Assembly: GCA_018827375.1 (NCBI GenBank)
Contig: JAHJYW010000014.1
Coordinates: 1 to 64,000, forward strand
From: Alphaproteobacteria bacterium
GTDB taxonomy: Bacteria > Pseudomonadota > Alphaproteobacteria > Caulobacterales > Hyphomonadaceae
Direction: 5' to 3'
DNA length: 64,000 nucleotides
This document shows positions 1 through 64,000 of the stretch, in pieces. Made by a program: the position numbers and the translations under genes. The notes beneath the pieces are model-generated. The model was not told the origin of the DNA, searched no databases, and was given only the letters and a program-made list of their open reading frames with translations. Each line of letters begins with the position of its first letter. The first letter of the stretch is position 1.

Positions 1-381
1 AATGCGCAGGCCGCCGAGCAGGCCCTGCGCGCGTTCAAGAACGTCTACTGGATCGCCGGCGGCGTGCCTAAGGCCGAAGGCATTGAGCCGCTCGCTACGC
101 TCTTCCCGAACATTACCAAGGCCTACCTGATCGGTGCGGCAGAAAACGCTTTCGCTGCGACGCTGAAGGGCAAGGTTGCCCTGCAGAAATGCGGCACGCT
201 GGAGAATGCCGTTGCCGCTGCGCTGCGTGACGCGAAGGACGCAGGGGAGGAGGACCCCATCGTGCTCCTCTCACCGGCCTGCGCCAGCTTTGACCAGTTC
301 CGCGACTTCGAGCACCGGGGCGACGTCTTCCGCTCGATTGTCCAGTCGATGATGCCTGCCGAGCTCAAGGTGATGGCTTGA
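1..381 (+). CDS. murD: MurD, UDP-N-acetylmuramoylalanine--D-glutamate ligase (3' end only)
   Basis: The reading frame is open from the first base, so only the C-terminal ~126 residues are present. They match the end of the MurD ligase domain: NVYWIAGG near the start, then LLSPACASFDQF and FEHRGDVF close to the C-terminus, which are hallmark stretches of MurD. MurD adds D-Glu to UDP-MurNAc-L-Ala in the cytoplasm during peptidoglycan precursor synthesis. The stop codon overlaps the TTG start of ftsW, so the two are probably translationally coupled, as is usual in mur/fts clusters. The ATP-binding part lies upstream of the window. Confidence 0.93.
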   Translation, partial: NAQAAEQALRAFKNVYWIAGGVPKAEGIEPLATLFPNITKAYLIGAAENAFAATLKGKVALQKCGTLENAVAAALRDAKDAGEEDPIVLLSPACASFDQFRDFEHRGDVFRSIVQSMMPAELKVMA

Positions 382-1529
382 GCCCAGCGCCGACCGCCCT
401 GCAGTTTGCCCGGTCGGATACGTCCTGGCTGACCGAATGGCGCCGCACGATTGACTGGGGTTTGATGGGCGGGGCTTTCTTCCTCATCGGGATCGGCCTG
501 TTGATGTCGCTGGCTGCGGGCCCTACGGCGGCCATCCGTATCGGCTATGACAACGAGTACTATTTCACCATCCGTCAGGCCATGTTTGCGGTCGCGGCTG
601 CCGTGATCCTCGTGTCGATGAGCCTGCTCGACCAGGCATGGGCCCGGCGCGTGGCGGCGGTGATCTTTTTCGTGTCGCTGGCGCTGATGGTCTGGATCCT
701 TGTGTTCGGTTACGAGGCCAAGGGCGCACAGCGCTGGATCCGCATTGGCGGCTTCTCCCTGCAGCCAAGCGAAATGGTGAAGCCGGCGCTGATCGTGCTC
801 AGCGGCTGGTTGCTGGCCCAGCGCGAGGCGTATCCGAGCGGGCCATGGGCGGTCATCGCCTTCCTGTTCTATGCGGTGACGCTTGGGCTCCTGCTGTTGC
901 AGCCGGATGTCGGCCAGTCGGCCCTGCTGACGGCGGCCTTTGTGATCACCTTCTTCATCAGCGGCCTGCCATGGCGTTGGGCCGCCGCCTTTGCCGGGGG
1001 CGGGGCGGCGCTTTCAGGCCTGCTCTATGCACTGCTGCCGCATGTGCGTTCGCGGGTGAACAGCTTCTTTAACCCGACGCAATACGACACCTACCAGATC
1101 GACAAGGCGGCTGAGGCTATCGGGCGGGGCGGCCTGTTCGGCGTCGGTCCGGGGGAGGGGCTTGTGAAAGCCAGCCTGCCGGACGCGCACACAGACTTCA
1201 TTTTCTCCGTCATGGTCGAGGAGTTTGGCCTGGTGGCGGCGATTGTCCTGCTCGCGGCTTTCTCGCTGATGGTTCTACGCGGGTTCCGGGCGGCGGCACG
1301 GCTGGACGATGGTTATGCCCGCGCGGCGGCAGCCGGATTGTTTGCCCTTTTCGGCCTTCAGGCGGCCATCAACATTGCTGTAAATGTGGCCCTCATACCA
1401 CCAAAAGGCATGACACTGCCTTTTGTATCGTATGGAGGCTCTTCTATGATCGGCACGGCATTGACACTCGGGCTTGCACTGGCACTTGTGCGCGGACAAG
1501 GTACGCGCACAAGGGGACGGTATGGGTGA
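378..1529 (+). CDS. ftsW: FtsW, lipid II polymerase of the divisome
   Basis: This 383-residue SEDS-family protein has about ten hydrophobic segments. It carries the family signatures [25 protein letters not shown] and, near the C-terminus, [21 protein letters not shown] proteins polymerise glycan strands at the septum with a partner class B PBP. The position between murD and murG points to FtsW rather than RodA. The TTG start at 378 overlaps the murD stop and is the only candidate that keeps the cytoplasmic N-terminal stretch before the first membrane segment. The 3' end overlaps the murG start. Confidence 0.95.
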
Positions 1530-2622
1530 CGGTAGCTCCGATAAGCTGGTAATCATCGCGGCAGGCGGAACGGGGGGACATATGTTCCCGGCGCGCGCCT
1601 TTGCCGACGAGATGCGTGCGCGCGGATGGACCGTGGGCCTGATCTCGGATTCCCGCGGGCTGCGCTATGCGGCAGACTTTCCGGCCGCCTGGAAGGAGGA
1701 GGTGAAAGCCGCCTCGCCGAACTTCCGCAAGCCCTGGACGCTCCCTGCAGCTGCCCTGAAGATCAATGCCGGTATCAGCCGCGCCGCAAAACTCATGAAG
1801 GCAACACGGCCAGCCCTCGTCGCGGGCTTTGGCGGCTATCCGGCCTATCCTGCGCTGGCGGCGGCCAAGCGCCTAAATGTGCCGATCATCATCCACGAAC
1901 AGAACGCTGTGCTCGGCCGTGTGAACCGCCAGTTCGCGCGTCATGCCAAATTCGTCGCGAGCGGTTTCAACCGCCTCGACTACCTGCCGCAAGGCGCGGC
2001 TCACATGGCCATCGGCAATCCGGTCCGCGCGCCCATCATCGCTATGCGCGAGACGCCCTATCCGCCAACCGACGGCAAGCTGAACCTGTTCATCACAGGC
2101 GGCAGCCAGGGGTCCAGTATCATTGGCGACACCGTGCCGCTGGCGATTGCCGATTTTATCCCGGCGCCGCTGCGCAGCCGGTTGAAGGTGGTGCAGCAGG
2201 TGCGGGCAGAGCAGATGGAAGGCGTGCGCAATGTCTACCGACGCGCGGGCGTGGACGCCGATCTGGCGCCGTTCTTCAGTGACATGCCCGAACGGCTCGC
2301 GGCAGCGCACCTTGTTGTGGCGCGGTCAGGTGCGGGCACCGTCAGCGAGCTGGCCGTTGTCGGCCGTCCGTCGATCCTGATCCCGCTTGCGATTGCCATG
2401 GACGACCATCAGGCGGCCAATGCTGAAGCGCTCACGGATGTGGACGCTGCCGACATGGTGCTGGAGGGCAACCTCTATCCGAAGCTGCTGGGTAGCCTGA
2501 TCGCGGTGCGTCTGGAGCATGGTGACGACTTGCGCCAACGCGCAGCGGCCGCAAAATCAGCAGGCAAGATGAATGCGGCCAGCGACCTCGCCGACATGGC
2601 CGAACGCGTCGCGGAGCTTTAG
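1522..2622 (+). CDS. murG: MurG, UDP-GlcNAc transferase forming lipid II
   Basis: A 366-residue GT28-type glycosyltransferase that adds GlcNAc to lipid I at the inner face of the cytoplasmic membrane. The N-terminal loop [13 protein letters not shown] and the C-domain stretches FITGGSQGS and [11 protein letters not shown] are the nucleotide-sugar and lipid-binding motifs of MurG. The open frame extends further upstream, but ATG 1522 is chosen: AAGGGG lies at 1511-1516, and the gene then overlaps the ftsW stop by eight bases. Its stop overlaps by four bases the stop of the convergent DUF3291 gene. Confidence 0.95.
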
Positions 2623-3107
2623 GCCGCCGAAGGGCGGCAGCCATGTGTCTTGTGCATCTGCGCCGCGCGCAACCAGTCCCAGCCGAAGGCCGCGTCTGAA
2701 TCGCCATCGCGCTCGCGGGCGGCGAGGCGTTCCAGCGCCTCGTCCAGCGTTGGCGCATGGCCGGCCGGCACCCACCACATGACGAAATGCATCCCGCCGA
2801 GGACTTCGAACCATTCCTCGCGGCGCTCGTAGAACCGGCGATGGACAGTGCCCCAGACGAATTTTTCGAGGCTCTGGACATCTTTCCAGACGGTCAGGTT
2901 CGATACGAATTGCGGGTCGCCGTCGATTTTGGCGTCGGTATTGCCCGTCCCCGGCTCGCCGGAGCCTTCCATCATCCAGACAAAGCCCGGCATGGATTTG
3001 CCGAGGCCGTTGATGAAGTCGAGATTGTCCATGAAATCCTTGACGCGCGGGTCGTCGGTCGGGGCGACGAGGCGGCCGATATTGAGCTGGGCAAGGTGCA
3101 TATCCAT
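2619..3107 (-). CDS. DUF3291 domain protein
   Basis: A 162-residue protein that starts [16 protein letters not shown] and contains [41 protein letters not shown] and [22 protein letters not shown]. This is the pattern of the DUF3291 family, a ferredoxin-like, dimeric alpha/beta-barrel-type fold without an established reaction. It is rich in Trp and Phe and has no signal peptide. An internal Met two codons in (3101) is an alternative start. It sits on the opposite strand inside the mur cluster between murG and murC, breaking their usual adjacency. Its 3' end overlaps murG tail to tail. Confidence 0.8.
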
Positions 3108-3146
3108 GAACAGGTCCCCACAATGTGAAAGCGCCCCAAAGCGCCT

Positions 3147-3163
3147 TTGATTGGGTCAATCAA
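3147..3163. promoter_or_regulatory. 17-bp palindrome, candidate operator
   Basis: TTGATTG, a three-base spacer, then CAATCAA form a perfect 7-3-7 inverted repeat in the 190-bp divergent gap between the DUF3291 gene and murC. The symmetry and the position between divergent starts suggest a repressor or activator site. No specific regulator can be named from the sequence. The half-site spacing does not fit FNR/FixK. Confidence 0.4.
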
Positions 3164-3297
3164 TCGCCACGATTGTTTCCCAGTCTGGAGCTTGCCGCCC
3201 CGGACGCAGAATTTCAATGGGCACGGGTCCTTGCGCACGGAATGCACAGCACGGTATCGCTATCGTTCACACTTCATCTGACGGATCGGTCTTCTTC

Positions 3298-4719
3298 ATG
3301 GCTTCACCCACTCCTTTCGACCTCGGCCCGGCGCATATTGTTGGCATTGGCGGCATCGGCATGTCCGGCATTGCGGATGTCATGCTGACCATGGGCTACC
3401 AGGTCCAGGGCTCGGACATTGCCGAAAGCGCCAATGTGCAGCGCCTGCAGGAGAAGGGCGCCAAGGTGTTCATCGGACACAAGGGCGAGAACGTGAAGGG
3501 CGCTGGCACGGTGATCATTTCCTCCGCCATCAGGAAAGATAATCCGGAAGTGCTGGCCGCCCGCGCAGCGGGCATCCCCGTGGTGCGCCGCGCCAACATG
3601 CTGGCCGAGATCACGCGCCTTAAATACACGGTTTGCGTGGCGGGCACGCATGGCAAGACGACAACGACCAGCATGGTGGCCTGCCTGCTTGATGGCTGCG
3701 GCATTGACCCGACCGTGATCAATGGCGGCATCATCCATGCCTATGGCTCGAATTATAAAGCCGGCGAGAGCGACTGGATGGTCGTCGAGAGCGACGAAAG
3801 CGACGGCACGTTCGCCAAGCTGCACCCGACCTGCGCCATCGTCACCAATATCGATCCGGAGCACATGGACCATTACGGCTCCATGGATAAGCTGCGTGAA
3901 GCCTTTGATACCTTTGTCGAAAACCTGCCTTTCTATGGGTTCGCGGTCCTCTGCACCGACCATCCCGAAGTGCAGGACCTGGCCGCGCGCGTCACCGACC
4001 GCCGCCGGATCAGCTATGGCTTCAACCGTCAGGCCGATGTGCGGGCGATCAACCTGAACACCGATCTCGACGGCGCCCATTTCGACGTGGCGCTGCGCCG
4101 GCCCGGCTCGGCCACGCCGCGGATCATCAAGGACCTGACCCTGCCGATGGCAGGCGAGCATAATGTGCAGAACTCGCTGGCAGCGATCACCGTGGCGCTG
4201 GAGCTTGGCGCGACCGATGACCAGATCCGCACGGCCCTTGCGGCCTTTGGCGGGGTGAAGCGGCGCTTCACGACGGTCGGCGAATGGTCGCCGAAGGGGT
4301 CGGGCGAGGCACCGGTGCGGATCATCGATGATTACGGTCATCACCCGGTCGAGATTGCCGCGGTGCTCAAGGCGGCCCGCGCCATGCTGGGCCAGGGCCA
4401 GTTGATCGCCGTCTGCCAGCCGCATCGCTACACGCGCCTGCGCGACCTGTTTGACGATTTCTCGCGGTGCTTCGATGCGGCCGATGAAGTCTATGTCGCC
4501 CCTGTCTATGAGGCCGGTGAAACGCCGATCGACGGCATCACGAGCGAGGCACTGGTCGCAAGTATCAAGCGCCACGGCCACCGGGGCGCGCATGTCCTGG
4601 CGTCCTTGGACGACCTGCCCGATATGGTGCACCGCGTGGCCGAGCCCGGCGGCATGGTTGTCTGCCTCGGGGCAGGGGACATCACCCGGTATGCCGGTGA
4701 GCTGGCCGGCAAACTGTAG
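3298..4719 (+). CDS. murC: MurC, UDP-N-acetylmuramate--L-alanine ligase
   Basis: A 473-residue Mur ligase that joins L-Ala to UDP-MurNAc in the cytoplasm. The Rossmann segment [14 protein letters not shown] lies near residue 10 and the P-loop [10 protein letters not shown] near residue 118. The central-domain segment [11 protein letters not shown] and the C-domain [11 protein letters not shown] and QPHRYTR follow in the expected order. The frame stays open back to 3151, but ATG 3298 gives the standard MurC N-terminus and length, so the upstream codons are probably not translated. It is separated from murG by the reversed DUF3291 gene, so it probably has its own promoter in the 3108-3297 gap. 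Confidence 0.95.
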
Positions 4720-4840
4720 CGACTGTAGCGGCTGACGCGACGCAAAGCGGCTTGTTCGCTGTCAAAGACCTTTCCTCGCGCTGCGGAATGTCGCACGGTT
4801 GCCGTCGAGCGCCGCATAGAGCGCACCGGGAGAGCAGACT

Positions 4841-6358
4841 ATGAGCAGCGATATTACCGATCCGACCTTGCCCGCGACGGAAGGCCAGATGGCTGAAATC
4901 GAGAATGCCCAATTGGGCATTGCGCGGGCGGGCGAAGGCGGCGCAACAGGCAAGACGGGCTTCGCCTGGGCCTGGTTCGAATGGGCCCGCAATCCGTATT
5001 ACATTCTCATCGTCATCTATATTTTCGCGCCTTACTTCGCGCGGGACATTATCGGCGGCAACCTGCTGGCCAGCGGCGCGCTGGACGGCATGGACCCGGC
5101 CAAGGCCCAAGCTGTGGCCGGAGCGCAGGGGCAGGCGACGGTGGCGGGCGTGACGAAATGGGCCGGCCTCATCGCAGCCCTGACGGCGCCCTTCCTCGGC
5201 GCGGCCTTTGACCGGGGCCTCCGGCGCAAGCGCTTCCTGTTCGTGTGCCTTGCCACGATGGCTGTGGCCAGTTTCATGCTCTGGTGGGCGATGCCGGGCG
5301 GCCAGGGCCTCTCGGTGCCGATGATCATGGCCTGCCTGATCGTGGCCTATGTCGCCTATACCTATAGCGAAGTGGCCCATAATTCGATGCTGTCCGATGC
5401 CGCGCGGCCGGAAGCCCTGCCGGGCGTCTCGGGGCTTGGCCTGGCGCTCGGCAACGGGGCCGCGACGCTGATGTTCATTGCCATCGTCCTTCTGTTTGCC
5501 TTGCCGGATGTGATGCACTGGCCGCTGCCGGAGGCGGCCTTTGGCATCGACACGTCCAAGTTCGAACAGTTCCGGCTGGCCGGGCCGCTGTGTGCTGTCT
5601 GGATTGTCCTGATGATCTATCCGTTTTTCCGCCATGCAAAGGATACCGGTATCAAGGGCACGCCGATCATTCCGGCGTTCCGCGACGGCGTGCGCGGCGT
5701 GATCAACACCGTGAAGCGCGCCAGCGAGCACCGCGAAGCTTTCAAGTTCCTGATCGCGCGTACCCTCTATGCCGATGGCATGGCCGCGCTGCTGGCTGTT
5801 GGCGCGGTCTATGTCAGCCTTTTCCTCGGCTGGGGGCTGATCGAGCTGACCGTCTATGCGATCTGGGCATCCATGTGGGCCGTTGTCGGGGGCATTTTCG
5901 GCGGTTGGCTGGACCGGCGCATGGGACCGAAGAATGCGCTTATTTTCGAATTGTCGGCGATTGTCGTGGTCATGTTCTATGGCCTGTCGATCACCAAGGA
6001 GACGATCCTCTTCGGCCTGATCCCGAATGTGGAACTGTTCGACTGGCCCTATTTCGGAACGCTGTCTGACCTTGCCTATCTCGTGCAAGGCATGCTGATC
6101 GCGATCTTCGCCACGGCGAACATCTCGTCCAGCCGCTCGATGGTCGTGCATGTCGCGCCGCCGCATATGCGCGGCGAGTTCTTTGGCCTGTTTGCCATCG
6201 CCGGAACCATCACGGTGTGGATGGGGCCGCTGCTGATCGAGTATTTCACCAAGTGGTCGCAGGACCAGCGCATCGGCATGTCGGCCATCGCGCTCCTGTT
6301 CTTCCTGGGACTGGCGATGCTGACAACCATCAACGCAAAAGACAGGCCGGCCTCCTGA
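4841..6358 (+). CDS. MFS transporter of the UMF1/Atg22-like family
   Basis: A 505-residue polytopic membrane protein with about 12 predicted segments. FAWAWFEWARNPYYILIVIYIFAPYFA after a polar N-terminus of about 40 residues is characteristic of the UMF1 (Atg22-like) branch of the major facilitator superfamily. The loop FDRGLRRKRFLF and the repeat-two equivalent LDRRMGPKNALIF fit the two-fold MFS repeat. The substrate cannot be deduced; fungal relatives export vacuolar amino acids. The upstream gap of 120 bp and the hairpin at its 3' end suggest a single-gene transcript. Confidence 0.8.
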   Translation: MSSDITDPTLPATEGQMAEIENAQLGIARAGEGGATGKTGFAWAWFEWARNPYYILIVIYIFAPYFARDIIGGNLLASGALDGMDPAKAQAVAGAQGQATVAGVTKWAGLIAALTAPFLGAAFDRGLRRKRFLFVCLATMAVASFMLWWAMPGGQGLSVPMIMACLIVAYVAYTYSEVAHNSMLSDAARPEALPGVSGLGLALGNGAATLMFIAIVLLFALPDVMHWPLPEAAFGIDTSKFEQFRLAGPLCAVWIVLMIYPFFRHAKDTGIKGTPIIPAFRDGVRGVINTVKRASEHREAFKFLIARTLYADGMAALLAVGAVYVSLFLGWGLIELTVYAIWASMWAVVGGIFGGWLDRRMGPKNALIFELSAIVVVMFYGLSITKETILFGLIPNVELFDWPYFGTLSDLAYLVQGMLIAIFATANISSSRSMVVHVAPPHMRGEFFGLFAIAGTITVWMGPLLIEYFTKWSQDQRIGMSAIALLFFLGLAMLTTINAKDRPAS

Positions 6359-6369
6359 CGGAGGCCGGC
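6346..6369 (+). terminator. Hairpin enclosing the MFS gene stop codon
   Basis: GCCGGCCTCC (6346-6355) and GGAGGCCGGC (6360-6369) pair perfectly over 10 bp, with TGAC in the loop. The TGA stop codon lies in that loop. The following T-rich stretch (GTTTCCTCTTT) is imperfect, so termination efficiency is uncertain. It sits between convergent genes. Confidence 0.5.
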
Positions 6370-6428
6370 TGCCGGCGTTTCCTCTTTATCCCCGTGGGTG
6401 CTGCGTCTTGCGCGCAGTCACGCCGATA

Positions 6429-7040
6429 TTAGCTGGTTGGCCCGAGTGACTTGCCGTCATTATTGCCGGTATGCGTCCGGTTGATCTCGCTGACGCGGCG
6501 GGGGCGCAGATAGAACGTGTCAGAGACCGTCCGTTCGTTCTGGAGCACGTACCCGAACGGGCTTTGATAGGTGTAGTAGACTTCCGCCATGATGACAGAA
6601 CCGGGGGAGGGGACAATACCCGCTGCGACGGTCACCTTGGTGCCGGGTGCAAGGGCGGTAAGGTTGTAGGAATCCGACCAGGCGACTTTCGGGTTGCCAT
6701 CGCCATTGTCGACCAGGCTCGTGATCCGCAGACTGGAGTCGGCTGCATCATAGGGCTGCATCATGACTTTGGCTGCGGCAAACATTTCATGCATGTCCTG
6801 GTCGGTGACCGTCGACAGGCGAGCGGTAAGGTCACCGAGGCTGGCGCTGGTCGACGTGACGCGCCGTTCAATGCGCATCAGGAAACTGAGTTCGATACAG
6901 CCGAAGTAAATCAGGATCATCACCGGCGCGATCAGCGCGAATTCGACCGCCGACACGCCGCGTTCATTATAGCAGAGGCCCTGAATGCCGCGCCATTTGC
7001 TGCGGCGCGTAAAGCGCGAGAGAAAGGATGTGGCTGACAT
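6429..7040 (-). CDS. TadE-like pseudopilin (second of two)
   Basis: A 203-residue TadE-family protein. A short basic N-terminus is followed by NERG and VSAVEFALIAPVMILIYFGCIEL, a type IV prepilin-like cleavage site with Glu at +5 and one hydrophobic helix. The remainder is a predicted periplasmic domain. TadE-type pseudopilins are processed by the CpaA/TadV peptidase and support Flp pilus assembly. It lies four bases downstream of the other TadE-like gene on the same strand and next to the cpa operon. Which one corresponds to TadE, TadF or the short TadG forms cannot be decided from sequence alone. Confidence 0.8.
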   Translation of the reverse strand: MSATSFLSRFTRRSKWRGIQGLCYNERGVSAVEFALIAPVMILIYFGCIELSFLMRIERRVTSTSASLGDLTARLSTVTDQDMHEMFAAAKVMMQPYDAADSSLRITSLVDNGDGNPKVAWSDSYNLTALAPGTKVTVAAGIVPSPGSVIMAEVYYTYQSPFGYVLQNERTVSDTFYLRPRRVSEINRTHTGNNDGKSLGPTS

Positions 7041-7043
7041 GTT

Positions 7044-7604
7044 CTAGTCTCCAAAAGGCTCGTTACGGAACACGGCATTCGCCTGCACCAGATATTTGGA
7101 GCCTTCCATATTGGCCAAAGGTGCGGTCATGAGCGGTGTCAGGAGGCTCCACTCATAGAAGATACGTACAGCAACAATCTCGTTCGGGCCGCCTGGATCA
7201 TAAGTGAAGCCGTCATCGTCAAACTTGCCTTCCTCATCAATCGGCATGTCGATGTTGAAAGAAGAGAAGCCATCGAGGGACTTGACGTCGATGTGCAGTT
7301 TGGCATCGCAGTCGAGCATATCCATCAGCCTGTCACACACGGATGTGCGGAAGTTCTGCTCGTTGAAGCCGCTTTCCTGCGCCTGACCCGTGCGGATCTG
7401 GCGGGAGGCCTCGGCCACGGCATGTTCCATGATCGTCGAGACAATGAACAGGACGCAGACTTCCAGCAGACCGAAGATCAGGAGGAAAAAGGGGGCGGCC
7501 ACCATGGCGAACTCGACGGCTGCGAGACCGCGGCGGTCTTCCGCATAGGCTTTCCACGTTCGCATGATGCGCGGCGTGAGAATGCCAAAGCAGGTGTTGA
7601 ACAT
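7044..7604 (-). CDS. TadE-like pseudopilin (first of two)
   Basis: A 186-residue TadE-family protein. The prepilin-like motif EDRRG followed by LAAVEFAMVAAPFFLLIFGLLEV lies near residue 24, with Glu in the fifth position after the expected cleavage point. A periplasmic domain with two Cys (CDRLMDMLDC) follows. It is cotranscribed with the 6429-7040 gene (3-bp gap). The closeness of the two genes and the flanking cpa genes indicate minor-pilin-like roles in the Flp pilus machine. The N-terminal 23 residues are longer than a typical leader; the internal Met at residue 14 could be the true start. Confidence 0.8.
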   Translation of the reverse strand: MFNTCFGILTPRIMRTWKAYAEDRRGLAAVEFAMVAAPFFLLIFGLLEVCVLFIVSTIMEHAVAEASRQIRTGQAQESGFNEQNFRTSVCDRLMDMLDCDAKLHIDVKSLDGFSSFNIDMPIDEEGKFDDDGFTYDPGGPNEIVAVRIFYEWSLLTPLMTAPLANMEGSKYLVQANAVFRNEPFGD

Positions 7605-7740
7605 GATATCACCCCAAATCTGACCAGTGTCTCAGAGCCGGTGAATAGCAGGTCTGAGTTTGCGCCGGGTTGATCGCTTAGATGAAATTTTATCGATTTG
7701 ACTAGCTAGGGCCGTTGCAACGCGCAGGGAGGGTATTGCC

Positions 7741-8184
7741 CTAATTGCCGTTGTTCATGTTCTGCAGGCTCTTCTGCTGGCTCATGACCTGGCCAAAATA
7801 GGCGTTTTCGTCACCAGCGCTCGTCACCGAGCGGCACTCGGGCGCGCAGTCATAGGTGAAGCTTGCGCCCGACCGGTTGATCGTGACAAGATTGGAAGCG
7901 TTGGCTGTCACGACGACATCAGAAGACATGATCTGCTTGCCTGACTTGTCGAAGATCATCAGGTTGGTCGTACCGAAGGCCTTGCCGGTGATGAAAATCA
8001 GATGCTCATCATGAACCGCGACGTCAGCCACGTTCTTGTTGCCGATCACGATACTTGCGGCTGAGCCCGGGACCCGAACGGGAACCGTCTTGTTTGTCTC
8101 CACCGAGATATTCTGCGCCGTGGCAGCAGCGGCGAACAGGGAGCCTGCAAACGCGATCATGCAATACTTGACAGGAATGTTCAT
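7741..8184 (-). CDS. Secreted pilus-assembly protein with secretin N-terminal (T2SS-T3SS_pil_N-like) domain
   Basis: A 147-residue protein with a signal peptide ending near ATAQ. It then has the sequence pattern of the domain found at the N-terminus of CpaC secretins: VPVRVPGSAASIVIGNKNVADVAVHDEHLIFITGKAFGTTNLMIFDKSG. No secretin domain follows. The domain is instead capped by a tail with YDCAPECRS and a Gln/Asn-rich C-terminus. It is divergent from pilA and probably acts in the periplasm alongside CpaC, perhaps as a stand-alone N-domain subunit (inference). Confidence 0.75.
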   Translation of the reverse strand: MNIPVKYCMIAFAGSLFAAAATAQNISVETNKTVPVRVPGSAASIVIGNKNVADVAVHDEHLIFITGKAFGTTNLMIFDKSGKQIMSSDVVVTANASNLVTINRSGASFTYDCAPECRSVTSAGDENAYFGQVMSQQKSLQNMNNGN

Positions 8185-8391
8185 AGTCGGTGCTCCACCT
8201 TCGTCTTGATAGAAAAGTATTTGTACGAAGAAGGTTGCTCGTTTCCTAATCCAGAAAAAGTGACGTTATTCCCTATAGGGCGAATCAGCGGTTGACGATT
8301 GCAAAGAAGGTAAACGAATCACTCATTTGCTTTCACGGATTATCTGGATTCCTTCATCTGATATTTGGAATAGTCCTGTAGTTTCAGCGTT

Positions 8392-8426
8392 GTTCCAGAA
8401 AGAAAAAAATGTCTGGAACTTTTTTA
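8392..8426 (+). promoter_or_regulatory. Terminator-like hairpin in the pilA 5' leader
   Basis: GTTCCAGA (8392-8399) pairs perfectly with TCTGGAAC (8412-8419) across an A-rich 12-base loop and is followed at once by seven T residues (8420-8426). The structure ends about 20 bases before the pilA ATG, just ahead of GGGAG (8434-8440 region), the likely ribosome binding site. It could be an attenuator, a 5' stabilising hairpin, or a terminator of an upstream transcript. Confidence 0.55.
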
Positions 8427-8446
8427 TCGCATGATGGGAGTTTCCA

Positions 8447-8629
8447 ATGTTTACACGTTTTCTTAAAGACGAATCCGGCGCCACGGCTATCGAATACGGC
8501 CTGATCGCTGCTCTGATCGCAGTTGCTATCATCGGTGGCGTTACCGCCCTCGGTAACAGCGCCAACGCGACCTTCAATACGGTTGCTGGAGAGATGGGTT
8601 CGGCACCAGCTGCTGGTGGCTCGGACTAG
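8447..8629 (+). CDS. pilA: Flp family type IVb pilin, major subunit
   Basis: A 60-residue Flp pilin. The leader MFTRFLKDESG is followed by ATAIEYGLIAALIAVAIIGGV, the classic Flp motif with Glu at +5 and Tyr at +6 after the Gly cleavage site for CpaA. The short C-terminus (GEMGSAPAAGGSD) is typical of the class. The protein is polymerised into the thin adhesive Flp pilus. It leads the cpa gene set, with its own leader hairpin and a downstream terminator, which suggests high and separate expression relative to the assembly genes. Confidence 0.95.
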   Translation: MFTRFLKDESGATAIEYGLIAALIAVAIIGGVTALGNSANATFNTVAGEMGSAPAAGGSD

Positions 8630-8643
8630 GTTAGCTAATCGTC

Positions 8644-8697
8644 TGAACCTTCAAGGTTCATGGAAAGGCCGTCGGGGAAACCTGGCGGCCTTTTCTT
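8644..8697 (+). terminator. Tandem hairpins after pilA
   Basis: The first hairpin is TGAACCTT (8644-8651) with AAGGTTCA (8653-8660). The second is AAAGGCCG (8664-8671) with CGGCCTTT (8686-8693), followed by TTCTTTT. The second has the form of an intrinsic terminator. It would limit read-through from pilA into cpaA, consistent with a larger amount of pilin message. Confidence 0.75.
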
Positions 8698-8799
8698 TTG
8701 GGCTTCGGCTGGCCGCATCAGCAATCTGGCGAAATTAAAAACTTCCTTCAGTCTTTTGCATCACTTTCTCCACAAATGGCTGATCGGAGGCGACCCCGC

Positions 8800-9315
8800 A
8801 TGATACTGAATATTCTTGGCGCAGGATTTCTTGTTCTCTGCATCTTTGCGGCGATGCTTGATATCAATCGGCTCACCATTCCGAACTGGCTCAACCTGTC
8901 CATTGTCGGCCTGTTCATTCCGGCTGCGGCGGTTTCGGGACTGCCCATGGAAATGCTGGGCGGACACCTCATGGTCGCCGCGCTGACTTTCCTCATCGCC
9001 TTTGGCCTGTTCGCCTTCAACATTGTCGGGGGAGGGGACGCGAAGATGATTCCCGCCGTCATGCTGTGGCTGGGGCCTGATGCGGGCATACCATTCATAT
9101 TCCATATGGCACTTGCCGGCGGAGCGTGCGCCCTGCTGATCCTGCTTGTGCGGCGTATCATGCCGGCCGCTGCGGTGCCGGGAATTGTCCGTGCGCCTTT
9201 CGAGGAAAATGCAGGTGTTCCATATGGTGTGGCGATTGCGGCAGGAGCGATCCTGGCGGCTTCGGCGTCTCCACTCCTTTCTGATTTATTAAATCAACTG
9301 GGTGCTTTGAGTTAA
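8800..9315 (+). CDS. cpaA: CpaA, prepilin peptidase (TadV)
   Basis: A 171-residue polytopic aspartic peptidase of the A24A family that cleaves the Flp pilin leader. DINRLTIPNWLN supplies the first Asp region and NIVGGGDAKMIPAVML supplies the GxGD motif; these are the two catalytic aspartates. The frame extends upstream to 8698, but ATG 8800 is preceded by CGGAGG (8785-8790). The upstream codons overlap the terminator region and would be unusual. It is followed by a 100-bp gap before cpaB. Confidence 0.92.
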   Translation: MILNILGAGFLVLCIFAAMLDINRLTIPNWLNLSIVGLFIPAAAVSGLPMEMLGGHLMVAALTFLIAFGLFAFNIVGGGDAKMIPAVMLWLGPDAGIPFIFHMALAGGACALLILLVRRIMPAAAVPGIVRAPFEENAGVPYGVAIAAGAILAASASPLLSDLLNQLGALS

Positions 9316-9326
9316 CCAAGCCTTAG
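9312..9326 (+). promoter_or_regulatory. CtrA-like box before cpaB
   Basis: TTAA (9312-9315), seven bases, then TTAG (9323-9326). This matches the CtrA consensus TTAA-N7-TTAA at seven of eight defined bases, with the favourable CC after the first half. It overlaps the cpaA stop codon and lies 100 bp upstream of the cpaB start, so it could mark a cell-cycle-controlled promoter for cpaB onward. Confidence 0.4.
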
Positions 9327-9416
9327 GCCCAATCATGGAAGTGTCTCGACTGGACGGGGGGTTCCGCATAGTCGCAGTTCGCCTACCGGGTTCAGTCTTT
9401 AGAGGGAGTGGCGCCT

Positions 9417-10259
9417 ATGTCGCCCATGCGTCTTATTATTCTGGTTGGTGCTGCCATGGCGGCCATGGCAGCGGCTTTCCTTGTGCGCAACATGTCGAAA
9501 CCCACGACGGTTACGGAGATCGTTCCGGAAATCCAGACGCAGGTTCAGGAAGTCTCTGAAGTTCAGATCCTGGTCGCGCGCCGCAACCTTGAGATTGGCG
9601 ACCGCCTGGCGACCAGCGATTTCGAATGGGCGCCGTGGCCGAAGGCAAATGTTGCTGAAGGGTACCTGACCGAAGCCAAGGCACCAGACGCCATCGAGCA
9701 GGTTGCCGGCGCCATCGTGCGCATACCCATCTTCAATCGCGAGCCAATCAATCCCGCAAAACTTGTCCTGACCTCTGATTCCAGCGTCATGGCAGCAATC
9801 CTGTCGCCGGGCATGCGGGCGATGTCGGTCGAAATCTCCACGGAGTCAGCGTCAGGCGGCTTCATCCTGCCGAATGACAAGGTCGATGTGATCCTGACAC
9901 ATGAGATTCAGGTTCAGACGGAACAGATGGTAACCGAGCGCCCGTCGACAGCGACGATCATCAAGAACGTCCGCGTTCTGGCCATCGACCAGGTGTTCAA
10001 GCCGGATGAGGATGGCGGCTCTTCCCAGATAGGCAATACTGCGACGCTCGAACTTTCTGAAAAGGAAGCAGAGCTGATTGCGCAGGCCCAGAGAATGGGA
10101 ACCCTTTCACTGGCCTTGCGGCCCTGGTCTGATGCCGGCGAAGGCCAGAGCCGGGATTCGCGCACAGACTTGCTGACGGGGGGCTCCGGGATGCAGGGCG
10201 GAATTACGGTTTTCCGCAATGGCACACCGACAACAACAACAGGACTTGGGGGAAGTTGA
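9417..10259 (+). CDS. cpaB: CpaB/RcpC, Flp pilus assembly protein
   Basis: A 280-residue protein with one N-terminal membrane segment (LIILVGAAMAAMAAAFLV). An SAF-like domain (VARRNLEIGDRLATSDFEWAPWP) follows, then the RcpC segment AILSPGMRAMSVEI and ILPNDKVDVILTH. CpaB is thought to sit in the periplasm and work with the secretin CpaC. GTG 9408 is a possible start, but ATG 9417 is better placed after AGAGGGAG (9401-9407). It is followed directly by cpaC with the stop and start regions touching. Confidence 0.9.
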   Translation: MSPMRLIILVGAAMAAMAAAFLVRNMSKPTTVTEIVPEIQTQVQEVSEVQILVARRNLEIGDRLATSDFEWAPWPKANVAEGYLTEAKAPDAIEQVAGAIVRIPIFNREPINPAKLVLTSDSSVMAAILSPGMRAMSVEISTESASGGFILPNDKVDVILTHEIQVQTEQMVTERPSTATIIKNVRVLAIDQVFKPDEDGGSSQIGNTATLELSEKEAELIAQAQRMGTLSLALRPWSDAGEGQSRDSRTDLLTGGSGMQGGITVFRNGTPTTTTGLGGS

Positions 10260-10261
10260 GA

Positions 10262-11830
10262 ATGAGACTTCAGTCTCCCTTGAGGGGTGGCCTTCTACTG
10301 GCCGTCGCGGCCATGGGGCCGGGTTTTGCCTATGCTGCCCCCAATGACATGGGAACGGTGATCACCGCGCCCGGGCAATCGAGCGTGTCGCAACAGGTGA
10401 CACTGGGCCTTAACAAATCCCTGATCATTGACCTCGAATATCCGGCTGCGGATGTCGTGATCACCAATCCGGCTATTGCCGACGCCGTCGTGCAGACATC
10501 CCGGCGGATCATTTTCCGCGGTGTGAAATACGGCCAGACAAATGCTTTTGTTTTCGACCGTGACGGCAACCAGCTCCTGAACTTGGAAATTAATGTCGAA
10601 ACCGACATGACCAGTCTTCATCAGCTGATCGAACGCCACATTCCCGATGCCCGCGTGAATGTTGAGGGCCTGAACGGCAACGTCCTGATCACCGGTAGTG
10701 TGGATGACATGGCGCAAAACGACCAGGTGGAGCGTCTCGTCTCCGCTTTCATCGGCGCGGCCGACGGGACCCAGATCGTCAACATGGTCGAAATCGCTGC
10801 CAAGGACCAGGTCATGCTGGAAGTGCGCATCGTCGAGATGCAGCGAACCGCGATCAAACAGCTGGGCATCAGCCTGTCTGGGACACCCGCCTTTGGCGAC
10901 ATGGCTAAGCTGGTCGAGAAGCAATTGTTTTCCGATACCAATGGGGATGGCATTCCTGAAGATACGGGAACAACGGGTCTTGTGCCCGGATTGCCGCAGA
11001 GCTTTGCCGGCAACGTAAGCGCCAGCAATAGTTTCCCGATCCAGGGCAGGGCAATTGGGGGCCTCGGCGGCACCCTGTCCTATTCCAATTATGTTGGCGC
11101 AGACCTTCAGTCGAGCGTCGGGATCGCGCTGGACGCTCTGGAACGTATCGGTATCGTTAAGACGCTGGCCGAGCCAAACATCGTTGCGATGTCTGGCGAG
11201 AGTGCCAAGTTCCTAGCTGGCGGCGAGTTTCCCGTGCCCGTCGGCCAGGATCGCAACGGCAACGTGACAATCGATTTCAAGCCTTATGGCGTGGGGCTTG
11301 GCTTCACGCCGGTCGTGCTTTCCGAAGGCCGGATCTCGCTCAAGGTCTCGACGGAAGTTTCGGAACTTACGTCTCAGGGCGCTTTCCAGGGGGACACACG
11401 GTCGGTGATCGACAGCGATGGTAACATTACGCAAGTCGCGGGCGTCACCATTCCGGCCCTCTCGGTGCGCCGTGCTGAATCCGTGATTGAGCTGCCTTCA
11501 GGCGGCTCAATGATGATGGCGGGCCTGATTCAATCGAAGACACGCCAGACGCTGGACCAGATCCCTGGCTTGAAAAAGCTGCCGGTTCTTGGCGCGCTGT
11601 TCCAGTCGCGTGACTTCCTGCAGGACGAATCCGAACTGGTTGTCATCGTGACGCCCTATCTGGTCGACCCGACACAGAAGGATCAGCTGCGCACACCTGC
11701 GGATGGCTATGCCAACGCATCGGACGCCAAGACCATCTTCTTCGGCAAGCTGAACGAGCAATACGGCAAGGACGGTGCGCCTGTGGACGCAGAAAACTAC
11801 CGGTCCCCCGTTGGATTTATTGAAGAGTAA
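10262..11830 (+). CDS. cpaC: CpaC/RcpA, outer-membrane secretin of the Flp pilus
   Basis: A 522-residue secretin with a signal peptide ending near AYAA. Its N-terminal pilus-type domain contains KSLIIDLEYPAADVVITNPAIADAVV. A BON-like segment (LNGNVLITGSVDDMAQNDQVERLV) and the C-terminal secretin domain with VPVGQ and the closing SELVVIVTPYLV follow. It forms the outer-membrane pore through which the pilus passes. An in-frame TTG overlapping the cpaB stop (10256) is less likely than ATG 10262. It is part of the cpaB-to-tadC transcription unit. Confidence 0.93.
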   Translation: MRLQSPLRGGLLLAVAAMGPGFAYAAPNDMGTVITAPGQSSVSQQVTLGLNKSLIIDLEYPAADVVITNPAIADAVVQTSRRIIFRGVKYGQTNAFVFDRDGNQLLNLEINVETDMTSLHQLIERHIPDARVNVEGLNGNVLITGSVDDMAQNDQVERLVSAFIGAADGTQIVNMVEIAAKDQVMLEVRIVEMQRTAIKQLGISLSGTPAFGDMAKLVEKQLFSDTNGDGIPEDTGTTGLVPGLPQSFAGNVSASNSFPIQGRAIGGLGGTLSYSNYVGADLQSSVGIALDALERIGIVKTLAEPNIVAMSGESAKFLAGGEFPVPVGQDRNGNVTIDFKPYGVGLGFTPVVLSEGRISLKVSTEVSELTSQGAFQGDTRSVIDSDGNITQVAGVTIPALSVRRAESVIELPSGGSMMMAGLIQSKTRQTLDQIPGLKKLPVLGALFQSRDFLQDESELVVIVTPYLVDPTQKDQLRTPADGYANASDAKTIFFGKLNEQYGKDGAPVDAENYRSPVGFIEE

Positions 11831-11841
11831 GGGATATCCGA

Positions 11842-12552
11842 ATGAACCCGAAGCTTAAAACAGCCAATATGCTACTCGCTGCGGGCCTGTGCCTCGCTGG
11901 CTTGGCAGCTTGCTCGAGCCATGCGCCAACGGCCGTGCCGTCGTCCTACCTGCAAGGTACGGCGCTGGACCGCAACGCCATCGGCGTCTCCAAGCGGACC
12001 GAGTTCCTTGAAATCAAGATTGATCCGATGTCGAGCGAACTCACCCAGAAGGACAAGGCGCGCATAGAGGATTTCGTTCGCACCTATCGCACCAATGGGC
12101 ATGGGCCGCTGATCGTGTCGCTGCCTGAAACCAGCGACAATTCCCAGCTTGCAGTGGAAGCCATTGTCACCGCGCGTGAGATCGCGTGGCAGAACGGTGT
12201 CGAGTATGAAGAAATTGCTGGCAGCAGCCATGGCGCAAACTCCGATGCGTCGGAACCGATGATCATGGCGTTCCAAGTGTATGACGCGATCAAGCCCGAC
12301 TGTAAGTCGATGGCGGAATATGACGTGGCCGACATTCGGTCGAACAATGAAATGCCGAGCCTTGGCTGCTCGATCCGCACGAACCAGGCCGCCATGATCG
12401 CGGACGCCGCCGACCTTCTGGGTCAGCGTGAACTGGATCAGGGCGACGGCGGGCGTCGCAAGGTCATCCTCGAAAAATTCCGCCAGGGCGAGTCAACCGC
12501 ATCGGCCCGCACTGCAGCCGAATCCGGCGCAATATCCAGTGCGGTCAACTAG
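11842..12552 (+). CDS. cpaD: CpaD, Flp pilus lipoprotein
   Basis: A 236-residue CpaD-family protein. The lipobox LAAC lies near residue 24, so it should be a lipoprotein that helps secretin localisation or stability. Conserved features include FEIKID-like LEIKIDPMSSELTQKDKARIEDFVRTYRTNGHGPLIVSLP and, near the C-terminus, PSLGCSIRTNQAAMIADAADLL. It is located between the secretin and the CpaE ATPase, which is the standard gene order. Confidence 0.9.
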   Translation: MNPKLKTANMLLAAGLCLAGLAACSSHAPTAVPSSYLQGTALDRNAIGVSKRTEFLEIKIDPMSSELTQKDKARIEDFVRTYRTNGHGPLIVSLPETSDNSQLAVEAIVTAREIAWQNGVEYEEIAGSSHGANSDASEPMIMAFQVYDAIKPDCKSMAEYDVADIRSNNEMPSLGCSIRTNQAAMIADAADLLGQRELDQGDGGRRKVILEKFRQGESTASARTAAESGAISSAVN

Positions 12553-12585
12553 ACGCGACGTGTCGAAGAGAAGGACGAAACTATA

Positions 12586-13983
12586 ATGTCGAAAGAGAAA
12601 GCGCTCTTTGAAGACGAATTCGACGCAGACTTCGATGATGTGTTCGCTGAGGAACGCGAACTGGATCCTCTTGAGGTGCCAGCGAATGATTCGTTCGACA
12701 GCTTCCTGAACAGCGATGACCTGCTGGCACCGCCTGAGCAGAAGCCCGTCATGGCCGACCAGCCGATCTTCACGATGCCGGATTCCACTGGCGGCGATGC
12801 GCCCCTGCCTGCCATTTCCATCAAGGTGTTCTATGAGCGCGAGGAAACGCGCATGATGATGGACGTGTGTGCGCGCGACCGTCGCATGGGCCGCGCCACC
12901 CTCGAGGCGATCCCCGGCGGTATCCCGGCAGCGATCGACTTCATGCAGAACAATCCGACTCCGAACCTTCTGATGATCGAGTCCTCGTCACCGGCCCACC
13001 AGATCCTTGGTGAGATTGACGCACTGGCAGAGCATTGCGACGAGAATGTTCAGGTCATGGTCGTCGGCGTAGTAAATGACATCAAGCTCTATCGGCAGCT
13101 CGTGGCACGCGGCGTCAGCGAATACCTGGTGCCGCCGTTCGAGCCGATCCAGATCATCCGGTCCATTTCCAGCCTGTTCGTCGATCCGGACCGGCCCTTT
13201 GTCGGCAAGCAGATTTCCGTGATTGGCGCAAAGGGCGGGGTAGGGTCCTCCACCATCGCGCATAACCTTGCCTGGGCACTGGCCGAGAACGTCCTCGTGA
13301 ACACAACGCTTGTGGACCTGGATCTCTCTTTCGGCACCACGGCGCTAGACTTCAACCAGGAAACGCCGCAGACCATCGCCGATGCGCTGCTCGCGCCCGA
13401 GCGCGCTGATGATGCCGTCATCGAACGCCTGCTCGCCAAGGCGACAGACCGGCTCTCCCTGTTCACCGCACCGGCCTCGATCAACCAGATCATGGACATT
13501 TCGGACGAAGCCTTCACGACCGTAATTGAAAGTGTTCGCCGCAACGTGCCCTACATGGTGCTCGACCTGCCGCACACCTGGAGCCGCTGGGTGCAGCGTA
13601 CGCTGGTCGCATCGGACGAGGTCATCATCGTTTGCCAGCCCGACCTTGCCTCGCTTCGCAATGGCAAGAACTTCATCGACCAGCTCAAGGGCCAGCGTCC
13701 GAACGACAATCCACCGCGCCTCGTGCTCAACATGAGCGGCGTTCCGAAACGCCCGGAAATTCCCGTCAAGGATTTCGCGGCGGCCATCGGCGTCGAGCCG
13801 GAAATCATTCTGCCTTTCGAGCCTGAACTGTTCGGCACGGCAGCCAATAATGGCCAGATGATTTCCGAAACCGACGCGGCCTCGCGCTCCTCCATGGCTA
13901 TCGACCATCTCGCATCCGTCCTGACCGGACGGTCCGTGGTAAAGCCGGACAAATCCTTCCTCAAGAAACTCCTCGGCAAGTAA
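12586..13983 (+). CDS. cpaE: CpaE/TadZ, ParA/MinD-like localisation ATPase of the pilus
   Basis: A 465-residue protein. An acidic N-terminus of about 75 residues precedes a receiver-like domain without obvious phospho-site function (residues ~80-200). The MinD/ParA ATPase domain begins at about residue 210. Its deviant Walker A is AKGGVGSSTIAHN, with Ser replacing the second lysine position, as is usual in CpaE. TTLVDLDLSFGTTALDF and MVLDLPHTWS correspond to the switch and Walker B regions. TadZ/CpaE places the pilus machine at a cell pole. The N-terminal acidic extension is Asp/Glu-rich and probably disordered. Confidence 0.92.
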   Translation: MSKEKALFEDEFDADFDDVFAEERELDPLEVPANDSFDSFLNSDDLLAPPEQKPVMADQPIFTMPDSTGGDAPLPAISIKVFYEREETRMMMDVCARDRRMGRATLEAIPGGIPAAIDFMQNNPTPNLLMIESSSPAHQILGEIDALAEHCDENVQVMVVGVVNDIKLYRQLVARGVSEYLVPPFEPIQIIRSISSLFVDPDRPFVGKQISVIGAKGGVGSSTIAHNLAWALAENVLVNTTLVDLDLSFGTTALDFNQETPQTIADALLAPERADDAVIERLLAKATDRLSLFTAPASINQIMDISDEAFTTVIESVRRNVPYMVLDLPHTWSRWVQRTLVASDEVIIVCQPDLASLRNGKNFIDQLKGQRPNDNPPRLVLNMSGVPKRPEIPVKDFAAAIGVEPEIILPFEPELFGTAANNGQMISETDAASRSSMAIDHLASVLTGRSVVKPDKSFLKKLLGK

Positions 13984-14006
13984 ACTCAATTGAAAGGGCC
14001 CCTTAG

Positions 14007-15488
14007 ATGGCCTTCGGCAAGCGTTCAGGATCACCAGATACGTCAGCGCCAGCAGCGCCAAGACCGGCGGCTCCCGTGGCGCAGCCGCGACCGCAGGTAT
14101 CCAAGCCGAAGGTGCCTGATGCTGTTCAGGTAAAAGGGGCGCCGAAGCTTCAGGCGACAGCGCCAAAGAAGTCCGAACCAAAGCCGGAACCTGTTCGCAA
14201 GGTCAACCAGCAGTCCGAGCAATATTACGCAACAAAAACAACGGTCTTCAACGCACTCATCGACACGATCGACCTGTCGCAGCTGGCCCAGCTTGACGCC
14301 GAAAGCGCGCGTGAAGAGATCCGCGATATCGTGGTCGAGATCATCAGCATCAAGAATGTGCTGATGTCGATTTCCGAGCAGGAACAGCTGCTCGACGACA
14401 TTTGTAACGACGTGCTCGGCTACGGCCCGCTCGAGCCGCTCCTGGCCCGTGACGACATTGCCGACATCATGGTCAATGGCGCGGACACGACCTACATCGA
14501 GGTCAACGGCAAGATCGAGCGCACGAATATCCGCTTCCGTGACAATGCCCAGCTGATGAACATCTGCCAGCGCATCGTGAGCCAGGTTGGCCGCCGCGTG
14601 GATGAAAGCTCACCTATCTGTGACGCGCGCCTTCTGGATGGCTCACGTGTGAACGTTATCGCACCGCCGCTGGCGATTGATGGCCCCACGCTGACCATTC
14701 GTAAGTTCAAGAAGGACAAGCTGCAGCTGCAGGACCTCGTGAACTTCGGATCAATCAGTGAGGCTGGCGCGGAAGTGCTGCGCATTATCGGTCACTCCCG
14801 CTGTAACGTTCTGATCTCCGGCGGTACGGGCTCGGGTAAGACCACACTGCTGAACTGTCTCACCGCTTTCATCGAACCCGGCGAGCGCGTCATCACCTGC
14901 GAAGACTCCGCCGAGCTCCAGTTGCAGCAGCCGCATGTCGTGCGCCTTGAAACGCGCCCGCCGAACATTGAAGGCTCGGGCGAGATCACGATGCGTGAAC
15001 TGGTCAAGAACTGCCTGCGTATGCGCCCGGAACGCATCATCGTCGGCGAGGTTCGCGGACCGGAAGCGTTTGACCTCCTGCAGGCCATGAACACAGGCCA
15101 CGATGGGTCGATGGGCACACTGCACGCTAACAGCCCGCGCGAAGCGCTGAGCCGTGTGGAATCCATGATCACGATGGGCGGCTTCTCGCTGCCCGCCAAG
15201 ACGATCCGCGAGATGATCGTCGGGTCGATCGATATTGTTGTTCAGGCGTCGCGCCTGCGTGACGGTTCGCGCCGCATCATGTGCATCACCGAAGTGATGG
15301 GCATGGAAGGCGATACGATCGTGCTGCAGGACGTTCTGAAATTCGAGATGGATGGCGAGGACGAAAACGGCAAGATTATCGGCACCCACCGTGGCACGGG
15401 TGTTGGTCGCCCGCGCTTCTGGGAGCGTGCGTCCTATTACAATCTTGAGCGTGAACTCGCTGCAGCGCTTGACGCGCTGGGGAGCTGA
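14007..15488 (+). CDS. cpaF: CpaF/TadA, pilus assembly and retraction ATPase
   Basis: A 493-residue type II/IV secretion ATPase that powers Flp pilus polymerisation. A Pro/Ala/Lys-rich extension of about 65 residues precedes the N-terminal helical domain. Walker [10 protein letters not shown] lies near residue 272. The Asp box ([11 protein letters not shown]), the [14 protein letters not shown] Walker B segment and the His box ([14 protein letters not shown]) follow in order. The start ATG 14007 is preceded by GAAAGGGGCC. It lies in the operon between cpaE and tadB with gaps of only a few bases. Confidence 0.95.
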
Positions 15489-15491
15489 TCC

Positions 15492-16520
15492 ATGGATAGC
15501 AGCCTGATGGTCTTTGCCGTTGCCGGTCTCGCCTTTTTGGCGCTGGCCGGTATCGGTCTCGCTTTCACCAGCGGGGAAGGGGACGCTGCGAAGAAGCGCG
15601 CCAAAGCCATTGGTGCGGGCGTGTCGGCCGGCAAGGTGCGCGGCAAGGTCCATGACGAGAATTCCAAGCGCCGCGCCAAGACAGAGGCAATGCTCGACAA
15701 TTTGCGCAAGCAGGACAAGGAGCGGCGCAAGTCGATCACGCCGCGCGATGTCGCCTCGAAGATCTCGCAGGCAGGCCTCGAACTGCCGGTAACCGCTTTC
15801 TGGATCGGCTCGTTCGTGCTCGGCCTGGTCTGCGCTTTCGTCATCTACCTGTCAGGGGCAGATGGCCTTGTGATTTCGGGCATCTCTTTCAAGAGCAAGC
15901 CGGTCATGATCGCCGGCGCATTTCTCGCAGGCTCGCTTGGCTTGCCACGCTATATTCTCGGGTTCCTGACCAAGAGCCGCTACAAGAAGATGATTAACCA
16001 GTTCGCTGATGCGCTCGACATTATCGTGCGCGGTGTCAGGTCCGGCCTGCCGCTCAATGAATGTATCCGCATCATTGCCAAGGAAAGCTCCGAACCGCTG
16101 CGCAAGGAATTCGTTACGCTGGCCGACAATCTGGCCATGGGCGCTGGTCTCGATCGCTCGCTGAACAGTTTCTACAAACGGGTGCCGCTGCAGGAAGTGA
16201 ACTTCTTTGTGATCGTGCTGATGATCCAGGCTAAGGCAGGTGGTAACCTGTCCGAGGCGCTGGGGAACCTGTCGACCGTTATCCGTGCCCGCAAGATGAT
16301 GCGCGAAAAGGTCAAGGCGCTATCGTCGGAAGCCAAGGCGTCAGCCATGATTATTGGTGTGCTGCCATTCGCCGTTGGCCTGATGGTGTTCATGACCACG
16401 CCCGATTACATCATGCAGCTCTTCATTACTGAGACAGGTCACGTCATCCTGGCCGTGGCGGCAACGATGATGGGTATGGGTGTCATGGTCATGCGCAAGA
16501 TGATCAACTTTGACATGTAG
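15492..16520 (+). CDS. tadB: TadB, inner-membrane platform protein of the Flp pilus
   Basis: A 342-residue type II secretion F-type protein with an N-terminal membrane segment and three C-terminal ones. The cytoplasmic GspF-like domain contains FADALDIIVRGVRSGLPLNECIRIIAKESSEPL and QAKAGGNLSEALGNLSTVIRARKMMREKVKALSSEA, typical of TadB. Together with TadC it makes the membrane platform on which CpaF acts. It starts three bases after the cpaF stop, so coupling is likely. The lysine-rich segment at residues 35-85 is a cytoplasmic linker. Confidence 0.93.
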   Translation: MDSSLMVFAVAGLAFLALAGIGLAFTSGEGDAAKKRAKAIGAGVSAGKVRGKVHDENSKRRAKTEAMLDNLRKQDKERRKSITPRDVASKISQAGLELPVTAFWIGSFVLGLVCAFVIYLSGADGLVISGISFKSKPVMIAGAFLAGSLGLPRYILGFLTKSRYKKMINQFADALDIIVRGVRSGLPLNECIRIIAKESSEPLRKEFVTLADNLAMGAGLDRSLNSFYKRVPLQEVNFFVIVLMIQAKAGGNLSEALGNLSTVIRARKMMREKVKALSSEAKASAMIIGVLPFAVGLMVFMTTPDYIMQLFITETGHVILAVAATMMGMGVMVMRKMINFDM

Positions 16521-16531
16521 GGCGGCTGGCG

Positions 16532-17560
16532 ATGTATGATTTCCTTGTAAGCTTCACCCATCCCGAGACGCTCGCGGCCTATCTCGTCGCGGCGGCTGTC
16601 TTTGCGACATTTGTGACGGTCTTCCTGCCTTACCTGAAGGGCGACAAGCTGGAGACGCGCCTCAAGGCTGTGTCGAACCAGCGCGAGAAGCTTCGCAAGC
16701 AGAGCCGCGCCGCGCTCGAGACAAAGGGCCTGCGCCGTGAAGACAAGAGCATGATGGGCGCGATTTCCTCCAAGCTAAATCTTGCCCAGGCTCTCGAAGA
16801 CCCGAACGTGGTCAAGCTGATGAACCAGGCCGGCCTGCGCGGTCCAGGTCCGATCTCGGCTTTTTACTTTGCCCGTATGGCCATGCCGTTCGCAGGGCTC
16901 GTGCTGACCTTCTTCTATATCTTCTTCGTCAATGATTTTGGCCTCAATCCGGCGATGAAATACGGCTCGCTCGCCTTTGGCATGGCCGCCGGTTTCTATG
17001 CGCCGAACCTCTATGTCTCGAACCTTGCGGCCAAGCGCCAGAAGTCGATCATGCTTGGCTTCCCGGATTCGCTCGACATGCTGCTGATCTGCGTCGAGGC
17101 GGGCATGTCGATCGAACTCGGCTTCAACAAGGTCAGCCAGGAGATCGGCTCTGCCTCGCCTGAACTGGCTGAGGAATTCGGCCTCACGGTCGCTGAATTG
17201 TCCTACCTGCCTGATCGCCGCCTGGCCTATGACAATCTCGCCTTGAGGACGGGGCATGAAGGGGTGAAGGCTGTCTGTATGGCGCTGTCGCAGGCGGAAC
17301 GTTACGGCACGCCGCTGGGCGATGCGCTGCGCGTGATGGCCAAGGAAAACCGCGAGATGCGCATGTCGGCGGCCGAGAAGAAGGCGGCGGCATTGCCCGC
17401 CAAGCTGACGGTGCCGATGATCCTGTTCTTCCTGCCTGTCCTTTTCCTTGTCGTGCTTGGCCCGGCCTATATCAAGTATCAGGACATGCAGAGCAAGAAT
17501 GATGCGGCGCCGGATCTGACAACGACCCAGATCGAGCGCCCCGTGAAGGACGTTGGTTAG
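16532..17560 (+). CDS. tadC: TadC, inner-membrane platform protein of the Flp pilus
   Basis: A 342-residue GspF-type protein with the same length and layout as TadB. There is a membrane segment near residues 15-33, a pair near 105-155, and one at the C-terminus (TVPMILFFLPVLFLVVLGPAYI). GFPDSLDMLLICVEAGMSIELGFNKVSQEI and ALSQAERYGTPLGDALRVMAKENREMRM are TadC signatures. It is the last gene of the plus-strand pilus operon and is convergent with tadD. No clear terminator is visible in the 66-bp gap that follows. Confidence 0.93.
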   Translation: MYDFLVSFTHPETLAAYLVAAAVFATFVTVFLPYLKGDKLETRLKAVSNQREKLRKQSRAALETKGLRREDKSMMGAISSKLNLAQALEDPNVVKLMNQAGLRGPGPISAFYFARMAMPFAGLVLTFFYIFFVNDFGLNPAMKYGSLAFGMAAGFYAPNLYVSNLAAKRQKSIMLGFPDSLDMLLICVEAGMSIELGFNKVSQEIGSASPELAEEFGLTVAELSYLPDRRLAYDNLALRTGHEGVKAVCMALSQAERYGTPLGDALRVMAKENREMRMSAAEKKAAALPAKLTVPMILFFLPVLFLVVLGPAYIKYQDMQSKNDAAPDLTTTQIERPVKDVG

Positions 17561-17626
17561 GAAAATCTCATTGCGGGTTGAGCCAGTATGAACATGGCTG
17601 CGTCTGAATCTGTCTGATCTGAAAGC

Positions 17627-18586
17627 CTAGTTGGGGCGGCGAAGGCGCAGGCCGGTATCGCTTGTTTCCGGCAGGGCTTCTGGCATGTCGCTGACAGGGG
17701 TCGACGTCGCTGCTGCTGGACGTTCGGCCGCGGGACCGGACGGACGCGGCGTGGCCGGCAGCTTGCCCAGCTCAGCCTTTTCCGCGAGCGCGTCCCATGT
17801 GCGGGTCGGCTGCACCATTTCGCGAAGCAGTTCTGCATTCTGCTCGATAATGCGCGTCGGTGCATTGCCGCCGCTCGCGGCTTTCATTTCCACATACTTA
17901 CCCTGCAGTCCCAGCACGAGCGCGAGGTTTTCCTTCACGCGCGTATCTGTATCAGGTTGGGCGTCGGCCAGCCGCAGCTTGGCCTCGGCGCCGGCAAGGT
18001 CACCGGCGAGCGCAAGCGAGAGGCCGTAATTGGCCAGCGTCGACGTCCGCGTCGGTTCGATCGCGAGGGCGCGTTCATAGGCTGCCTGCGCATCGGCATG
18101 GCGATCAATCTGGTCGAAGGCCGTGCCGAGCGCCGCCCATGCTTCGGCCCGTTGAGGCTCCAGCGTGGCGGCCTGGCTATAGGCCTGGATCGCGGCGGAA
18201 AAATCCTGCTTGGTCGATAGGGCGCGGCCCAGAACCATCAGCAGGTCGGCGCTGTCGGGATGGATGACCATGACCTGCGAGAGCACATCGATGGCGCGGT
18301 CGTCGCTGCCGATCTCGCGCAGGGCCTTGGCAAAGGTGATGGCGGTTTCGAGGTTTTCAGGGGCCTTTGTATATTCCTTGGACCAGAAGTTTGCCTTGGT
18401 CAGCGGGTCGGCGCGGTTGGCAGCGGCGACTTCCTCCGGACTGGCCGGCTTCATCGCTTCTTCCATCGCCTTTTCAAGCTCGGCCTTCTGGGCCTTTTCC
18501 TGTTTTGACGCGGTGCTCGCGCAGCCCGTCGTTGTCGCAGCCAGGACAAGCGCGAGAACAGCCAGTGACGTTTTGACTCTGGACAT
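17627..18586 (-). CDS. tadD: TadD, TPR lipoprotein of the pilus locus
   Basis: A 319-residue lipoprotein with lipobox TTGC near residue 21. A charged linker and about four TPR units at residues ~90-220 follow (for example AIQAYSQAATLEPQRAEAWAALGTAFDQ). The C-terminus is Pro/Ala-rich. TadD assists secretin assembly. The frame is open to 18646, but ATG 18586 begins the only lipoprotein signal peptide and has GGAG upstream. It is convergent with tadC. Confidence 0.88.
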   Translation of the reverse strand: MSRVKTSLAVLALVLAATTTGCASTASKQEKAQKAELEKAMEEAMKPASPEEVAAANRADPLTKANFWSKEYTKAPENLETAITFAKALREIGSDDRAIDVLSQVMVIHPDSADLLMVLGRALSTKQDFSAAIQAYSQAATLEPQRAEAWAALGTAFDQIDRHADAQAAYERALAIEPTRTSTLANYGLSLALAGDLAGAEAKLRLADAQPDTDTRVKENLALVLGLQGKYVEMKAASGGNAPTRIIEQNAELLREMVQPTRTWDALAEKAELGKLPATPRPSGPAAERPAAATSTPVSDMPEALPETSDTGLRLRRPN

Positions 18587-18702
18587 GGGAAGGCTCCAAG
18601 TATGTATCAGATGCATGTGAGGCCGAGTCTGGCCTGCCGAGGTCAAGGTTCAGTTAACAAAACCGGCCGTCTGATTAACAAATCGCCCGGAGAGGCACGT
18701 AA

Positions 18703-20067
18703 ATGCACAAGACTTTCACCGCCGAGGAGGCCAATGCGGCCGCCATCCACCTTTTCACGACATCCGGCTTCGAGAGCCTGAACGATGATCCTTTTGCTGG
18801 GGCACGCGCCCTGGGCAAGGGGCAGGGGTTTACCGGCGCGGCGGGGCAGGTGGTCTATCAGGCGGGGAATGATGGCAAGATCAGCCATGTGCTGGCGGGC
18901 ATCGGCAAGGGGCAGGACGCGCTGGCCGTGGCGGCCATCGCGGCGAAACTTCCCGAAGGCACCTATGCGATTGCCAGCGATGGCGGGATGGCGTTTGCCC
19001 ATATCGCGGCAGGCTGGGCCGATGGCGCCTACCGCTTTGACCGCTACCTCAAGGACAAGGCCAAGCCACCGCTTCTCGTCATGCCGGCGAGCGCGAATGC
19101 TGACGCCCTGTCGCGCGAAGCCGATGCCTGCGCCCTGCTGCGCGATCTCGTCAACACGCCTGCTGCCGACATGGGCCCGCAGGATGTCGAGGCGGCGATT
19201 GCCGACATGGCTGACCAGTTCGGCGCGACCCTGACAACGATCGTTGGCGATGACCTGCTGAAAGAGAACTACCCGCTGGTGCACGCCGTCGGGCGGGCCG
19301 CTGTTTACGCGCCGCGCTTCATGGAACTGGAATGGGGCGACCCGTCGCATCCGAGCCTGGCGCTGGTTGGCAAGGGCGTGACGTTTGACTCCGGTGGCCT
19401 CGACATCAAGCCGGGTAGCGGCATGCGGATCATGAAGAAGGACATGGGCGGGGCGGCGCATGTTATCGCGCTGTCGCAGCTGATCATGAGCGCGAACCTT
19501 CCGGTGCACCTGAAACTCTATGTGCCATCGGTCGAGAATGCCGTTGCCGGGGATGCCTTCCGGCCGGGTGATATCCTTGCCAGCCGCAAAGGCCTGACCG
19601 TGGAGATCGACAATACGGACGCCGAAGGGCGGCTGATCCTCGCCGATGCCCTAGCGCGGGCATGTGAGTTCAAGCCGGATGTACTGATCGATTTTGCGAC
19701 ACTAACCGGCGCCGCCCGCGTGGCGCTGGGCGCAGACCTGGCGCCGTTCTATACGGATGATGAAGATATGGCGGGCGCCATACAGGCGGGATCGGCGATG
19801 TCCGGCGACCCGGTCTGGCGGATGCCGCTGTGGGACCCTTACCTGGCTGACCTGAAAAGCCCGATTGCCGATCTCGTCAATTCAGGCGGCCGCTTTGCCG
19901 GCTCGATCACGGCTGCACTGTTCCTGAAACAGTTCGTCGACGCGCAGAGCTGGACGCATCTGGACGTTTGGGCCTGGCGGCTTGGCAAGTATGGTCGCCC
20001 GGAAGGCGCGGCGGCCTGCGGCCTGCGCGCTGTGTGGCAGATGCTTAAGGACCGTTATTCGGCCTGA
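18703..20067 (+). CDS. M17-family leucyl aminopeptidase
   Basis: A 454-residue cytosolic metallo-aminopeptidase. The C-terminal domain has VGKGVTFDSGGLDIKPGSGM and KKDMGGAA, with the metal-binding Lys/Asp residues. NTDAEGRLILADAL and the LTGAARVALG active-site loop follow. The N-terminal domain resembles the shorter proteobacterial M17 branch rather than PepA of 500 residues. It releases N-terminal amino acids from peptides. The start is ATG 18703 with GGAGAGG upstream. The 3' end overlaps by 13 bases the convergent TPR gene. Confidence 0.9.
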   Translation: MHKTFTAEEANAAAIHLFTTSGFESLNDDPFAGARALGKGQGFTGAAGQVVYQAGNDGKISHVLAGIGKGQDALAVAAIAAKLPEGTYAIASDGGMAFAHIAAGWADGAYRFDRYLKDKAKPPLLVMPASANADALSREADACALLRDLVNTPAADMGPQDVEAAIADMADQFGATLTTIVGDDLLKENYPLVHAVGRAAVYAPRFMELEWGDPSHPSLALVGKGVTFDSGGLDIKPGSGMRIMKKDMGGAAHVIALSQLIMSANLPVHLKLYVPSVENAVAGDAFRPGDILASRKGLTVEIDNTDAEGRLILADALARACEFKPDVLIDFATLTGAARVALGADLAPFYTDDEDMAGAIQAGSAMSGDPVWRMPLWDPYLADLKSPIADLVNSGGRFAGSITAALFLKQFVDAQSWTHLDVWAWRLGKYGRPEGAAACGLRAVWQMLKDRYSA

Positions 20068-20729
20068 GGTGGTATGATCCGGACTTCCGAGAGGCGGATC
20101 GCTTCACGGATGCGGCCGCGCAGGACCAGTGTGTCGATATTGTCCGGCTCGGCAGCCATCGCGGCCTTCACGTCGGCGAGGGCCGGCTCGAGGTCGTTCA
20201 TGTTGAGGCGGGCTTCGGCGCGTAGCTGGTGGGCCGCGGCAAGGCCGGGCAAGGCTTCAAGCGCCTTGTCGAGATCCTTGATGGCCTCAGGCCATTTTCC
20301 GAGCAGGATCTGGGCACTGGCGCGGTCGACGAGAAGATTGGGCTCGTTCGGCATGATCTTGAGCGCATTTGTCAGCGTTACAACAGCGGCTTCGGGGGCG
20401 CCGGCGACGAGCCAGGCATTACCGGCCTGCGTCAGGTAAAGCGCGCGTTGTTCCATCGTGCCGCCATCGGAGGCATTGGCCAGTTCTTCAAGCCGCGCTG
20501 CACCTTCATCCTCCTGGCCGAGGGCGATCAGGGCGAGTGCGACACATTGGCGGGCGCCGGGGCGATTGCCTTCGAAGCTCCAGGCGAGTGCGTCTTCATA
20601 GGCCTCTTCTGCATCGACATCGATGCGGGCGATACAGGCGTCGAGGCGTGTGGCTTCACGGGCGGCGATATCGGCGCCGATATTCTGCAGGAGGGCGACG
20701 GAGATCGCCGCGGCAGCAAGGATAGACAT
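20055..20729 (-). CDS. TPR-repeat protein, secreted or membrane-anchored
   Basis: A 224-residue protein with a hydrophobic N-terminus (MSILAAAAISVALLQNIGADIAA). It then has about four TPR-like units, the clearest being PNEPNLLVDRASAQILLGKWPEAIKDLDKALEALPG and LAAAHQLRAEARLNMNDLEPALADVKAAMA. Two Cys lie in the first 70 residues. TPRs mediate protein contacts, and no partner can be named. It is divergent from the NAD-dependent epimerase-like gene and convergent with the aminopeptidase. Confidence 0.75.
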   Translation of the reverse strand: MSILAAAAISVALLQNIGADIAAREATRLDACIARIDVDAEEAYEDALAWSFEGNRPGARQCVALALIALGQEDEGAARLEELANASDGGTMEQRALYLTQAGNAWLVAGAPEAAVVTLTNALKIMPNEPNLLVDRASAQILLGKWPEAIKDLDKALEALPGLAAAHQLRAEARLNMNDLEPALADVKAAMAAEPDNIDTLVLRGRIREAIRLSEVRIIPPQAE

Positions 20730-20790
20730 GGATAAGCAGCTCCGGGACCTGTAGTGTCGCCTATAGTCATGACTGGGAGGCCGAGCGCAA

Positions 20791-21639
20791 ATGACAGTTC
20801 CGACATCACTGCTTTTTGTCTTTGGACTGGGTTATTCGGCCCGGGCGCTGGGCGAGCGCCTTGTGGCGCGCGGCTGGGGCGTCAAGGGTACTTCCCGGTC
20901 CGTTCCGGGACCGTTGCGGGGGCGCGTTGAGGTGGTTCAGTGGGACGGGAAGGGGGACATTGCGCCGCCTGACGGGTCGCACTGGCTGGTCACACTGCCG
21001 CCGGATGCGGACGGCTGCCCGGCGGCGCGCGTTGCAGGACATCTCGCCGGAAAGGCGGCCTCGGTGACTTACCTTTCGACGACGGGTGTCTATGGCGACC
21101 TTGATGGCGGCTGGGCGATGGAGTGGAGCGCGGTCAACCCGGGCTCCGATCGCTCGAAAGCGCGGGTGGTGGCGGAAGGCCAGTGGCGCGAGGCGACGGG
21201 TGGCAAGGCGCGTATTGTACGGCTGCCGGGAATCTACGGGCCAGGGCGGTCCCCCTTTGAGAAGCTGCGCAACGGCACGGCGACGCGCGTGGTGAAGCCG
21301 GGGCAGGTGTTCAGCCGTGTCCATGTCGACGATATCGCGAGCGGACTGGAAGCGCTCATGCTGAGGCCTTCGCTGTCGGGCGTGTTCCACCTTTGCGACG
21401 ACCTTGCGGCGCCGCCGCAGGATGTGACGGCTTTTGCAGCCGGCCTACTGGGCGTGGAACCGCCGCCTGAAACGCTGCTGGACGAGACCGACATGAGCCG
21501 GATGGCGCGCAGCTTCTACGCAGAGTGCAAGCGCGTCTCGAACGCGCGGGCGAAGGCAGCACTTGGCTGGCGGCCGACCTATCCGTCGTACCGGGAGGGA
21601 CTGACGGCTGTGCTGGCGGCGGAAAGCGCCGGTTGCTGA
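20791..21639 (+). CDS. NAD(P)-dependent epimerase/dehydratase-like SDR protein (YeeZ-like)
   Basis: A 282-residue extended SDR-type protein. The Rossmann motif is FVFGLGYSARALGERL, with a Gly-rich loop of the GxGxxA form. Downstream segments YLSTTGVYGD, RLPGIYGPGRSPFEKLRNG and FSRVHVDDIASGLEALM follow the order of the epimerase family. The usual catalytic Tyr-x3-Lys is not obvious. This matches the YeeZ-like subgroup, whose substrate is unknown. No operon partner is visible, as both neighbours are on the other strand. Confidence 0.75.
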   Translation: MTVPTSLLFVFGLGYSARALGERLVARGWGVKGTSRSVPGPLRGRVEVVQWDGKGDIAPPDGSHWLVTLPPDADGCPAARVAGHLAGKAASVTYLSTTGVYGDLDGGWAMEWSAVNPGSDRSKARVVAEGQWREATGGKARIVRLPGIYGPGRSPFEKLRNGTATRVVKPGQVFSRVHVDDIASGLEALMLRPSLSGVFHLCDDLAAPPQDVTAFAAGLLGVEPPPETLLDETDMSRMARSFYAECKRVSNARAKAALGWRPTYPSYREGLTAVLAAESAGC

Positions 21640-21676
21640 TCGGAACCGCCGGCCCCGTGAGCAGACGGTTGACGGT

Positions 21677-23416
21677 TCAGGCGTTGACCACGATGGGGCG
21701 GAAGCCCGGCTGGACAACCGGTGTCCGGCGCTGATCGAACAGGCGTACCACACCCTTTCCTTCGCGCTTGGCTTCATAGAGGGCCGCGTCAGCGCGTGAG
21801 ATGCTTTCCCTGAAATCCACATGATCATCGATGAAGGCAACGCCGATGCTGGCGCCGACGGTCAGCAGTGTGCCCCGGTAGGCAATGGGGCGGTTGATGA
21901 CGGCAATGCACTGGTTGCCAAATTCCTGGATCTCGGCGCGTGCGTCCTGATTGGCATAGACGATCAGGAATTCATCGCCGCCGGTGCGGAATGGCTTGGC
22001 GCGGCCGGCGCCGACATTCTTCAGACGGCTTGCGATGACTTGCAGCACAAGGTCACCAGCTTCGTGGCCGTGCGTGTCATTTATGGCCTTGAAGCCGTCG
22101 AGGTCGATTGCAAGCACCGCTGTGCAGGCGGGCGTATTGCTGCGGGCGAGTGCGGCCAGCGTCGTGTCGAGGTCGCGCCGGTTGGACAGGCCGGTGAGCG
22201 GATCGGTTGCGGCACTGGCCTCGGCATCTTTGACGCGGTTACTGATCGCCCAGCTGAACTGGAAAACAGTGAAGCAGAGGCCCAGCGGCAGGACGTAATG
22301 GTTGACCTCGAAATAGGGCGTGATCTCGAACAGGCGGAGATAGAGCCAGACCGTGGCCATGATCAGCGGGGCCCAGCCGATCAGGACAGCCCCTGCGCCC
22401 GGCACGCCGCGGCGATGCAAGACCCACACGCCGGTCAGCACGACGATCGGGCCTATTCCTGAGCAGAGCATGTAGACGGCGCGCGACAGGTCGCTGGGGA
22501 AAAAGCCGCCAATGCTGCTGATGACGCACATGAAGACAAGCGCGTTCATCGCGATGAAAAAGGCCGGCCAGCGACGGCGAATATCCAGGAAGTTCGAGAT
22601 GAACACGGCGCCAAAGGCCGTGACAGCGCCCTGAAGGATATAGACAAGCGTTATCGTGCTCACGTTCGCTTGCGGCCAGAAAAGCGACTTGCCCATGCCG
22701 GTCGAGAAGATCACGTAGAGGATCGCCGTGACGCAGAACCAGAAATAGAGCCGATAGGCCACCGTGGTGGACTTGCGTGCGATTGACCAGGCGTAGGCGG
22801 TAAATGTGCAGGCAATCCCCATCAGAAGGGCGAGGAGGGCGACACTGCCCTGAAACCACGACTGGTAGTCGGCGCTTGTATGGAACCAGACCGGCATGAC
22901 CACCATCGGGCCACCGCTCGCACGCACATAGATCGTACGGGTTTGGCCGGCGGGAACATCAATCTCGAAGCTTGGGAACGGGGCGGGCAAGGCAATGCCT
23001 GAGCGGGCAACGCTGGCGCCAGCCGTACCCGACTGTATCCGACCCTTTTCATCGAGCAGGTAAATATCGGCGCGCTCTAGATAAGGAAAGCGCACGACCA
23101 GATCACCATGCACATCTGACGAAGTGGAATTGTACAATTGCGTCCGCATCCAGACATCGCCCTTGCGGCTGCTCGCCTGAATGACATCCGACTCGCTTTT
23201 GATGAAGGCAATATCGCTGGTCGGGCTGAGGATGTCCGCAAGCGTGATGGCGGCTGGTACGTTCTTGGCGACGCTGGCCTGACGGCTGATATTCATGCGC
23301 CCGTCGAGTTGGCCGAGGTCGACCGTCTGCGCATCAGACGGAAAGGACAGGGAGACCCATACCACAATGAGAAGGCTCAAGAATCGGCCTGCAAAATTAA
23401 GGAAGTTGGTCCGCAA
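21677..23416 (-). CDS. Diguanylate cyclase with 7TMR-DISM sensor
   Basis: A 579-residue membrane protein. Its signal peptide is followed by an extracellular beta-rich sensor domain (residues ~35-190), seven hydrophobic segments (~200-390), and a GGDEF domain. TDPLTGLSNRRDLD and GGDEFLIVY (near residue 480) are intact, so it should make c-di-GMP from two GTP. The RxxD inhibitory site expected five residues before GGDEF is absent (AGRAKPFRT precedes it). The start codon appears to be TTG at 23416. The DISM sensor domain often senses carbohydrate or other small ligands; the signal here is unknown. Confidence 0.88.
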   Translation of the reverse strand: MRTNFLNFAGRFLSLLIVVWVSLSFPSDAQTVDLGQLDGRMNISRQASVAKNVPAAITLADILSPTSDIAFIKSESDVIQASSRKGDVWMRTQLYNSTSSDVHGDLVVRFPYLERADIYLLDEKGRIQSGTAGASVARSGIALPAPFPSFEIDVPAGQTRTIYVRASGGPMVVMPVWFHTSADYQSWFQGSVALLALLMGIACTFTAYAWSIARKSTTVAYRLYFWFCVTAILYVIFSTGMGKSLFWPQANVSTITLVYILQGAVTAFGAVFISNFLDIRRRWPAFFIAMNALVFMCVISSIGGFFPSDLSRAVYMLCSGIGPIVVLTGVWVLHRRGVPGAGAVLIGWAPLIMATVWLYLRLFEITPYFEVNHYVLPLGLCFTVFQFSWAISNRVKDAEASAATDPLTGLSNRRDLDTTLAALARSNTPACTAVLAIDLDGFKAINDTHGHEAGDLVLQVIASRLKNVGAGRAKPFRTGGDEFLIVYANQDARAEIQEFGNQCIAVINRPIAYRGTLLTVGASIGVAFIDDHVDFRESISRADAALYEAKREGKGVVRLFDQRRTPVVQPGFRPIVVNA

Positions 23417-23523
23417 TGTCTGTCCGCCCCGAGTTTTAAACGACTGAGCGGGTGTATGACATTTAAAGCGGTATTTATGGTTAGGCGGGGCTCTCAGATT
23501 TGCCCTGTGGCGTATACAGATTT

Positions 23524-24081
23524 TTAAGGACGCGTTTTGTTCCCTGAATTAGCGGGTCCGCCCATGCCGCGGGGCTGCATCATGTCGCCGGACCGGGGGC
23601 GTACAGGTGCGTCTACAAGCAATTCGGCCCGGGTGAGGCGGCGGTCATGGTTCGTGTCGAGGGCAGCGAATTCACTGATCAGGCGGGCGCGAAACTCGTT
23701 TTCGCTGACCTGCCCGTCGAAATTGCTGTCGAAGGCGATACTGTTTGGCAGCGCGTCTGCATCGCCCAATGCGTAGACGGACCACTCGGCAAGTCCGAGG
23801 GCGGAGACGCCCGAATGGGCCGAAGCCTTGAATCCTGCCCAGTCGTGCCGGATGCCATTGTCGAGTTCGGCTTCGTCGATCACGTGGTCCTGGTTCATGT
23901 CCATGCCGGCAAAGAGGAGGCCTATGGGCCGGGCGATCTTGCCGTCCAGAGCGCGGCTGGCCTGGCCTTGCATCCCGCCACCCTGCTGCGGCGGCTGTCG
24001 GCCTGATGTGCAGGCCGTGGCAAGAAGGAGGGTGGCTAGGCAGATGCCTGCTCCCGCGCGGGTGGAGGGCGTGATTTTCAT
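23524..24081 (-). CDS. EF-hand lipoprotein
   Basis: A 185-residue predicted lipoprotein (lipobox around LLATAC). Three EF-hand-like calcium loops follow: DMNQDHVIDEAEL, DSNFDGQVSENEF and DTNHDRRLTRAEL. The first and third keep most Asp/Asn ligands. A Gly/Gln/Pro-rich linker lies between anchor and loops. The role is unknown, but it is likely a periplasmic or outer-membrane Ca2+-responsive protein. A TTG at 24099 is an alternative start; ATG 24081 gives the cleaner signal peptide. A second EF-hand protein lies at 37328-37939. Confidence 0.75.
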   Translation of the reverse strand: MKITPSTRAGAGICLATLLLATACTSGRQPPQQGGGMQGQASRALDGKIARPIGLLFAGMDMNQDHVIDEAELDNGIRHDWAGFKASAHSGVSALGLAEWSVYALGDADALPNSIAFDSNFDGQVSENEFRARLISEFAALDTNHDRRLTRAELLVDAPVRPRSGDMMQPRGMGGPANSGNKTRP

Positions 24082-24223
24082 TGTGAGGAGGACCTTCAAG
24101 CCTGAATCATGTCGAGTTTGAACGTATGGCCCTGCCTGCTTCCGTCGGTGGCTTACGCATTTGTAATTCCCAGCGTTATGGGTGTGCGGATCGATTGGGG
24201 GATCCCGCGAAGTCCATTTCGTG

Positions 24224-24238
24224 TTAAACGGGAGTTAC
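24224..24238 (+). promoter_or_regulatory. CtrA-like box upstream of the TPR lipoprotein gene
   Basis: TTAA (24224-24227), seven bases, TTAC (24235-24238). This is one mismatch from the TTAA-N7-TTAA CtrA consensus. It lies about 60 bp upstream of the start at 24298. Chance occurrence is possible. Confidence 0.3.
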
Positions 24239-24297
24239 CAACAGACAGGGCTTGTGACCGACTGGCTGGCAAGCCCCACGATAAGGGGACGCAAAAA

Positions 24298-26034
24298 ATG
24301 AGACACATTGTATTCGGCATGGCCGTCAGCGCCATGGCATTGACGGGCTGCAGCCATTTCAAGACGGCTGGGCATGACAAGGATGGTGCGGCGATGGCGC
24401 CGACGTCTGAACTGGTCGCCACACCGCCGGAAACCGAAAAGATGGATGTGGCCACAATGGCGGGCGCACCGTTATTTGAGGGCATGGGCGATTTCCACCG
24501 CGAGATATCCACTTCCAGTGCAGACGCGCAGAAATATTTCGATCAGGGCATGGTGCTGGCCTTTGGCTTCAATCAAGCCGAGAGCATCCGCTCGTTCAAG
24601 GCAGCGCAAAAACTCGATCCGGAGTGCGCCATGTGTTTCTGGGGTGAGGCGATGGCCACGGGCCCGAACATCAATGTCACCAGCAAGGGCAAGGCGGTGA
24701 TGTCCGATGCAGACCGCGTCTCGGCCTTTGCCGCAATCAACAAGGCGATTGAGCTGAAGGATACTGCCACGCCAGAAGAGCAAGCGCTGATCATGGCCAT
24801 GGCGGCGCGTTATAATGGCGACCCGTCGACCCCGCGCGAACCGCTGGACGTCGCCTATGCCGAGGCGATGGGAGACTATGTGCGGGATCACCCGGACGAT
24901 TATGATGCCGAGGCCATGTATGCCGAGGCGTGGATGAACACGATGCCGTGGGACTATTGGTCGGCTGATGGAGCGCCAAAGCCGGAGACGGTGAAAGTGA
25001 TCAGCGCATTGGAAGACATTATCGCCAATGCACCACAGCATCCGCTGGCGCTGCATCTTTATATCCACGCGGTGGAGGCCTCGGCCGATCCGGGGCGAGC
25101 GGAGGATGAGGCGGACCGGCTGGCGGGGCTCGTGCCTGGATCGGGCCATCTCGTGCACATGCCGGCCCATATCTACTGGCGCGTCGGGCGCTATGATGAT
25201 GCGGCCAAAGCGAACGTCACGGCGGCCAAGGTGGATGAGGACTACATCGCCCAATGTAATGCGCAGGGCTTCTATCCGGCGCTCTATTATCCGCACAATA
25301 TCCACTTCCTCTGGGCGGCAGCGAGCATGTCGGGCCAGCAGGAAATGGCCATTACGGCCGGTCAGAAAGTGGCTGACAATGTTCATATGGAGCAGATCGA
25401 GCAATTCCCGACGATCGAATTTTTCAAGACGATCCCGCTCCTTTCACTGGTCCAGTTCGGCCAGTGGGACACGATCCTCGCGACCGAGCAGCCGCCGGAG
25501 TCGCTCGATTACTCAAATGCGATCTGGCATTACGCACGCGGCGTTGCGGCGGCGCGGACGGGCAATGTTGACGCGGCCATTCAGGAGCGCGGCGGGATCG
25601 TCGCGCTGAAGGACAGCGTGCAGATCAGCTTCATGGATACGGCGGATTATCCGGCCAGTACGCTGATGACGATTGCGGACGAATTGCTGCAGGGCGAGAT
25701 TGCCAGCGCAGGCGGTAAGCATGATGACGCCGTTGCGCACTTCACGGCGGCCGTGGAAGCGCAGGACTCGCTGCCCTATATGGAGCCGCCCTTCTGGTAT
25801 TACCCGACGCGGCAATCGCTGGGCGAAGCGCTGATCGCGGCAGGCCGGTATGACAAGGCGGAGGCGGTCTACCGAAAAGATCTTGAAGAGTATCCGCACA
25901 ATGGCTGGTCAATGTCCGGGCTGATGAAGGCGCTGGAGAAGCAGGGCAAGACGGATGAGGCCGCCGCGATGAAGCCGATGTTCGACATTGTCTGGCGCAA
26001 GTCGAATGTGACGCTCGACGGTTCACGCATCTAG
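24298..26034 (+). CDS. Large TPR lipoprotein of unknown role
   Basis: A 578-residue predicted lipoprotein (signal MRHIVFGMAVSAMALTGC). TPR-like helical repeats run along most of its length, such as QKYFDQGMVLAFGFNQAESIRSFKAAQKLDPECAMCFWGEAMA and LHLYIHAVEASADPGRAEDEADRLA. A conserved acidic and aromatic patch (NTMPWDYWSADG) and PAHIYWRVGRYDDA are present. The open frame extends to 24109, but ATG 24298 follows AAGGGGA (24283-24289) and starts the signal peptide. The family is widespread in proteobacteria and uncharacterised. Confidence 0.8.
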   Translation: MRHIVFGMAVSAMALTGCSHFKTAGHDKDGAAMAPTSELVATPPETEKMDVATMAGAPLFEGMGDFHREISTSSADAQKYFDQGMVLAFGFNQAESIRSFKAAQKLDPECAMCFWGEAMATGPNINVTSKGKAVMSDADRVSAFAAINKAIELKDTATPEEQALIMAMAARYNGDPSTPREPLDVAYAEAMGDYVRDHPDDYDAEAMYAEAWMNTMPWDYWSADGAPKPETVKVISALEDIIANAPQHPLALHLYIHAVEASADPGRAEDEADRLAGLVPGSGHLVHMPAHIYWRVGRYDDAAKANVTAAKVDEDYIAQCNAQGFYPALYYPHNIHFLWAAASMSGQQEMAITAGQKVADNVHMEQIEQFPTIEFFKTIPLLSLVQFGQWDTILATEQPPESLDYSNAIWHYARGVAAARTGNVDAAIQERGGIVALKDSVQISFMDTADYPASTLMTIADELLQGEIASAGGKHDDAVAHFTAAVEAQDSLPYMEPPFWYYPTRQSLGEALIAAGRYDKAEAVYRKDLEEYPHNGWSMSGLMKALEKQGKTDEAAAMKPMFDIVWRKSNVTLDGSRI

Positions 26035-26786
26035 GCGAGGGTGCGGGTGATCTCGGTGCAAATGTCAAGCAGGCGGGCGATGTCCTGCTCGCGGCTGAGG
26101 CGGTGGTCGCCATCCTTGATCAGGGTGATGGTGAGGTCGCTGGCCGTCATTGCGTCGACGAGGCGGGCGGCGTGGGTCCATGGCACGTCGGCGTCTTCCA
26201 TGCCTTGCAGGATGCGGACGGGGCCCTCGAACGCGATGGGCTTGTCGAGGATCTGCCATTGGCGGCCATCCTTGATAAGGGCGCGGGTGATGACATAGGG
26301 CTCGTCATAATCTGACGGGCGGAGTGTCTGGCCGGTCTCCATGATTTCGGCCTGCGCCTCGGGCGAGAATTCGGGCCACATCAGCTTTTCGGTAAAGTCC
26401 GGCGCCGGGGCGATCAGGACGAGGCCTTTGACGCGCTCGGGCCGGGCGAGGGCGGAGAGCAGCGCCATCCATCCACCCATGCTGGAGCCGACGACGACCA
26501 GAGGGCCGTCTGTCTGCGCGTCGATGGCGCCGATGGCGTCAGCGCGCCACTGGCTGACCGTGCCGTCGGCGAAGGCGCCGTCGGACTGGCCATGACCGGA
26601 ATAATCGAAGGCGAGAAAGCCGTGGCCGGTCTGATTCGCCCACGCTTCGAGGCGCAGCACCTTGCTGCCGGTCATGTCGGACTTGAAGCCGCACATCCAG
26701 ACAAAGGTGAGATCGCCCGTGCTGGCGTTGCTGCGGCGAAAGGCGAGGCGGTGGCCACCGGGGCCGGTGAAATAGGACGTTGTCAT
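26031..26786 (-). CDS. Alpha/beta hydrolase
   Basis: A 251-residue serine hydrolase of the alpha/beta fold. The nucleophile elbow is VVGSSMGGWMA (Ser near residue 100). The oxyanion region is FVWMCGFKSDMTGSK and the Asp/His positions are GMEDADVPW and DGDHRLSR. The segment FLAFDYSGHGQSDG precedes the nucleophile as expected. The frame is open to 27086, but ATG 26786 has GGAGAGG upstream and gives the normal N-terminus. The ester, amide or thioester substrate is unknown. It is divergent from the GT4 gene. Confidence 0.85.
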   Translation of the reverse strand: MTTSYFTGPGGHRLAFRRSNASTGDLTFVWMCGFKSDMTGSKVLRLEAWANQTGHGFLAFDYSGHGQSDGAFADGTVSQWRADAIGAIDAQTDGPLVVVGSSMGGWMALLSALARPERVKGLVLIAPAPDFTEKLMWPEFSPEAQAEIMETGQTLRPSDYDEPYVITRALIKDGRQWQILDKPIAFEGPVRILQGMEDADVPWTHAARLVDAMTASDLTITLIKDGDHRLSREQDIARLLDICTEITRTLA

Positions 26787-26844
26787 TACCTCTCCGTTCC
26801 GCCATCTGTCTCCCCTGTCAAGCGAGCGAGGGACGAGAGCAGCT

Positions 26845-28005
26845 TTGGACGATTTTCCGGATCTCAGCGGCAAGACCATCCTCCAGGTGGCGCCCGAACT
26901 GTCGGCTGGCGGCGTCGAGCGCACCGTGCTGGAAGTGACAGAAGCGATTGTGGCGGCCGGTGGCCGGGCGCTGCTGGCGAGCAAGGGTGGGCGGCTGGAG
27001 GACGAGTTTGCGGCCCTTGGCGGCGAGCTGTTCCGGATGGATGCGAAATCGAAGAACCCGCTGGTGCTGAAAATGAACGAGGGCAAGCTGAAGAGCCTGA
27101 TCGCGCGCGAGGGCGTTAGCCTTGTGCATGCCCGTTCCCGCGCGCCGGCCTGGAGTGCGTATTGGGCGGCGCAGGCGGCGGGCCTGCCGTTTGTGACGAC
27201 CTATCATGGCGCCTATTCGGGCACGAGCGGCCTGAAGCGGCGCTATAATTCCGTGATGGCGAAGGGCGATCTCGTGATTGCCAATTCCAACTGGATCGCG
27301 GCGCATGTGCACGATGTGCACGGGCTGGATGCCGACAAGATCGTGACCATCCCGCGCGGCGTGGACCTTGGCCAGTTTGATCCGGTTGCCGTGTCCCCTT
27401 CGCGGATCGAGGCTGTGCGCGGGCGGTGGGGCATTGCGGGCGACAAGCGCGTGACTTTGTTCCTGCCGGGGCGCCTGACCGAGTGGAAGGGCCAGCTAGT
27501 CGCGATCGAAGCGCTGGGCCTGATGTCGGTGGACGAGCTGAGAAAGCTGGTATTGGTGCTGGCCGGCGATCCGCAGGGCAGGGCGAGCTATGTGACCCGG
27601 CTGGAGGATGCGATCCTGGAGCACAGGCTGGGAGGCACGGTTCTGCTGGCCGAGCACGAGCGCGACATGCCGGCAGCGTGCCTTGCATCGGATATCGTGA
27701 TGACACCGTCAATCCGGCCGGAAGCCTTCGGGCGGGTGGCCGCCGAGGCCTCGGCAATGGGGCGCCCGGTGATCGTGGCAGACCATGGCGGCGGGCGCGA
27801 GACGGTGATCGAGGGCGAGACCGGCGCGCGTGTGGAACCGGGCAATCCGGCGGCGCTGGCGGGGGCTATAAGGGCCTTGCTGGACGTCGGACCAAGTGCC
27901 CGCGCAGGCATGGGCAAGGCCGGTCAGGCGCACGTTCGGTCGCATTTCTCCAAGCGGGGGCTTCAGGCCGCGACGCTTAATGTCTATAAGCGGTTGTTGG
28001 AGTAG
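26845..28005 (+). CDS. Glycosyltransferase family 4
   Basis: A 386-residue GT-B fold enzyme. The N-terminal domain has LQVAPELSAGGVERTVLEV. The C-terminal GT4 motif RPEAFGRVAAEASAMGRPVIVADHGGGRETV contains the Glu-x7-Glu pair that binds the sugar nucleotide. It begins with TTG at 26845 after GGACGAGAG. The next gene is a family 9 heptosyltransferase-like gene 17 bp away, so both likely act in lipopolysaccharide core or related glycan assembly at the cytoplasmic face. The donor sugar is not deducible. Confidence 0.87.
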   Translation: MDDFPDLSGKTILQVAPELSAGGVERTVLEVTEAIVAAGGRALLASKGGRLEDEFAALGGELFRMDAKSKNPLVLKMNEGKLKSLIAREGVSLVHARSRAPAWSAYWAAQAAGLPFVTTYHGAYSGTSGLKRRYNSVMAKGDLVIANSNWIAAHVHDVHGLDADKIVTIPRGVDLGQFDPVAVSPSRIEAVRGRWGIAGDKRVTLFLPGRLTEWKGQLVAIEALGLMSVDELRKLVLVLAGDPQGRASYVTRLEDAILEHRLGGTVLLAEHERDMPAACLASDIVMTPSIRPEAFGRVAAEASAMGRPVIVADHGGGRETVIEGETGARVEPGNPAALAGAIRALLDVGPSARAGMGKAGQAHVRSHFSKRGLQAATLNVYKRLLE

Positions 28006-28022
28006 GGATTTATACCGCAGAC

Positions 28023-29060
28023 ATGGCCAGGACTGAGACCACGATGAGCCCGGTGAACCCCGGTGCCAGCGCAAAGGAAGTGCTCATCATCAAGTTGAGC
28101 GCCCTGGGCGACTTCGTGCTGTCGCTGGGTGCGATGAAAGCTGTGCGCGAAACGCACCCTTCCGCCCGGATCACGCTGCTGACCACGCCTTTCTTCGAGG
28201 AATTCGGCAAGATCTGCCCCTATGTGGACCGGGTCGAGACCGATGGCCGGCCCGAGGGCATGAAGGCCACGGCGGCGCTGATCCAGCGTATCCGCAAGGC
28301 CGATTACGACATCATCTATGATTTCCAGACGAGCGGGCGCACCAAGAACTATTTCACGGCGCTTAGCCGGTCGGGCAAGACGCCGCTCTGGTCGGGTCAT
28401 CATGAGAAGGCTGCCTTCTTCCACGACAATGCCGACCGGGGGCGCATGCACTCGATTGACCGCCTGGCCGAGCAGCTGGAAGTGGCGGGCGTTGCGCCGG
28501 AGGGCCGGTGGCTGGGCACGAGCGCGCCTTTCCCGGACCTTTCATGGGTGCGCCACAAGCTGGGCGATACGCCGCGCCTGCAGCCTGCCTATTTCTCGCT
28601 GGAAGAGCCGTACATGCTGCTGATCCCGGGCGCTTCGGCCCACCGGGAGGCCAAGCGCTGGCCGGAAGAGAATTATGCGGAACTCGCCTCGCGGGTGGCC
28701 GATGCGGGCATCCAGCCTGTGATCATCGGCGGCAAGGCGGAAGGCCCGCTGGCGCACGAGATCGTGCGGCGCGAGCCACGGGCGAAGAGCCTTGTGACCC
28801 GGACGGACTTGTTCCAGATCGTGACGCTGGCCGAGAAGGCGCTGTTCGTGGTCGGCAATGATACCGGGCCGATGCACATGGCGACGCTGGCCGGCGCGCC
28901 CGGCATTGCCCTCTTCGCGCTGACCGAGAGCAACCCGGACCATGCCGCGCCGCGCGGGCCGAAACAGCCGGTGATCATTAATTCTGCCCCGACACTGAAA
29001 GAGCTGAGCGTGGATGACGTCTGGCAGTCGGTGCGGGCGCTTGGGCTGTTGCCTGCTTGA
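28023..29060 (+). CDS. Glycosyltransferase family 9 (heptosyltransferase-like)
   Basis: A 345-residue GT9 protein. The N-terminal segment VLIIKLSALGDFVLSLGAMKAVRETHP and the C-terminal NDTGPMHMATLAGAPGIALFALT are the typical motifs of ADP-heptose:LPS heptosyltransferases. It probably extends the LPS inner core. Whether heptose or another sugar is used cannot be read. An internal Met eight codons in (28044) is also possible as a start. It is cotranscribed with the GT4 gene upstream. The following gap of about 70 bp leads into the infC leader. Confidence 0.88.
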   Translation: MARTETTMSPVNPGASAKEVLIIKLSALGDFVLSLGAMKAVRETHPSARITLLTTPFFEEFGKICPYVDRVETDGRPEGMKATAALIQRIRKADYDIIYDFQTSGRTKNYFTALSRSGKTPLWSGHHEKAAFFHDNADRGRMHSIDRLAEQLEVAGVAPEGRWLGTSAPFPDLSWVRHKLGDTPRLQPAYFSLEEPYMLLIPGASAHREAKRWPEENYAELASRVADAGIQPVIIGGKAEGPLAHEIVRREPRAKSLVTRTDLFQIVTLAEKALFVVGNDTGPMHMATLAGAPGIALFALTESNPDHAAPRGPKQPVIINSAPTLKELSVDDVWQSVRALGLLPA

Positions 29061-29131
29061 CTTGCAAAGATTTTGGGAACAACCGACGCGGCTTGATGAT
29101 TAAGCCAACGAATGGCATATTCGCCAAGCCT

Positions 29132-29161
29132 ATGAACAGCCACAAAGGAGACAGGCCATAG
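29132..29161 (+). other. Nine-codon ORF overlapping the infC start
   Basis: ATG (29132-29134) opens MNSHKGDRP and stops at TAG 29159-29161. Its stop overlaps the infC AUA start as ATAG, and its coding sequence contains the infC Shine-Dalgarno AAAGGAG. No clear ribosome binding site precedes it, so translation is uncertain. If translated it could couple or gate infC initiation. Confidence 0.3.
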
Positions 29162-29697
29162 CTCGCAGACCAGACGCCGACGCCCCGCCGAAACAGACCG
29201 GCCCGCGCACCAATGAAGATATTCGCGCCGCCAAGGTTCTACTCATTGATGAGAACGGTGAAAAACAGGGCGTGATGCCCCTCGCAGCAGCCCTTGATGC
29301 GGCGCGCGAGGCGAGCATGGATCTTGTTGAAGTGTCCCCCGACCAGGAAGTCCCGGTCGTGAAGATTCTCGACTATGGCAAGCTGCGCTTCGAAGAGCGC
29401 AAGAAGAAAGCCGCAGCCAAGAAGAAGCAGCGCTCCAGCGAACTCAAAGAAATCAAGATGCGCCCGAACATCGATACGCATGACTATGAGGTCAAGGCGC
29501 GCGCGATGCAGCGTTTCTTCGAGGATGGCGACAAGGTGAAGGTGACTCTTCGCTTCCGTGGCCGCGAAATGGCCCACCAGCATCTCGGCATGCAATTGCT
29601 CGAGCGCGTGAAGCTGCAGTTCGAAGAGACCACGAAAGTGGAAACCGAACCCAAGCTGGAAGGCCGTCAGATGACGATGGTCCTGGCGCCGCGATGA
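29158..29697 (+). CDS. infC: Translation initiation factor IF-3, AUA start codon
   Basis: A 179-residue IF-3. [34 protein letters not shown] opens the N-domain. [24 protein letters not shown] is the linker. [41 protein letters not shown] is the C-domain. There is no ATG, GTG or TTG before residue 39. ATA at 29158 sits seven bases after AAAGGAG (29144-29150) and restores the usual N-terminus. IF-3 discriminates against non-canonical start codons, so a rare start codon allows autoregulation, as known for the AUU of E. coli infC. An in-frame ATT at 29119 is a weaker alternative. Confidence 0.9.
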
Positions 29698-30059
29698 AGA
29701 TGCGTGCTGGCCTGATCCTGGGCTTTGCCCTGTTGGCGGGCGCCTGTTCGGCGCCTGCACCGGAAGCCGCGCCTGAAGCAGCCGAACCTGCTCCGGTCGA
29801 AACGCCGGATATCGCGACAGAGACTGACACGGCTGTACAGCCGGAGATGAACCCGCTCGACGGCATGGAAGACAGCTGCGGCATGGCTGCGCTTGAATCC
29901 TATATCGGCATGGCTGCCAGCGAGATTCCCGAGGCAGAAATGCCCGAGAATACGCGCGTGGTCGGCCCTGACGATCAGGTGACGATGGACTATGTACCAA
30001 CGCGCCTGAACGTGCTGACCGATGCCGAAGGTGTGGTGCTCAGCCTGAAATGCGGCTGA
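29694..30059 (+). CDS. Peptidase inhibitor I78 family lipoprotein
   Basis: A 121-residue lipoprotein (signal ending LAGA, then Cys). A Pro/Ala/Glu-rich linker precedes an inhibitor-like domain: [48 protein letters not shown]. The two Cys at the ends of this domain and the RLNV and TMDY segments are I78 hallmarks. Such proteins inhibit serine proteases outside the cytoplasm. The ATGA overlap with infC couples it to IF-3 translation, which is an odd pairing. A strong terminator follows. Confidence 0.8.
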
Positions 30060-30081
30060 TCTAAGCGACGGAATCACCCAG

Positions 30082-30125
30082 AACAAAGAACCGGACGGGC
30101 CATTTGGCCCTCCGGTTTTTCTTTG
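30082..30125 (+). terminator. Intrinsic terminator after infC and I78
   Basis: AACCGGA, a mismatch, GGGCC, an ATTT loop, GGCCC, a bulge and TCCGGTT form a strong stem (about 30089-30116) followed by TTTTCTTTG. The flanks ACAAAG and CTTTGT can extend the stem. This closes the infC transcript. Confidence 0.85.
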
Positions 30126-30531
30126 TGTGGCGGGCGGAGGGAACAGGGCCGCATCGCATTAGCAGAAACACATAGGAAAACACGGGTCGCGAACCCTGTT
30201 TCCCTCCGCTGCCGGGGCTTGTGACCCCCATGACAGCTGCCTGGGAAGAACAGCCGTCATGACAGGTGCATCATGGCCCCGCCGGGCTTACGGTCGGACA
30301 TGTTTTCGTCGATCTGGCAGGGTAACGGGCGGCGGGGCAGGGAAAGGCGATGCGCTTTCCCACGAGTGCGGCACAAATCGCCTGCTGAATCGGGCATCTG
30401 GCCCCTTGATTCTCTGTTCCTGATCCGTCATAAGCCGCCTCTTCCGAGCGGTGCGGGCGAACGGCATGCCCCTCTGCTCATGAACGACCAAGGGCCGCCC
30501 AAGGGTGAGAGCTCATATAAGGAGACAAGAA
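30126..30531 (+). other. 406-bp gap before rpmI with four inverted repeats, possible structured leader
   Basis: No gene is supported here. Four hairpin-forming repeats occur in order. GCGGAGGGAACAGGG (30134-30148) pairs with CCCTGTTTCCCTCCGC (30194-30209) with a one-base bulge. GGGG (30214-30217) pairs with CCCC (30225-30228). CATGACAGCTG (30229-30239) pairs with CAGCCGTCATG (30251-30261) with one mismatch. GGGAAAG (30340-30346) pairs with CTTTCCC (30355-30361). It probably contains the rpmI-rplT promoter and leader, or a small RNA. It does not resemble SRP, 6S or RNase P RNA in its key motifs. Confidence 0.45.
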
Positions 30532-30735
30532 ATGCCGAAGATGAAGACCAAGAAAGCCGCTGCAAAGCGGTTCAAGATCACCGCTACGGGTAAGCTGAAG
30601 CACGGTGTCGTGGGTAAACGCCACCGTCTGATGAGCCATAACGCCAAGTACATCCGCCAGAACCGGGGCACGAAAGTTGCTTCGAGCGCTGATGTCGCGC
30701 GCGTCATGAAGAAGTTCCTGCCGTACGGCCTGTAG
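30532..30735 (+). CDS. rpmI: 50S ribosomal protein L35
   Basis: A 67-residue basic protein, MPKMKTKKAAAKRFKITATGKLKHG..., with KRHRLMSHNAKYIRQNRG and VMKKFLPYGL at the end. This is a full-length L35 of normal size. AAGGAGA (30519-30525 region) lies before ATG 30532. The nearby rplT gene 42 bp downstream completes the usual L35-L20 pair. Confidence 0.97.
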   Translation: MPKMKTKKAAAKRFKITATGKLKHGVVGKRHRLMSHNAKYIRQNRGTKVASSADVARVMKKFLPYGL

Positions 30736-30777
30736 GCTTTTCCCGTTTTTCCCCCGATCTTGACTTAGGAGGCCACC

Positions 30778-31140
30778 ATGCCCCGTTCACGTAACAAAGT
30801 GCCAGCGCACGCTCGCCACAAGAAAATCATCAAGCAGGCCAAAGGCTTCCGCAACCGTTCGAAGAACACGTTCACGAACGCACACGCGGCAGTCTGGAAA
30901 GCCGGCCAGTACGCCTATGTCGGCCGCAAGGTCAAAAAGCGTACGTTCCGTTCGCTCTGGATCCAGCGTATCAACGCTGCTGTGCGCATCCATGACGACG
31001 AACTCACATATAGCCGCTTCATCGACGGCCTGACCAAGGCCGGCATCGAAGTCGACCGTAAAGTCATGTCCGACCTCGCCATCCGCGAGCCGGAAGCATT
31101 TGGCGCGCTGGTCAAGCAGGCGAAAGCCGCGCTCGCCTAG
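30778..31140 (+). CDS. rplT: 50S ribosomal protein L20
   Basis: A 120-residue L20: [70 protein letters not shown]. This is the RNA-binding N-terminal helix followed by the globular domain. L20 binds 23S rRNA early in 50S assembly and in several bacteria represses its own operon. The ribosome binding site is GGAGG just upstream of ATG 30778. Confidence 0.97.
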
Positions 31141-31170
31141 GCTGCACCCAAAGTTGCTGCATTACAGGAG

Positions 31171-31202
31171 AGCCCGGCCCTTAAAGCCGGGCTTTTCCTT
31201 TT
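31171..31202 (+). terminator. Intrinsic terminator after rplT
   Basis: AGCCCGGC (31171-31178) pairs with GCCGGGCT (31186-31193) over eight bp, with loop CCTTAAA. It is followed by TTTCCTTTT. It ends the rpmI-rplT transcript or attenuates read-through into pheST. Confidence 0.8.
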
Positions 31203-31265
31203 GGCGTTTGCATGATGTGTCGAAGCGACTAGAAAGCGCGCAGAATCCCAGGAGAGGCTGAAACC

Positions 31266-32342
31266 TTGTCTGATATCAAAACGATAGAGAAAGAGGCCCT
31301 TGCGGCAATCGCTGGCGCGGCAGACCTCGATGCGTTGGACGCCGTTCGCGTCGCCGAGCTTGGCAAGAAGGGCCGCGTGTCCGGCCTGATGGGCGCGCTG
31401 GGCAAGATGACGCCCGAAGAGCGCAAGGAAAACGGGCCGAAGCTGAACGCGCTGAAAGTGACGGTTGATGAGGCCGTGCGCGCGCGCAAGGCGGCGCTGG
31501 AAGGCGAAGCGCTTGAGGCGCAGCTCGCGACCGAGAAGGTCGACCTGACGCTGCCACCGGCACCCGGCCCGCGCGCAGGCACGCTGCACCCTGTGATGCA
31601 GGTGTTCGAGGAGATCGCGGCGATCTTCGGCGACATGGGCTTCACCGTGGCCGAGGGCCCGGACATTGAAGACGACTGGCACAATTTCACCGCGCTGAAC
31701 TTCCCGGAAGGCCACCCGGCGCGCGAGACGCATGACACGTTCTTCCTCGACGCGCCCGAAGGCGGCCTGCCGAAAGTGCTGCGCACGCATACGAGCCCTG
31801 TGCAGATCCGCACCATGATGAGCGAGAAGCCGCCGATCCGCATTCTCGTGCCCGGCCGCGTTTACCGCAATGACTGGGATGCGACGCACACGCCCATGTT
31901 CCACCAAGTCGAAGGCCTGGTGATCGAGGAGGGCATTCATATGGGCCACCTCAAGGGCTGCCTGATCGACTTCGTGAAGGCCTTCTTTGAAGTGGACAAT
32001 GTTGTGTCGCGCTTCCGTCCGCACTTCTTCCCGTTCACCGAACCATCGGCCGAGATGGACGTTCAATGCCTGCGCGAAGGCGGCACGGTTGAAGTGGGCA
32101 AGGGCACGGACTGGCTGGAAGTTCTGGGCTGCGGCATGGTGCATCCGAACGTGCTGCGCAATTGCGGACTGGACCCTGCGACGCATCAGGGCTTTGCCTT
32201 CGGGATGGGCGTTGATCGCCTTGCCATGCTGAAATACGGCATGCCTGACCTGCGCCCCTATTTCGAGGCCGATCCGCAATGGACGCGCCATTACGGCTTT
32301 GCGCCATGGACGACACCGTCGGTCAGCGGAGGGCTCAGCTGA
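31266..32342 (+). CDS. pheS: Phenylalanyl-tRNA synthetase alpha subunit
   Basis: A 358-residue class II synthetase subunit. [46 protein letters not shown] is motif 1 and the Phe-binding entry. [23 protein letters not shown] is motif 2. [25 protein letters not shown] is motif 3. It begins with TTG at 31266 after GGAGAGG (31251-31257). It forms an alpha2-beta2 enzyme with PheT. The stop TGA shares its final A with the pheT ATG. Confidence 0.96.
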
Positions 32343-34735
32343 TGAAGTTCACTCTTTCATGGCTTACCGATCACCTAGCCACCAAGGCCGGGCTTGACGA
32401 GATTCTGGCGCTGATGCTGAAGGCGGGGCTGGAGGTCGAGGAAGTGATCGACCCGGCGGCGAAGCTCGCACCTTTCACCGTGTGCAAGGTGATCGAGGCG
32501 GTGCCGCATCCGGACGCCGACAAGCTGCGCGTGTGCCAGGTGGAAACCGTCGACGGCATGAAGCAGATCGTCTGCGGCGCACCGAATGCGCGGGCCGGCA
32601 TGACGGCGATCTATGCGCCGCTCGGCGCTTATATTCCGGGCCTTGAGTTCGCCCTCGACAAGAAGCCGCGCGCCATTCGCGGCGTCGAGAGCCAGGGCAT
32701 GATGTGCTCGACCAAGGAACTGGAAGCGGGCGAGGACCATGACGGCATTGCCGATCTGGACGATTCCATTCCGATCGGCACGCCTGCTGCGAAGGCGCTT
32801 GGCCTGACGGACCCCATGATCGATTTTGAGGTGACGCCAAACCGGCCGGACTGGCTGGGCGTCGAGGGCATTGCGCGTGACCTGGCAGCGGCCGGCGCAG
32901 GCCGGTTCATCCGCACCGATCCGAAGAAGATTGCGGGCAGTTTCGATTGCCCGGTCGAGATCAAGCTGGAAGCGCCGGAGGCCTGCCCCATGTTTGCGGG
33001 CGCGCTTGTGCGCGGCGTGACGAACGGTCCGTCGCCGGACTGGATGCAGGCGCGGCTCAAGGCTGTGGGCATCCAGCCGAAATCGCTGCTGGTAGATGTG
33101 ACCAACTATATCTCGCTGGATCAGGCGCGGCCACTGCACGTCTATGATGCGGCCAAGCTGCGCAGCACGATCGTGGCGCGGCGCGGCAAGGCGGGTGAAA
33201 CGTTGGATGCGCTGGACGGGAAGACCTACAAGGTGACGCCGGACATGTGCGTGATCGCCGATGCAAGCGGCGTGATCGGCCTCGGCGGCGTGATGGGCGG
33301 TGCGTCAACGGCCGTCTCTGCCGAGACAGTCGACGTGTTCATTGAGAGCGCGTGGTTTGATCCACTGACGACAGCGCGCACCGGCCGCGCGACGGGTATC
33401 CATTCCGATGCGCGCTACCGATTTGAGCGCGGCGTTGACCCGCAGAGCTGTGTCGACGGTCTGAACATGGCGCTGGCGCTGATCCTGGAAAATGGCGGCG
33501 GCACGGCCTCGAAGGCCAATGTGGCCGGCGCGATTGATGCGCGCATCAACAAGGTGACGTTCTATCCGGCTGATGTCGAGCGCCTGACGGGGCTCGTGGT
33601 GAAGCTGCCGGAGATGCGCCGCATCCTGAAGGACCTTGAGTTCGATATCGAGGATGCGGGCGATGCCTGGTACCTGCTGCCACCGAGCCACCGGTTCGAC
33701 ATGGAACAGTCGGCAGACATCGTGGAAGAGATTGCCCGGCTGATTGGCTATGACTCGCTGCCAGTGACCTCGCTGCCCGAACCGGCGGGCGGTCGCCGCG
33801 CGATCACGACGCCGATCCAGGAACGCGTGCGCGTGTCGCGCCGTGTGCTGGCGGCGCGCGGTTTCCTTGAGGCGGTAACGTGGAGCTTCATGGCGAAGGA
33901 TGATGCGGCGCTGTTTGCCAAGCATGATCCGGCGCTGGCCGTGGCGAACCCCGTCGCGAGCGAGTTGAACTACATGCGCCCATCGATCATCGGCAATCTT
34001 GCGGCGGCTGCGCAGAAGGCGGCCAACCATGGCGAGCCGGGCGCACGCCTGTTCGAGGTTGGCCCGATCTATCTGGGTGATGGTCCGAAAGACCAGCGCA
34101 CGGTTGCTGCCGGTATCGTGCGGCCTGCGCCGCAGCGCCACTGGCAGGGCAAGCCGCAGGGCTATGACTCTTTCGCGGCGAAGGCGGACCTGTTCGCCAT
34201 TCTCGAAGCGCTCGGTCAGCCGGGCGACCGGTTCCAGGTGGGCGTGCCGACGCAGCCGCACTGGCATCCGGGGCAGGCAGCGTGTCTGAAACTCGGCCCG
34301 AAAGTAACGGTTGGCCATTTCGGCGCGGTCCATCCGGGCGTGCTGAAGGCGCTGGGCGTGGACGGGCCGATGTTCGGGTTCGAACTGAACCTCAATGCGT
34401 TGCCGCAGATGAAGGTGAAATCGACCAAGACCAAGCCCGTGCTGCAACGCGCCGACCTGACGCCGATCCGCCGCGACTTTGCCTTCCTTGTCGATGATGC
34501 CGTTCCGGCAGCCGATCTCGTGAAGCACGCGACCGGCGCCGACAAGCAGCTCATCGTCTCGGCGGACGTGTTCGACATCTATCAGGGTACAGGCGTGCCC
34601 GAGGGCAAGAAGTCAGTTGCTTTCGAGGTGACGATCCAGCCGCGCGAGAAGATGACGGACGAAGATATCCAGAGCCTGATGGACAAGGTTGTCGCCTCTG
34701 TCGCCACGGGCGCGGGGGGCGTGCTAAGAGGCTAG
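32342..34735 (+). CDS. pheT: Phenylalanyl-tRNA synthetase beta subunit
   Basis: A 797-residue subunit. [12 protein letters not shown] starts the protein. The OB-fold tRNA-binding segment is KVIEAVPHPDADKLRVCQVETVDGMKQIVCGAPNARAGM. The B3/B4 editing domain follows in residues ~200-400, then B5 domains and a core region. The C-terminal ferredoxin-like anticodon-binding domain (PIRRDFAFLVDDAVPAADLV) ends near residue 797. The frame is open further upstream, but ATG 32342 overlaps the pheS stop (TGATG) and gives the normal N-terminus. Confidence 0.95.
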   Translation: MKFTLSWLTDHLATKAGLDEILALMLKAGLEVEEVIDPAAKLAPFTVCKVIEAVPHPDADKLRVCQVETVDGMKQIVCGAPNARAGMTAIYAPLGAYIPGLEFALDKKPRAIRGVESQGMMCSTKELEAGEDHDGIADLDDSIPIGTPAAKALGLTDPMIDFEVTPNRPDWLGVEGIARDLAAAGAGRFIRTDPKKIAGSFDCPVEIKLEAPEACPMFAGALVRGVTNGPSPDWMQARLKAVGIQPKSLLVDVTNYISLDQARPLHVYDAAKLRSTIVARRGKAGETLDALDGKTYKVTPDMCVIADASGVIGLGGVMGGASTAVSAETVDVFIESAWFDPLTTARTGRATGIHSDARYRFERGVDPQSCVDGLNMALALILENGGGTASKANVAGAIDARINKVTFYPADVERLTGLVVKLPEMRRILKDLEFDIEDAGDAWYLLPPSHRFDMEQSADIVEEIARLIGYDSLPVTSLPEPAGGRRAITTPIQERVRVSRRVLAARGFLEAVTWSFMAKDDAALFAKHDPALAVANPVASELNYMRPSIIGNLAAAAQKAANHGEPGARLFEVGPIYLGDGPKDQRTVAAGIVRPAPQRHWQGKPQGYDSFAAKADLFAILEALGQPGDRFQVGVPTQPHWHPGQAACLKLGPKVTVGHFGAVHPGVLKALGVDGPMFGFELNLNALPQMKVKSTKTKPVLQRADLTPIRRDFAFLVDDAVPAADLVKHATGADKQLIVSADVFDIYQGTGVPEGKKSVAFEVTIQPREKMTDEDIQSLMDKVVASVATGAGGVLRG

Positions 34736-34768
34736 CCAGACGACATTTACGGGAAGGGGACCCTGTCG

Positions 34769-35623
34769 ATGGTCATACATCAGATCGCTGTGCAGCAGGG
34801 TTTTCGCCACAAGCTGTACATGGAACTTGTACCGGAAGCGCGCTCGCACGGCATTTCGCGTCTGAACTGGGTGATCATCGCCATTGTGCTGCTGAGCTTC
34901 CTGACGCTGGCGCTGGAGACCGAACCGACCCTAACCGCGCAGCCCGAATGGCGCGCGGCGTTCCACGCCTTCAACGTGTTTGTCGTGACGGTGTTTGCCG
35001 TCGAATATGTGGTGCGCGTCTACATCCATGGCCTGAAAGAGGAATATTCGGGCTTTGCCGGGCACCTGCGTTACATGACGCGGTTCTATTCGATCGCGGA
35101 CCTGCTGGCCTTCCTGCCGGAATTGATCGTGATGATGATTGGCGGCGGTGTGCCGCTGGTGGCGCTGCGGGTGTTCCGGCTGTTCCGTCTGATCAAGCTG
35201 GCGCGGTTCGTGCCCGCCTTCGACGTGCTCGGCGCGGCCGTGCGGCGGGCAGGGTCGCAGCTCCTGACGACACTCGCGATGGCGCTGGCGCTGGTCTATG
35301 TCTCGGCCGTGGCGCTCTATTTCATCGAGGGCGTGGGCGGCAAGCAGCAGGAGACGTTCCAGTCCATCCCGCGGGCGATCTGGTGGGCCATCGCAACGCT
35401 GACGACAGTGGGCTATGGCGATGTCTATCCGGTGACGCCGCTGGGGCGGGCCTTTGCCTCGGTGATTGCGCTGGCCGGTATTGGCGTGGTGGCGCTGCCT
35501 GCAGGTGTGTTTGCGAGCGCCTTTTCCGACGAGTTGCGGGAGCGGGAACTTGCAAAACTGGAGCACAGGGTTGAGGTAGCGGAAGAAGCGGCCGGGATCA
35601 CACCTGATCCGGGCGATCGCTGA
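34769..35623 (+). CDS. Voltage-gated potassium channel-type ion transporter
   Basis: A 284-residue six-TM channel. There is a cytosolic N-terminus, and S1-S4 follow; S4 is Arg/Lys-spaced (VALRVFRLFRLIKLARF). The pore helix has the selectivity filter TLTTVGYGDVYPVT at about residue 210, then S6 and a C-terminal amphipathic segment (ELRERELAKLEHRVEVAEEA), which may form a coiled coil. This is the KvAP-like bacterial Kv family. Ion selectivity is inferred from the TVGYGD filter. The gene has GGGAAGGGGACC upstream. It sits between pheT and dapB. Confidence 0.88.
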   Translation: MVIHQIAVQQGFRHKLYMELVPEARSHGISRLNWVIIAIVLLSFLTLALETEPTLTAQPEWRAAFHAFNVFVVTVFAVEYVVRVYIHGLKEEYSGFAGHLRYMTRFYSIADLLAFLPELIVMMIGGGVPLVALRVFRLFRLIKLARFVPAFDVLGAAVRRAGSQLLTTLAMALALVYVSAVALYFIEGVGGKQQETFQSIPRAIWWAIATLTTVGYGDVYPVTPLGRAFASVIALAGIGVVALPAGVFASAFSDELRERELAKLEHRVEVAEEAAGITPDPGDR

Positions 35624-35652
35624 CACGACATGAGACCACCGGAAGGAACCCG

Positions 35653-36486
35653 ATGACCGAGACCGAAGCCCGCACCCCGCTCAGCGTTGCCATTGCTGGT
35701 GTGGCCGGCCGTATGGGCCGCCAGCTTGTCGGCGTCGCCATGGATGAGGGCCTGATCGTTGCCGGCGGCACGGAAGCAGCGGGCAAGGGCCCTTTCGACC
35801 GCGATATTGGTGAACTGGCGGGTCGGCAGGCGCTGGGAGTTCGCCCGGTTACGGACCCCGTTGCGGCGGCGGCCAATGCCGATGTCTGGATCGATTTTAC
35901 CCGGCCCGAGGCGACGCTGGCGGCGCTGAATGCGCTGAAGCATACGCGTGTCAGCGGTGTCGTGATCGGCACGACGGGCATGAGCGCAGCCGAAGAGAAA
36001 GAAGTCGCGCGGGCCGCCGAGCATCTCGCCATCGTCAAGGCGGGCAATTTCTCGGTAGGCATCAACCTGCTGCAGGCGCTGACGCGGATGGCGGCAAGCC
36101 GGCTTGGCGAGGGCTGGGACATCGAGATCCTTGAAACGCACCACCGGCGCAAGGTGGATGCGCCGTCCGGCACGGCTTTGATGCTGGGGGAGGCGGCGGC
36201 CGAGGGGCGTGGAAGCGCGCTGGAAGACCTGCGCGCTGCGCCTTACGATGGACCGGATAGCGGTCGCGTGGCGGGGCAGATCGGTTTTTCCGTGCGCCGG
36301 ATGGGCGATGTGATCGGCGAGCATTCGGTCAGCATCGGCTCTGACAGGGAAATCCTGACACTGGGCCACCAGGCCCTCGACCGAGCGGTGTTTGCGCATG
36401 GCGCACTACAGGCGGCGGCCTGGGTGAAGGGACGTGGCCCGGGCCTTTACGGCATGGATGACGTGCTGGGGCTTTCGGGCAACTGA
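35653..36486 (+). CDS. dapB: 4-hydroxy-tetrahydrodipicolinate reductase
   Basis: A 277-residue DapB of the lysine and meso-diaminopimelate pathway. The NAD(P) motif is VAIAGVAGRMGRQLVG and the active site is EILETHHRRKVDAPSGTALMLGEA. IGTTGMSAAEEK and FSVGINLLQAL match the family pattern. Meso-DAP is also a peptidoglycan component, which suits the cell-wall setting. The ATG is preceded by GGAAGGAACCCG. It is followed by about 100 bp before the PTS genes. Confidence 0.95.
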   Translation: MTETEARTPLSVAIAGVAGRMGRQLVGVAMDEGLIVAGGTEAAGKGPFDRDIGELAGRQALGVRPVTDPVAAAANADVWIDFTRPEATLAALNALKHTRVSGVVIGTTGMSAAEEKEVARAAEHLAIVKAGNFSVGINLLQALTRMAASRLGEGWDIEILETHHRRKVDAPSGTALMLGEAAAEGRGSALEDLRAAPYDGPDSGRVAGQIGFSVRRMGDVIGEHSVSIGSDREILTLGHQALDRAVFAHGALQAAAWVKGRGPGLYGMDDVLGLSGN

Positions 36487-36586
36487 GCCCGGACTGCCGT
36501 ATTGTAACAGCTGAATCAGGGTTGACGCAAAACTGTTGCGTGGCAGCATGACATCTTCGTTAGGAACGGTTGTGGAAGGTATCGGC

Positions 36587-36991
36587 ATGATCGGCATCGT
36601 CGTCGTCAGCCATGGCAAGCTCGCACGCGAACTGGTCGCCGCCACAGAGCATGTGGTGGGCGAGCAGCCATGCTTTCGTTCGATATCCATTGAGGTCGAA
36701 GACGATATCGAGGCGCGGCGCGACCAGATCCGCGAAACGGCCAAGTCCTGCGACAGTGGGCGCGGCGTTATCATCCTCACTGACATGTTCGGTGGAACGC
36801 CCTCCAACCTCGCCATGTCGATCATGAGCGCGGGCAATATCGAGGTCCTTTCGGGCGTGAACCTGCCCATGCTGATCAAGCTGGCCGAGGTGCGCGAAAC
36901 CCTGTCTCTGGCAGAAGCCGCCAAAGTGGCCGCCGAAGCGGGCCGTAAATATATCAGCATTGCGTCTGAACTGCTGGCGAAGACCACCTAG
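36587..36991 (+). CDS. PTS EIIA component of the mannose family
   Basis: A 134-residue EIIA-Man-type protein. MIGIVVVSHGKLARELV carries the phospho-accepting His9. GRGVIILTDMFGGTPSNLAMSIMSAGNIEVLSGVNLPMLIKL is the conserved core. There is no transporter IIB/IIC gene nearby, so this is likely a regulatory PTS. ATG 36587 after GGAAGG (36574-36579) fits best; ATG 36548 and TTG 36536 are longer alternatives. The stop overlaps the HPr start. A 6-5-6 inverted repeat lies at 36525-36541, upstream. Confidence 0.88.
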   Translation: MIGIVVVSHGKLARELVAATEHVVGEQPCFRSISIEVEDDIEARRDQIRETAKSCDSGRGVIILTDMFGGTPSNLAMSIMSAGNIEVLSGVNLPMLIKLAEVRETLSLAEAAKVAAEAGRKYISIASELLAKTT

Positions 36992-37296
36992 TGCAGCCAT
37001 CGACCACATCTGCCAGCCAGCGCGTCATGATTGTGAACCGCAAAGGGCTTCATGCGCGCGCCTCTGCGCGGTTGTCGCGGCTGGCCGGTGAATTCGATGC
37101 CAATGTCGTTGTGCATCACGAGGGCCAAAGCGCCGATGCGCGCTCGATCATGGACCTGTTGATGCTGGTGGCGCACATGGGCTGCGAAGTAGAGCTGACG
37201 GCCGAGGGCGCGGAAGCGGCGGAAGCCGTGACGGCACTGGCGGCATTGATCGCTGAAGGCTTCGGCGAGCAGGGCTCGGACGACGTTATCTGCTGA
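36991..37296 (+). CDS. HPr phosphocarrier protein
   Basis: A 101-residue HPr. NRKGLHARAS carries the phospho-accepting His21. ARSIMDLLML keeps the regulatory serine (Ser52) that HPr kinase phosphorylates in some proteobacteria. GTG 36991 overlaps the EIIA stop codon by one base, so the pair is co-translated. A HprK is not encoded in the window. With EIIA-Man and no permease, this belongs to the regulatory PTS-Ntr-like branch of alphaproteobacteria. Confidence 0.9.
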   Translation: MQPSTTSASQRVMIVNRKGLHARASARLSRLAGEFDANVVVHHEGQSADARSIMDLLMLVAHMGCEVELTAEGAEAAEAVTALAALIAEGFGEQGSDDVIC

Positions 37297-37327
37297 CAAT
37301 CACCTTTAATGGCGGGCAAAACGCCGG

Positions 37328-37939
37328 TTAATTGGTCGCGCCCGGGTCGAGCGGATCAATCACCGTGACCTGGCTGGGACGCTTGTCGCTGTCTTTGGGC
37401 TCCGGCGCGGCAAGATTTGCAATCCTGACTGATCCATCGGGTTCTGCATAGGCTGCTGCGAGTTGCGCGATCACGGCCACGAACTCGGCGCGCGTCACAA
37501 CCCGGTCGAGATTGGGGTCGAAACGGACAGGATTGGCCAGCGTGTCGTCGCGTGTCGGCAAACCTCGGGCCCAGTCCTGCTGTTCAAGCGCGCTGAGCGT
37601 GCCGTCCTTGTTGGTATCCGCCAGTATGAAGGCCGCGTCGGCGCCTTCGTACAATTCCTCACGCGTGACCTTGCCATCATCATTGGCGTCAAAGCTCACG
37701 ATGAGACCGCCGCCGGGCACGAGCCGGTTCGCGGCATGGCGGCCATGCGGCGCGTCGGGATTCAGGTTGCCCATGCCGGGCAGGCGGACGAGGTCATCAA
37801 GATCGTCGGCATCGTCTGTTGTGAGCGATACGGTCTCGACGAGGCGCGCGGCCTCTTCCTCACTCATGCTTTCGGCTGCCGCAGGTGCGGACAGGCAAAG
37901 AAGCGCCGACAGGGTCGTTGCCAGGAGACGAAGATGCAT
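37328..37939 (-). CDS. EF-hand periplasmic protein
   Basis: A 203-residue secreted protein with a Sec signal (LSALLCLSAPAAAES). At least two EF-hand loops, DANDDGKVTREEL and DTNKDGTLSALEQ, lie back to back, and a third, DPNLDRVVTRAEF, follows. The remaining sequence is acidic. Ca2+ binding is likely; a specific partner is unknown. It is divergent from divL. The 200-bp intergenic region holds a CtrA box. Confidence 0.78.
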   Translation of the reverse strand: MHLRLLATTLSALLCLSAPAAAESMSEEEAARLVETVSLTTDDADDLDDLVRLPGMGNLNPDAPHGRHAANRLVPGGGLIVSFDANDDGKVTREELYEGADAAFILADTNKDGTLSALEQQDWARGLPTRDDTLANPVRFDPNLDRVVTRAEFVAVIAQLAAAYAEPDGSVRIANLAAPEPKDSDKRPSQVTVIDPLDPGATN

Positions 37940-38048
37940 GGACGGTTTCCGTGGGGTGGCTAGAGAGGTAGACTATGCCCCTGTGGTTTATTTGCAACAT
38001 GACGTTTCAGTTACCTTGCAAGCCCAGAGGGGTGGTCTTACCGTCTCG

Positions 38049-38063
38049 TTAACCCGGCCTTAA
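38049..38063 (+). promoter_or_regulatory. CtrA box upstream of divL
   Basis: TTAA (38049-38052), exactly seven bases (CCCGGCC), then TTAA (38060-38063). This is a perfect match to the CtrA full site. An additional TTAA half-site is at 38082-38085. The site lies 77 bp before the divL ATG at 38140 and about 110 bp from the divergent EF-hand gene start, so it could act on either. Confidence 0.6.
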
Positions 38064-38139
38064 TGGAAAGGGAGCATTCCGTTAACCACTTCCGGCTGCC
38101 GCACAGGTGGTCGATTCGCGTAATGGAATTGGAAGATCG

Positions 38140-40590
38140 ATGGCGATAAGTGCAGACCAGGTGCCAATCATCATGTCCGCCGGCGCGGCCTCTCTTGGCC
38201 TTGCGGCACTGTTGTGGGCATTACGGGTTTCGGATGGTGCGCGGGGCGCTGCGCGCAAGTTTCGCGACCGGTCTTCCGACCTCGAAACCGCGCTGGCTGA
38301 GCATCGTTCCGTGCTGGGGGCGCACCCCGGTGTGATCCTTGTCTGGCAGGGCGACGCCATGGAAGTGGATGGCGAAGAGATCATTGCGCCGGAACTTTAT
38401 GGCTCTCCTGTCGCGCTGGCAGGCCTTCTGAGCTTTACCGATGACGCGATTTCCATGGATCCCGCCGTGCGAATCATCGAGGGTCTCGCCGACCTCGAAG
38501 CGCGTGACAGCGCTGGTCAGGACACGACATTGCGTATCCGTCTGCGTGAACTGCGCGAGACGGGACAGGCGTTTTCGCTAACGATTATCGGGCCTTCGGG
38601 GCGCTTTCTGGAAGCTGACGGGCGCACGGCTGGCGCCCGCGCCGTTGTCTGGGTGACCGATACGACGATCAAGGGGCTTGAGGAAAGCTCCGCCCGGGGC
38701 AAGCTGGAAGAGGCGCGGCAGGTTATTGCGCGCGACCCCACAGCCTTTCTCGACATGCTGGGAAAATCACCTTTCCCGGCCTGGCGCGTGTCGGGCATGG
38801 GCAAGCTGCAATGGGTGAACCCGGCCTATATCGAGGCCGTTGACGGCATCAATCTCGACCGTGTGCTGGACCGGCAGCTAATGCTGGACCAGGCCGCCGC
38901 CGAGCAGGCGCGCAAGACGATTTCCGAGGGCGTCGATATCGACGAGACGCGCCATATGGTCATCAATGGCGAGCGGCGTGCCATGCGCGTGCTGACCTTC
39001 CCGCTGTCGGGCGGGGCTGGGGCCATGGCCTTTGATGTGACCGCGCAGGAGAATGCGCGCGAGGAACTGAACCGTCATGTGCGCGCGCATGACGAGACGC
39101 TGAACCATGTGGCTGACGCGGTGGCCATTTTCGGCGCCGACCGCAAGCTGACCTTCTACAACAAGGCCTTCCGCGACATGTGGGACCTTGAAGAAACTTT
39201 CCTGCTGGACCGGCCAACGCATGGCCAGCTGCTGGACCGGCTGCGGGAGCGGCGCAAGCTGCCAGCGCGGACGAACTATGCCGAGTGGCGCGCTGAAGAG
39301 CTGTCCTACTATCTCGATATTGACGGGGTGAAGGAAGATATCTGGTCGCTGCCGGATGCCCGTACTTTGTCTGTTACACGCCAGCGCCACCCGATGGGCG
39401 GCCTTCTGCTGCTGTTCAAGGACATTACCGGCGAACTGGAACTGAAGACCAAGTTCAATGCCATCGTGAAGACGCAGACCTCGACGCTCGACAATCTGCA
39501 CGAGGCGGTTGCCGTGTTTGGCGGCGACGGACGCCTGAAGCTGTTCAACAAGGCCTTCGAGCGCCTGTGGAGCCTTCCGCACGAGTTGCTGAAGGACAAG
39601 CCTGACTATTCGGTCGTGGTGGAGGCCTGTGTGCCGCTGTTCCACGATGTCGAGATATGGGAGGGCATCAAGGCCCACATCACCGATCCGTCCGCGCGGG
39701 CACGCCAGTCGACCACCGGCGAGATGCGCCGCTCTGACGGGTCGATGCTGACCTATCTGACCCATCCGCTGCCTGATGGTAACACGCTGATTGCCTTTGC
39801 CGATGTGACGGCAACGCGGCGTGTGGAATCGGCCCTGCGTGACCGGGCTGAAGCGTTCGAGGCCGCTGACCGGCTGAAAACGGAATTCGTGCGCAATGTA
39901 AGCTATCAGTTGCGTTCGCCGCTGACGGTCATCTTTGGTTATGCCGAGCTGCTGGAAACCCAGCGCAATGGCCAGCTGACCGAGCGCCAGTCTGACTATG
40001 TCAGCGCCATTCTTTCGGCGTCCGACCACCTGTCGAAACTGATCGAGAACATCCTCGACCTTGCCATGATCGAGGCGGGCCGCATGGATCTCGACCTGGA
40101 AGACGTGCAGCTGCAGGACGTGATCGAGGAAAGCATCGAGATGGTTGTCTCGAAGGCCGAGGACACGGAAATCAGCGTGCGCTCTGACGTGAAGGGCAAG
40201 CTGGGCGTCATACGCGCCGATCAGCGCCGTATCCGTCAGGTCCTGTTCAACCTGATTTCCAACTCGCTGCGCTTTACAGAATCCGGCGGCGAGATTGTCG
40301 TCTCCGCCCAGCGCATTGGCGACATGGTCACGCTCTCCGTGCGTGACAATGGCAAGGGGCTGGAAGCGGACAAGCGCGCGACCAGCTTTGACAGCTTTGT
40401 TTCCGGCGATCAGCGCGGCGCAGGCCTCGGCCTCGCGCTGGTGAAGCACTTTGTCGACCTGCATGGCGGCACGGTCGGTATGAAGCCGGTCGAGGGCGGC
40501 GGGCTGGAAGTGACATGCTGGCTGCCTGCGCAGGCTGTGCTGCATCATGGCAGTTCGCCTGAACTGATGCTGGCCGAAGCGCGCGCCTAG
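38140..40590 (+). CDS. divL: DivL, tyrosine-containing pseudo-histidine kinase of the CckA-CtrA pathway
   Basis: An 816-residue protein with one N-terminal membrane segment (residues ~11-27), several PAS-like sensor modules (residues ~50-560), and a kinase core. In the dimerisation helix the H-box reads FVRNVSYQLRSPLTVIFGY, with Tyr589 where histidine kinases have the phospho-accepting His. The N box (RQVLFNLISNSLRF) and G boxes (VRDNGKGLE, GAGLGLALVKHF) remain. This substitution is the diagnostic of DivL, which senses phospho-DivK and modulates CckA. GTG 38107 would add 11 residues. Confidence 0.9.
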   Translation: MAISADQVPIIMSAGAASLGLAALLWALRVSDGARGAARKFRDRSSDLETALAEHRSVLGAHPGVILVWQGDAMEVDGEEIIAPELYGSPVALAGLLSFTDDAISMDPAVRIIEGLADLEARDSAGQDTTLRIRLRELRETGQAFSLTIIGPSGRFLEADGRTAGARAVVWVTDTTIKGLEESSARGKLEEARQVIARDPTAFLDMLGKSPFPAWRVSGMGKLQWVNPAYIEAVDGINLDRVLDRQLMLDQAAAEQARKTISEGVDIDETRHMVINGERRAMRVLTFPLSGGAGAMAFDVTAQENAREELNRHVRAHDETLNHVADAVAIFGADRKLTFYNKAFRDMWDLEETFLLDRPTHGQLLDRLRERRKLPARTNYAEWRAEELSYYLDIDGVKEDIWSLPDARTLSVTRQRHPMGGLLLLFKDITGELELKTKFNAIVKTQTSTLDNLHEAVAVFGGDGRLKLFNKAFERLWSLPHELLKDKPDYSVVVEACVPLFHDVEIWEGIKAHITDPSARARQSTTGEMRRSDGSMLTYLTHPLPDGNTLIAFADVTATRRVESALRDRAEAFEAADRLKTEFVRNVSYQLRSPLTVIFGYAELLETQRNGQLTERQSDYVSAILSASDHLSKLIENILDLAMIEAGRMDLDLEDVQLQDVIEESIEMVVSKAEDTEISVRSDVKGKLGVIRADQRRIRQVLFNLISNSLRFTESGGEIVVSAQRIGDMVTLSVRDNGKGLEADKRATSFDSFVSGDQRGAGLGLALVKHFVDLHGGTVGMKPVEGGGLEVTCWLPAQAVLHHGSSPELMLAEARA

Positions 40591-40594
40591 GCGA

Positions 40595-41491
40595 TCAGAC
40601 CGCGATCGAGAGGCTATCGTCGTCCTTTCCTTTGCCGAGGATCGTGATGCCGCATTCGCGGCGACGCTTCAGCGTCAGCAAGGCCTGGTCCGCGGCGACA
40701 AACATTTCAGATGCAGACCCGTACGCGTCGGGCGTAAGGCATACGCTGATGCTGGACGGCGCGTTGAGCATCTTGCCATAATAGCTGTGTGACACCGCGA
40801 GGTCGTCGCGAAGACGCGCGGCAAAGTTTGCGACATCGCGGGCGTCATATGTATCCCAGAGCAGGATGGCAAATTCGTCGCCGCCAAGGCGTGCGCCAAG
40901 TCCCGGCCTGTCAGCGATGGATCGGCGAAGGCGCTGGGCAACGAGCCGCAACACGGCGTCGCCGGCATCGTGGCCATAGCCGTCATTGATCTGCTTGAAA
41001 TTGTCGAGATCGAGCAGGATCAGCGAAAAGGGCGGGCCGCCGAGGCCGACAGCGCCAAATGCGTCAGCAAAAGCCTGCTCAAACCGTCGCCGGTTCGCGA
41101 GGCCGGTGAGGAAGTCGGAATGGGCGAGTTCGGCAAGGCGCTGCTGCGCCGCTTCCAGTTCCTGGTTCTTGGTAAGCACTTGCTCTGCATTGCGTGAGGC
41201 CAGTCGATAGGCGCGGCGAAACTTGCCGGAGAGGATGACATTCTCGCGCAGCACGACGGCGTTGAAGAGAACGGCAGGTCCGGTAATCAGTGTACCAAAT
41301 ATCATGCCGCGCAAAAGGTCTGCCCACAGGTTGGAGCCTGAGAGGCGCGAGACGATCATCTCTCCGACAGCAATGGCTGACAGGATCATGATGGTCGTGC
41401 CAATGGTTATGCGCAGGACATCGCGGTTGGATTCAATCTTTGGATTCAGGCGCGCACGCAGCCACCTGAAAAGGAGTCCCTTCCAATTCAC
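40595..41491 (-). CDS. Diguanylate cyclase with short membrane domain
   Basis: A 298-residue GGDEF protein. Two hydrophobic segments are separated by a short loop. A coiled-coil-like linker (LTKNQELEAAQQRLAELAHSD) and the GGDEF domain with DFLTGLANRRRFEQ and GARLGGDEFAILLWDTY follow. It should synthesise c-di-GMP. The RxxD inhibitory site is absent at its usual place. The frame is open to 41629, but GTG 41491 follows GCGGAGGG and removes a low-hydrophobicity extension. It is convergent with divL. Confidence 0.83.
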   Translation of the reverse strand: MNWKGLLFRWLRARLNPKIESNRDVLRITIGTTIMILSAIAVGEMIVSRLSGSNLWADLLRGMIFGTLITGPAVLFNAVVLRENVILSGKFRRAYRLASRNAEQVLTKNQELEAAQQRLAELAHSDFLTGLANRRRFEQAFADAFGAVGLGGPPFSLILLDLDNFKQINDGYGHDAGDAVLRLVAQRLRRSIADRPGLGARLGGDEFAILLWDTYDARDVANFAARLRDDLAVSHSYYGKMLNAPSSISVCLTPDAYGSASEMFVAADQALLTLKRRRECGITILGKGKDDDSLSIAV

Positions 41492-41576
41492 GTTATGTCC
41501 CTCCGCGTCCTGCGTCCCTGCTTTTACTGCGCGCGCGTTCAGACAGGTTGAAGCGGGTTCGACGAGTTTTTCAGAG

Positions 41577-41623
41577 GCCGTTAACACTTGCGAAGCCACG
41601 CGGATTCGGGCGTGCTTAACGGC
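41577..41623. repeat. Imperfect inverted repeat with TTAA half-sites
   Basis: GCCGTTAA (41577-41584) and TTAACGGC (41616-41623) are exact inverted copies. The adjacent CAC and GTG extend the symmetry apart from one inserted C. It lies 86-132 bp upstream of the diguanylate cyclase start. It may be an operator, or a hairpin in its leader. Confidence 0.35.
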
Positions 41624-41631
41624 ATGCAAAT

Positions 41632-41657
41632 GGCCCGCCGCCCAAGGGCGACGGGCC
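41632..41657 (-). terminator. Hairpin after the methyltransferase gene
   Basis: GGCCCGCCGCCC (41632-41643) and GGGCGACGGGCC (41646-41657) pair over 11 of 12 bp, with a two-base loop. On the minus strand it lies 27 bp past the methyltransferase stop and is followed by ATTTGC, a weak U tract. It could end that transcript. Confidence 0.45.
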
Positions 41658-41683
41658 TGTAGCTGCCACTGCAGAAGGGCGTT

Positions 41684-42499
41684 TCAGCCCTTGGTGAATT
41701 TGAGCAGGAAGCGGTTTGTCTTGCGCCGAATGGACGGATCGAAAACATTCAGGCTGCCATCATCTTCCGCATTGGCGAGGAGGTCACTTTCCTCGACCAG
41801 GGTAAAGCCGTTGGCTTCCGCCATGGCGATAATGATGGCCTTGTCGATGCGATGGGTCTCGCCGCCAGTCGTGGCTGGCGCCCCGACAGGCGCCATATGG
41901 TCAAGTGCAATGAAATGACCGCCGGGCTTTGTGACACGCGCAATTTCCGCAAAGGCTGTCTCTGGGTCACCGAGATCGCCGGGTTCTGCGCCTTCAGGCG
42001 TGTACCAGAGTTCATGTGGCCCAAGCAGCCATGTGACCAAATCGGCAGAGGCATCCGGAATGACGGACAAGTCATCGAAGGGCGCGCGCACGGGTGTGAC
42101 GTTTGCAAGACGTCCATCGACGCGCTTGGAGACGGCATCGCCAAGGAAAGCGTCGAACGCCGGCGGGTTCTGCATGTAGACCTTGCCACTGTCGCCCGCG
42201 ACGCGGGAGAAGAGCTCTGTATACGTTCCGCCGCCGGCCTCAAGGTCAACCACCGTCATGCCCGGCAGGATGCCCGTGAAGGCGAGGACGTCCTTCGACT
42301 TGCGGACCTCGTATTGTTCATAGTCGGCAGCGGGACGGTCGTCCTGTCCGAAGACGCTGGCATAATCGAATGAGGCGACGGGGGCTTCCGCCGCAGGGGA
42401 TTCGGCGGGTGCCAGTGAGGTCGTGTCCGTGGGAGCAGAGGGTGTCGTGCAGGCGGTGGCGAGGCCGCCCGCCAGAAGTGCGGCAAACATGAATTTCAT
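41684..42499 (-). CDS. Putative class I methyltransferase with a lipoprotein signal
   Basis: A 271-residue protein. Its lipoprotein signal (MKFMFAALLAGGLATAC) is followed by a Pro/Ala-rich linker and a SAM-dependent methyltransferase fold: VVDLEAGGGTYTELFSRV (motif I), FDDLSVIPDASADLVTWLLGPHELWY and FAEIARVTKPGGHFIALDH (post-motifs). The glycine-rich motif is slightly altered from the common DxGxGxG. A membrane-anchored methyltransferase with this N-terminus is unusual since SAM is cytoplasmic. It belongs to a family of predicted methyltransferases with signal peptides and no known substrate. Confidence 0.75.
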   Translation of the reverse strand: MKFMFAALLAGGLATACTTPSAPTDTTSLAPAESPAAEAPVASFDYASVFGQDDRPAADYEQYEVRKSKDVLAFTGILPGMTVVDLEAGGGTYTELFSRVAGDSGKVYMQNPPAFDAFLGDAVSKRVDGRLANVTPVRAPFDDLSVIPDASADLVTWLLGPHELWYTPEGAEPGDLGDPETAFAEIARVTKPGGHFIALDHMAPVGAPATTGGETHRIDKAIIIAMAEANGFTLVEESDLLANAEDDGSLNVFDPSIRRKTNRFLLKFTKG

Positions 42500-42526
42500 A
42501 TGTGTTTCCTCCTATGCGCCCGTTGT

Positions 42527-43498
42527 TCAGGCGTCAGCCAGCATTTTCTCACTCATTGACCAGAGCCGTTCTGCCTTTTCATCATCGCAGATCCAGGGAC
42601 GGGCGTGTTCCCACCGCTGGCTGTTTTCATCAGCGAGTTTTGCAATGTCGCAGTCCTCGCAATAGACGCCGCCACGCCCTTCTAGCTGCGGTGAAGTGGC
42701 CGCCCAGACGCTGGTAGACGCGCCTTGCTCAGGCGTCTTGAACATGGCCTTTATCTGCGGCGGAATAGATCCGTCGGGGGCTTTCCAGCCGAGCGCGACC
42801 ATTTCCTCGTCACTCAGGTGGCGCTGGAGCGGCGTGAAGATGCCGCCCGGATGGACGGAGAATGCGCGCACACCGACATCGCGGCCGCGATGGTCGACGC
42901 CTAGGGCAAATAGCGCATTGGCAGACTTGGCCTGTCCGTAGGCATCCCATTTGTCATAAGGTGTGTTGTTGAAGTGGGGGTCGTCCCAGTGCACGTCAGA
43001 GCGGACATGGCCGGTCGAGGAGAGGCAGACGACGCGGGCCGAGTCTGCCCGCTGCATGGACGGGGCAAGCGCGAGGCTCATGGCCATGTGACCGAGATGA
43101 TTGGTGCCGAACTGGCGTTCCCAGCCGGGGCCGACACGGCCTTCCGGGCAGGCCATGATGCCTGCATTGTTGATCAGGATGTCGAGGCCGCGCTTGGTCT
43201 CGTCATATTCGCGGGTGAACTTCTCGACTGTTTGAAGGTCGGCCAAGTCCATCGCCGCGATCTCAATATCGCCGGTGACGTCTGCGAGGGCGGCTTCGGC
43301 CACCTCGACGCGGCGGGCGGGCACGGTGACCCGGGCCCCAGCGCCGGCAAGCGCGCGGACGGTTTCAAGGCCGAGGCCGGAATAGCCGCCGGTCACAATG
43401 GCGTTACGGCCGGTAAGATCGATGCCGGCGAGCACTTCGCTGGCGGTCGATTTTGCGCCGAAGCCTGATCCGATGGGTTGCTGATCCTGAGCTGCCAT
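42527..43498 (-). CDS. Short-chain dehydrogenase/reductase
   Basis: A 323-residue SDR. The cofactor motif is AIVTGGYSGLGLETVRAL. NNAGIM is present, the Ser-type loop VVCLSSTGH is conserved, and the catalytic YGQAKSANALF (Tyr-x3-Lys) follows. It resembles the retinol dehydrogenase/protochlorophyllide reductase-like subgroup. The substrate is not deducible. The frame is open to 43558, but ATG 43498 has GGGAG upstream and fits the family start. The Sel1 protein gene is divergent. Confidence 0.85.
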   Translation of the reverse strand: MAAQDQQPIGSGFGAKSTASEVLAGIDLTGRNAIVTGGYSGLGLETVRALAGAGARVTVPARRVEVAEAALADVTGDIEIAAMDLADLQTVEKFTREYDETKRGLDILINNAGIMACPEGRVGPGWERQFGTNHLGHMAMSLALAPSMQRADSARVVCLSSTGHVRSDVHWDDPHFNNTPYDKWDAYGQAKSANALFALGVDHRGRDVGVRAFSVHPGGIFTPLQRHLSDEEMVALGWKAPDGSIPPQIKAMFKTPEQGASTSVWAATSPQLEGRGGVYCEDCDIAKLADENSQRWEHARPWICDDEKAERLWSMSEKMLADA

Positions 43499-43565
43499 AT
43501 GCCTGATATCTCCCGTATGCGTTTTCGGGAGTTTGCGCCGAGAGGGCCGCGGCGGCAAGGGCAGG

Positions 43566-43579
43566 TTAAGTTTCCTTAA
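43566..43579 (+). promoter_or_regulatory. TTAA-N6-TTAA element upstream of the Sel1 gene
   Basis: TTAA (43566-43569), six bases (GTTTCC), TTAA (43576-43579). This is one base short of the CtrA spacing. It sits about 80 bp before ATG 43656 in a 157-bp divergent gap. Confidence 0.25.
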
Positions 43580-43655
43580 GCAGCCGACTGCATGGACCTC
43601 GCCTCAACCAAGGCGTATATTAAATGTTACAGAATATCATTTGGAGATTGCTGCC

Positions 43656-44255
43656 ATGCGCTTCCTGACAAGTCTTGTTTTCATCGCCGCTGCGGGCCTG
43701 ATGGCCGCGCCTGCCTCCGCACAGTACGGCCAACAGGTCGAACGAACACAGGCCGAGATCGCGCTCGAAAAGGCCACGGAGAACCTGGAGAAGGACCGCG
43801 AAGGGCGCGCTGATTCCATGCGGGCCTGTGCCACCAAGGACTATGTCGCCTGCACCAAGCTTGGCGATTACTACCGCAAAGGCTGGGGTGGCATGCAGGA
43901 TTATGACAAGGCTGCAGAGGCCTATCGCAAGGCCTGCAATGGCAAGGATGCGGCTGGCTGTGCCTCGCTTGCCTACCTGACAAACAAGGGCAATGGCGTG
44001 GAGCAGGACCTCGCGCAATCGCGCCTGCTCTACAAGAAGTCATGCGACCTGGGCGAAGTGAGTGGCTGTGCCGGCTATGGCAACATGATGTTTGCGGGCA
44101 AGGGCGGCGCGAAGAACGTGGCCGAGGGCACGCGTATTCTTCAGTCAGCCTGTGATGATGGCTATAAATGGGCCTGCGACCGGATTACCGGCCTTGCCGC
44201 CTATGATCCGAACGATGACACGTGGGAACGCCTGAAAGACGGCGCCGGACGCTGA
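43656..44255 (+). CDS. Cysteine-rich Sel1-repeat secreted protein
   Basis: A 199-residue protein with a Sec signal (FIAAAGLMAAPASAQ). About four Sel1-like repeats follow, each with a pair of Cys 8-10 residues apart (for example MRACATKDYVACTKLGDYY, KACNGKDAAGCASLAYL, KSCDLGEVSGCAGY, SACDDGYKWACDR). This is the pattern of the disulfide-stabilised Hcp-type repeat proteins. They mediate protein contacts in the periplasm. The frame is open upstream, but ATG 43656 follows TTGGAGATT and starts the signal. Confidence 0.8.
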   Translation: MRFLTSLVFIAAAGLMAAPASAQYGQQVERTQAEIALEKATENLEKDREGRADSMRACATKDYVACTKLGDYYRKGWGGMQDYDKAAEAYRKACNGKDAAGCASLAYLTNKGNGVEQDLAQSRLLYKKSCDLGEVSGCAGYGNMMFAGKGGAKNVAEGTRILQSACDDGYKWACDRITGLAAYDPNDDTWERLKDGAGR

Positions 44256-44259
44256 GGCG

Positions 44260-44781
44260 TCAGCTGCCCGAGCCGGTCTTTGCCGGCTGTGTGAACATCG
44301 TGTTGACGAAAGATGGCAGGGGCGCTGGCGCCGGAATGTCGGCCTGAACGGTCTGCGGCTTGGCGAGTGGCGCAGCTGCCTGCTGGACAGGGGCAACCTG
44401 TTTCGGCGTGTTCCAGTCAGCCGGGCGTACCGGTGCAATCAACAGATCGGCCAGCACCGTCGCGCCGCCATCGACGCGCATGCTGGGCGCATAGGCCCGC
44501 CCTTCGATGCGGCATCCGGGAAATGCTTCGATGATTTCGCTGGCGCTGATTGTGCCCGTGATCTTGCCGTGCACGACGATGACCGTGCCCGTCACATGGC
44601 CTTCGACAATGGCTCCGGCCTCAACAACGAGCAGGCCGTCTGCCATGATATCGCCTTTCAGATGGCCTGACACGATGGTCGGGCCTGAGAAGGTCATCTG
44701 GCCTTCCAGATGCGTGCCTGCGGCGATGTAGCTGCCTTCGCCAGACTTGGCCGAACGGGGCGTTGCGGATTGGTTTGCCAA
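44260..44781 (-). CDS. Bactofilin
   Basis: A 173-residue protein whose central region is a stack of short beta-strand repeats (GSYIAAGTHLEGQMTFSGPTIVSGHLKGDIMADGLLVVEAGAIVEGHVTGTVIVVHGKITGTI), the signature of the bactofilin beta-helix. The C-terminus is Pro/Ala/Gln-rich and unstructured. Bactofilins polymerise without nucleotide and organise cell-wall enzymes at curved or polar sites. Its neighbour is a GH25 lysozyme, and the pairing suggests a localised cell-wall function (inference). Confidence 0.88.
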   Translation of the reverse strand: MANQSATPRSAKSGEGSYIAAGTHLEGQMTFSGPTIVSGHLKGDIMADGLLVVEAGAIVEGHVTGTVIVVHGKITGTISASEIIEAFPGCRIEGRAYAPSMRVDGGATVLADLLIAPVRPADWNTPKQVAPVQQAAAPLAKPQTVQADIPAPAPLPSFVNTMFTQPAKTGSGS

Positions 44782-44936
44782 TGGTCACATCCCTTGGTGA
44801 CTGAAATTCAAGGGTTTTCAGAGCAAAAAACGTGCCATGCGGCCAATCGGCGGGCCTTGATATCGCCCTCGCACGGCCGCTGGCCTGTTAGGGTTTCGAC
44901 GCGACGGCGCCTTGTTTGCGTGCCAGATTGGCCTGC

Positions 44937-45596
44937 ATGAACCTCCGATTCCTCTTCCTCTGCCTGCTCATTGCGTTGTCGGCGTGTTCGCAGGAGCAAC
45001 GCGAAGCAGCGCCTGAAACCGGCCTGCTGCCACCGGGAGCCGCGGGCATCGACCTGTCGCATCACAATGGGGACGTTGACTGGGATGTGCTTGAGACCGC
45101 GCCGCTGGACTTTATCTACCTGAAAGCCACCGAGGGACGCGACTGGACGGACGCAAACTTCCGGCAGAACTGGATCGAGGCGAGCCGGCGCGGCTATACG
45201 GTCGGCGCCTATCACTTCTATATATTGTGCAAGCCGTGGGAGGCGCAGGCCGTCAATTTCATCCGTGCGGTCGAGGTGCGGGACGGGACACTGCCACCGG
45301 CGGTGGACCTAGAATATGCCCATAATTGCAAGCCGTTCCGGGACGAAGCAGGCACGAAGGCGGAGCTGCAGGCTTTTTTCGACAGGCTGGAAGCGGAGTA
45401 TGGGGCGGTACCCGTGCTCTACACCACGAAGGAATTCCATGCCGACTGGATCGCCGGATCATTTGATCGCTATCCGCTCTGGATACGGAGTGTCGATGGC
45501 GCCCCGGATATGCCCTACGCAATCTGGCAGCATTCGATGCGGGGAAAGGTGGCGGGTATTAAGGGCGACGTGGATTTGAACGTGGCCGCCGAATGA
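44937..45596 (+). CDS. GH25 lysozyme-like lipoprotein
   Basis: A 219-residue lipoprotein (signal ending LSAC). A glycoside hydrolase 25 domain follows: GIDLSHHNGDVDWDVL, DFIYLKATEGRDWTD, VGAYHFYILCKPWEAQAVNFIRAV, PPAVDLEYAHNC, PVLYTTKEFH and PLWIRSVDGAPDMPYAIWQHSMRGKVAGIKGDVDLNV. The Asp/Glu acids of the GH25 active site are present. It likely cleaves or binds peptidoglycan in the periplasm. The longer frame starts upstream, but ATG 44937 begins the lipoprotein signal. Confidence 0.87.
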   Translation: MNLRFLFLCLLIALSACSQEQREAAPETGLLPPGAAGIDLSHHNGDVDWDVLETAPLDFIYLKATEGRDWTDANFRQNWIEASRRGYTVGAYHFYILCKPWEAQAVNFIRAVEVRDGTLPPAVDLEYAHNCKPFRDEAGTKAELQAFFDRLEAEYGAVPVLYTTKEFHADWIAGSFDRYPLWIRSVDGAPDMPYAIWQHSMRGKVAGIKGDVDLNVAAE

Positions 45597-45600
45597 CCGC

Positions 45601-46305
45601 TCAATCGAAATCGACCAGAACGCCGAAGTGATCGCTGCGGGCGCGGCCTGATGTGTCTTTCCGGTCGAGCGCGCGAACATGTATGCATCGAATTTCGCCG
45701 CGCGTGGCGACGTGGTCGATGGTCATGTCGTCGAGAGGGGGAAGTGATCCGCGTGTCACGACATCCACACCCGTCAGGGCCGCTTCGAGTTTCTCATAGG
45801 ATTTGTGAGGTCCCCAGGCCCTGGGCATGCGGCGGTTGTAGTCGCCCGCAACAATCAGGGGGCGCAGATGGCTGAGGGCGTCCAGCGCAGGGCCTAGCTG
45901 GTCGAGGAAGAGTTCATGCTGCCTCCAAGGCTCAGTCTTTTCACTAGGAGGCGAAGTCGGCGCCATATGCCATGGGATGCATATGCCGAAACAATAGACC
46001 GTGCGACCATCCACTCTGGTCTGGCCGAGCACGGCGCCCCCAAGGTCGGCGAGGGCCTTCGGTAGGGGTACTTCAGTCCACGGCGCCTTGCTCCAGATCA
46101 GGACCAGTCGTTCGCTTTCGGCCTTGGGTCCGACGACATATCCGCGATGCGACAGGACATGACCGCCCATGGACTCAAGAGAGGACAGATGGGCTTCCGT
46201 CAGAACGACCAGATCAGGATGGAGCGACTGTATCTCGGAAACAAGAGACGCGGCCTGCCACGTGTGCGGGCCGCGTCTCTCTATGTTCCAGTTGATCAAG
46301 CGCAT
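45601..46305 (-). CDS. Endonuclease/exonuclease/phosphatase-family protein
   Basis: A 234-residue EEP-fold protein. NWNIERRG, ALSHLRPLIVAGDYNRRMPRA and SDHFGVLVDFD correspond to the metal-binding and catalytic Asn/Glu/Asp/His motifs. No signal peptide or membrane segment is present. It may act on nucleic acid or phospholipid head groups; which is unknown. It lies 15 bp after ilvC on the same strand, so it may be the last gene of the ilv operon. Confidence 0.78.
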   Translation of the reverse strand: MRLINWNIERRGPHTWQAASLVSEIQSLHPDLVVLTEAHLSSLESMGGHVLSHRGYVVGPKAESERLVLIWSKAPWTEVPLPKALADLGGAVLGQTRVDGRTVYCFGICIPWHMAPTSPPSEKTEPWRQHELFLDQLGPALDALSHLRPLIVAGDYNRRMPRAWGPHKSYEKLEAALTGVDVVTRGSLPPLDDMTIDHVATRGEIRCIHVRALDRKDTSGRARSDHFGVLVDFD

Positions 46306-46320
46306 AAGCGCGTGAGCAGA

Positions 46321-48042
<1,722 letters not shown>

Positions 48043-48046
<4 letters not shown>

Positions 48047-48609
48047 CCCTGTTCCTTTCCCCGTTTGATCGAGAGAACGCCTGTACGGCTGACTTCGACA
48101 AGGCCGAGCGGGCGCATCAGGTCGATGAACTGGCTGATCTTGTCGGAAGCGCCCGTGAGTTCGAAGATGAAGCTCTCATTCGTCGTGTCGATGACGCGGG
48201 CGCGGAAGATCTCGGCGATGCGCAGCGCCTCGACGCGCACTTCACCCGTGCCAGCCACCTTGATGAGGGCAAGCTCGCGCTCGATGCCGCGCTTCGACTT
48301 GGTAATGTCGATCACTTCGCCAACTGGCACGATGCGCAGCAGCTGGGCCTCGATCTGCTCGAGGATATGCGGTGTGCCTTGGGTGACGATGGTGATACGC
48401 GAGCGATGCTGGCTGGCATCAACTTCTGCCACCGTCAGACTATCAATATTGTAGCCGCGGCCCGAAAACAGGCCGACCACGCGAGCGAGAACGCCCGGTT
48501 CGTTATCGACGAGCACGGCAAGCGTACGCCGCTCAACGGCCTCGTCGGCATGCGAGAGGAAATAGGCCGATTTGGGATTGCCGGGGGCGCCGCTGGTGCC
48601 GTCGCTCAT
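48043..48609 (-). CDS. ilvN: Acetolactate synthase small subunit
   Basis: A 188-residue regulatory subunit. An ACT domain with RRTLAVLVDNEPGVLARVVGLFSGRGYNIDSLTVAEVD is followed by the C-terminal domain with RELALIKVAG and TGASDKISQFIDLMRPLGLVEVSRTGVLSIKRG. It binds valine and gives feedback control of IlvB. It is separated from ilvB by the 48606-49343 gene, with ATGA overlaps on both sides. Confidence 0.95.
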
Positions 48610-49343
48610 TGTGTCGTCTCCGTTTGGCTGCCCGGCACGGAGGACGTGTCGAGGATGACGCCGGGCCTGCGCGTTTCAAGGCGGGCTTTCAGCGCCTTGG
48701 CGCGACTGATGGCTTCGCGCCTGTTGTCATGGGTCTGGTCATTATAGCGCTCAACGATCTTGTCGAGTCGGCGCGGGTCGAGATGGGCCTGCAGTTCTGA
48801 CACCATGAGGCGGCGGCAGTCATCGATGAACTCGGCACTGTTGTCGCCGGTCGGGCCGCCATCGCGCGTCAGGGCCTCCAGCTCGAAATAGGCCCACATA
48901 AGGGCATCGAGAATAGGCGGACGGTGGCCGCGATAGGCGCCGTCCTTGTCCACGCCCTTATTATCGGCGTCGAGATTGGGGAAGAACATGCGGCCGCGCT
49001 CGACCAGTGCAGACAGGCCGATCAGCTGGCTGGTCTTGCCGCCGATAAAGCTGCCCTCATTGGCCTGGAGGTGTCGCGTGCGGGCAAACATGGCCGCCCG
49101 GCCGAGGGCATCAATGGCGTGATTGCCCCATTCGAGGCTGGCGGCATCGATGCTCTGGCGCAGGTGTTCGGTCTGCAGGCGGCGCTGGCGGCGGGTTTCA
49201 GCACGTGAGGCGAAGGCGCTGACAAGGGCCACGAACGCAGAGCCGAGTGCGACCACCACATCAAGGTGTTCACGCAGCAGGGCGAGAATCTCGCTCGTAC
49301 TCATCGTTCGGTCCGTCCCGTAACCCAATGCCTGGCCGGTCAT
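48606..49343 (-). CDS. Uncharacterised protein with one membrane segment, between ilvB and ilvN
   Basis: A 245-residue protein. The N-terminal part has one strongly hydrophobic stretch (VVVALGSAFVALVSAFA), then a basic helix (RAETRRQRRLQTEHLRQ) and a long helical domain with EWGNHAIDALGRAAMFARTR, ISQLIGL-like GKTSQLIGLSALVERGRMFFPN and GHRPPILDALMWAYFELEALTR. No catalytic motif is seen. The start at 49343 overlaps the ilvB stop as ATGA, and its stop overlaps the ilvN start. ATG 49304 is an alternative start. I do not know the function. Confidence 0.7.
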   Translation of the reverse strand: MTGQALGYGTDRTMSTSEILALLREHLDVVVALGSAFVALVSAFASRAETRRQRRLQTEHLRQSIDAASLEWGNHAIDALGRAAMFARTRHLQANEGSFIGGKTSQLIGLSALVERGRMFFPNLDADNKGVDKDGAYRGHRPPILDALMWAYFELEALTRDGGPTGDNSAEFIDDCRRLMVSELQAHLDPRRLDKIVERYNDQTHDNRREAISRAKALKARLETRRPGVILDTSSVPGSQTETTQ

Positions 49344-51139
49344 CAGACCAGCTTCTTCCCGGCGTCGCTGACTTCGTTACCAGTTATCTCGCCCAGGATC
49401 ATCTCATTATGCGCAGAGCCCGAGGGAATCATCGGCAGGCAGTTTTCGGCCTTTTCGACGCGGCAGTCGAACAGGACCGGGCCGTCATGCGCAATCATTT
49501 CAAGGATCTTCGCGTCGAGCTCGGCTGGATCGTCGCAGCGGATGCCGTAGCCACCGAGCGCGTCAGCAAGTTTGACGAAGTCCGGGATGCTTTCCGAATA
49601 GGAGTGCGAATAGCGCTCGCCATGCAGCAATTCCTGCCACTGGCGGACCATGCCCATCCATTCATTGTTCATGATGAAAACCTTGACCGGCAGGCGGTGC
49701 TGAACGGCGGTCGAGAACTCCTGCATCACCATCTGGATCGAGGCTTCGCCGGCAATGTCGATGACCAGCGCGCCCGGATGGGCAACCTGGATGCCGACGG
49801 CGGCCGGCAGGCCATAGCCCATCGTGCCGAGGCCGCCACTGGTCATCCAGCGGTTTGGCTCCTCGAAATGGTAGAACTGGGCGGCCCACATCTGGTGCTG
49901 GCCGACTTCGGTGGAGATATAGGTCTCGCGGTCCTTGGTCAGTTCATAGAGGCGCTGGACCGCATGTTGCGGTTTGATCACCGTATCGGAGTTCTTGTAG
50001 GCAAAGCAGTCGCGGGCGCGCCATGTCGCGATCTGTTTCTTCCAGGCCGTGAGGTCTGGCCGTTTGCCCTTGCGGGCGGACAGTCCCTTCAGGATCGCTT
50101 CCAGCGTCGCAGCGCAATCACCGATGACCGGCACGTCGACACGAACGATCTTGTTGATCGAGGACGCGTCGATATCGATGTGCACCTTCTTGGAGTTGGG
50201 CGAGAAGGCATCGATCCGGCCAGTGACACGGTCGTCGAAGCGGGCGCCGACACAAAGCATCAGGTCGCAATCGTGCATGGCATTGTTGGCTTCAAAGCTG
50301 CCATGCATGCCCAGCATGCCGAGCCAGTCGGGGTGGGACGCGGGGAAGGCGCCAAGGCCCATCAGCGTGGATGTGACAGGAATACCGGTCACAGCCTGCA
50401 GTTCGCGCAGTAGTTTCGAGGCGCGCGGGCCGGAATTGATTACGCCGCCGCCTGTATAGAAGACGGGGGAGGTGGCGGACATGATGAGGTCGACAACGGC
50501 CGCGACCGCATCCGGCTGGGGCTGGGTCTGCGGTTTGTAAGTCGACTTGTGGACACCTTCCTTGCCGAGATAGGCGCCGGTCGCGAACTGGACGTCTTTC
50601 GGGATGTCGATGACAACCGGGCCAGGACGACCGGATGTGGCGATCAGGAAAGCCTCGTGCATGACGCGTGCGAGATCGTTCACGTCAGTGACGAGGTAGT
50701 TGTGCTTGGAACAGGTGCGGGTGATGCCGACCGTGTCGCATTCCTGGAAGGCGTCGGTGCCTATCAGGTGGGTCGGGACCTGGCCGCAGAGAACGACCAT
50801 CGGGATGGAGTCCATCATCGCGTCGGTGATAGGCGTGACCATGTTGGTTGCGCCAGGGCCGGATGTGACAAGGGCAACGCCGCACTTGCCGGTGGAGCGC
50901 GCATAGCCTTCGGCGGCATGCCCTGCGCCCTGTTCGTGGCGCACGAGGATGTGGCTGATGTCAGGCGCCGAGAACAAAGCGTCATAGATCGGCAGCACCG
51001 CGCCGCCGGGATAACCAAAGAGCGCATCTACGCCCTGCTCACGAAGGGCCTCGATGACAATCTCTGCACCCGTCATCAGGCGGGGCTGTGTCGGGGCCGA
51101 ACTGGCGGCACTCGTCTTGGTCTTGGTGGCTGTGGTCAT
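49343..51139 (-). CDS. ilvB: Acetolactate synthase large subunit
   Basis: A 598-residue ThDP enzyme catalysing the first common step of branched-chain synthesis. The N-domain has ALFGYPGGAVLPIYDAL and the catalytic Glu region RHEQGAGHAAEGYAR. The FAD-type domain and GLGAFPASHPDWLGMLGMHG follow, then the C-domain ThDP/Mg motif. That motif reads IDIAGEASIQMVMQEF...NNEWMGMVRQWQELLHGERY, with Glu in place of the usual Asp of GDG/GDA. ATG 51139 is preferred over the longer frame, which runs through the attenuator. Confidence 0.95.
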   Translation of the reverse strand: MTTATKTKTSAASSAPTQPRLMTGAEIVIEALREQGVDALFGYPGGAVLPIYDALFSAPDISHILVRHEQGAGHAAEGYARSTGKCGVALVTSGPGATNMVTPITDAMMDSIPMVVLCGQVPTHLIGTDAFQECDTVGITRTCSKHNYLVTDVNDLARVMHEAFLIATSGRPGPVVIDIPKDVQFATGAYLGKEGVHKSTYKPQTQPQPDAVAAVVDLIMSATSPVFYTGGGVINSGPRASKLLRELQAVTGIPVTSTLMGLGAFPASHPDWLGMLGMHGSFEANNAMHDCDLMLCVGARFDDRVTGRIDAFSPNSKKVHIDIDASSINKIVRVDVPVIGDCAATLEAILKGLSARKGKRPDLTAWKKQIATWRARDCFAYKNSDTVIKPQHAVQRLYELTKDRETYISTEVGQHQMWAAQFYHFEEPNRWMTSGGLGTMGYGLPAAVGIQVAHPGALVIDIAGEASIQMVMQEFSTAVQHRLPVKVFIMNNEWMGMVRQWQELLHGERYSHSYSESIPDFVKLADALGGYGIRCDDPAELDAKILEMIAHDGPVLFDCRVEKAENCLPMIPSGSAHNEMILGEITGNEVSDAGKKLV

Positions 51140-51180
51140 CGGGGCTCTCGGACTGTGTGGGAAAATTTGGGCTAGGGCTG

Positions 51181-51211
51181 AAATGAAAAAGGGCCCCCTG
51201 AGGAGACCCTT
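51181..51211 (-). terminator. ilv attenuator terminator
   Basis: On the minus strand AAGGGTCTCC (51211-51202) pairs with GGGGGCCCTT (51198-51189) over ten positions, including G-U pairs, with a TCA loop. TTTCATTT follows. It lies between the leader peptide and ilvB, as expected for the terminator of a transcription attenuator. The competing antiterminator is not identified by eye. Confidence 0.75.
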
Positions 51212-51219
51212 ATATGCGC

Positions 51220-51259
51220 GCATCCGCAACCGACTGTGTGATCAGTCGACTACGGATGC
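51220..51259 (-). promoter_or_regulatory. Candidate pause hairpin of the ilv leader
   Basis: On the minus strand GCATCCG (51259-51253) pairs perfectly with CGGATGC (51226-51220). Inside it CGACT (51248-51244) pairs with AGTCG (51235-51231). The stem begins within the last codons of the leader peptide, so a translating ribosome would melt it. This is the arrangement of the 1:2 hairpin of amino-acid attenuators. Confidence 0.6.
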
Positions 51260-51288
51260 CTAATAACGAGTACTAGTGATGTGCGCAC
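51250..51288 (-). CDS. ilv operon leader peptide
   Basis: A 12-residue ORF, MRTSLVLVIRHP, begins with GTG at 51288 and stops at TAG 51252-51250. Five consecutive codons encode Leu-Val-Leu-Val-Ile, all products of the operon it precedes. A strong Shine-Dalgarno GGAGGA lies at 51303-51298, nine bases before the GTG. Stalling on these codons during branched-chain amino-acid starvation would prevent the terminator at 51211-51181. This is a control peptide, not a functional protein. Confidence 0.8.
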   Translation of the reverse strand: MRTSLVLVIRHP

Positions 51289-51313
51289 GGTTGCGTTTCC
51301 TCCAACGTCGAGG

Positions 51314-52264
51314 TCAGGAATAATCTGCCTCTTTGACGCTGTCAATCTCCCTATAAAGGGCATGAATGACCCGAAGGCGGTTTTCTGGCTCTGGCGAGGG
51401 GATGCGCGGCCAGAACGGGAATTGCCTGCCGATCCATGTAAATTGCCGCTTTGCATAGCGCCGCGTATCCCGTTTGGCATTCTCGGCAGCCAGTTCGGCG
51501 CTGATCTCGCCGCGCGCAAAGGCCGTGAGCCAGGGCATGCCGTGGGCTTTCATGGCGGGAAGCTCAGGGTCGAGGTTGCGCGCCATCAGGGCGCGGGCCT
51601 CGTCCATGGCGCCCTGCATGAGCATGCCCTCGAAGCGCCGATCAATCTTCTGGTAGAGGCGTGCCCGGGGCGGGGTGAGGGCAAAACCGATCCATTCACC
51701 CTCGTTCAGGACAGGCGGCTGGCGCTCGTCATGGAAGTGGCCAAGGGGGCGCCCGGTAGCCAGCCAGACTTCATAGGCGCGTGCAAGGCGCTGGCGGTCG
51801 CCTGTGCCGAGGCGTTCGGCAGTTTCGGGATCGACGAGCTCCAGCCTGTCGCGCAGGCCCTCAGCGCCCTCGGCATCTGCGATGGCACGCACTTCGGCGC
51901 GGATGTCTTCAGGCACTGGCGGGATGCTGGAGAGGCCCTGTGTAAGGGCCAGCAGGTAAAGCCCGGTGCCGCCCACAAGGATGGCGCGCTTGCCTTTCAG
52001 CTCGACACGTTTGATCTCGCGCCGGGCTTCTTCCAGCCAGTCACCCGTGGAATAGCGCATTGCCGCATCGACATGACCGAAGAGATGGTGTTCGACGCCA
52101 TTCATCTCCTCTTCGTCGGGGCGGGCGCTGATGACACGCAGGTCCCTGTAAACCTGCATGGAATCAGCATTGATGACTTCACCGCCCAAGCGCCGGGCGA
52201 CGGCGATGGCGAGGGCGGTCTTGCCGCTGGCGGTGGGGCCGTGAATGAGGATTGCCGGATGCAT
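51314..52264 (-). CDS. miaA: tRNA dimethylallyltransferase
   Basis: A 316-residue MiaA that transfers a dimethylallyl group to A37 of tRNAs reading UNN codons. The P-loop is HGPTASGKTALAIAVAR. Further motifs are NADSMQVYRDLRV, ISARPDEEEMNGVEHHLFG, ILVGGTGLYLLAL and RQFTWIGRQ at the C-terminus. The start ATG 52264 is divergent from serB with 56 bp between. The ilv leader transcript starts at its 3' end. Confidence 0.95.
   Translation of the reverse strand: MHPAILIHGPTASGKTALAIAVARRLGGEVINADSMQVYRDLRVISARPDEEEMNGVEHHLFGHVDAAMRYSTGDWLEEARREIKRVELKGKRAILVGGTGLYLLALTQGLSSIPPVPEDIRAEVRAIADAEGAEGLRDRLELVDPETAERLGTGDRQRLARAYEVWLATGRPLGHFHDERQPPVLNEGEWIGFALTPPRARLYQKIDRRFEGMLMQGAMDEARALMARNLDPELPAMKAHGMPWLTAFARGEISAELAAENAKRDTRRYAKRQFTWIGRQFPFWPRIPSPEPENRLRVIHALYREIDSVKEADYS
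51317..51345 (-). promoter_or_regulatory. Candidate ilv promoter within the 3' end of miaA
   Basis: On the minus strand TTGACA (51345-51340) is a perfect -35 box. After a 17-bp spacer comes TATTCC (51322-51317), a weak -10. Transcription would begin near 51310, just ahead of the leader peptide start at 51288. The elements overlap the last miaA codons. Confidence 0.5.
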
Positions 52265-52320
52265 GCTCTAGACCTAAGGGCTAGTCGGGTAAGTTGGAAG
52301 ACACCAAGAGACTGAATAAC

Positions 52321-53244
52321 ATGCGCCAGAACCCGGATAAGTCCCGCAATTTTTTTGCTGCCATTGCGGTTGGGGAGCCATCCCGTGCCGGTCTACCTGC
52401 AGAATTGGGGGCGATTCTAACGGCAGCGGGTGTGCAGGATGCACAAGCACGCATGTTGGCGGACGGGGCCCCCTGGCAGGCCTGCGAGTATGTTTTTGCG
52501 GCCGCTGAGGCGGAACTTGAAGAGGTTCGCGGTGGGTTGAAGGCGCTTTCCGGGGTGGATATCGCCCTTTTGCCGGCGGAGGGCCGCCGCAAGCGCCTGC
52601 TGATCTCTGACATGGATTCAACGATTATCGGTCAGGAATGTCTCGACGAGCTGGCCGACTTTGCCGGCCTCAAGGCGGAAGTTTCCGCGATCACCGAGCG
52701 GGCGATGCGCGGCGAGCTGGATTTCGAAGGGGCGCTGACGACACGTGTGGGCATGCTGAAGGGGCTGGAGCTGGCTGCACTGGAGGCCGCCTATGTCGAG
52801 CGGATCACGCTGAACCCCGGCGCGAAGACGCTGACGGCGACGATGAAGGCCAATGGGGCGCATGCCGTTCTGGTCTCGGGCGGGTTCACATTCTTTACAT
52901 CGCGCGTGGCGAAGGCTGCAGGGTTTGATGCGGACCGGGGCAATACGCTTATTGATGACGGCGCACAGCTGACAGGTGAAGTAGGCCGGCCCATACTGGG
53001 GCGCGAGGCGAAGCTGACCGCGCTCGACGAAACCGCCGCGACGCTGGGCCTTGCGCGGGCCGATGCCCTGGCGCTTGGCGACGGTGCGAACGATCTGGAT
53101 ATGATCTGCGCGGCGGGCCTTGGCATCGCCTATTACGCCAAGCCGATTGTCGCCGAACAGGCCACCGCAGCCATCCAGTACACGGACCTGACGGCCGCGC
53201 TGTTCTTCCAGGGCTATGCCGCGCGAGAGTTTCTCGCTGGCTAG
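52321..53244 (+). CDS. serB: Phosphoserine phosphatase
   Basis: A 307-residue HAD-superfamily SerB, the last step of serine synthesis. The N-terminal ~80 residues are an ACT-like or variable region. Motif I is ISDMDSTIIGQECLDELADFAG, followed by motif II (AVLVSGGFTFFTSRVA) and motif IV (ALGDGANDLDMICAAGLGIAYYAKP). TTG 52294 would add nine residues; ATG 52321 with AAGAGA upstream seems as likely. Confidence 0.93.
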   Translation: MRQNPDKSRNFFAAIAVGEPSRAGLPAELGAILTAAGVQDAQARMLADGAPWQACEYVFAAAEAELEEVRGGLKALSGVDIALLPAEGRRKRLLISDMDSTIIGQECLDELADFAGLKAEVSAITERAMRGELDFEGALTTRVGMLKGLELAALEAAYVERITLNPGAKTLTATMKANGAHAVLVSGGFTFFTSRVAKAAGFDADRGNTLIDDGAQLTGEVGRPILGREAKLTALDETAATLGLARADALALGDGANDLDMICAAGLGIAYYAKPIVAEQATAAIQYTDLTAALFFQGYAAREFLAG

Positions 53245-53454
53245 GGCTGCCTATTTTCAAGGCCAATTGCGTGCATTTCGCTTCCTGAGCGAGCCTGCCT
53301 GACTGATTGATGAGCAGATTTCTCCCAATTTACTACAGCTGACGCGATATCTGTTGCGCAAGATTGGGGCTCGCCGCGTACTGCTTTTATTCCAGCGGGT
53401 GAGGTCAGTAGAGTTTTCGCCACAAGCCCGCCCCATATCCCAGAGGGCATTGCA

Positions 53455-54633
53455 ATGAAAAATCCTGACTACGATTCGCTGATCTCGCCATCCCGGCGCA
53501 ATCTGATGAAATTTGCCGGTGTCGGTGCACTTGGTGCAGCGACAGCGAGCCTTGTCGCCTGTTCCGAAAGCGCCAGCGCGGCCGGCACGACGGCTGCGGC
53601 GACGACCCCGGCCATCGACCCGAACGCGATTGCGATCATGTCGGCAAACGAAAACCCGTATGGCCCATCGCCGATGGCAATCGAAGCCATGTCGAAAGAG
53701 CTGAACAACCTGAACCGTTATGCCTATCCGCTGACGCAGGCCTTCGCCGCGAAAATCGCTGAACGCGAAGGTGTAGCCGTCGAGCAGGTTCTGGTGACCA
53801 ATGGTTCGTCGCCTATCCTCGCGGCCTTCTCTGATTATGTGAACGTCAAGGGCGGTGAAATCGTCACGTCAGCAATCACGTATGAAGGCGTTCCGCGCGT
53901 CGCCGAGCAGGCTGGCACAAAAGTGGTTTACATGCCGCTGACACAGGACCTTGGCTATGATCTCGAAGCGATCTCTGCTGCCATCGGTCCGAACACGGGC
54001 GCTGTCTATATCTGTAATCCGAACAACCCGACGGGCCGCACGATCGAGCCAGCCAAGCTGAAAGCCTTTATCGAGGACGCCTCCAGCAAGGTGCCGGTCT
54101 TCATCGACGAAGCCTACATGGACATGGCTGACGACTTTCCAGCAGGCGTGATGACCGAGTTTGTCGCCGCCGGTAAGCCAGTGATCGTGGCACGCACATT
54201 CTCCAAGATCTATGCAATGGCCGGCCAGCGTCTCGGCTATGGCATCATGCCTGCCGACATGGCGATGGCGATGCGCAAGACGGGCCGTCTGTCATCGGTC
54301 AACCATCTCGGCCTCGTGGCCGGCATGGCCAGCCTCGACGACACCGTTTACTTCGATGACATGCGCCTGAAGATGATCAAGGGCCGCGAGAAGCTGATCG
54401 CCATGGCGAACGATCTCGGTCGTCCGTATGCGCCAAATCCGCAGGGCAACTTCATCTACATGGACCTCGGCATGAACAACCAGGAATTCGCCGACAAGAT
54501 GCTCGAAAAGGGCGTCAAAGTGGTGGGTTCGCGCTGGTCCGAGAAGCCGGAATGGACGCGCATCTGCGTTGGCCTCGATCACGAGATCGAAAAGTGCCAT
54601 GCCGCTGCCAAGCAGATCCTCACGGCGATCTGA
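53455..54633 (+). CDS. Tat-exported class I/II aminotransferase (HisC-like)
   Basis: A 392-residue PLP enzyme. The twin-Arg motif SRRNLMKFAG lies at residues ~13-22 with a following hydrophobic region and LVAC, so it may be a Tat-exported lipoprotein. The catalytic region has YICNPNNPTGR, VFIDEAYMDM and the PLP-Lys segment RTFSKIYAMAGQRLGYGI. This is the class I/II (histidinol-phosphate-type) fold. A PLP-dependent aminotransferase outside the cytoplasm is unusual. The native substrate and PLP loading route are unknown. It stands alone, with 210 bp upstream. Confidence 0.85.
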   Translation: MKNPDYDSLISPSRRNLMKFAGVGALGAATASLVACSESASAAGTTAAATTPAIDPNAIAIMSANENPYGPSPMAIEAMSKELNNLNRYAYPLTQAFAAKIAEREGVAVEQVLVTNGSSPILAAFSDYVNVKGGEIVTSAITYEGVPRVAEQAGTKVVYMPLTQDLGYDLEAISAAIGPNTGAVYICNPNNPTGRTIEPAKLKAFIEDASSKVPVFIDEAYMDMADDFPAGVMTEFVAAGKPVIVARTFSKIYAMAGQRLGYGIMPADMAMAMRKTGRLSSVNHLGLVAGMASLDDTVYFDDMRLKMIKGREKLIAMANDLGRPYAPNPQGNFIYMDLGMNNQEFADKMLEKGVKVVGSRWSEKPEWTRICVGLDHEIEKCHAAAKQILTAI

Positions 54634-54650
54634 TCTGAAACGCATAGAAG

Positions 54651-54683
54651 AAAGGCGCCGCTGGTTCAGCGGCGCCTTTTTTA
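54651..54683. terminator. Bidirectional terminator between aminotransferase and Do protease genes
   Basis: AAAGGCGCCGCTG (54651-54663) and CAGCGGCGCCTTT (54667-54679) form a perfect 13-bp stem with a GTT loop. TTTT follows on the plus strand and TTTCTTC on the minus strand. It serves both convergent genes. Confidence 0.9.
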
Positions 54684-54699
54684 TATAGGCTGTCGAATA

Positions 54700-56148
54700 T
54701 TACCTGGTCAGTTCAATCGACAGGAACTGATCAAACCAGCCTGCATCGCCGCGCCGCTTCACGCGCAGGAGCAGGGGTTGCTGCGGCGTCATCATCGCCG
54801 TTTCGACACGGGACACCGTGTCGGTGATGGTCGCGACCTTGTTGAAGTTCACTTCCACGATAACGTCACCGCGGTTGAGCTTGCCGAATGAGCGCCCGCG
54901 TGAGCTGACGCCTGTAACGACGACGCCATCAACGTCTTTCGGGATGCCGAAGCGGCGGCGGATATCATCATCGATGCTGGCCAGTTCGGCGCCGAGATCA
55001 TTGCTGCTGGCCGGGCCATCGGGCAGGATCTGAGCGGGCGTGCTGTCTTCATCGTCTTCCAGCTCGCCCAGTGTCACGGAGATCGTGCGGGCCTTGCCAT
55101 CGCGGATGATCGCGAGGGGCACGGTCTTGCCAATCGGCTCGTCGGAGATGAGGCGGGTCATTTCGCGGACACTGGCAATCGCCTGGCCATCGAATTTGAG
55201 CACGAGATCGCCGACTTCAAGCTTGGCCTTGTCGGCTGGACCGTTATCGGAGATGCGCGTGATGATGACGCCGCCCTTGCCTTTGGCCTTGTAGGCCTTG
55301 ACGAGTGCCTCATCTGCATCCTGAACATTCACGCCCAGCCACGAGCGGCGCACGCGACCATGCTCGACCAGCTGCTGCGAAATGCGTTTCACGAGATTGG
55401 ACGGTACCGAAAAGCCGATGCCGACAGAGCCACCCGTCGGCGAGATGATCGCCGTGTTCACGCCCACGACTTCGCCGCCGAGATTGAACAGGGGACCGCC
55501 AGAGTTGCCCCGGTTGATGGCGGCATCGGTCTGGATGAAGTCATCGGATCGACCGGAGTTGAGGTCGCGGTTGCGGGCCGAGATGATGCCGGCGGATACC
55601 GAGCCGCCAAAGCCGAACGGGTTGCCGATGGCAATAACCCAGTCGCCGACTTCTGCTTTGTCGCTGTCGGCAAGATCCACGAAGAGGAGGGGCGTGTTGC
55701 TCTTGACCTTGAGCACGGCAAGATCAGTGTCGCGGTCGCGCCCGATCAGTGTCGCCTTGAGCACGCGCCCGTCAGAGAAATTGACCTCGATCTCGTCGGC
55801 ATTATCGATCACGTGATTATTGGTGATGATGATGCCATCGGCGCTGATCACAAAGCCGGAACCGAGTGAGCCCTGGCGCTGGAAGCCATCCTCGTCGCGG
55901 CCGAAGAATTCGTTGAAGCGCTCCATGGGCGAGCCTTCAGGGAAGGTCGGTAGGCCATTCGGCGCAATTGTCTGCTGGGTCGAGATGTTCACGACCGCTG
56001 GCATGAGTCGTTTCGACAGTTCGCGAAAGCTGTCCGGCTGCACTGTCTGGTCTACGCCGACGACCGGCTGCGACAGGCTTTGCTGAGCGAAAGCCGGCAG
56101 CCCGGAGGCAAGGATGAAACCGAGGGCGGCGAGTGCCGGAATGCGCAT
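54700..56148 (-). CDS. Do-family periplasmic serine protease (DegP/DegQ/MucD type)
   Basis: A 482-residue trypsin-like protease with a Sec signal (FILASGLPAFAQQ). The triad is seen as IIITNNHVIDNADEI (His), DTDLAVLKV (Asp) and NRGNSGGPLFNLGG (Ser). Two PDZ domains follow (~280-370 and ~390-470). It degrades or refolds misfolded periplasmic proteins. It is the last gene of the hflK-hflC-DUF2065 set, with 78 bp between it and the DUF2065 gene. Which of the DegP-type paralogues this is cannot be decided. Confidence 0.93.
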   Translation of the reverse strand: MRIPALAALGFILASGLPAFAQQSLSQPVVGVDQTVQPDSFRELSKRLMPAVVNISTQQTIAPNGLPTFPEGSPMERFNEFFGRDEDGFQRQGSLGSGFVISADGIIITNNHVIDNADEIEVNFSDGRVLKATLIGRDRDTDLAVLKVKSNTPLLFVDLADSDKAEVGDWVIAIGNPFGFGGSVSAGIISARNRDLNSGRSDDFIQTDAAINRGNSGGPLFNLGGEVVGVNTAIISPTGGSVGIGFSVPSNLVKRISQQLVEHGRVRRSWLGVNVQDADEALVKAYKAKGKGGVIITRISDNGPADKAKLEVGDLVLKFDGQAIASVREMTRLISDEPIGKTVPLAIIRDGKARTISVTLGELEDDEDSTPAQILPDGPASSNDLGAELASIDDDIRRRFGIPKDVDGVVVTGVSSRGRSFGKLNRGDVIVEVNFNKVATITDTVSRVETAMMTPQQPLLLRVKRRGDAGWFDQFLSIELTR

Positions 56149-56226
56149 GGACCAGAGGGCTCCTGAGAGTCGGATGTTGCTCGTATCCTGATCAGTATGG
56201 CGCTTTGCGCCCCTGTTGCAACAGGC

Positions 56227-56427
56227 TCAGGCGCCTTGCACTGCAAAGACAACAAGCAGGGCGCCAAAGACCGCCGAGGCAAGTCCCGCAAAGGCGACAT
56301 CGCGGCTCGACATTTCTGCGAGGCGAGCGGCCATGCGGCGCATGAAGTCGGGGGCGATCGCGTAGATCGCCCCCTCCAGAAAGAACCATAGGCCGGCCGC
56401 AGCCAGCATCAGGTATAAGGTGGACAC
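56227..56427 (-). CDS. DUF2065 small membrane protein
   Basis: A 66-residue protein with two hydrophobic helices: LYLMLAAAGLWFFLEGAIYAIAPDFMRRMAARLAEM and FAGLASAVFGALLVVFAVQ. This is the DUF2065 pattern, commonly encoded immediately after hflC. Its function is unknown, but the conserved neighbourhood ties it to the HflKC-protease membrane quality-control module. It lies 12 bp after hflC. Confidence 0.8.
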   Translation of the reverse strand: MSTLYLMLAAAGLWFFLEGAIYAIAPDFMRRMAARLAEMSSRDVAFAGLASAVFGALLVVFAVQGA

Positions 56428-56439
56428 AGGCCCGACACC

Positions 56440-57336
56440 CTAGCGGGAACCGCCATTGACGCGGGCGCTCTCGATGAACTCATCGCAGATGCCGAGGCCT
56501 TTTGGGGCGACGATCACCTGGGTGCCTTCCTGAATGGCCTTGTCACAGGCAATCAGGGCGCGCTGGAAGCGGAAGAATTCCGGGTCCTTATTGTACGCAT
56601 TGGCATAGACTTCAGTGGATTTCGCATCGCCTTCACCGCGGATCATTTGCCCCTGTTCGCGCGCCTGGGCCTCGATGACCGTTTTCTCGCGGCTGGCTTG
56701 GGCACGGATCAGACGGGACTTCTCTTCGCCCTCGGCGCGGATACGCTGGGCTTCCTGAAAGCGGGCCGACTGCATACGGCTGTAGACGCCCTGAGCCACT
56801 TCCTGCGGCAGGTCGGCCTGACGAATGCGGACGTCAATGATATCAATACCATCATCCGACAGCTGTTCGTTCACCTTGACCCGGATGCGGTCCATCAGCT
56901 GCGAACGCTGGCCGGAAATGATTTCCGGCACGGGCACGTCACCGAGTTCTTCACGGATGGTCGAGTTGGTGATCTGGTTGAGCTGGCTCGCCGCTGCCAA
57001 TTCTGTGCGGAAACGCTGGTAGAACTTCAGCGGATCCTTGATACGCCAGCGCACGAAAGCGTCCACGGAAAGACGACGCTGGTCAGAGGCCAGCACTTCG
57101 ATGTTCTGGATATCAAGTCCGATATTCTTCTTGTCGAGTTTTTCGACCTGCTGGATCAGCGGAATCTTGAAGTAGAGACCAGCCTGATCCTGGCCCGCTG
57201 CGTTATACACCTGCTTGGGCTCGCCGACTTGAAGCATCAAGGCCTGTTCGTCCTGACGGACAACGAAAAAAGAGTTCATGAGCACCAGCAGCACAGCGCC
57301 GGCGATGATGATCGTAAGCCATCCAAATGTACGCAT
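56440..57336 (-). CDS. hflC: HflC, SPFH-domain regulator of FtsH
   Basis: A 298-residue membrane-anchored SPFH/prohibitin protein. One N-terminal membrane segment (GWLTIIIAGAVLLVLMNSFFVV) and the band-7 domain containing VRQDEQALMLQVG and FVRWRIKDPLKFYQ are followed by a long coiled-coil and a helical tail. HflC and HflK form a membrane cage around the FtsH protease. The start overlaps the hflK stop (TAATG) on the minus strand, so the two are co-translated. Confidence 0.95.
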   Translation of the reverse strand: MRTFGWLTIIIAGAVLLVLMNSFFVVRQDEQALMLQVGEPKQVYNAAGQDQAGLYFKIPLIQQVEKLDKKNIGLDIQNIEVLASDQRRLSVDAFVRWRIKDPLKFYQRFRTELAAASQLNQITNSTIREELGDVPVPEIISGQRSQLMDRIRVKVNEQLSDDGIDIIDVRIRQADLPQEVAQGVYSRMQSARFQEAQRIRAEGEEKSRLIRAQASREKTVIEAQAREQGQMIRGEGDAKSTEVYANAYNKDPEFFRFQRALIACDKAIQEGTQVIVAPKGLGICDEFIESARVNGGSR

Positions 57337-58463
57337 TATTGCTGTCCTCCGTTCGTGGTCCGCTGTGTTCGTTCCAGCGGCAAGTAGGGTACGGCGCCCG
57401 ATTCCTGATCCATGATCAGCTTGTCGGAGCGTTCAAGCACGCGTTCCATCGTCTCGAGGTACATGCGTTCACGCGTGACGCGGGGCGCCTTGCGGTATTC
57501 CTCGTAAATCTGCTCGAAGCGTGACGCTTCACCCTGTGCGTCGGCCAGAACCTGATCGCGATAGGCTTCGGATTCCTGCAGGATACGCTGCGCGGTACCG
57601 CGGGCCTGTGGAACGACTTCGTTGGCGAACTGGGTGGCCTGGTTCACATTGGTTTCGGCGTCCTGTTCGGCGACGTTCACGTCATTAAACGCCTCGATCA
57701 CCTGTTGTGGCGGATCTGACTTGTCGATTGTGATGGACAGAACCTGAATGCCAGCGCGGTAATCGTCGAGCAGGGCCTGGACCTGTTTGCGCGCTTCCTG
57801 CTGGACCACGTCACGTTCGGTCGTGATGACGCTTTGCAGGCGCGTCTTGCCGACGACCTCACGCATAACGGATTCAGCGACCTGTTCGACAGCCTCGTTG
57901 GGATTTTTCACGTTCAGGATGAAGTTTTCAGGGTGTTCAGAATCGACCTTCCAGAACACGGAAAACTGAATATCGACGATGTTTTCGTCCTGCGTCAGCA
58001 TCAGGCTCTCTTCAAGCGTGTTACCAATACGGGTTTCCTTGCGGTTTTCGACCTCGACGAGAACATGTTCCTCAAGGGGGGCAGGCAGATGAAAGTGCAG
58101 GCCGGGTCCAAAATTTGTCTGCCATTTGCCAAAGCGGAATACGGCAGCTTGCTGGGTCGGGTCGACCATGACCACACTTGTGGACAGCCAGCCGAGCAAG
58201 GCGATGCCCACGAGAACGACAAAGCCTAGCGGGCCGAAGTTGGGGCCCGTGGTTCCGCCGCCGCGTCGTCCGCCACCGCCACCATTGCCGTTAGAGCGCT
58301 TGCGAAAGCGCTCCTGCATGCGTTTCATCTGGGCTTCGAGGTCGTTATTGTTGCCTCCGCCGCTACTCGGGCGGGTCCAGGGCGATCCGGCATCCTTGCC
58401 GGGTTCGTCTTCGGATCCGCCGCCCCATGGGCCACCGGATTTGTTCTTGTCATCCCAGGGCAT
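57336..58463 (-). CDS. hflK: HflK, SPFH-domain regulator of FtsH
   Basis: A 375-residue SPFH protein. The N-terminal cytoplasmic region is rich in Gly/Arg/Lys (GPWGGGSEDEPGKDAG and GNGGGGGRRGGG), with one membrane segment (FGPLGFVVLVGIALLGWLSTSVV). The band-7 domain contains MVDPTQQAAVFRFGKW and LVEVENRKETRIG. The start ATG 58463 is preferred to the longer frame at 58520. It is divergent from mrp. Confidence 0.95.
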   Translation of the reverse strand: MPWDDKNKSGGPWGGGSEDEPGKDAGSPWTRPSSGGGNNNDLEAQMKRMQERFRKRSNGNGGGGGRRGGGTTGPNFGPLGFVVLVGIALLGWLSTSVVMVDPTQQAAVFRFGKWQTNFGPGLHFHLPAPLEEHVLVEVENRKETRIGNTLEESLMLTQDENIVDIQFSVFWKVDSEHPENFILNVKNPNEAVEQVAESVMREVVGKTRLQSVITTERDVVQQEARKQVQALLDDYRAGIQVLSITIDKSDPPQQVIEAFNDVNVAEQDAETNVNQATQFANEVVPQARGTAQRILQESEAYRDQVLADAQGEASRFEQIYEEYRKAPRVTRERMYLETMERVLERSDKLIMDQESGAVPYLPLERTQRTTNGGQQ

Positions 58464-58559
58464 AGCCCCTCCTGTCTTGTTTCGTAAGCTTCTATATAGG
58501 GTGTTGCGTGATATGTGCATGCCTCAATCGGGGCTTCAAGGACGCAGGAGTCGCATCTG

Positions 58560-59723
58560 GTGTTTGGTTCGAAGGAAAAATCCCGCCGAAAACTGGCCGG
58601 GCAAGTGCGTGAAGCGCTTGGCGCGCCGGACTGGCTGGAGTCTGTCGACGTGGATGAGTCGGGACGCGCAATCCTAGTATTGCTAGCGGATCCAGCCGAT
58701 CAGGCCGGCGCCGAGGCCCGGCGAATCGAGGCCGAAGGACGGGCGGAACTCGTGCCTGGCGTCCGGGCGGTGACCAGTATCCTGACGGCCCATGTGACGG
58801 CGCCAACTCATTCACATGTAAACCCACATGTTAAGCTAGAATCGGCCCCCCGGCGGGTATCCAAGGGTGCGCGCCTGTCTGATGAGGCGATGCAGCAAGG
58901 GGCACCGACGCAGGCCGCCGGTATACCGAAGATTGCCGGTATTGACCGTATTCTTGTCGTCGCCAGTGCCAAGGGCGGGGTTGGCAAGTCCACCGTGGCG
59001 GTCAATCTCGCGGCGGCAATGGCCAAGGCGGGGATGAAAGTCGGCCTGCTCGACGCAGATGTGTACGGCCCGTCAATTCCGACGATGCTCGGCATGCAGG
59101 ATGCGCAGCCTGAGACCGCGGCCTCGAAGAAACTGGTGCCGGTGGAGGCCTTTGGGCTGAAGACTCTGTCGATCGGCTATCTGTCGGATCCTGATGCTCC
59201 CATGATCTGGCGTGGGCCGATCGTGATGTCGGCAATTTCGCAAATGCTGAATGATGCCGAATGGGGCGAACTGGACGTGCTGGTAATCGACACACCGCCG
59301 GGCACTGGTGACGCGCAGCTGGCGATTGCCCAGCGCGTGCCGGTGACGGCTGCGGTGATCGTGACCACCCCGCAGGAAGTGGCGCTGGCCGATGTGCGGC
59401 GTGGGGCGGCGATGTTCACGAAGACGGCTGTGCCCGTGCTCGGCATCGTCGAGACCATGAGCTGGTTCGAGGACCCGGCGGGCAACCGCCATTACCTCAT
59501 GGGCGAGGGCGGCGGCGCAGCTATGGCCAAGACGCTGGGCCTGCCGCTGCTGGGGCAAATACCGATGCTTCAGACGATCCGCGAGGGCGGCGATGCGGGC
59601 AAGCCGGCGGCGCTTGCGGGCGGCGAGCCCGGCCGTATTTTCCACGAACTCGCCCGCACTGTGGCTGTCGGCCTCGATACGCTGGAAACGAAGCCTGCCC
59701 CCGAAATCGTCTTCGAGGACTAG
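58560..59723 (+). CDS. mrp: Mrp/NBP35-family iron-sulfur carrier ATPase
   Basis: A 387-residue protein. An N-terminal MIP18-like domain (residues ~1-90) and a variable linker (HSHVNPHVKLESAPRR) are followed by the deviant Walker ATPase domain with VVASAKGGVGKSTVAVNLAAAMA (near residue 140) and DVLVIDTPPGTGDAQLAIAQ. The C-terminal cluster-binding CxxC expected after ETMSWF is absent; the sequence is FEDPAGNRHY. GTG 58560 has GCAGGAG upstream. It probably delivers Fe-S clusters. Confidence 0.9.
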   Translation: MFGSKEKSRRKLAGQVREALGAPDWLESVDVDESGRAILVLLADPADQAGAEARRIEAEGRAELVPGVRAVTSILTAHVTAPTHSHVNPHVKLESAPRRVSKGARLSDEAMQQGAPTQAAGIPKIAGIDRILVVASAKGGVGKSTVAVNLAAAMAKAGMKVGLLDADVYGPSIPTMLGMQDAQPETAASKKLVPVEAFGLKTLSIGYLSDPDAPMIWRGPIVMSAISQMLNDAEWGELDVLVIDTPPGTGDAQLAIAQRVPVTAAVIVTTPQEVALADVRRGAAMFTKTAVPVLGIVETMSWFEDPAGNRHYLMGEGGGAAMAKTLGLPLLGQIPMLQTIREGGDAGKPAALAGGEPGRIFHELARTVAVGLDTLETKPAPEIVFED

Positions 59724-59731
59724 GCACCGCT

Positions 59732-60640
59732 TCAGGCGTTGAAGTTCAGCACCAGGCCCGGTTCCGGCCAGCGGCACTTGATGAGCTGGCCTGTGCTGGA
59801 GAGTGTCAGCCAGGCATCCTGCATGTCGGCCCCGCCAAATGCGATATTGGTGACAAGCATGTCCGGGAAGGCGGTGTGGCTGAAATCGCCCTGCGGCGTG
59901 ATCGTCGTGATGCCGCCATTGAGGATGGTGGCGACGCAGACATTGCCCGCAGCTGTCATTGCCAGGCTGTCAAAGTATTGGAGGCCCGGCATGGTTGCGA
60001 CAACGCGTCCGCCATTGAACGGGCTGGCAGGCTTGATCTCGCCGGGCGCGGCCAGGTCGAATGCCCACATGCGGCCGGTCATCGTGTCGGCCATGAAGAC
60101 GGTCTGCTCGTCGGGCGAGAGGCCGACGCCATTCGGGCTGGAATAGTGGAAATCGAGCTCTTTCGCTTCCGATGCGCCCTTGGCCAGGAAGAAGAGGCCG
60201 CCATAGTCGCGGTGGCGGGAATACGATTTGCCATGGTCGGTGAAGTAGAGGTTGCCGGCCTTGTCGAAGACGAGATCGTTCGGGCCTTTCAGCTTGTTGC
60301 CATCGACCGTGTCGAGCACGCGCTCAACCTTGCCGGTGGAGAGGTCGATGCGCTCGATGCGGCCGCCGGAATAATCGTCTGCTGCGTTACCGGGGATCAG
60401 CAGGCCTTCGACATTCGCCCACTGAAAGCCGCCATTGTTGCAGCACCAGAGCGCGCCGTCCGGGCCGATGGCGAGGCCGTTTGGGCCGCCGCCGGGCGTC
60501 GCCACGACTTCTGACTTGCCCTTGCCCCAGTGGCGCGAGATCTGGCCTTTCTGGATTTCAACGACGATGACCGAGCCGTCTGACATGACGACGGGACCTT
60601 CCGGGAAGCCGAGACCATCGGCTACGAGTTCGAAATCCAT
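59732..60640 (-). CDS. SMP-30/gluconolactonase-family protein
   Basis: A 302-residue six-bladed beta-propeller. GLGFPEGPVVMSDGSVIVVEI, GPNGLAIGPDGALWCCNNGG, GPNDLVFDKAGNLYFTDHGKSY and NGVGLSPDEQTVFMADTMTGRM match the SMP-30/gluconolactonase pattern with divalent-metal ligands. Substrates are sugar lactones or related molecules in known members. ATG 60640 is preferred with GGAGGAAC upstream. It is convergent with mrp. Confidence 0.85.
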   Translation of the reverse strand: MDFELVADGLGFPEGPVVMSDGSVIVVEIQKGQISRHWGKGKSEVVATPGGGPNGLAIGPDGALWCCNNGGFQWANVEGLLIPGNAADDYSGGRIERIDLSTGKVERVLDTVDGNKLKGPNDLVFDKAGNLYFTDHGKSYSRHRDYGGLFFLAKGASEAKELDFHYSSPNGVGLSPDEQTVFMADTMTGRMWAFDLAAPGEIKPASPFNGGRVVATMPGLQYFDSLAMTAAGNVCVATILNGGITTITPQGDFSHTAFPDMLVTNIAFGGADMQDAWLTLSSTGQLIKCRWPEPGLVLNFNA

Positions 60641-60753
60641 GCGTGTTCCTCCTTGTTTTGGAGGCACACTAGGCGGCGTGAGGATGGGCTGCAACGGATG
60701 ACGCAAGGGCGCTTGTCCCGCGTCTGGCAGACCATTTCCGGCTTAGTCCGGGA

Positions 60754-61302
60754 TCAGGAATCTGTTTCGGCGTGGCTTGGGGCGTGAACGCGCTCAAGCT
60801 TGCGGATCGTATAGGCAAAATCATTGCCGTCGGTGGCCTCGAAATGCTCTGCCGTACGCTCCTGCCATTCATCCTCTGCCAGCTCAGGGAAAAACGCATC
60901 GCCCTCGGGATAGGATTCGACATCCGTCAGGTAGATGCGGTCGGCGAGCGGCAGGGCCAGCGTGTAGATGGCTTCGCCGCCGATCACGAAGGCTTCCTGC
61001 CGACCGTCGCGTGCAGCGACAGCCCGCGCAGCATTCATGGCCGCGATGAAGTTGGAATAGACGCGGGCGCCGGGGGCATCATAGGTCCAGTCACGGGTCA
61101 TCACGATATTTTCGCGGCCGGGTAGGGGGCGCTTTGGCAGGCTTTCCCAGGTCTTGCGACCCATGATGATGGGATTGCCCATGGTTATGCGCTTGAAAAA
61201 CATCATATCGCCCTTGAGGCGCCATGGCAGTTCGCCAGCCGCGCCAATGACGCCATTTCGCCCGCGGGCGACAATCAGGCTGAGTTTCACATCGTTTTGC
61301 AT
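60754..61302 (-). CDS. folA: Dihydrofolate reductase
   Basis: A 182-residue DHFR. KLSLIVARGRNGVIGAAGELPWRLKGDMMFFKRITMGNPIIMGRKTWESLP is the classical N-terminal half. IVMTRDW, VIGGEAIYTLALPLADRIYLTDVESYPEGDAFFPEL complete it. It regenerates tetrahydrofolate for thymidylate and purine synthesis. TTG 61317 would add five residues. It is divergent from the VUT transporter gene. Confidence 0.95.
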   Translation of the reverse strand: MQNDVKLSLIVARGRNGVIGAAGELPWRLKGDMMFFKRITMGNPIIMGRKTWESLPKRPLPGRENIVMTRDWTYDAPGARVYSNFIAAMNAARAVAARDGRQEAFVIGGEAIYTLALPLADRIYLTDVESYPEGDAFFPELAEDEWQERTAEHFEATDGNDFAYTIRKLERVHAPSHAETDS

Positions 61303-61447
61303 GGCTGAGGTATGCAACTTTCAGTTTTTTCGTTGACGCACGGCTTTTTTGCCTCGCCTTGTTAAGCATGTGGAACACATTCTTTGTGGCTGTAATCAAC
61401 TGGATTTGTCAGATATCCGTCACGAAACGCAGTCGCAGGGGCATGGC

Positions 61448-62113
61448 GTGCTGAATTCATTTATCTCGATAATCACTAACGGCAATACAGGACAGGCGCT
61501 TCCGGTTTTCGCCGCGCTGGCCCTCACCTTTACGGCGATTTACATGCTCCAAGGGCGAGCTTGGGCGCTGATGTATGTCGCTTTGATACCTTTTCTGAAC
61601 TGGTCATTTGGCGTGATCCCTGAATTCCAGATTCTCGACAAAAGTGCGACCTGGACCCATGGTCTGTCGCTGCACCCGATGACCATTGTGACCGGCATGG
61701 TTTTCGTCGTGCGCGACTTCGTTCAGCGCGAGATGGGGCACCGCGTGCTGGCTGTGATGGCGATGGCGGTGGCCTGGTCATTCTTCTATGCATGGCCCGT
61801 GATCGCGCTGGCGAGCGGCGTGGCCTTCGCGATTTCCGAGGGCGTGGACTGGCTGATGTTCACCTTCACCAAGTATCGCCTGTCGACCCGTATCCTTCTG
61901 TCGAGTGCACTGGCGGCCCCCGTCGATACGACCGTCTTCCTTTATGGCGCAGACCTCGCCAAGCAGATTGAATTCGGGGCGGAGCCCGGCAATTCGCTGC
62001 ACATCGCGAACTGGGTTGTCTTTGTCATCGGCAAGATGGTGGGCGCCGTGGCGGTGTCGATGATCATGCGGCGGCGGGAAGACCTCGGCCTGACGGATCC
62101 GGCCGAGGCCTGA
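61448..62113 (+). CDS. VUT-family (queuosine precursor-type) transporter
   Basis: A 221-residue membrane protein with about six segments. The motif VRDFVQREMGHRVLAVMAMAVAWSFFY and the segment FAISEGVDWLMFTFTKYRLSTRILLSSALAAPVDTTVF are typical of the VUT/YhhQ family, whose members transport queuosine precursors. The open frame extends to 61349, but GTG 61448, with AGGGGC upstream, avoids a hydrophilic Cys-rich extension. Which precursor is imported is not deducible. Confidence 0.78.
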   Translation: MLNSFISIITNGNTGQALPVFAALALTFTAIYMLQGRAWALMYVALIPFLNWSFGVIPEFQILDKSATWTHGLSLHPMTIVTGMVFVVRDFVQREMGHRVLAVMAMAVAWSFFYAWPVIALASGVAFAISEGVDWLMFTFTKYRLSTRILLSSALAAPVDTTVFLYGADLAKQIEFGAEPGNSLHIANWVVFVIGKMVGAVAVSMIMRRREDLGLTDPAEA

Positions 62114-62117
62114 AGCG

Positions 62118-62804
62118 TCAGGACGGATCTTTTTCGAGAAGCCCGAAACGTGCCTTCATGCCGGCAAGTCCAGCGCCGACCAGCGGCGCGAGCAGGAAGA
62201 GCCAGAGCTGGGACATTGCCGGTCCGCCCGCGAACAGGGCCGGGCCAAAGCTGCGCGCAGGGTTTACCGACACGCCTGTGACCTGGATGCCGACAATGTG
62301 GATGGCTGTCAGCGTCAGGCCGATGGACAGGCCTGCCATTGGAGTCGGCGCGGCGAGGTTTGTCGAACCAAGGATGACGACCAGGAACAGGAAGGTGGCG
62401 ACCACCTCAAAGATGATGGCGGCTATCAATCCATATTCACCCAGATAGCCGGGTCCCCAACCGTTCTGGCCGAGCCCGTTGACGGCGACATCATAGCCCG
62501 TCTTGCCGCTCGCGATGAGTAAGAGGATGCCGGCACCGATCGTGGCGCCAATGAACTGCGCGAGCCAGTAGGTGAGCATGGTCTTGCCGTCCATGCGCCC
62601 CGCGACGAAGGCGCCGAAGCTGACTGCCGGGTTCACGTGGCAGCCGGAGATGTGGCCGATGCCATAGGCCATGGCCACAATGGCAAGGCCGAAGGCGAAG
62701 GCGATGCCGAGTTGTCCGACTTGGTCACCGGCCAGAACGGCCGAACCGCAACCAAAAAGAACAAGAGTCAGGGTGCCGATCAGCTCGGCTGCAAAGACTT
62801 TCAT
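62118..62804 (-). CDS. aqpZ: Aquaporin Z
   Basis: A 228-residue major intrinsic protein with six membrane helices. The two NPA motifs are HVNPAVSFGAFV and SVNPARSFGPALF. Arg after the second NPA (NPARS) and His in loop B point to the water-selective AqpZ branch. FAAELIGTLTLVLFGCGSAV is a family N-terminus. ATG 62804 with GGGAGGGAAACC upstream is preferred over the longer frame to 62897. It is divergent from the TonB receptor gene. Confidence 0.92.
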   Translation of the reverse strand: MKVFAAELIGTLTLVLFGCGSAVLAGDQVGQLGIAFAFGLAIVAMAYGIGHISGCHVNPAVSFGAFVAGRMDGKTMLTYWLAQFIGATIGAGILLLIASGKTGYDVAVNGLGQNGWGPGYLGEYGLIAAIIFEVVATFLFLVVILGSTNLAAPTPMAGLSIGLTLTAIHIVGIQVTGVSVNPARSFGPALFAGGPAMSQLWLFLLAPLVGAGLAGMKARFGLLEKDPS

Positions 62805-62910
62805 GGTTTCCCTCCCAGGAATATGGCGGCCCCACGCCGCCAGTCTGGAAATTTGCTGCAGTTTCGGGATTTCGGCAATTGACATGTTGTGATGCACAGC
62901 TAAAAAAGTG

Positions 62911-62931
62911 AAACGTTATTCTATTACATAA
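62911..62931 (+). promoter_or_regulatory. Candidate Zur-type operator
   Basis: GTTAT (62915-62919), three bases, ATTAC (62923-62927), with A-rich flanks. This is an imperfect palindrome of the AT-rich type bound by Zur. It lies 20 bp before the ATG of a ZnuD-like receptor. The assignment is inference. Confidence 0.3.
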
Positions 62932-62946
62932 AACAGGTTTCCTCCC

Positions 62947-64000
62947 ATGAAATACCTATTAGCTGCAGTGGCCACAGCGCCGCTTCTTGCCGGCATGGCG
63001 CATGCTCAAGCCGAAGATGAAGTCCGCATTGAACAACCCGTGATCGTAACATTGCCCGGGCCGCAGCGGACCGCCGGGGAATTGGTCAGCAATGTGGCTT
63101 CGCTCGACCGCAAGGCACTCGTCGAAGACTTGTCTTCGACACTGGGAGATACGCTGGACCGTCAGCCCGGCGTCGCATCAACGTCGTTCGGCCAAGGCGC
63201 AAGCCGACCTGTCCTGCGCGGCCTTGGCGCAGAGCGCGTGCAGGTGCTGACCAATGGTATCGGTGTGATCGATGTGTCTGCGGCGAGCCCGGACCACCAG
63301 GTGGCGGCTGACGGGATCGACGCCGTGAAGGTGGAGATCCTGCGTGGGCCGGCAGCGCTGGTCTATGGTGGCCAGGCGATTGGCGGCGTGGTCAATGTGA
63401 TCGACGGCCTGATCATGGAAGACCTGCCCAAGCGGCCGATCTCCGGCGAGGCCTATGCGGCCAGCAACAGTGTCAATGATGGCACGGAGGCCGGGGGCCG
63501 GGTGCAGGGCGTCATGGGATCGCTGGTTGGAACACTTTCTGCCTCGACACGCGATTTCGGCAATTATGACATTCCTTCCTCAGCCCAGTCTGATCGCCTG
63601 CGCGCTCAAAACGGTGAGCCGGCCGGACCTGATGGTGAGCTGCCGAACTCTTTCGTCCAGACCAATTCGCTTGCAGGCGGCCTGTCATGGGTCGGCGACA
63701 ATGCCTTCCTCGGCGGCGCCGTGCGGCAACAATCGTCGCAGTATGGTCTGCCGCTTGAAGAAGAAGCCTTCATCGACCTGACGCAGACGCGTTATGATGT
63801 GCGCGGCGGGCTCAATATCGACAATGGCTTCCTGACCAACATCAAGGCGGCTGCCTCTGTGGCCGATTATGAGCATACGGAGTTTGAGGGGCCGGGTGAA
63901 CCCGGCACTATCTTCAAGACGGAAGGTTTTGAAGGCCGCATCGAGGCTGGCCACGTGCTGGGCCCGCTGGAAGGGGAATTCGGTATCCAGTATGCGGACA
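62947..64000 (+). CDS. TonB-dependent receptor, ZnuD-like (5' part)
   Basis: The frame is open from ATG 62947 to the window end, about 351 residues. The signal peptide is MKYLLAAVATAPLLAGMAHA. The TonB box-type region and plug domain follow: TLGDTLDRQPGVASTSFGQGASRPVLRGLGAERVQVLTNGIGVIDVSAASPDHQVAADGIDAVKVEILRGPAALVYGGQAIGGVVNV. The pattern ASPDHQ matches ZnuD-type zinc receptors. Beta-barrel strands begin at about residue 175. The rest lies outside the window. Confidence 0.87.
   Translation, partial: MKYLLAAVATAPLLAGMAHAQAEDEVRIEQPVIVTLPGPQRTAGELVSNVASLDRKALVEDLSSTLGDTLDRQPGVASTSFGQGASRPVLRGLGAERVQVLTNGIGVIDVSAASPDHQVAADGIDAVKVEILRGPAALVYGGQAIGGVVNVIDGLIMEDLPKRPISGEAYAASNSVNDGTEAGGRVQGVMGSLVGTLSASTRDFGNYDIPSSAQSDRLRAQNGEPAGPDGELPNSFVQTNSLAGGLSWVGDNAFLGGAVRQQSSQYGLPLEEEAFIDLTQTRYDVRGGLNIDNGFLTNIKAAASVADYEHTEFEGPGEPGTIFKTEGFEGRIEAGHVLGPLEGEFGIQYAD

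Follow-up and report, generated by a model that had tools for sequence, protein, structure and literature searches.

The ilvB locus and a predicted promoter within miaA

The 64,000-nucleotide stretch of DNA analysed here (the window) carries on its minus strand ilvB (49343-51139, Pfam TPP_enzyme_N/M/C; ATG at 51139), which encodes the acetolactate synthase large subunit, ilvN/ilvH (48043-48609, Pfam ALS_ss_C and ACT_AHAS_ss), which encodes the small subunit, and ilvC (46321-47439, Pfam KARI_N and KARI_C), which encodes ketol-acid reductoisomerase and probably has its true start inside that ORF. After a leader region, the three genes follow on one strand in the order ilvB, small-subunit gene, ilvC, with two further ORFs interspersed. 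The latter (48606-49343, 245 amino acids, and 47393-48046, 217 amino acids; both on the minus strand) touch or overlap ilvB, the small-subunit gene and ilvC, and the Pfam scan gave no match to either. Among the matches listed, the best named relative of the IlvB protein belongs to Henriciella algicola (81%). Elsewhere in the window, an ORF on the plus strand (53455-54633) resembles by eye a histidinol-phosphate aminotransferase and appears by eye to carry an N-terminal export signal of the twin-arginine or lipoprotein type, an unusual pairing with an aminotransferase.

Relatives of this locus were collected by searching for IlvB in 105 genomes of the window's family, of which 104 had a match. 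Four were left out as having only distant matches (G017, G031, G090, G095) and three because ilvB was cut at its start (G058, G072, G099); of the 97 upstream regions that were read, one at a contig end with no leader (G064) was also left out, leaving 96 loci for analysis. The window's own genus contributed 40 of its 42 genomes. A wider set was drawn from 80 named IlvB loci, 76 of them with enough upstream sequence, of which 34 qualify (the named set) by having an ORF with at least four Leu, Val or Ile codons before a terminator, a Shine-Dalgarno motif not being required; one of the 34 (L001) is a family member, seemingly the same genome as G045.

The gene upstream of the leader is miaA (51314-52264, minus strand; Pfam IPPT, E 1.3e-70), which encodes tRNA dimethylallyltransferase and lies in this position, on the same strand, in 89 of the 97 family loci; in the named set, by contrast, the sequence ahead of 30 of the 34 leaders gave no miaA match. 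The idea that miaA drives regulation of the leader through tRNA modification was dropped, the regulatory codons having no initial U, and is further weakened by those 30 leaders.

Within the end of miaA, the -35 hexamer TTGACA (51340-51345) and the -10-like TATTCC (51317-51322; TATGCC in some relatives), which an earlier note on this sequence had reported on the minus strand with a 17-bp spacer between them, are found by direct reading at 51345-51340 and 51322-51317. The -35 hexamer is invariant, synonymous sites included, in all 40 genomes of the genus in which the leader was read, and the -10-like hexamer coincides with the last two sense codons of miaA, where the surrounding third positions are also invariant. 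The third base is identical in 40/40 genomes both in the codons GAG ATT GAC, at the -35 element, and in GAT TAT TCC/GCC, at the -10 element, whereas of 30 conserved degenerate codons among the 40 miaA codons that precede the promoter only four have a single third base; because of this difference, the promoter seems to be under selection within the coding end of miaA. A strict pattern scan found no promoter at the leader, because TATTCC lacks the final T that the -10 rule demands. Judged by sequence and conservation, a predicted promoter thus stands upstream of a short leader ORF with its own Shine-Dalgarno motif.

The leader ORF, its hairpins and the terminator

The Shine-Dalgarno motif GGAGGA (51298-51303, minus strand) lies nine bases before a GTG that opens a leader ORF of 12 codons (51250-51288, minus strand), encoding MRTSLVLVIRHP and ending in TAG; both were described in the earlier note and are borne out by direct reading, as is the series of five tandem codons for Leu, Val, Leu, Val and Ile (CTA GTA CTC GTT ATT, codons 5-9, 51262-51276). 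The Shine-Dalgarno region GAGGAAACG (51302-51294) is invariant in the genus. In dinucleotide shuffles of 51313-51140, an ORF preceded by a Shine-Dalgarno motif and holding five of five consecutive Leu, Val or Ile codons arose in 1 of 5000.

The leaders of the genus are enriched in codons that are rare in their own ilvB genes. GTA accounts for 69 of 87 Val codons in the leaders, against 43 of 1287 in 29 ilvB genes, and ATT for 21 of 28 Ile codons, against 193 of 1153; CTG is used for 1 of 50 Leu codons in the leaders, compared with 725 of 1225 in ilvB (counts cover 29 of 30 ilvB genes, that of L086 not having been found by motif and being left out). Marked codon bias has been described in attenuation leaders, and theory links it to tRNA charging and not to rarity alone (PMC1183508).

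Counterparts of the leader ORF were identified in all 96 analysed family loci. A terminator ahead of ilvB was recognized in 86 of 97 loci by a strict finder and in 96 of 97 by a looser one with a relaxed U-run rule, and an ORF with at least three Leu, Val or Ile residues in six codons precedes it in 96/96; the choice of ORF maximises the content of these residues, so that this figure alone is no test, and a shuffled control was supplied, in which a Shine-Dalgarno motif with at least four such residues occurs in 40 of 1920 sequences, against 86 of the 96 real loci. A Shine-Dalgarno motif is present in 93 of the 96 leaders and absent from three, and seven leaders have only three Leu, Val or Ile residues. 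For folding of full leaders, ORF starts chosen as MSEV were reset manually to VRMSEV, and the start in G036 was likewise adjusted. The family peptides vary around a retained run (VLVIRHP, VVILKCP, VVKLRRP, VVVLISP, LVVVRKRL, LVLVIGSPP); some members of the genus have only three such residues (LRKMTVVKLRRP), and the leader assigned to G086 (VSIAQTAIGVVGGRPPAP) is doubtful.

Two hairpins follow from the region of the regulatory codons. The main stem, of 17 bp, begins at the third base of codon 10 and takes in the stop codon; its 5' arm (segment 1, 51243-51259, minus strand) contains the last leader codons as well as the stop, and its 3' arm (segment 2) lies at 51220-51236. The second is an intrinsic terminator (51186-51211, minus strand) with a 10-bp stem at 51211-51189 and a run of five T at 51190-51186, between the leader ORF and ilvB, the first biosynthetic gene. 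Folding and a pattern scan thereby recover the two structures that the earlier note had seen by eye, a stem starting at the last codons of the leader and a GC-rich stem followed by T residues before the ATG of ilvB. The RNA from 51310 to 51140 is predicted to be more stable than all of 200 dinucleotide shuffles (z -4.35); the terminator pattern scan returned three sites in 701 bases, where 0.7 would be expected.

Covariation of the main stem was assessed in an alignment of 39 of the 40 genus leaders, one identical row being left out. In this alignment pairing holds in 93.3% of cells (87.8 on average in shuffles), 74 cells are changed on both sides (shuffled mean 27.6) and the covariation score is 0.244 (0.156 shuffled), values reached by 0 of 500 shuffles, with the reservation that kinship among sequences can inflate such scores. 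All measures drop when the partner strand is slid. The number of pairs with a double change (8, against 6.9 shuffled) and the number of further pair types (28, against 26.8) are not above shuffles. The three stops UAG, UGA and UAA are all able to pair with a conserved UUG. The comparison of related leaders that had been proposed as a check shows the run and its codons kept, the stem covarying and the terminator retained.

A third helix, P0, joins GTGCGC (51283-51288, minus strand), which includes the start codon, with GCGCAT (51214-51219), directly before the terminator. P0 has at least six pairs in 40 of 40 leaders of the genus and in 58 of 96 in the family, against 11% in shifted controls; fewer than five pairs were found in all 14 loci of genera g2, g4, g5, g7 and g8, and in g10 six pairs occur in only 1 of 12 loci. 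Nine sequences have U-G in place of G-C in P0 at the start codon, a double change that probably arose once. As folded, P0 would tie up the start codon in the complete RNA, and it may stop repeated translation of a finished leader.

These features together indicate, with a probability that we put at about 0.87, that the region is a ribosome-mediated transcription attenuator before ilvB and, by gene order, also before the small-subunit gene and ilvC. An ample supply of charged Leu, Val and Ile tRNAs would let the ribosome run through the leader and leave; with the ribosome gone, the stem and terminator would form and transcription would end before ilvB; when one of these charged tRNAs is short, the ribosome would stall on the regulatory codons and RNA polymerase would read through. 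An amino-acid attenuator of the ilv operon is what the earlier note had proposed, and the proposal is strongly supported, because the ORF, codons, stem, terminator and promoter are all conserved in relatives. The element is a well-supported candidate regulator of branched-chain amino acid synthesis across a family; Rfam release 15 has no match in the window at the gathering score, and its best score near the leader is far below the cut-off.

How a stalled ribosome may prevent termination

Whether a stalled ribosome exchanges one RNA helix for another was examined by folding the RNA as it exists just before the terminator 3' arm is made, for each position of the ribosome. An equilibrium fold of the whole leader with the ribosome footprint masked had the terminator formed at every position, and is uninformative because trpL, leuL and thrL of Escherichia coli also show the terminator throughout. 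In the fold of the shorter RNA, the same three leaders behave as controls: the terminator 5' arm of trpL is paired 0.83 with the ribosome on the Trp codons and 0.03 with the ribosome on the stop codon, that of leuL 0.85 on the Leu codons and 0.01 at the stop, and that of thrL 0.62 over most of the run and 0.04 at the stop. The E. coli ilvL and ivbL leaders, which are attenuators of the same kind as trpL, leuL and thrL, were left out of the controls, the terminator finder having seen none there.

Across the 96 family loci, the mean pairing of the terminator 5' arm is 0.36 with the ribosome on codon 4, 0.41 on the regulatory codons, 0.55 on the last of them and 0.51 on the stop codon. An excess of more than 0.3 over the stop value occurs at the best regulatory codon in only 2 of 96 loci (G098 and G101), in none when averaged over the run and in two at the last codon; by the same measures, the named set yields 12, 1 (L011) and 3 of 34. 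In 91 distinct leaders of the 96, neither terminator arm is more complementary to the stretch between stop codon and terminator than dinucleotide shuffles would give (z +0.35 for the 5' arm, +0.13 for the 3' arm), in a test that is weaker than the fold, scoring -1.3 for trpL, -0.8 for thrL (-5.6 with the ORF included) and +0.3 for leuL (-1.1 with the ORF), and tertiary, kinetic or protein-assisted switches would escape both tests. Many short helices can be enumerated for the terminator 5' arm, but they share no common partner; a four-pair match at the Pro codon (ACCC or GCCC with GGGU or GGGC) recurs, but is short and shares bases with the stem.

The textbook four-segment design, in which the stalled ribosome masks segment 1 and segment 2 pairs with the terminator 5' arm as a 2:3 antiterminator, is possible, if doubtful. 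The leader has the 1:2 stem overlapping its ORF that this design calls for, and in the window segment 2 can form a weak, interrupted pairing with GGGUCUCC when the ribosome is on Val8 or Ile9: the paired fraction is 0.42-0.46 before, 0.67-0.72 at these two codons, but it stays at 0.63 with the ribosome on the stop codon, whereas in the E. coli controls 0.62-0.85 gives way to 0.01-0.04. Consensus folds computed for a ribosome at the last regulatory codon contain short helices of 2:3 type in the groups g3b, g7, g10 and g9+g6; the pairing differs between genomes, however, and is absent from the consensus folds of g1 (the window's genus) and g3a, and the shuffle test of complementarity likewise speaks against it. 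A strong ribosome-dependent antiterminator helix that excludes the terminator, as predicted by the same procedure for trpL, leuL and thrL, is not predicted here. The earlier note had supposed that the stalled ribosome shifts the pairing, and had suggested folding as a means of finding a 2:3 antiterminator; the folds offer no strong competitor of the terminator in the window, where the weak 2:3-like helix is all that appears, and single out two loci among the 96. In the named set, L011 has a strong ribosome-dependent antiterminator at its regulatory codons (regulatory mean 0.73, stop 0.37) and L017 has one only near a single codon. Designs with and without an antiterminator may both exist in the class, as far as the folding models can tell.

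The region is accordingly classed as a leader-peptide attenuator in the broad sense, and the textbook four-segment label is withheld: no strong antiterminator of that type is encoded, at least where it was looked for. Modelling found no strong encoded helix by which a stalled ribosome could block the terminator, and with the main stem so near the terminator, the junction between the two is a likely site of interference. If the absence of an antiterminator holds, this would be a simpler form of attenuation, and directly testable.

One arrangement at that junction, which we regard as doubtful, is that the intact upper part of the stem brings the stalled ribosome beside the terminator and blocks its folding without any antiterminator helix. 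The absence of a strong antiterminator is consistent with it, and so is the spacing. In all 96 family loci, counting from the first base of the last regulatory codon, the stem base is reached after 3-8 nt, and 1-13 nt (median 9) separate the end of the stem from the terminator's G core, a gap that P0, where formed, mostly fills; the corresponding gap measures 0-5 nt in 26 of the 34 leaders of the named set. On the other side, the argument comes from geometry alone, a ribosome that sits on the last codons would melt the lower part of the stem, and the spacing in the genus also fits a plain pause hairpin. It is rather unlikely that attenuation in the family ilvB leaders, and perhaps in those of other Alphaproteobacteria, works with two hairpins and no antiterminator helix, the ribosome itself preventing terminator folding; were this so, read-through would involve no new helix but only a changed ribosome position.

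A different use of the same junction would have the intact stem lower termination, with a ribosome at the stop codon opening the stem and allowing the terminator to work, so that a leader that is not translated would be read through. This is unlikely. The stop codon sits past the stem base by a median distance of 7 nt (g7 and g10: 16-18 nt), from which at least the lower stem would be opened, and many Rhodobacterales leaders have the stem end at the terminator start (gap 0); in the family, however, the two structures can coexist, the terminator averaging 0.91 paired when the full leader is folded and falling below 0.5 in only 3 of 96 loci.

A switch made by the leader Shine-Dalgarno motif pairing with the CU-rich terminator 5' arm (GGAGG with UCUCC) is very unlikely. 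Matches of this kind (UUGGAGG with UCUCCGA, GGAGG with UCUCC, or GAGGAA with UUCCUC) recur in the window's genus, where complementarity of the 5' arm to the 5'UTR has a z of -1.0 in 39 leaders, and free RNA that keeps 25 bases of 5'UTR has a mean arm pairing of 0.64 in the family; but g3, g4, g5, g7 and g9 give a z close to zero or positive, the signal is clear only in part of the family, and a Shine-Dalgarno motif is expected in any case. That the hairpin is a plain miaA terminator accompanied by a chance ORF, with ilvB unregulated, is highly improbable, for although miaA does precede most family leaders, the run, codon bias, start-codon helix and promoter are all conserved and a miaA match is lacking ahead of most leaders in the named set.

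Related leaders in other bacteria

Searched with a covariance model of the element, the window's source genome gives the ilvB copy at E 1.6e-32, the next best match having E 0.03; this second match (C44) was dropped, the finder seeing no terminator there and the adjoining ORF being Dps-like by eye. At E 0.01, this model (R1) picks up 68 of the order's 249 genomes and misses at least seven of the family. Of 12 stretches from other genomes of the order, 11 contain ilvB; runs of five Leu, Val or Ile residues in six are present in L195-L197 and L201, three such residues in L190-L193 and L202, and in L194 the finder saw no leader. Four of five other genomes of the window's order have a related leader (VRNTMIVLMERPFTA or one residue different) and the same start-codon helix before ilvB. 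No paper on the element was recognized by title or the start of the abstract among the matches listed for Hyphomonas, Hyphomonadaceae, Rhodobacter, Roseobacter and alphaproteobacteria.

The ilvBN operon of Caulobacter crescentus is described as regulated by attenuation, with Ile and Val codons in tandem ahead of a rho-independent terminator (PMC4117421, citing Tarleton, Malakooti and Ely 1994); by that description, its leader would share with the present one the operon, tandem regulatory codons and terminator. In Corynebacterium, the ilvB-II motif and the C. glutamicum ilvBNC leader likewise consist of a short uORF rich in branched-chain amino acids over a first stem, a terminator stem and ilvB, with AUG or GUG starts, and an antiterminator sharing bases with the terminator has been proposed for them (PMC10272879, PMC11857589). 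By contrast, the leaders described here, from a different phylum, have no excess complementarity to either terminator arm.

The E. coli leaders trpL, leuL and thrL share with the present one a leader peptide, regulatory codons and a terminator before the first gene, but they have a strong ribosome-dependent antiterminator in the fold test, whereas here the leader is short, its stop codon is contained in the first stem's 5' arm, and little sequence separates that stem from the terminator.

Similar leaders are present before ilvB elsewhere in the Alphaproteobacteria, as judged from the sequences of the named set; no terminator was found in the Pelagibacter-like named loci that have upstream sequence. 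The Rhodobacterales-type leaders that end in RMGR (L021, L045, L060 and others) have, like the family leaders, a Leu, Val and Ile run and a stem over the last codons and stop, but the stem base is usually 13 nt after the last regulatory codon and the terminator follows without a gap. In L021, L023, L045, L060 and similar leaders ending in RMGR, the end of the stem is the start of the terminator, a second and very uniform form of attenuator.
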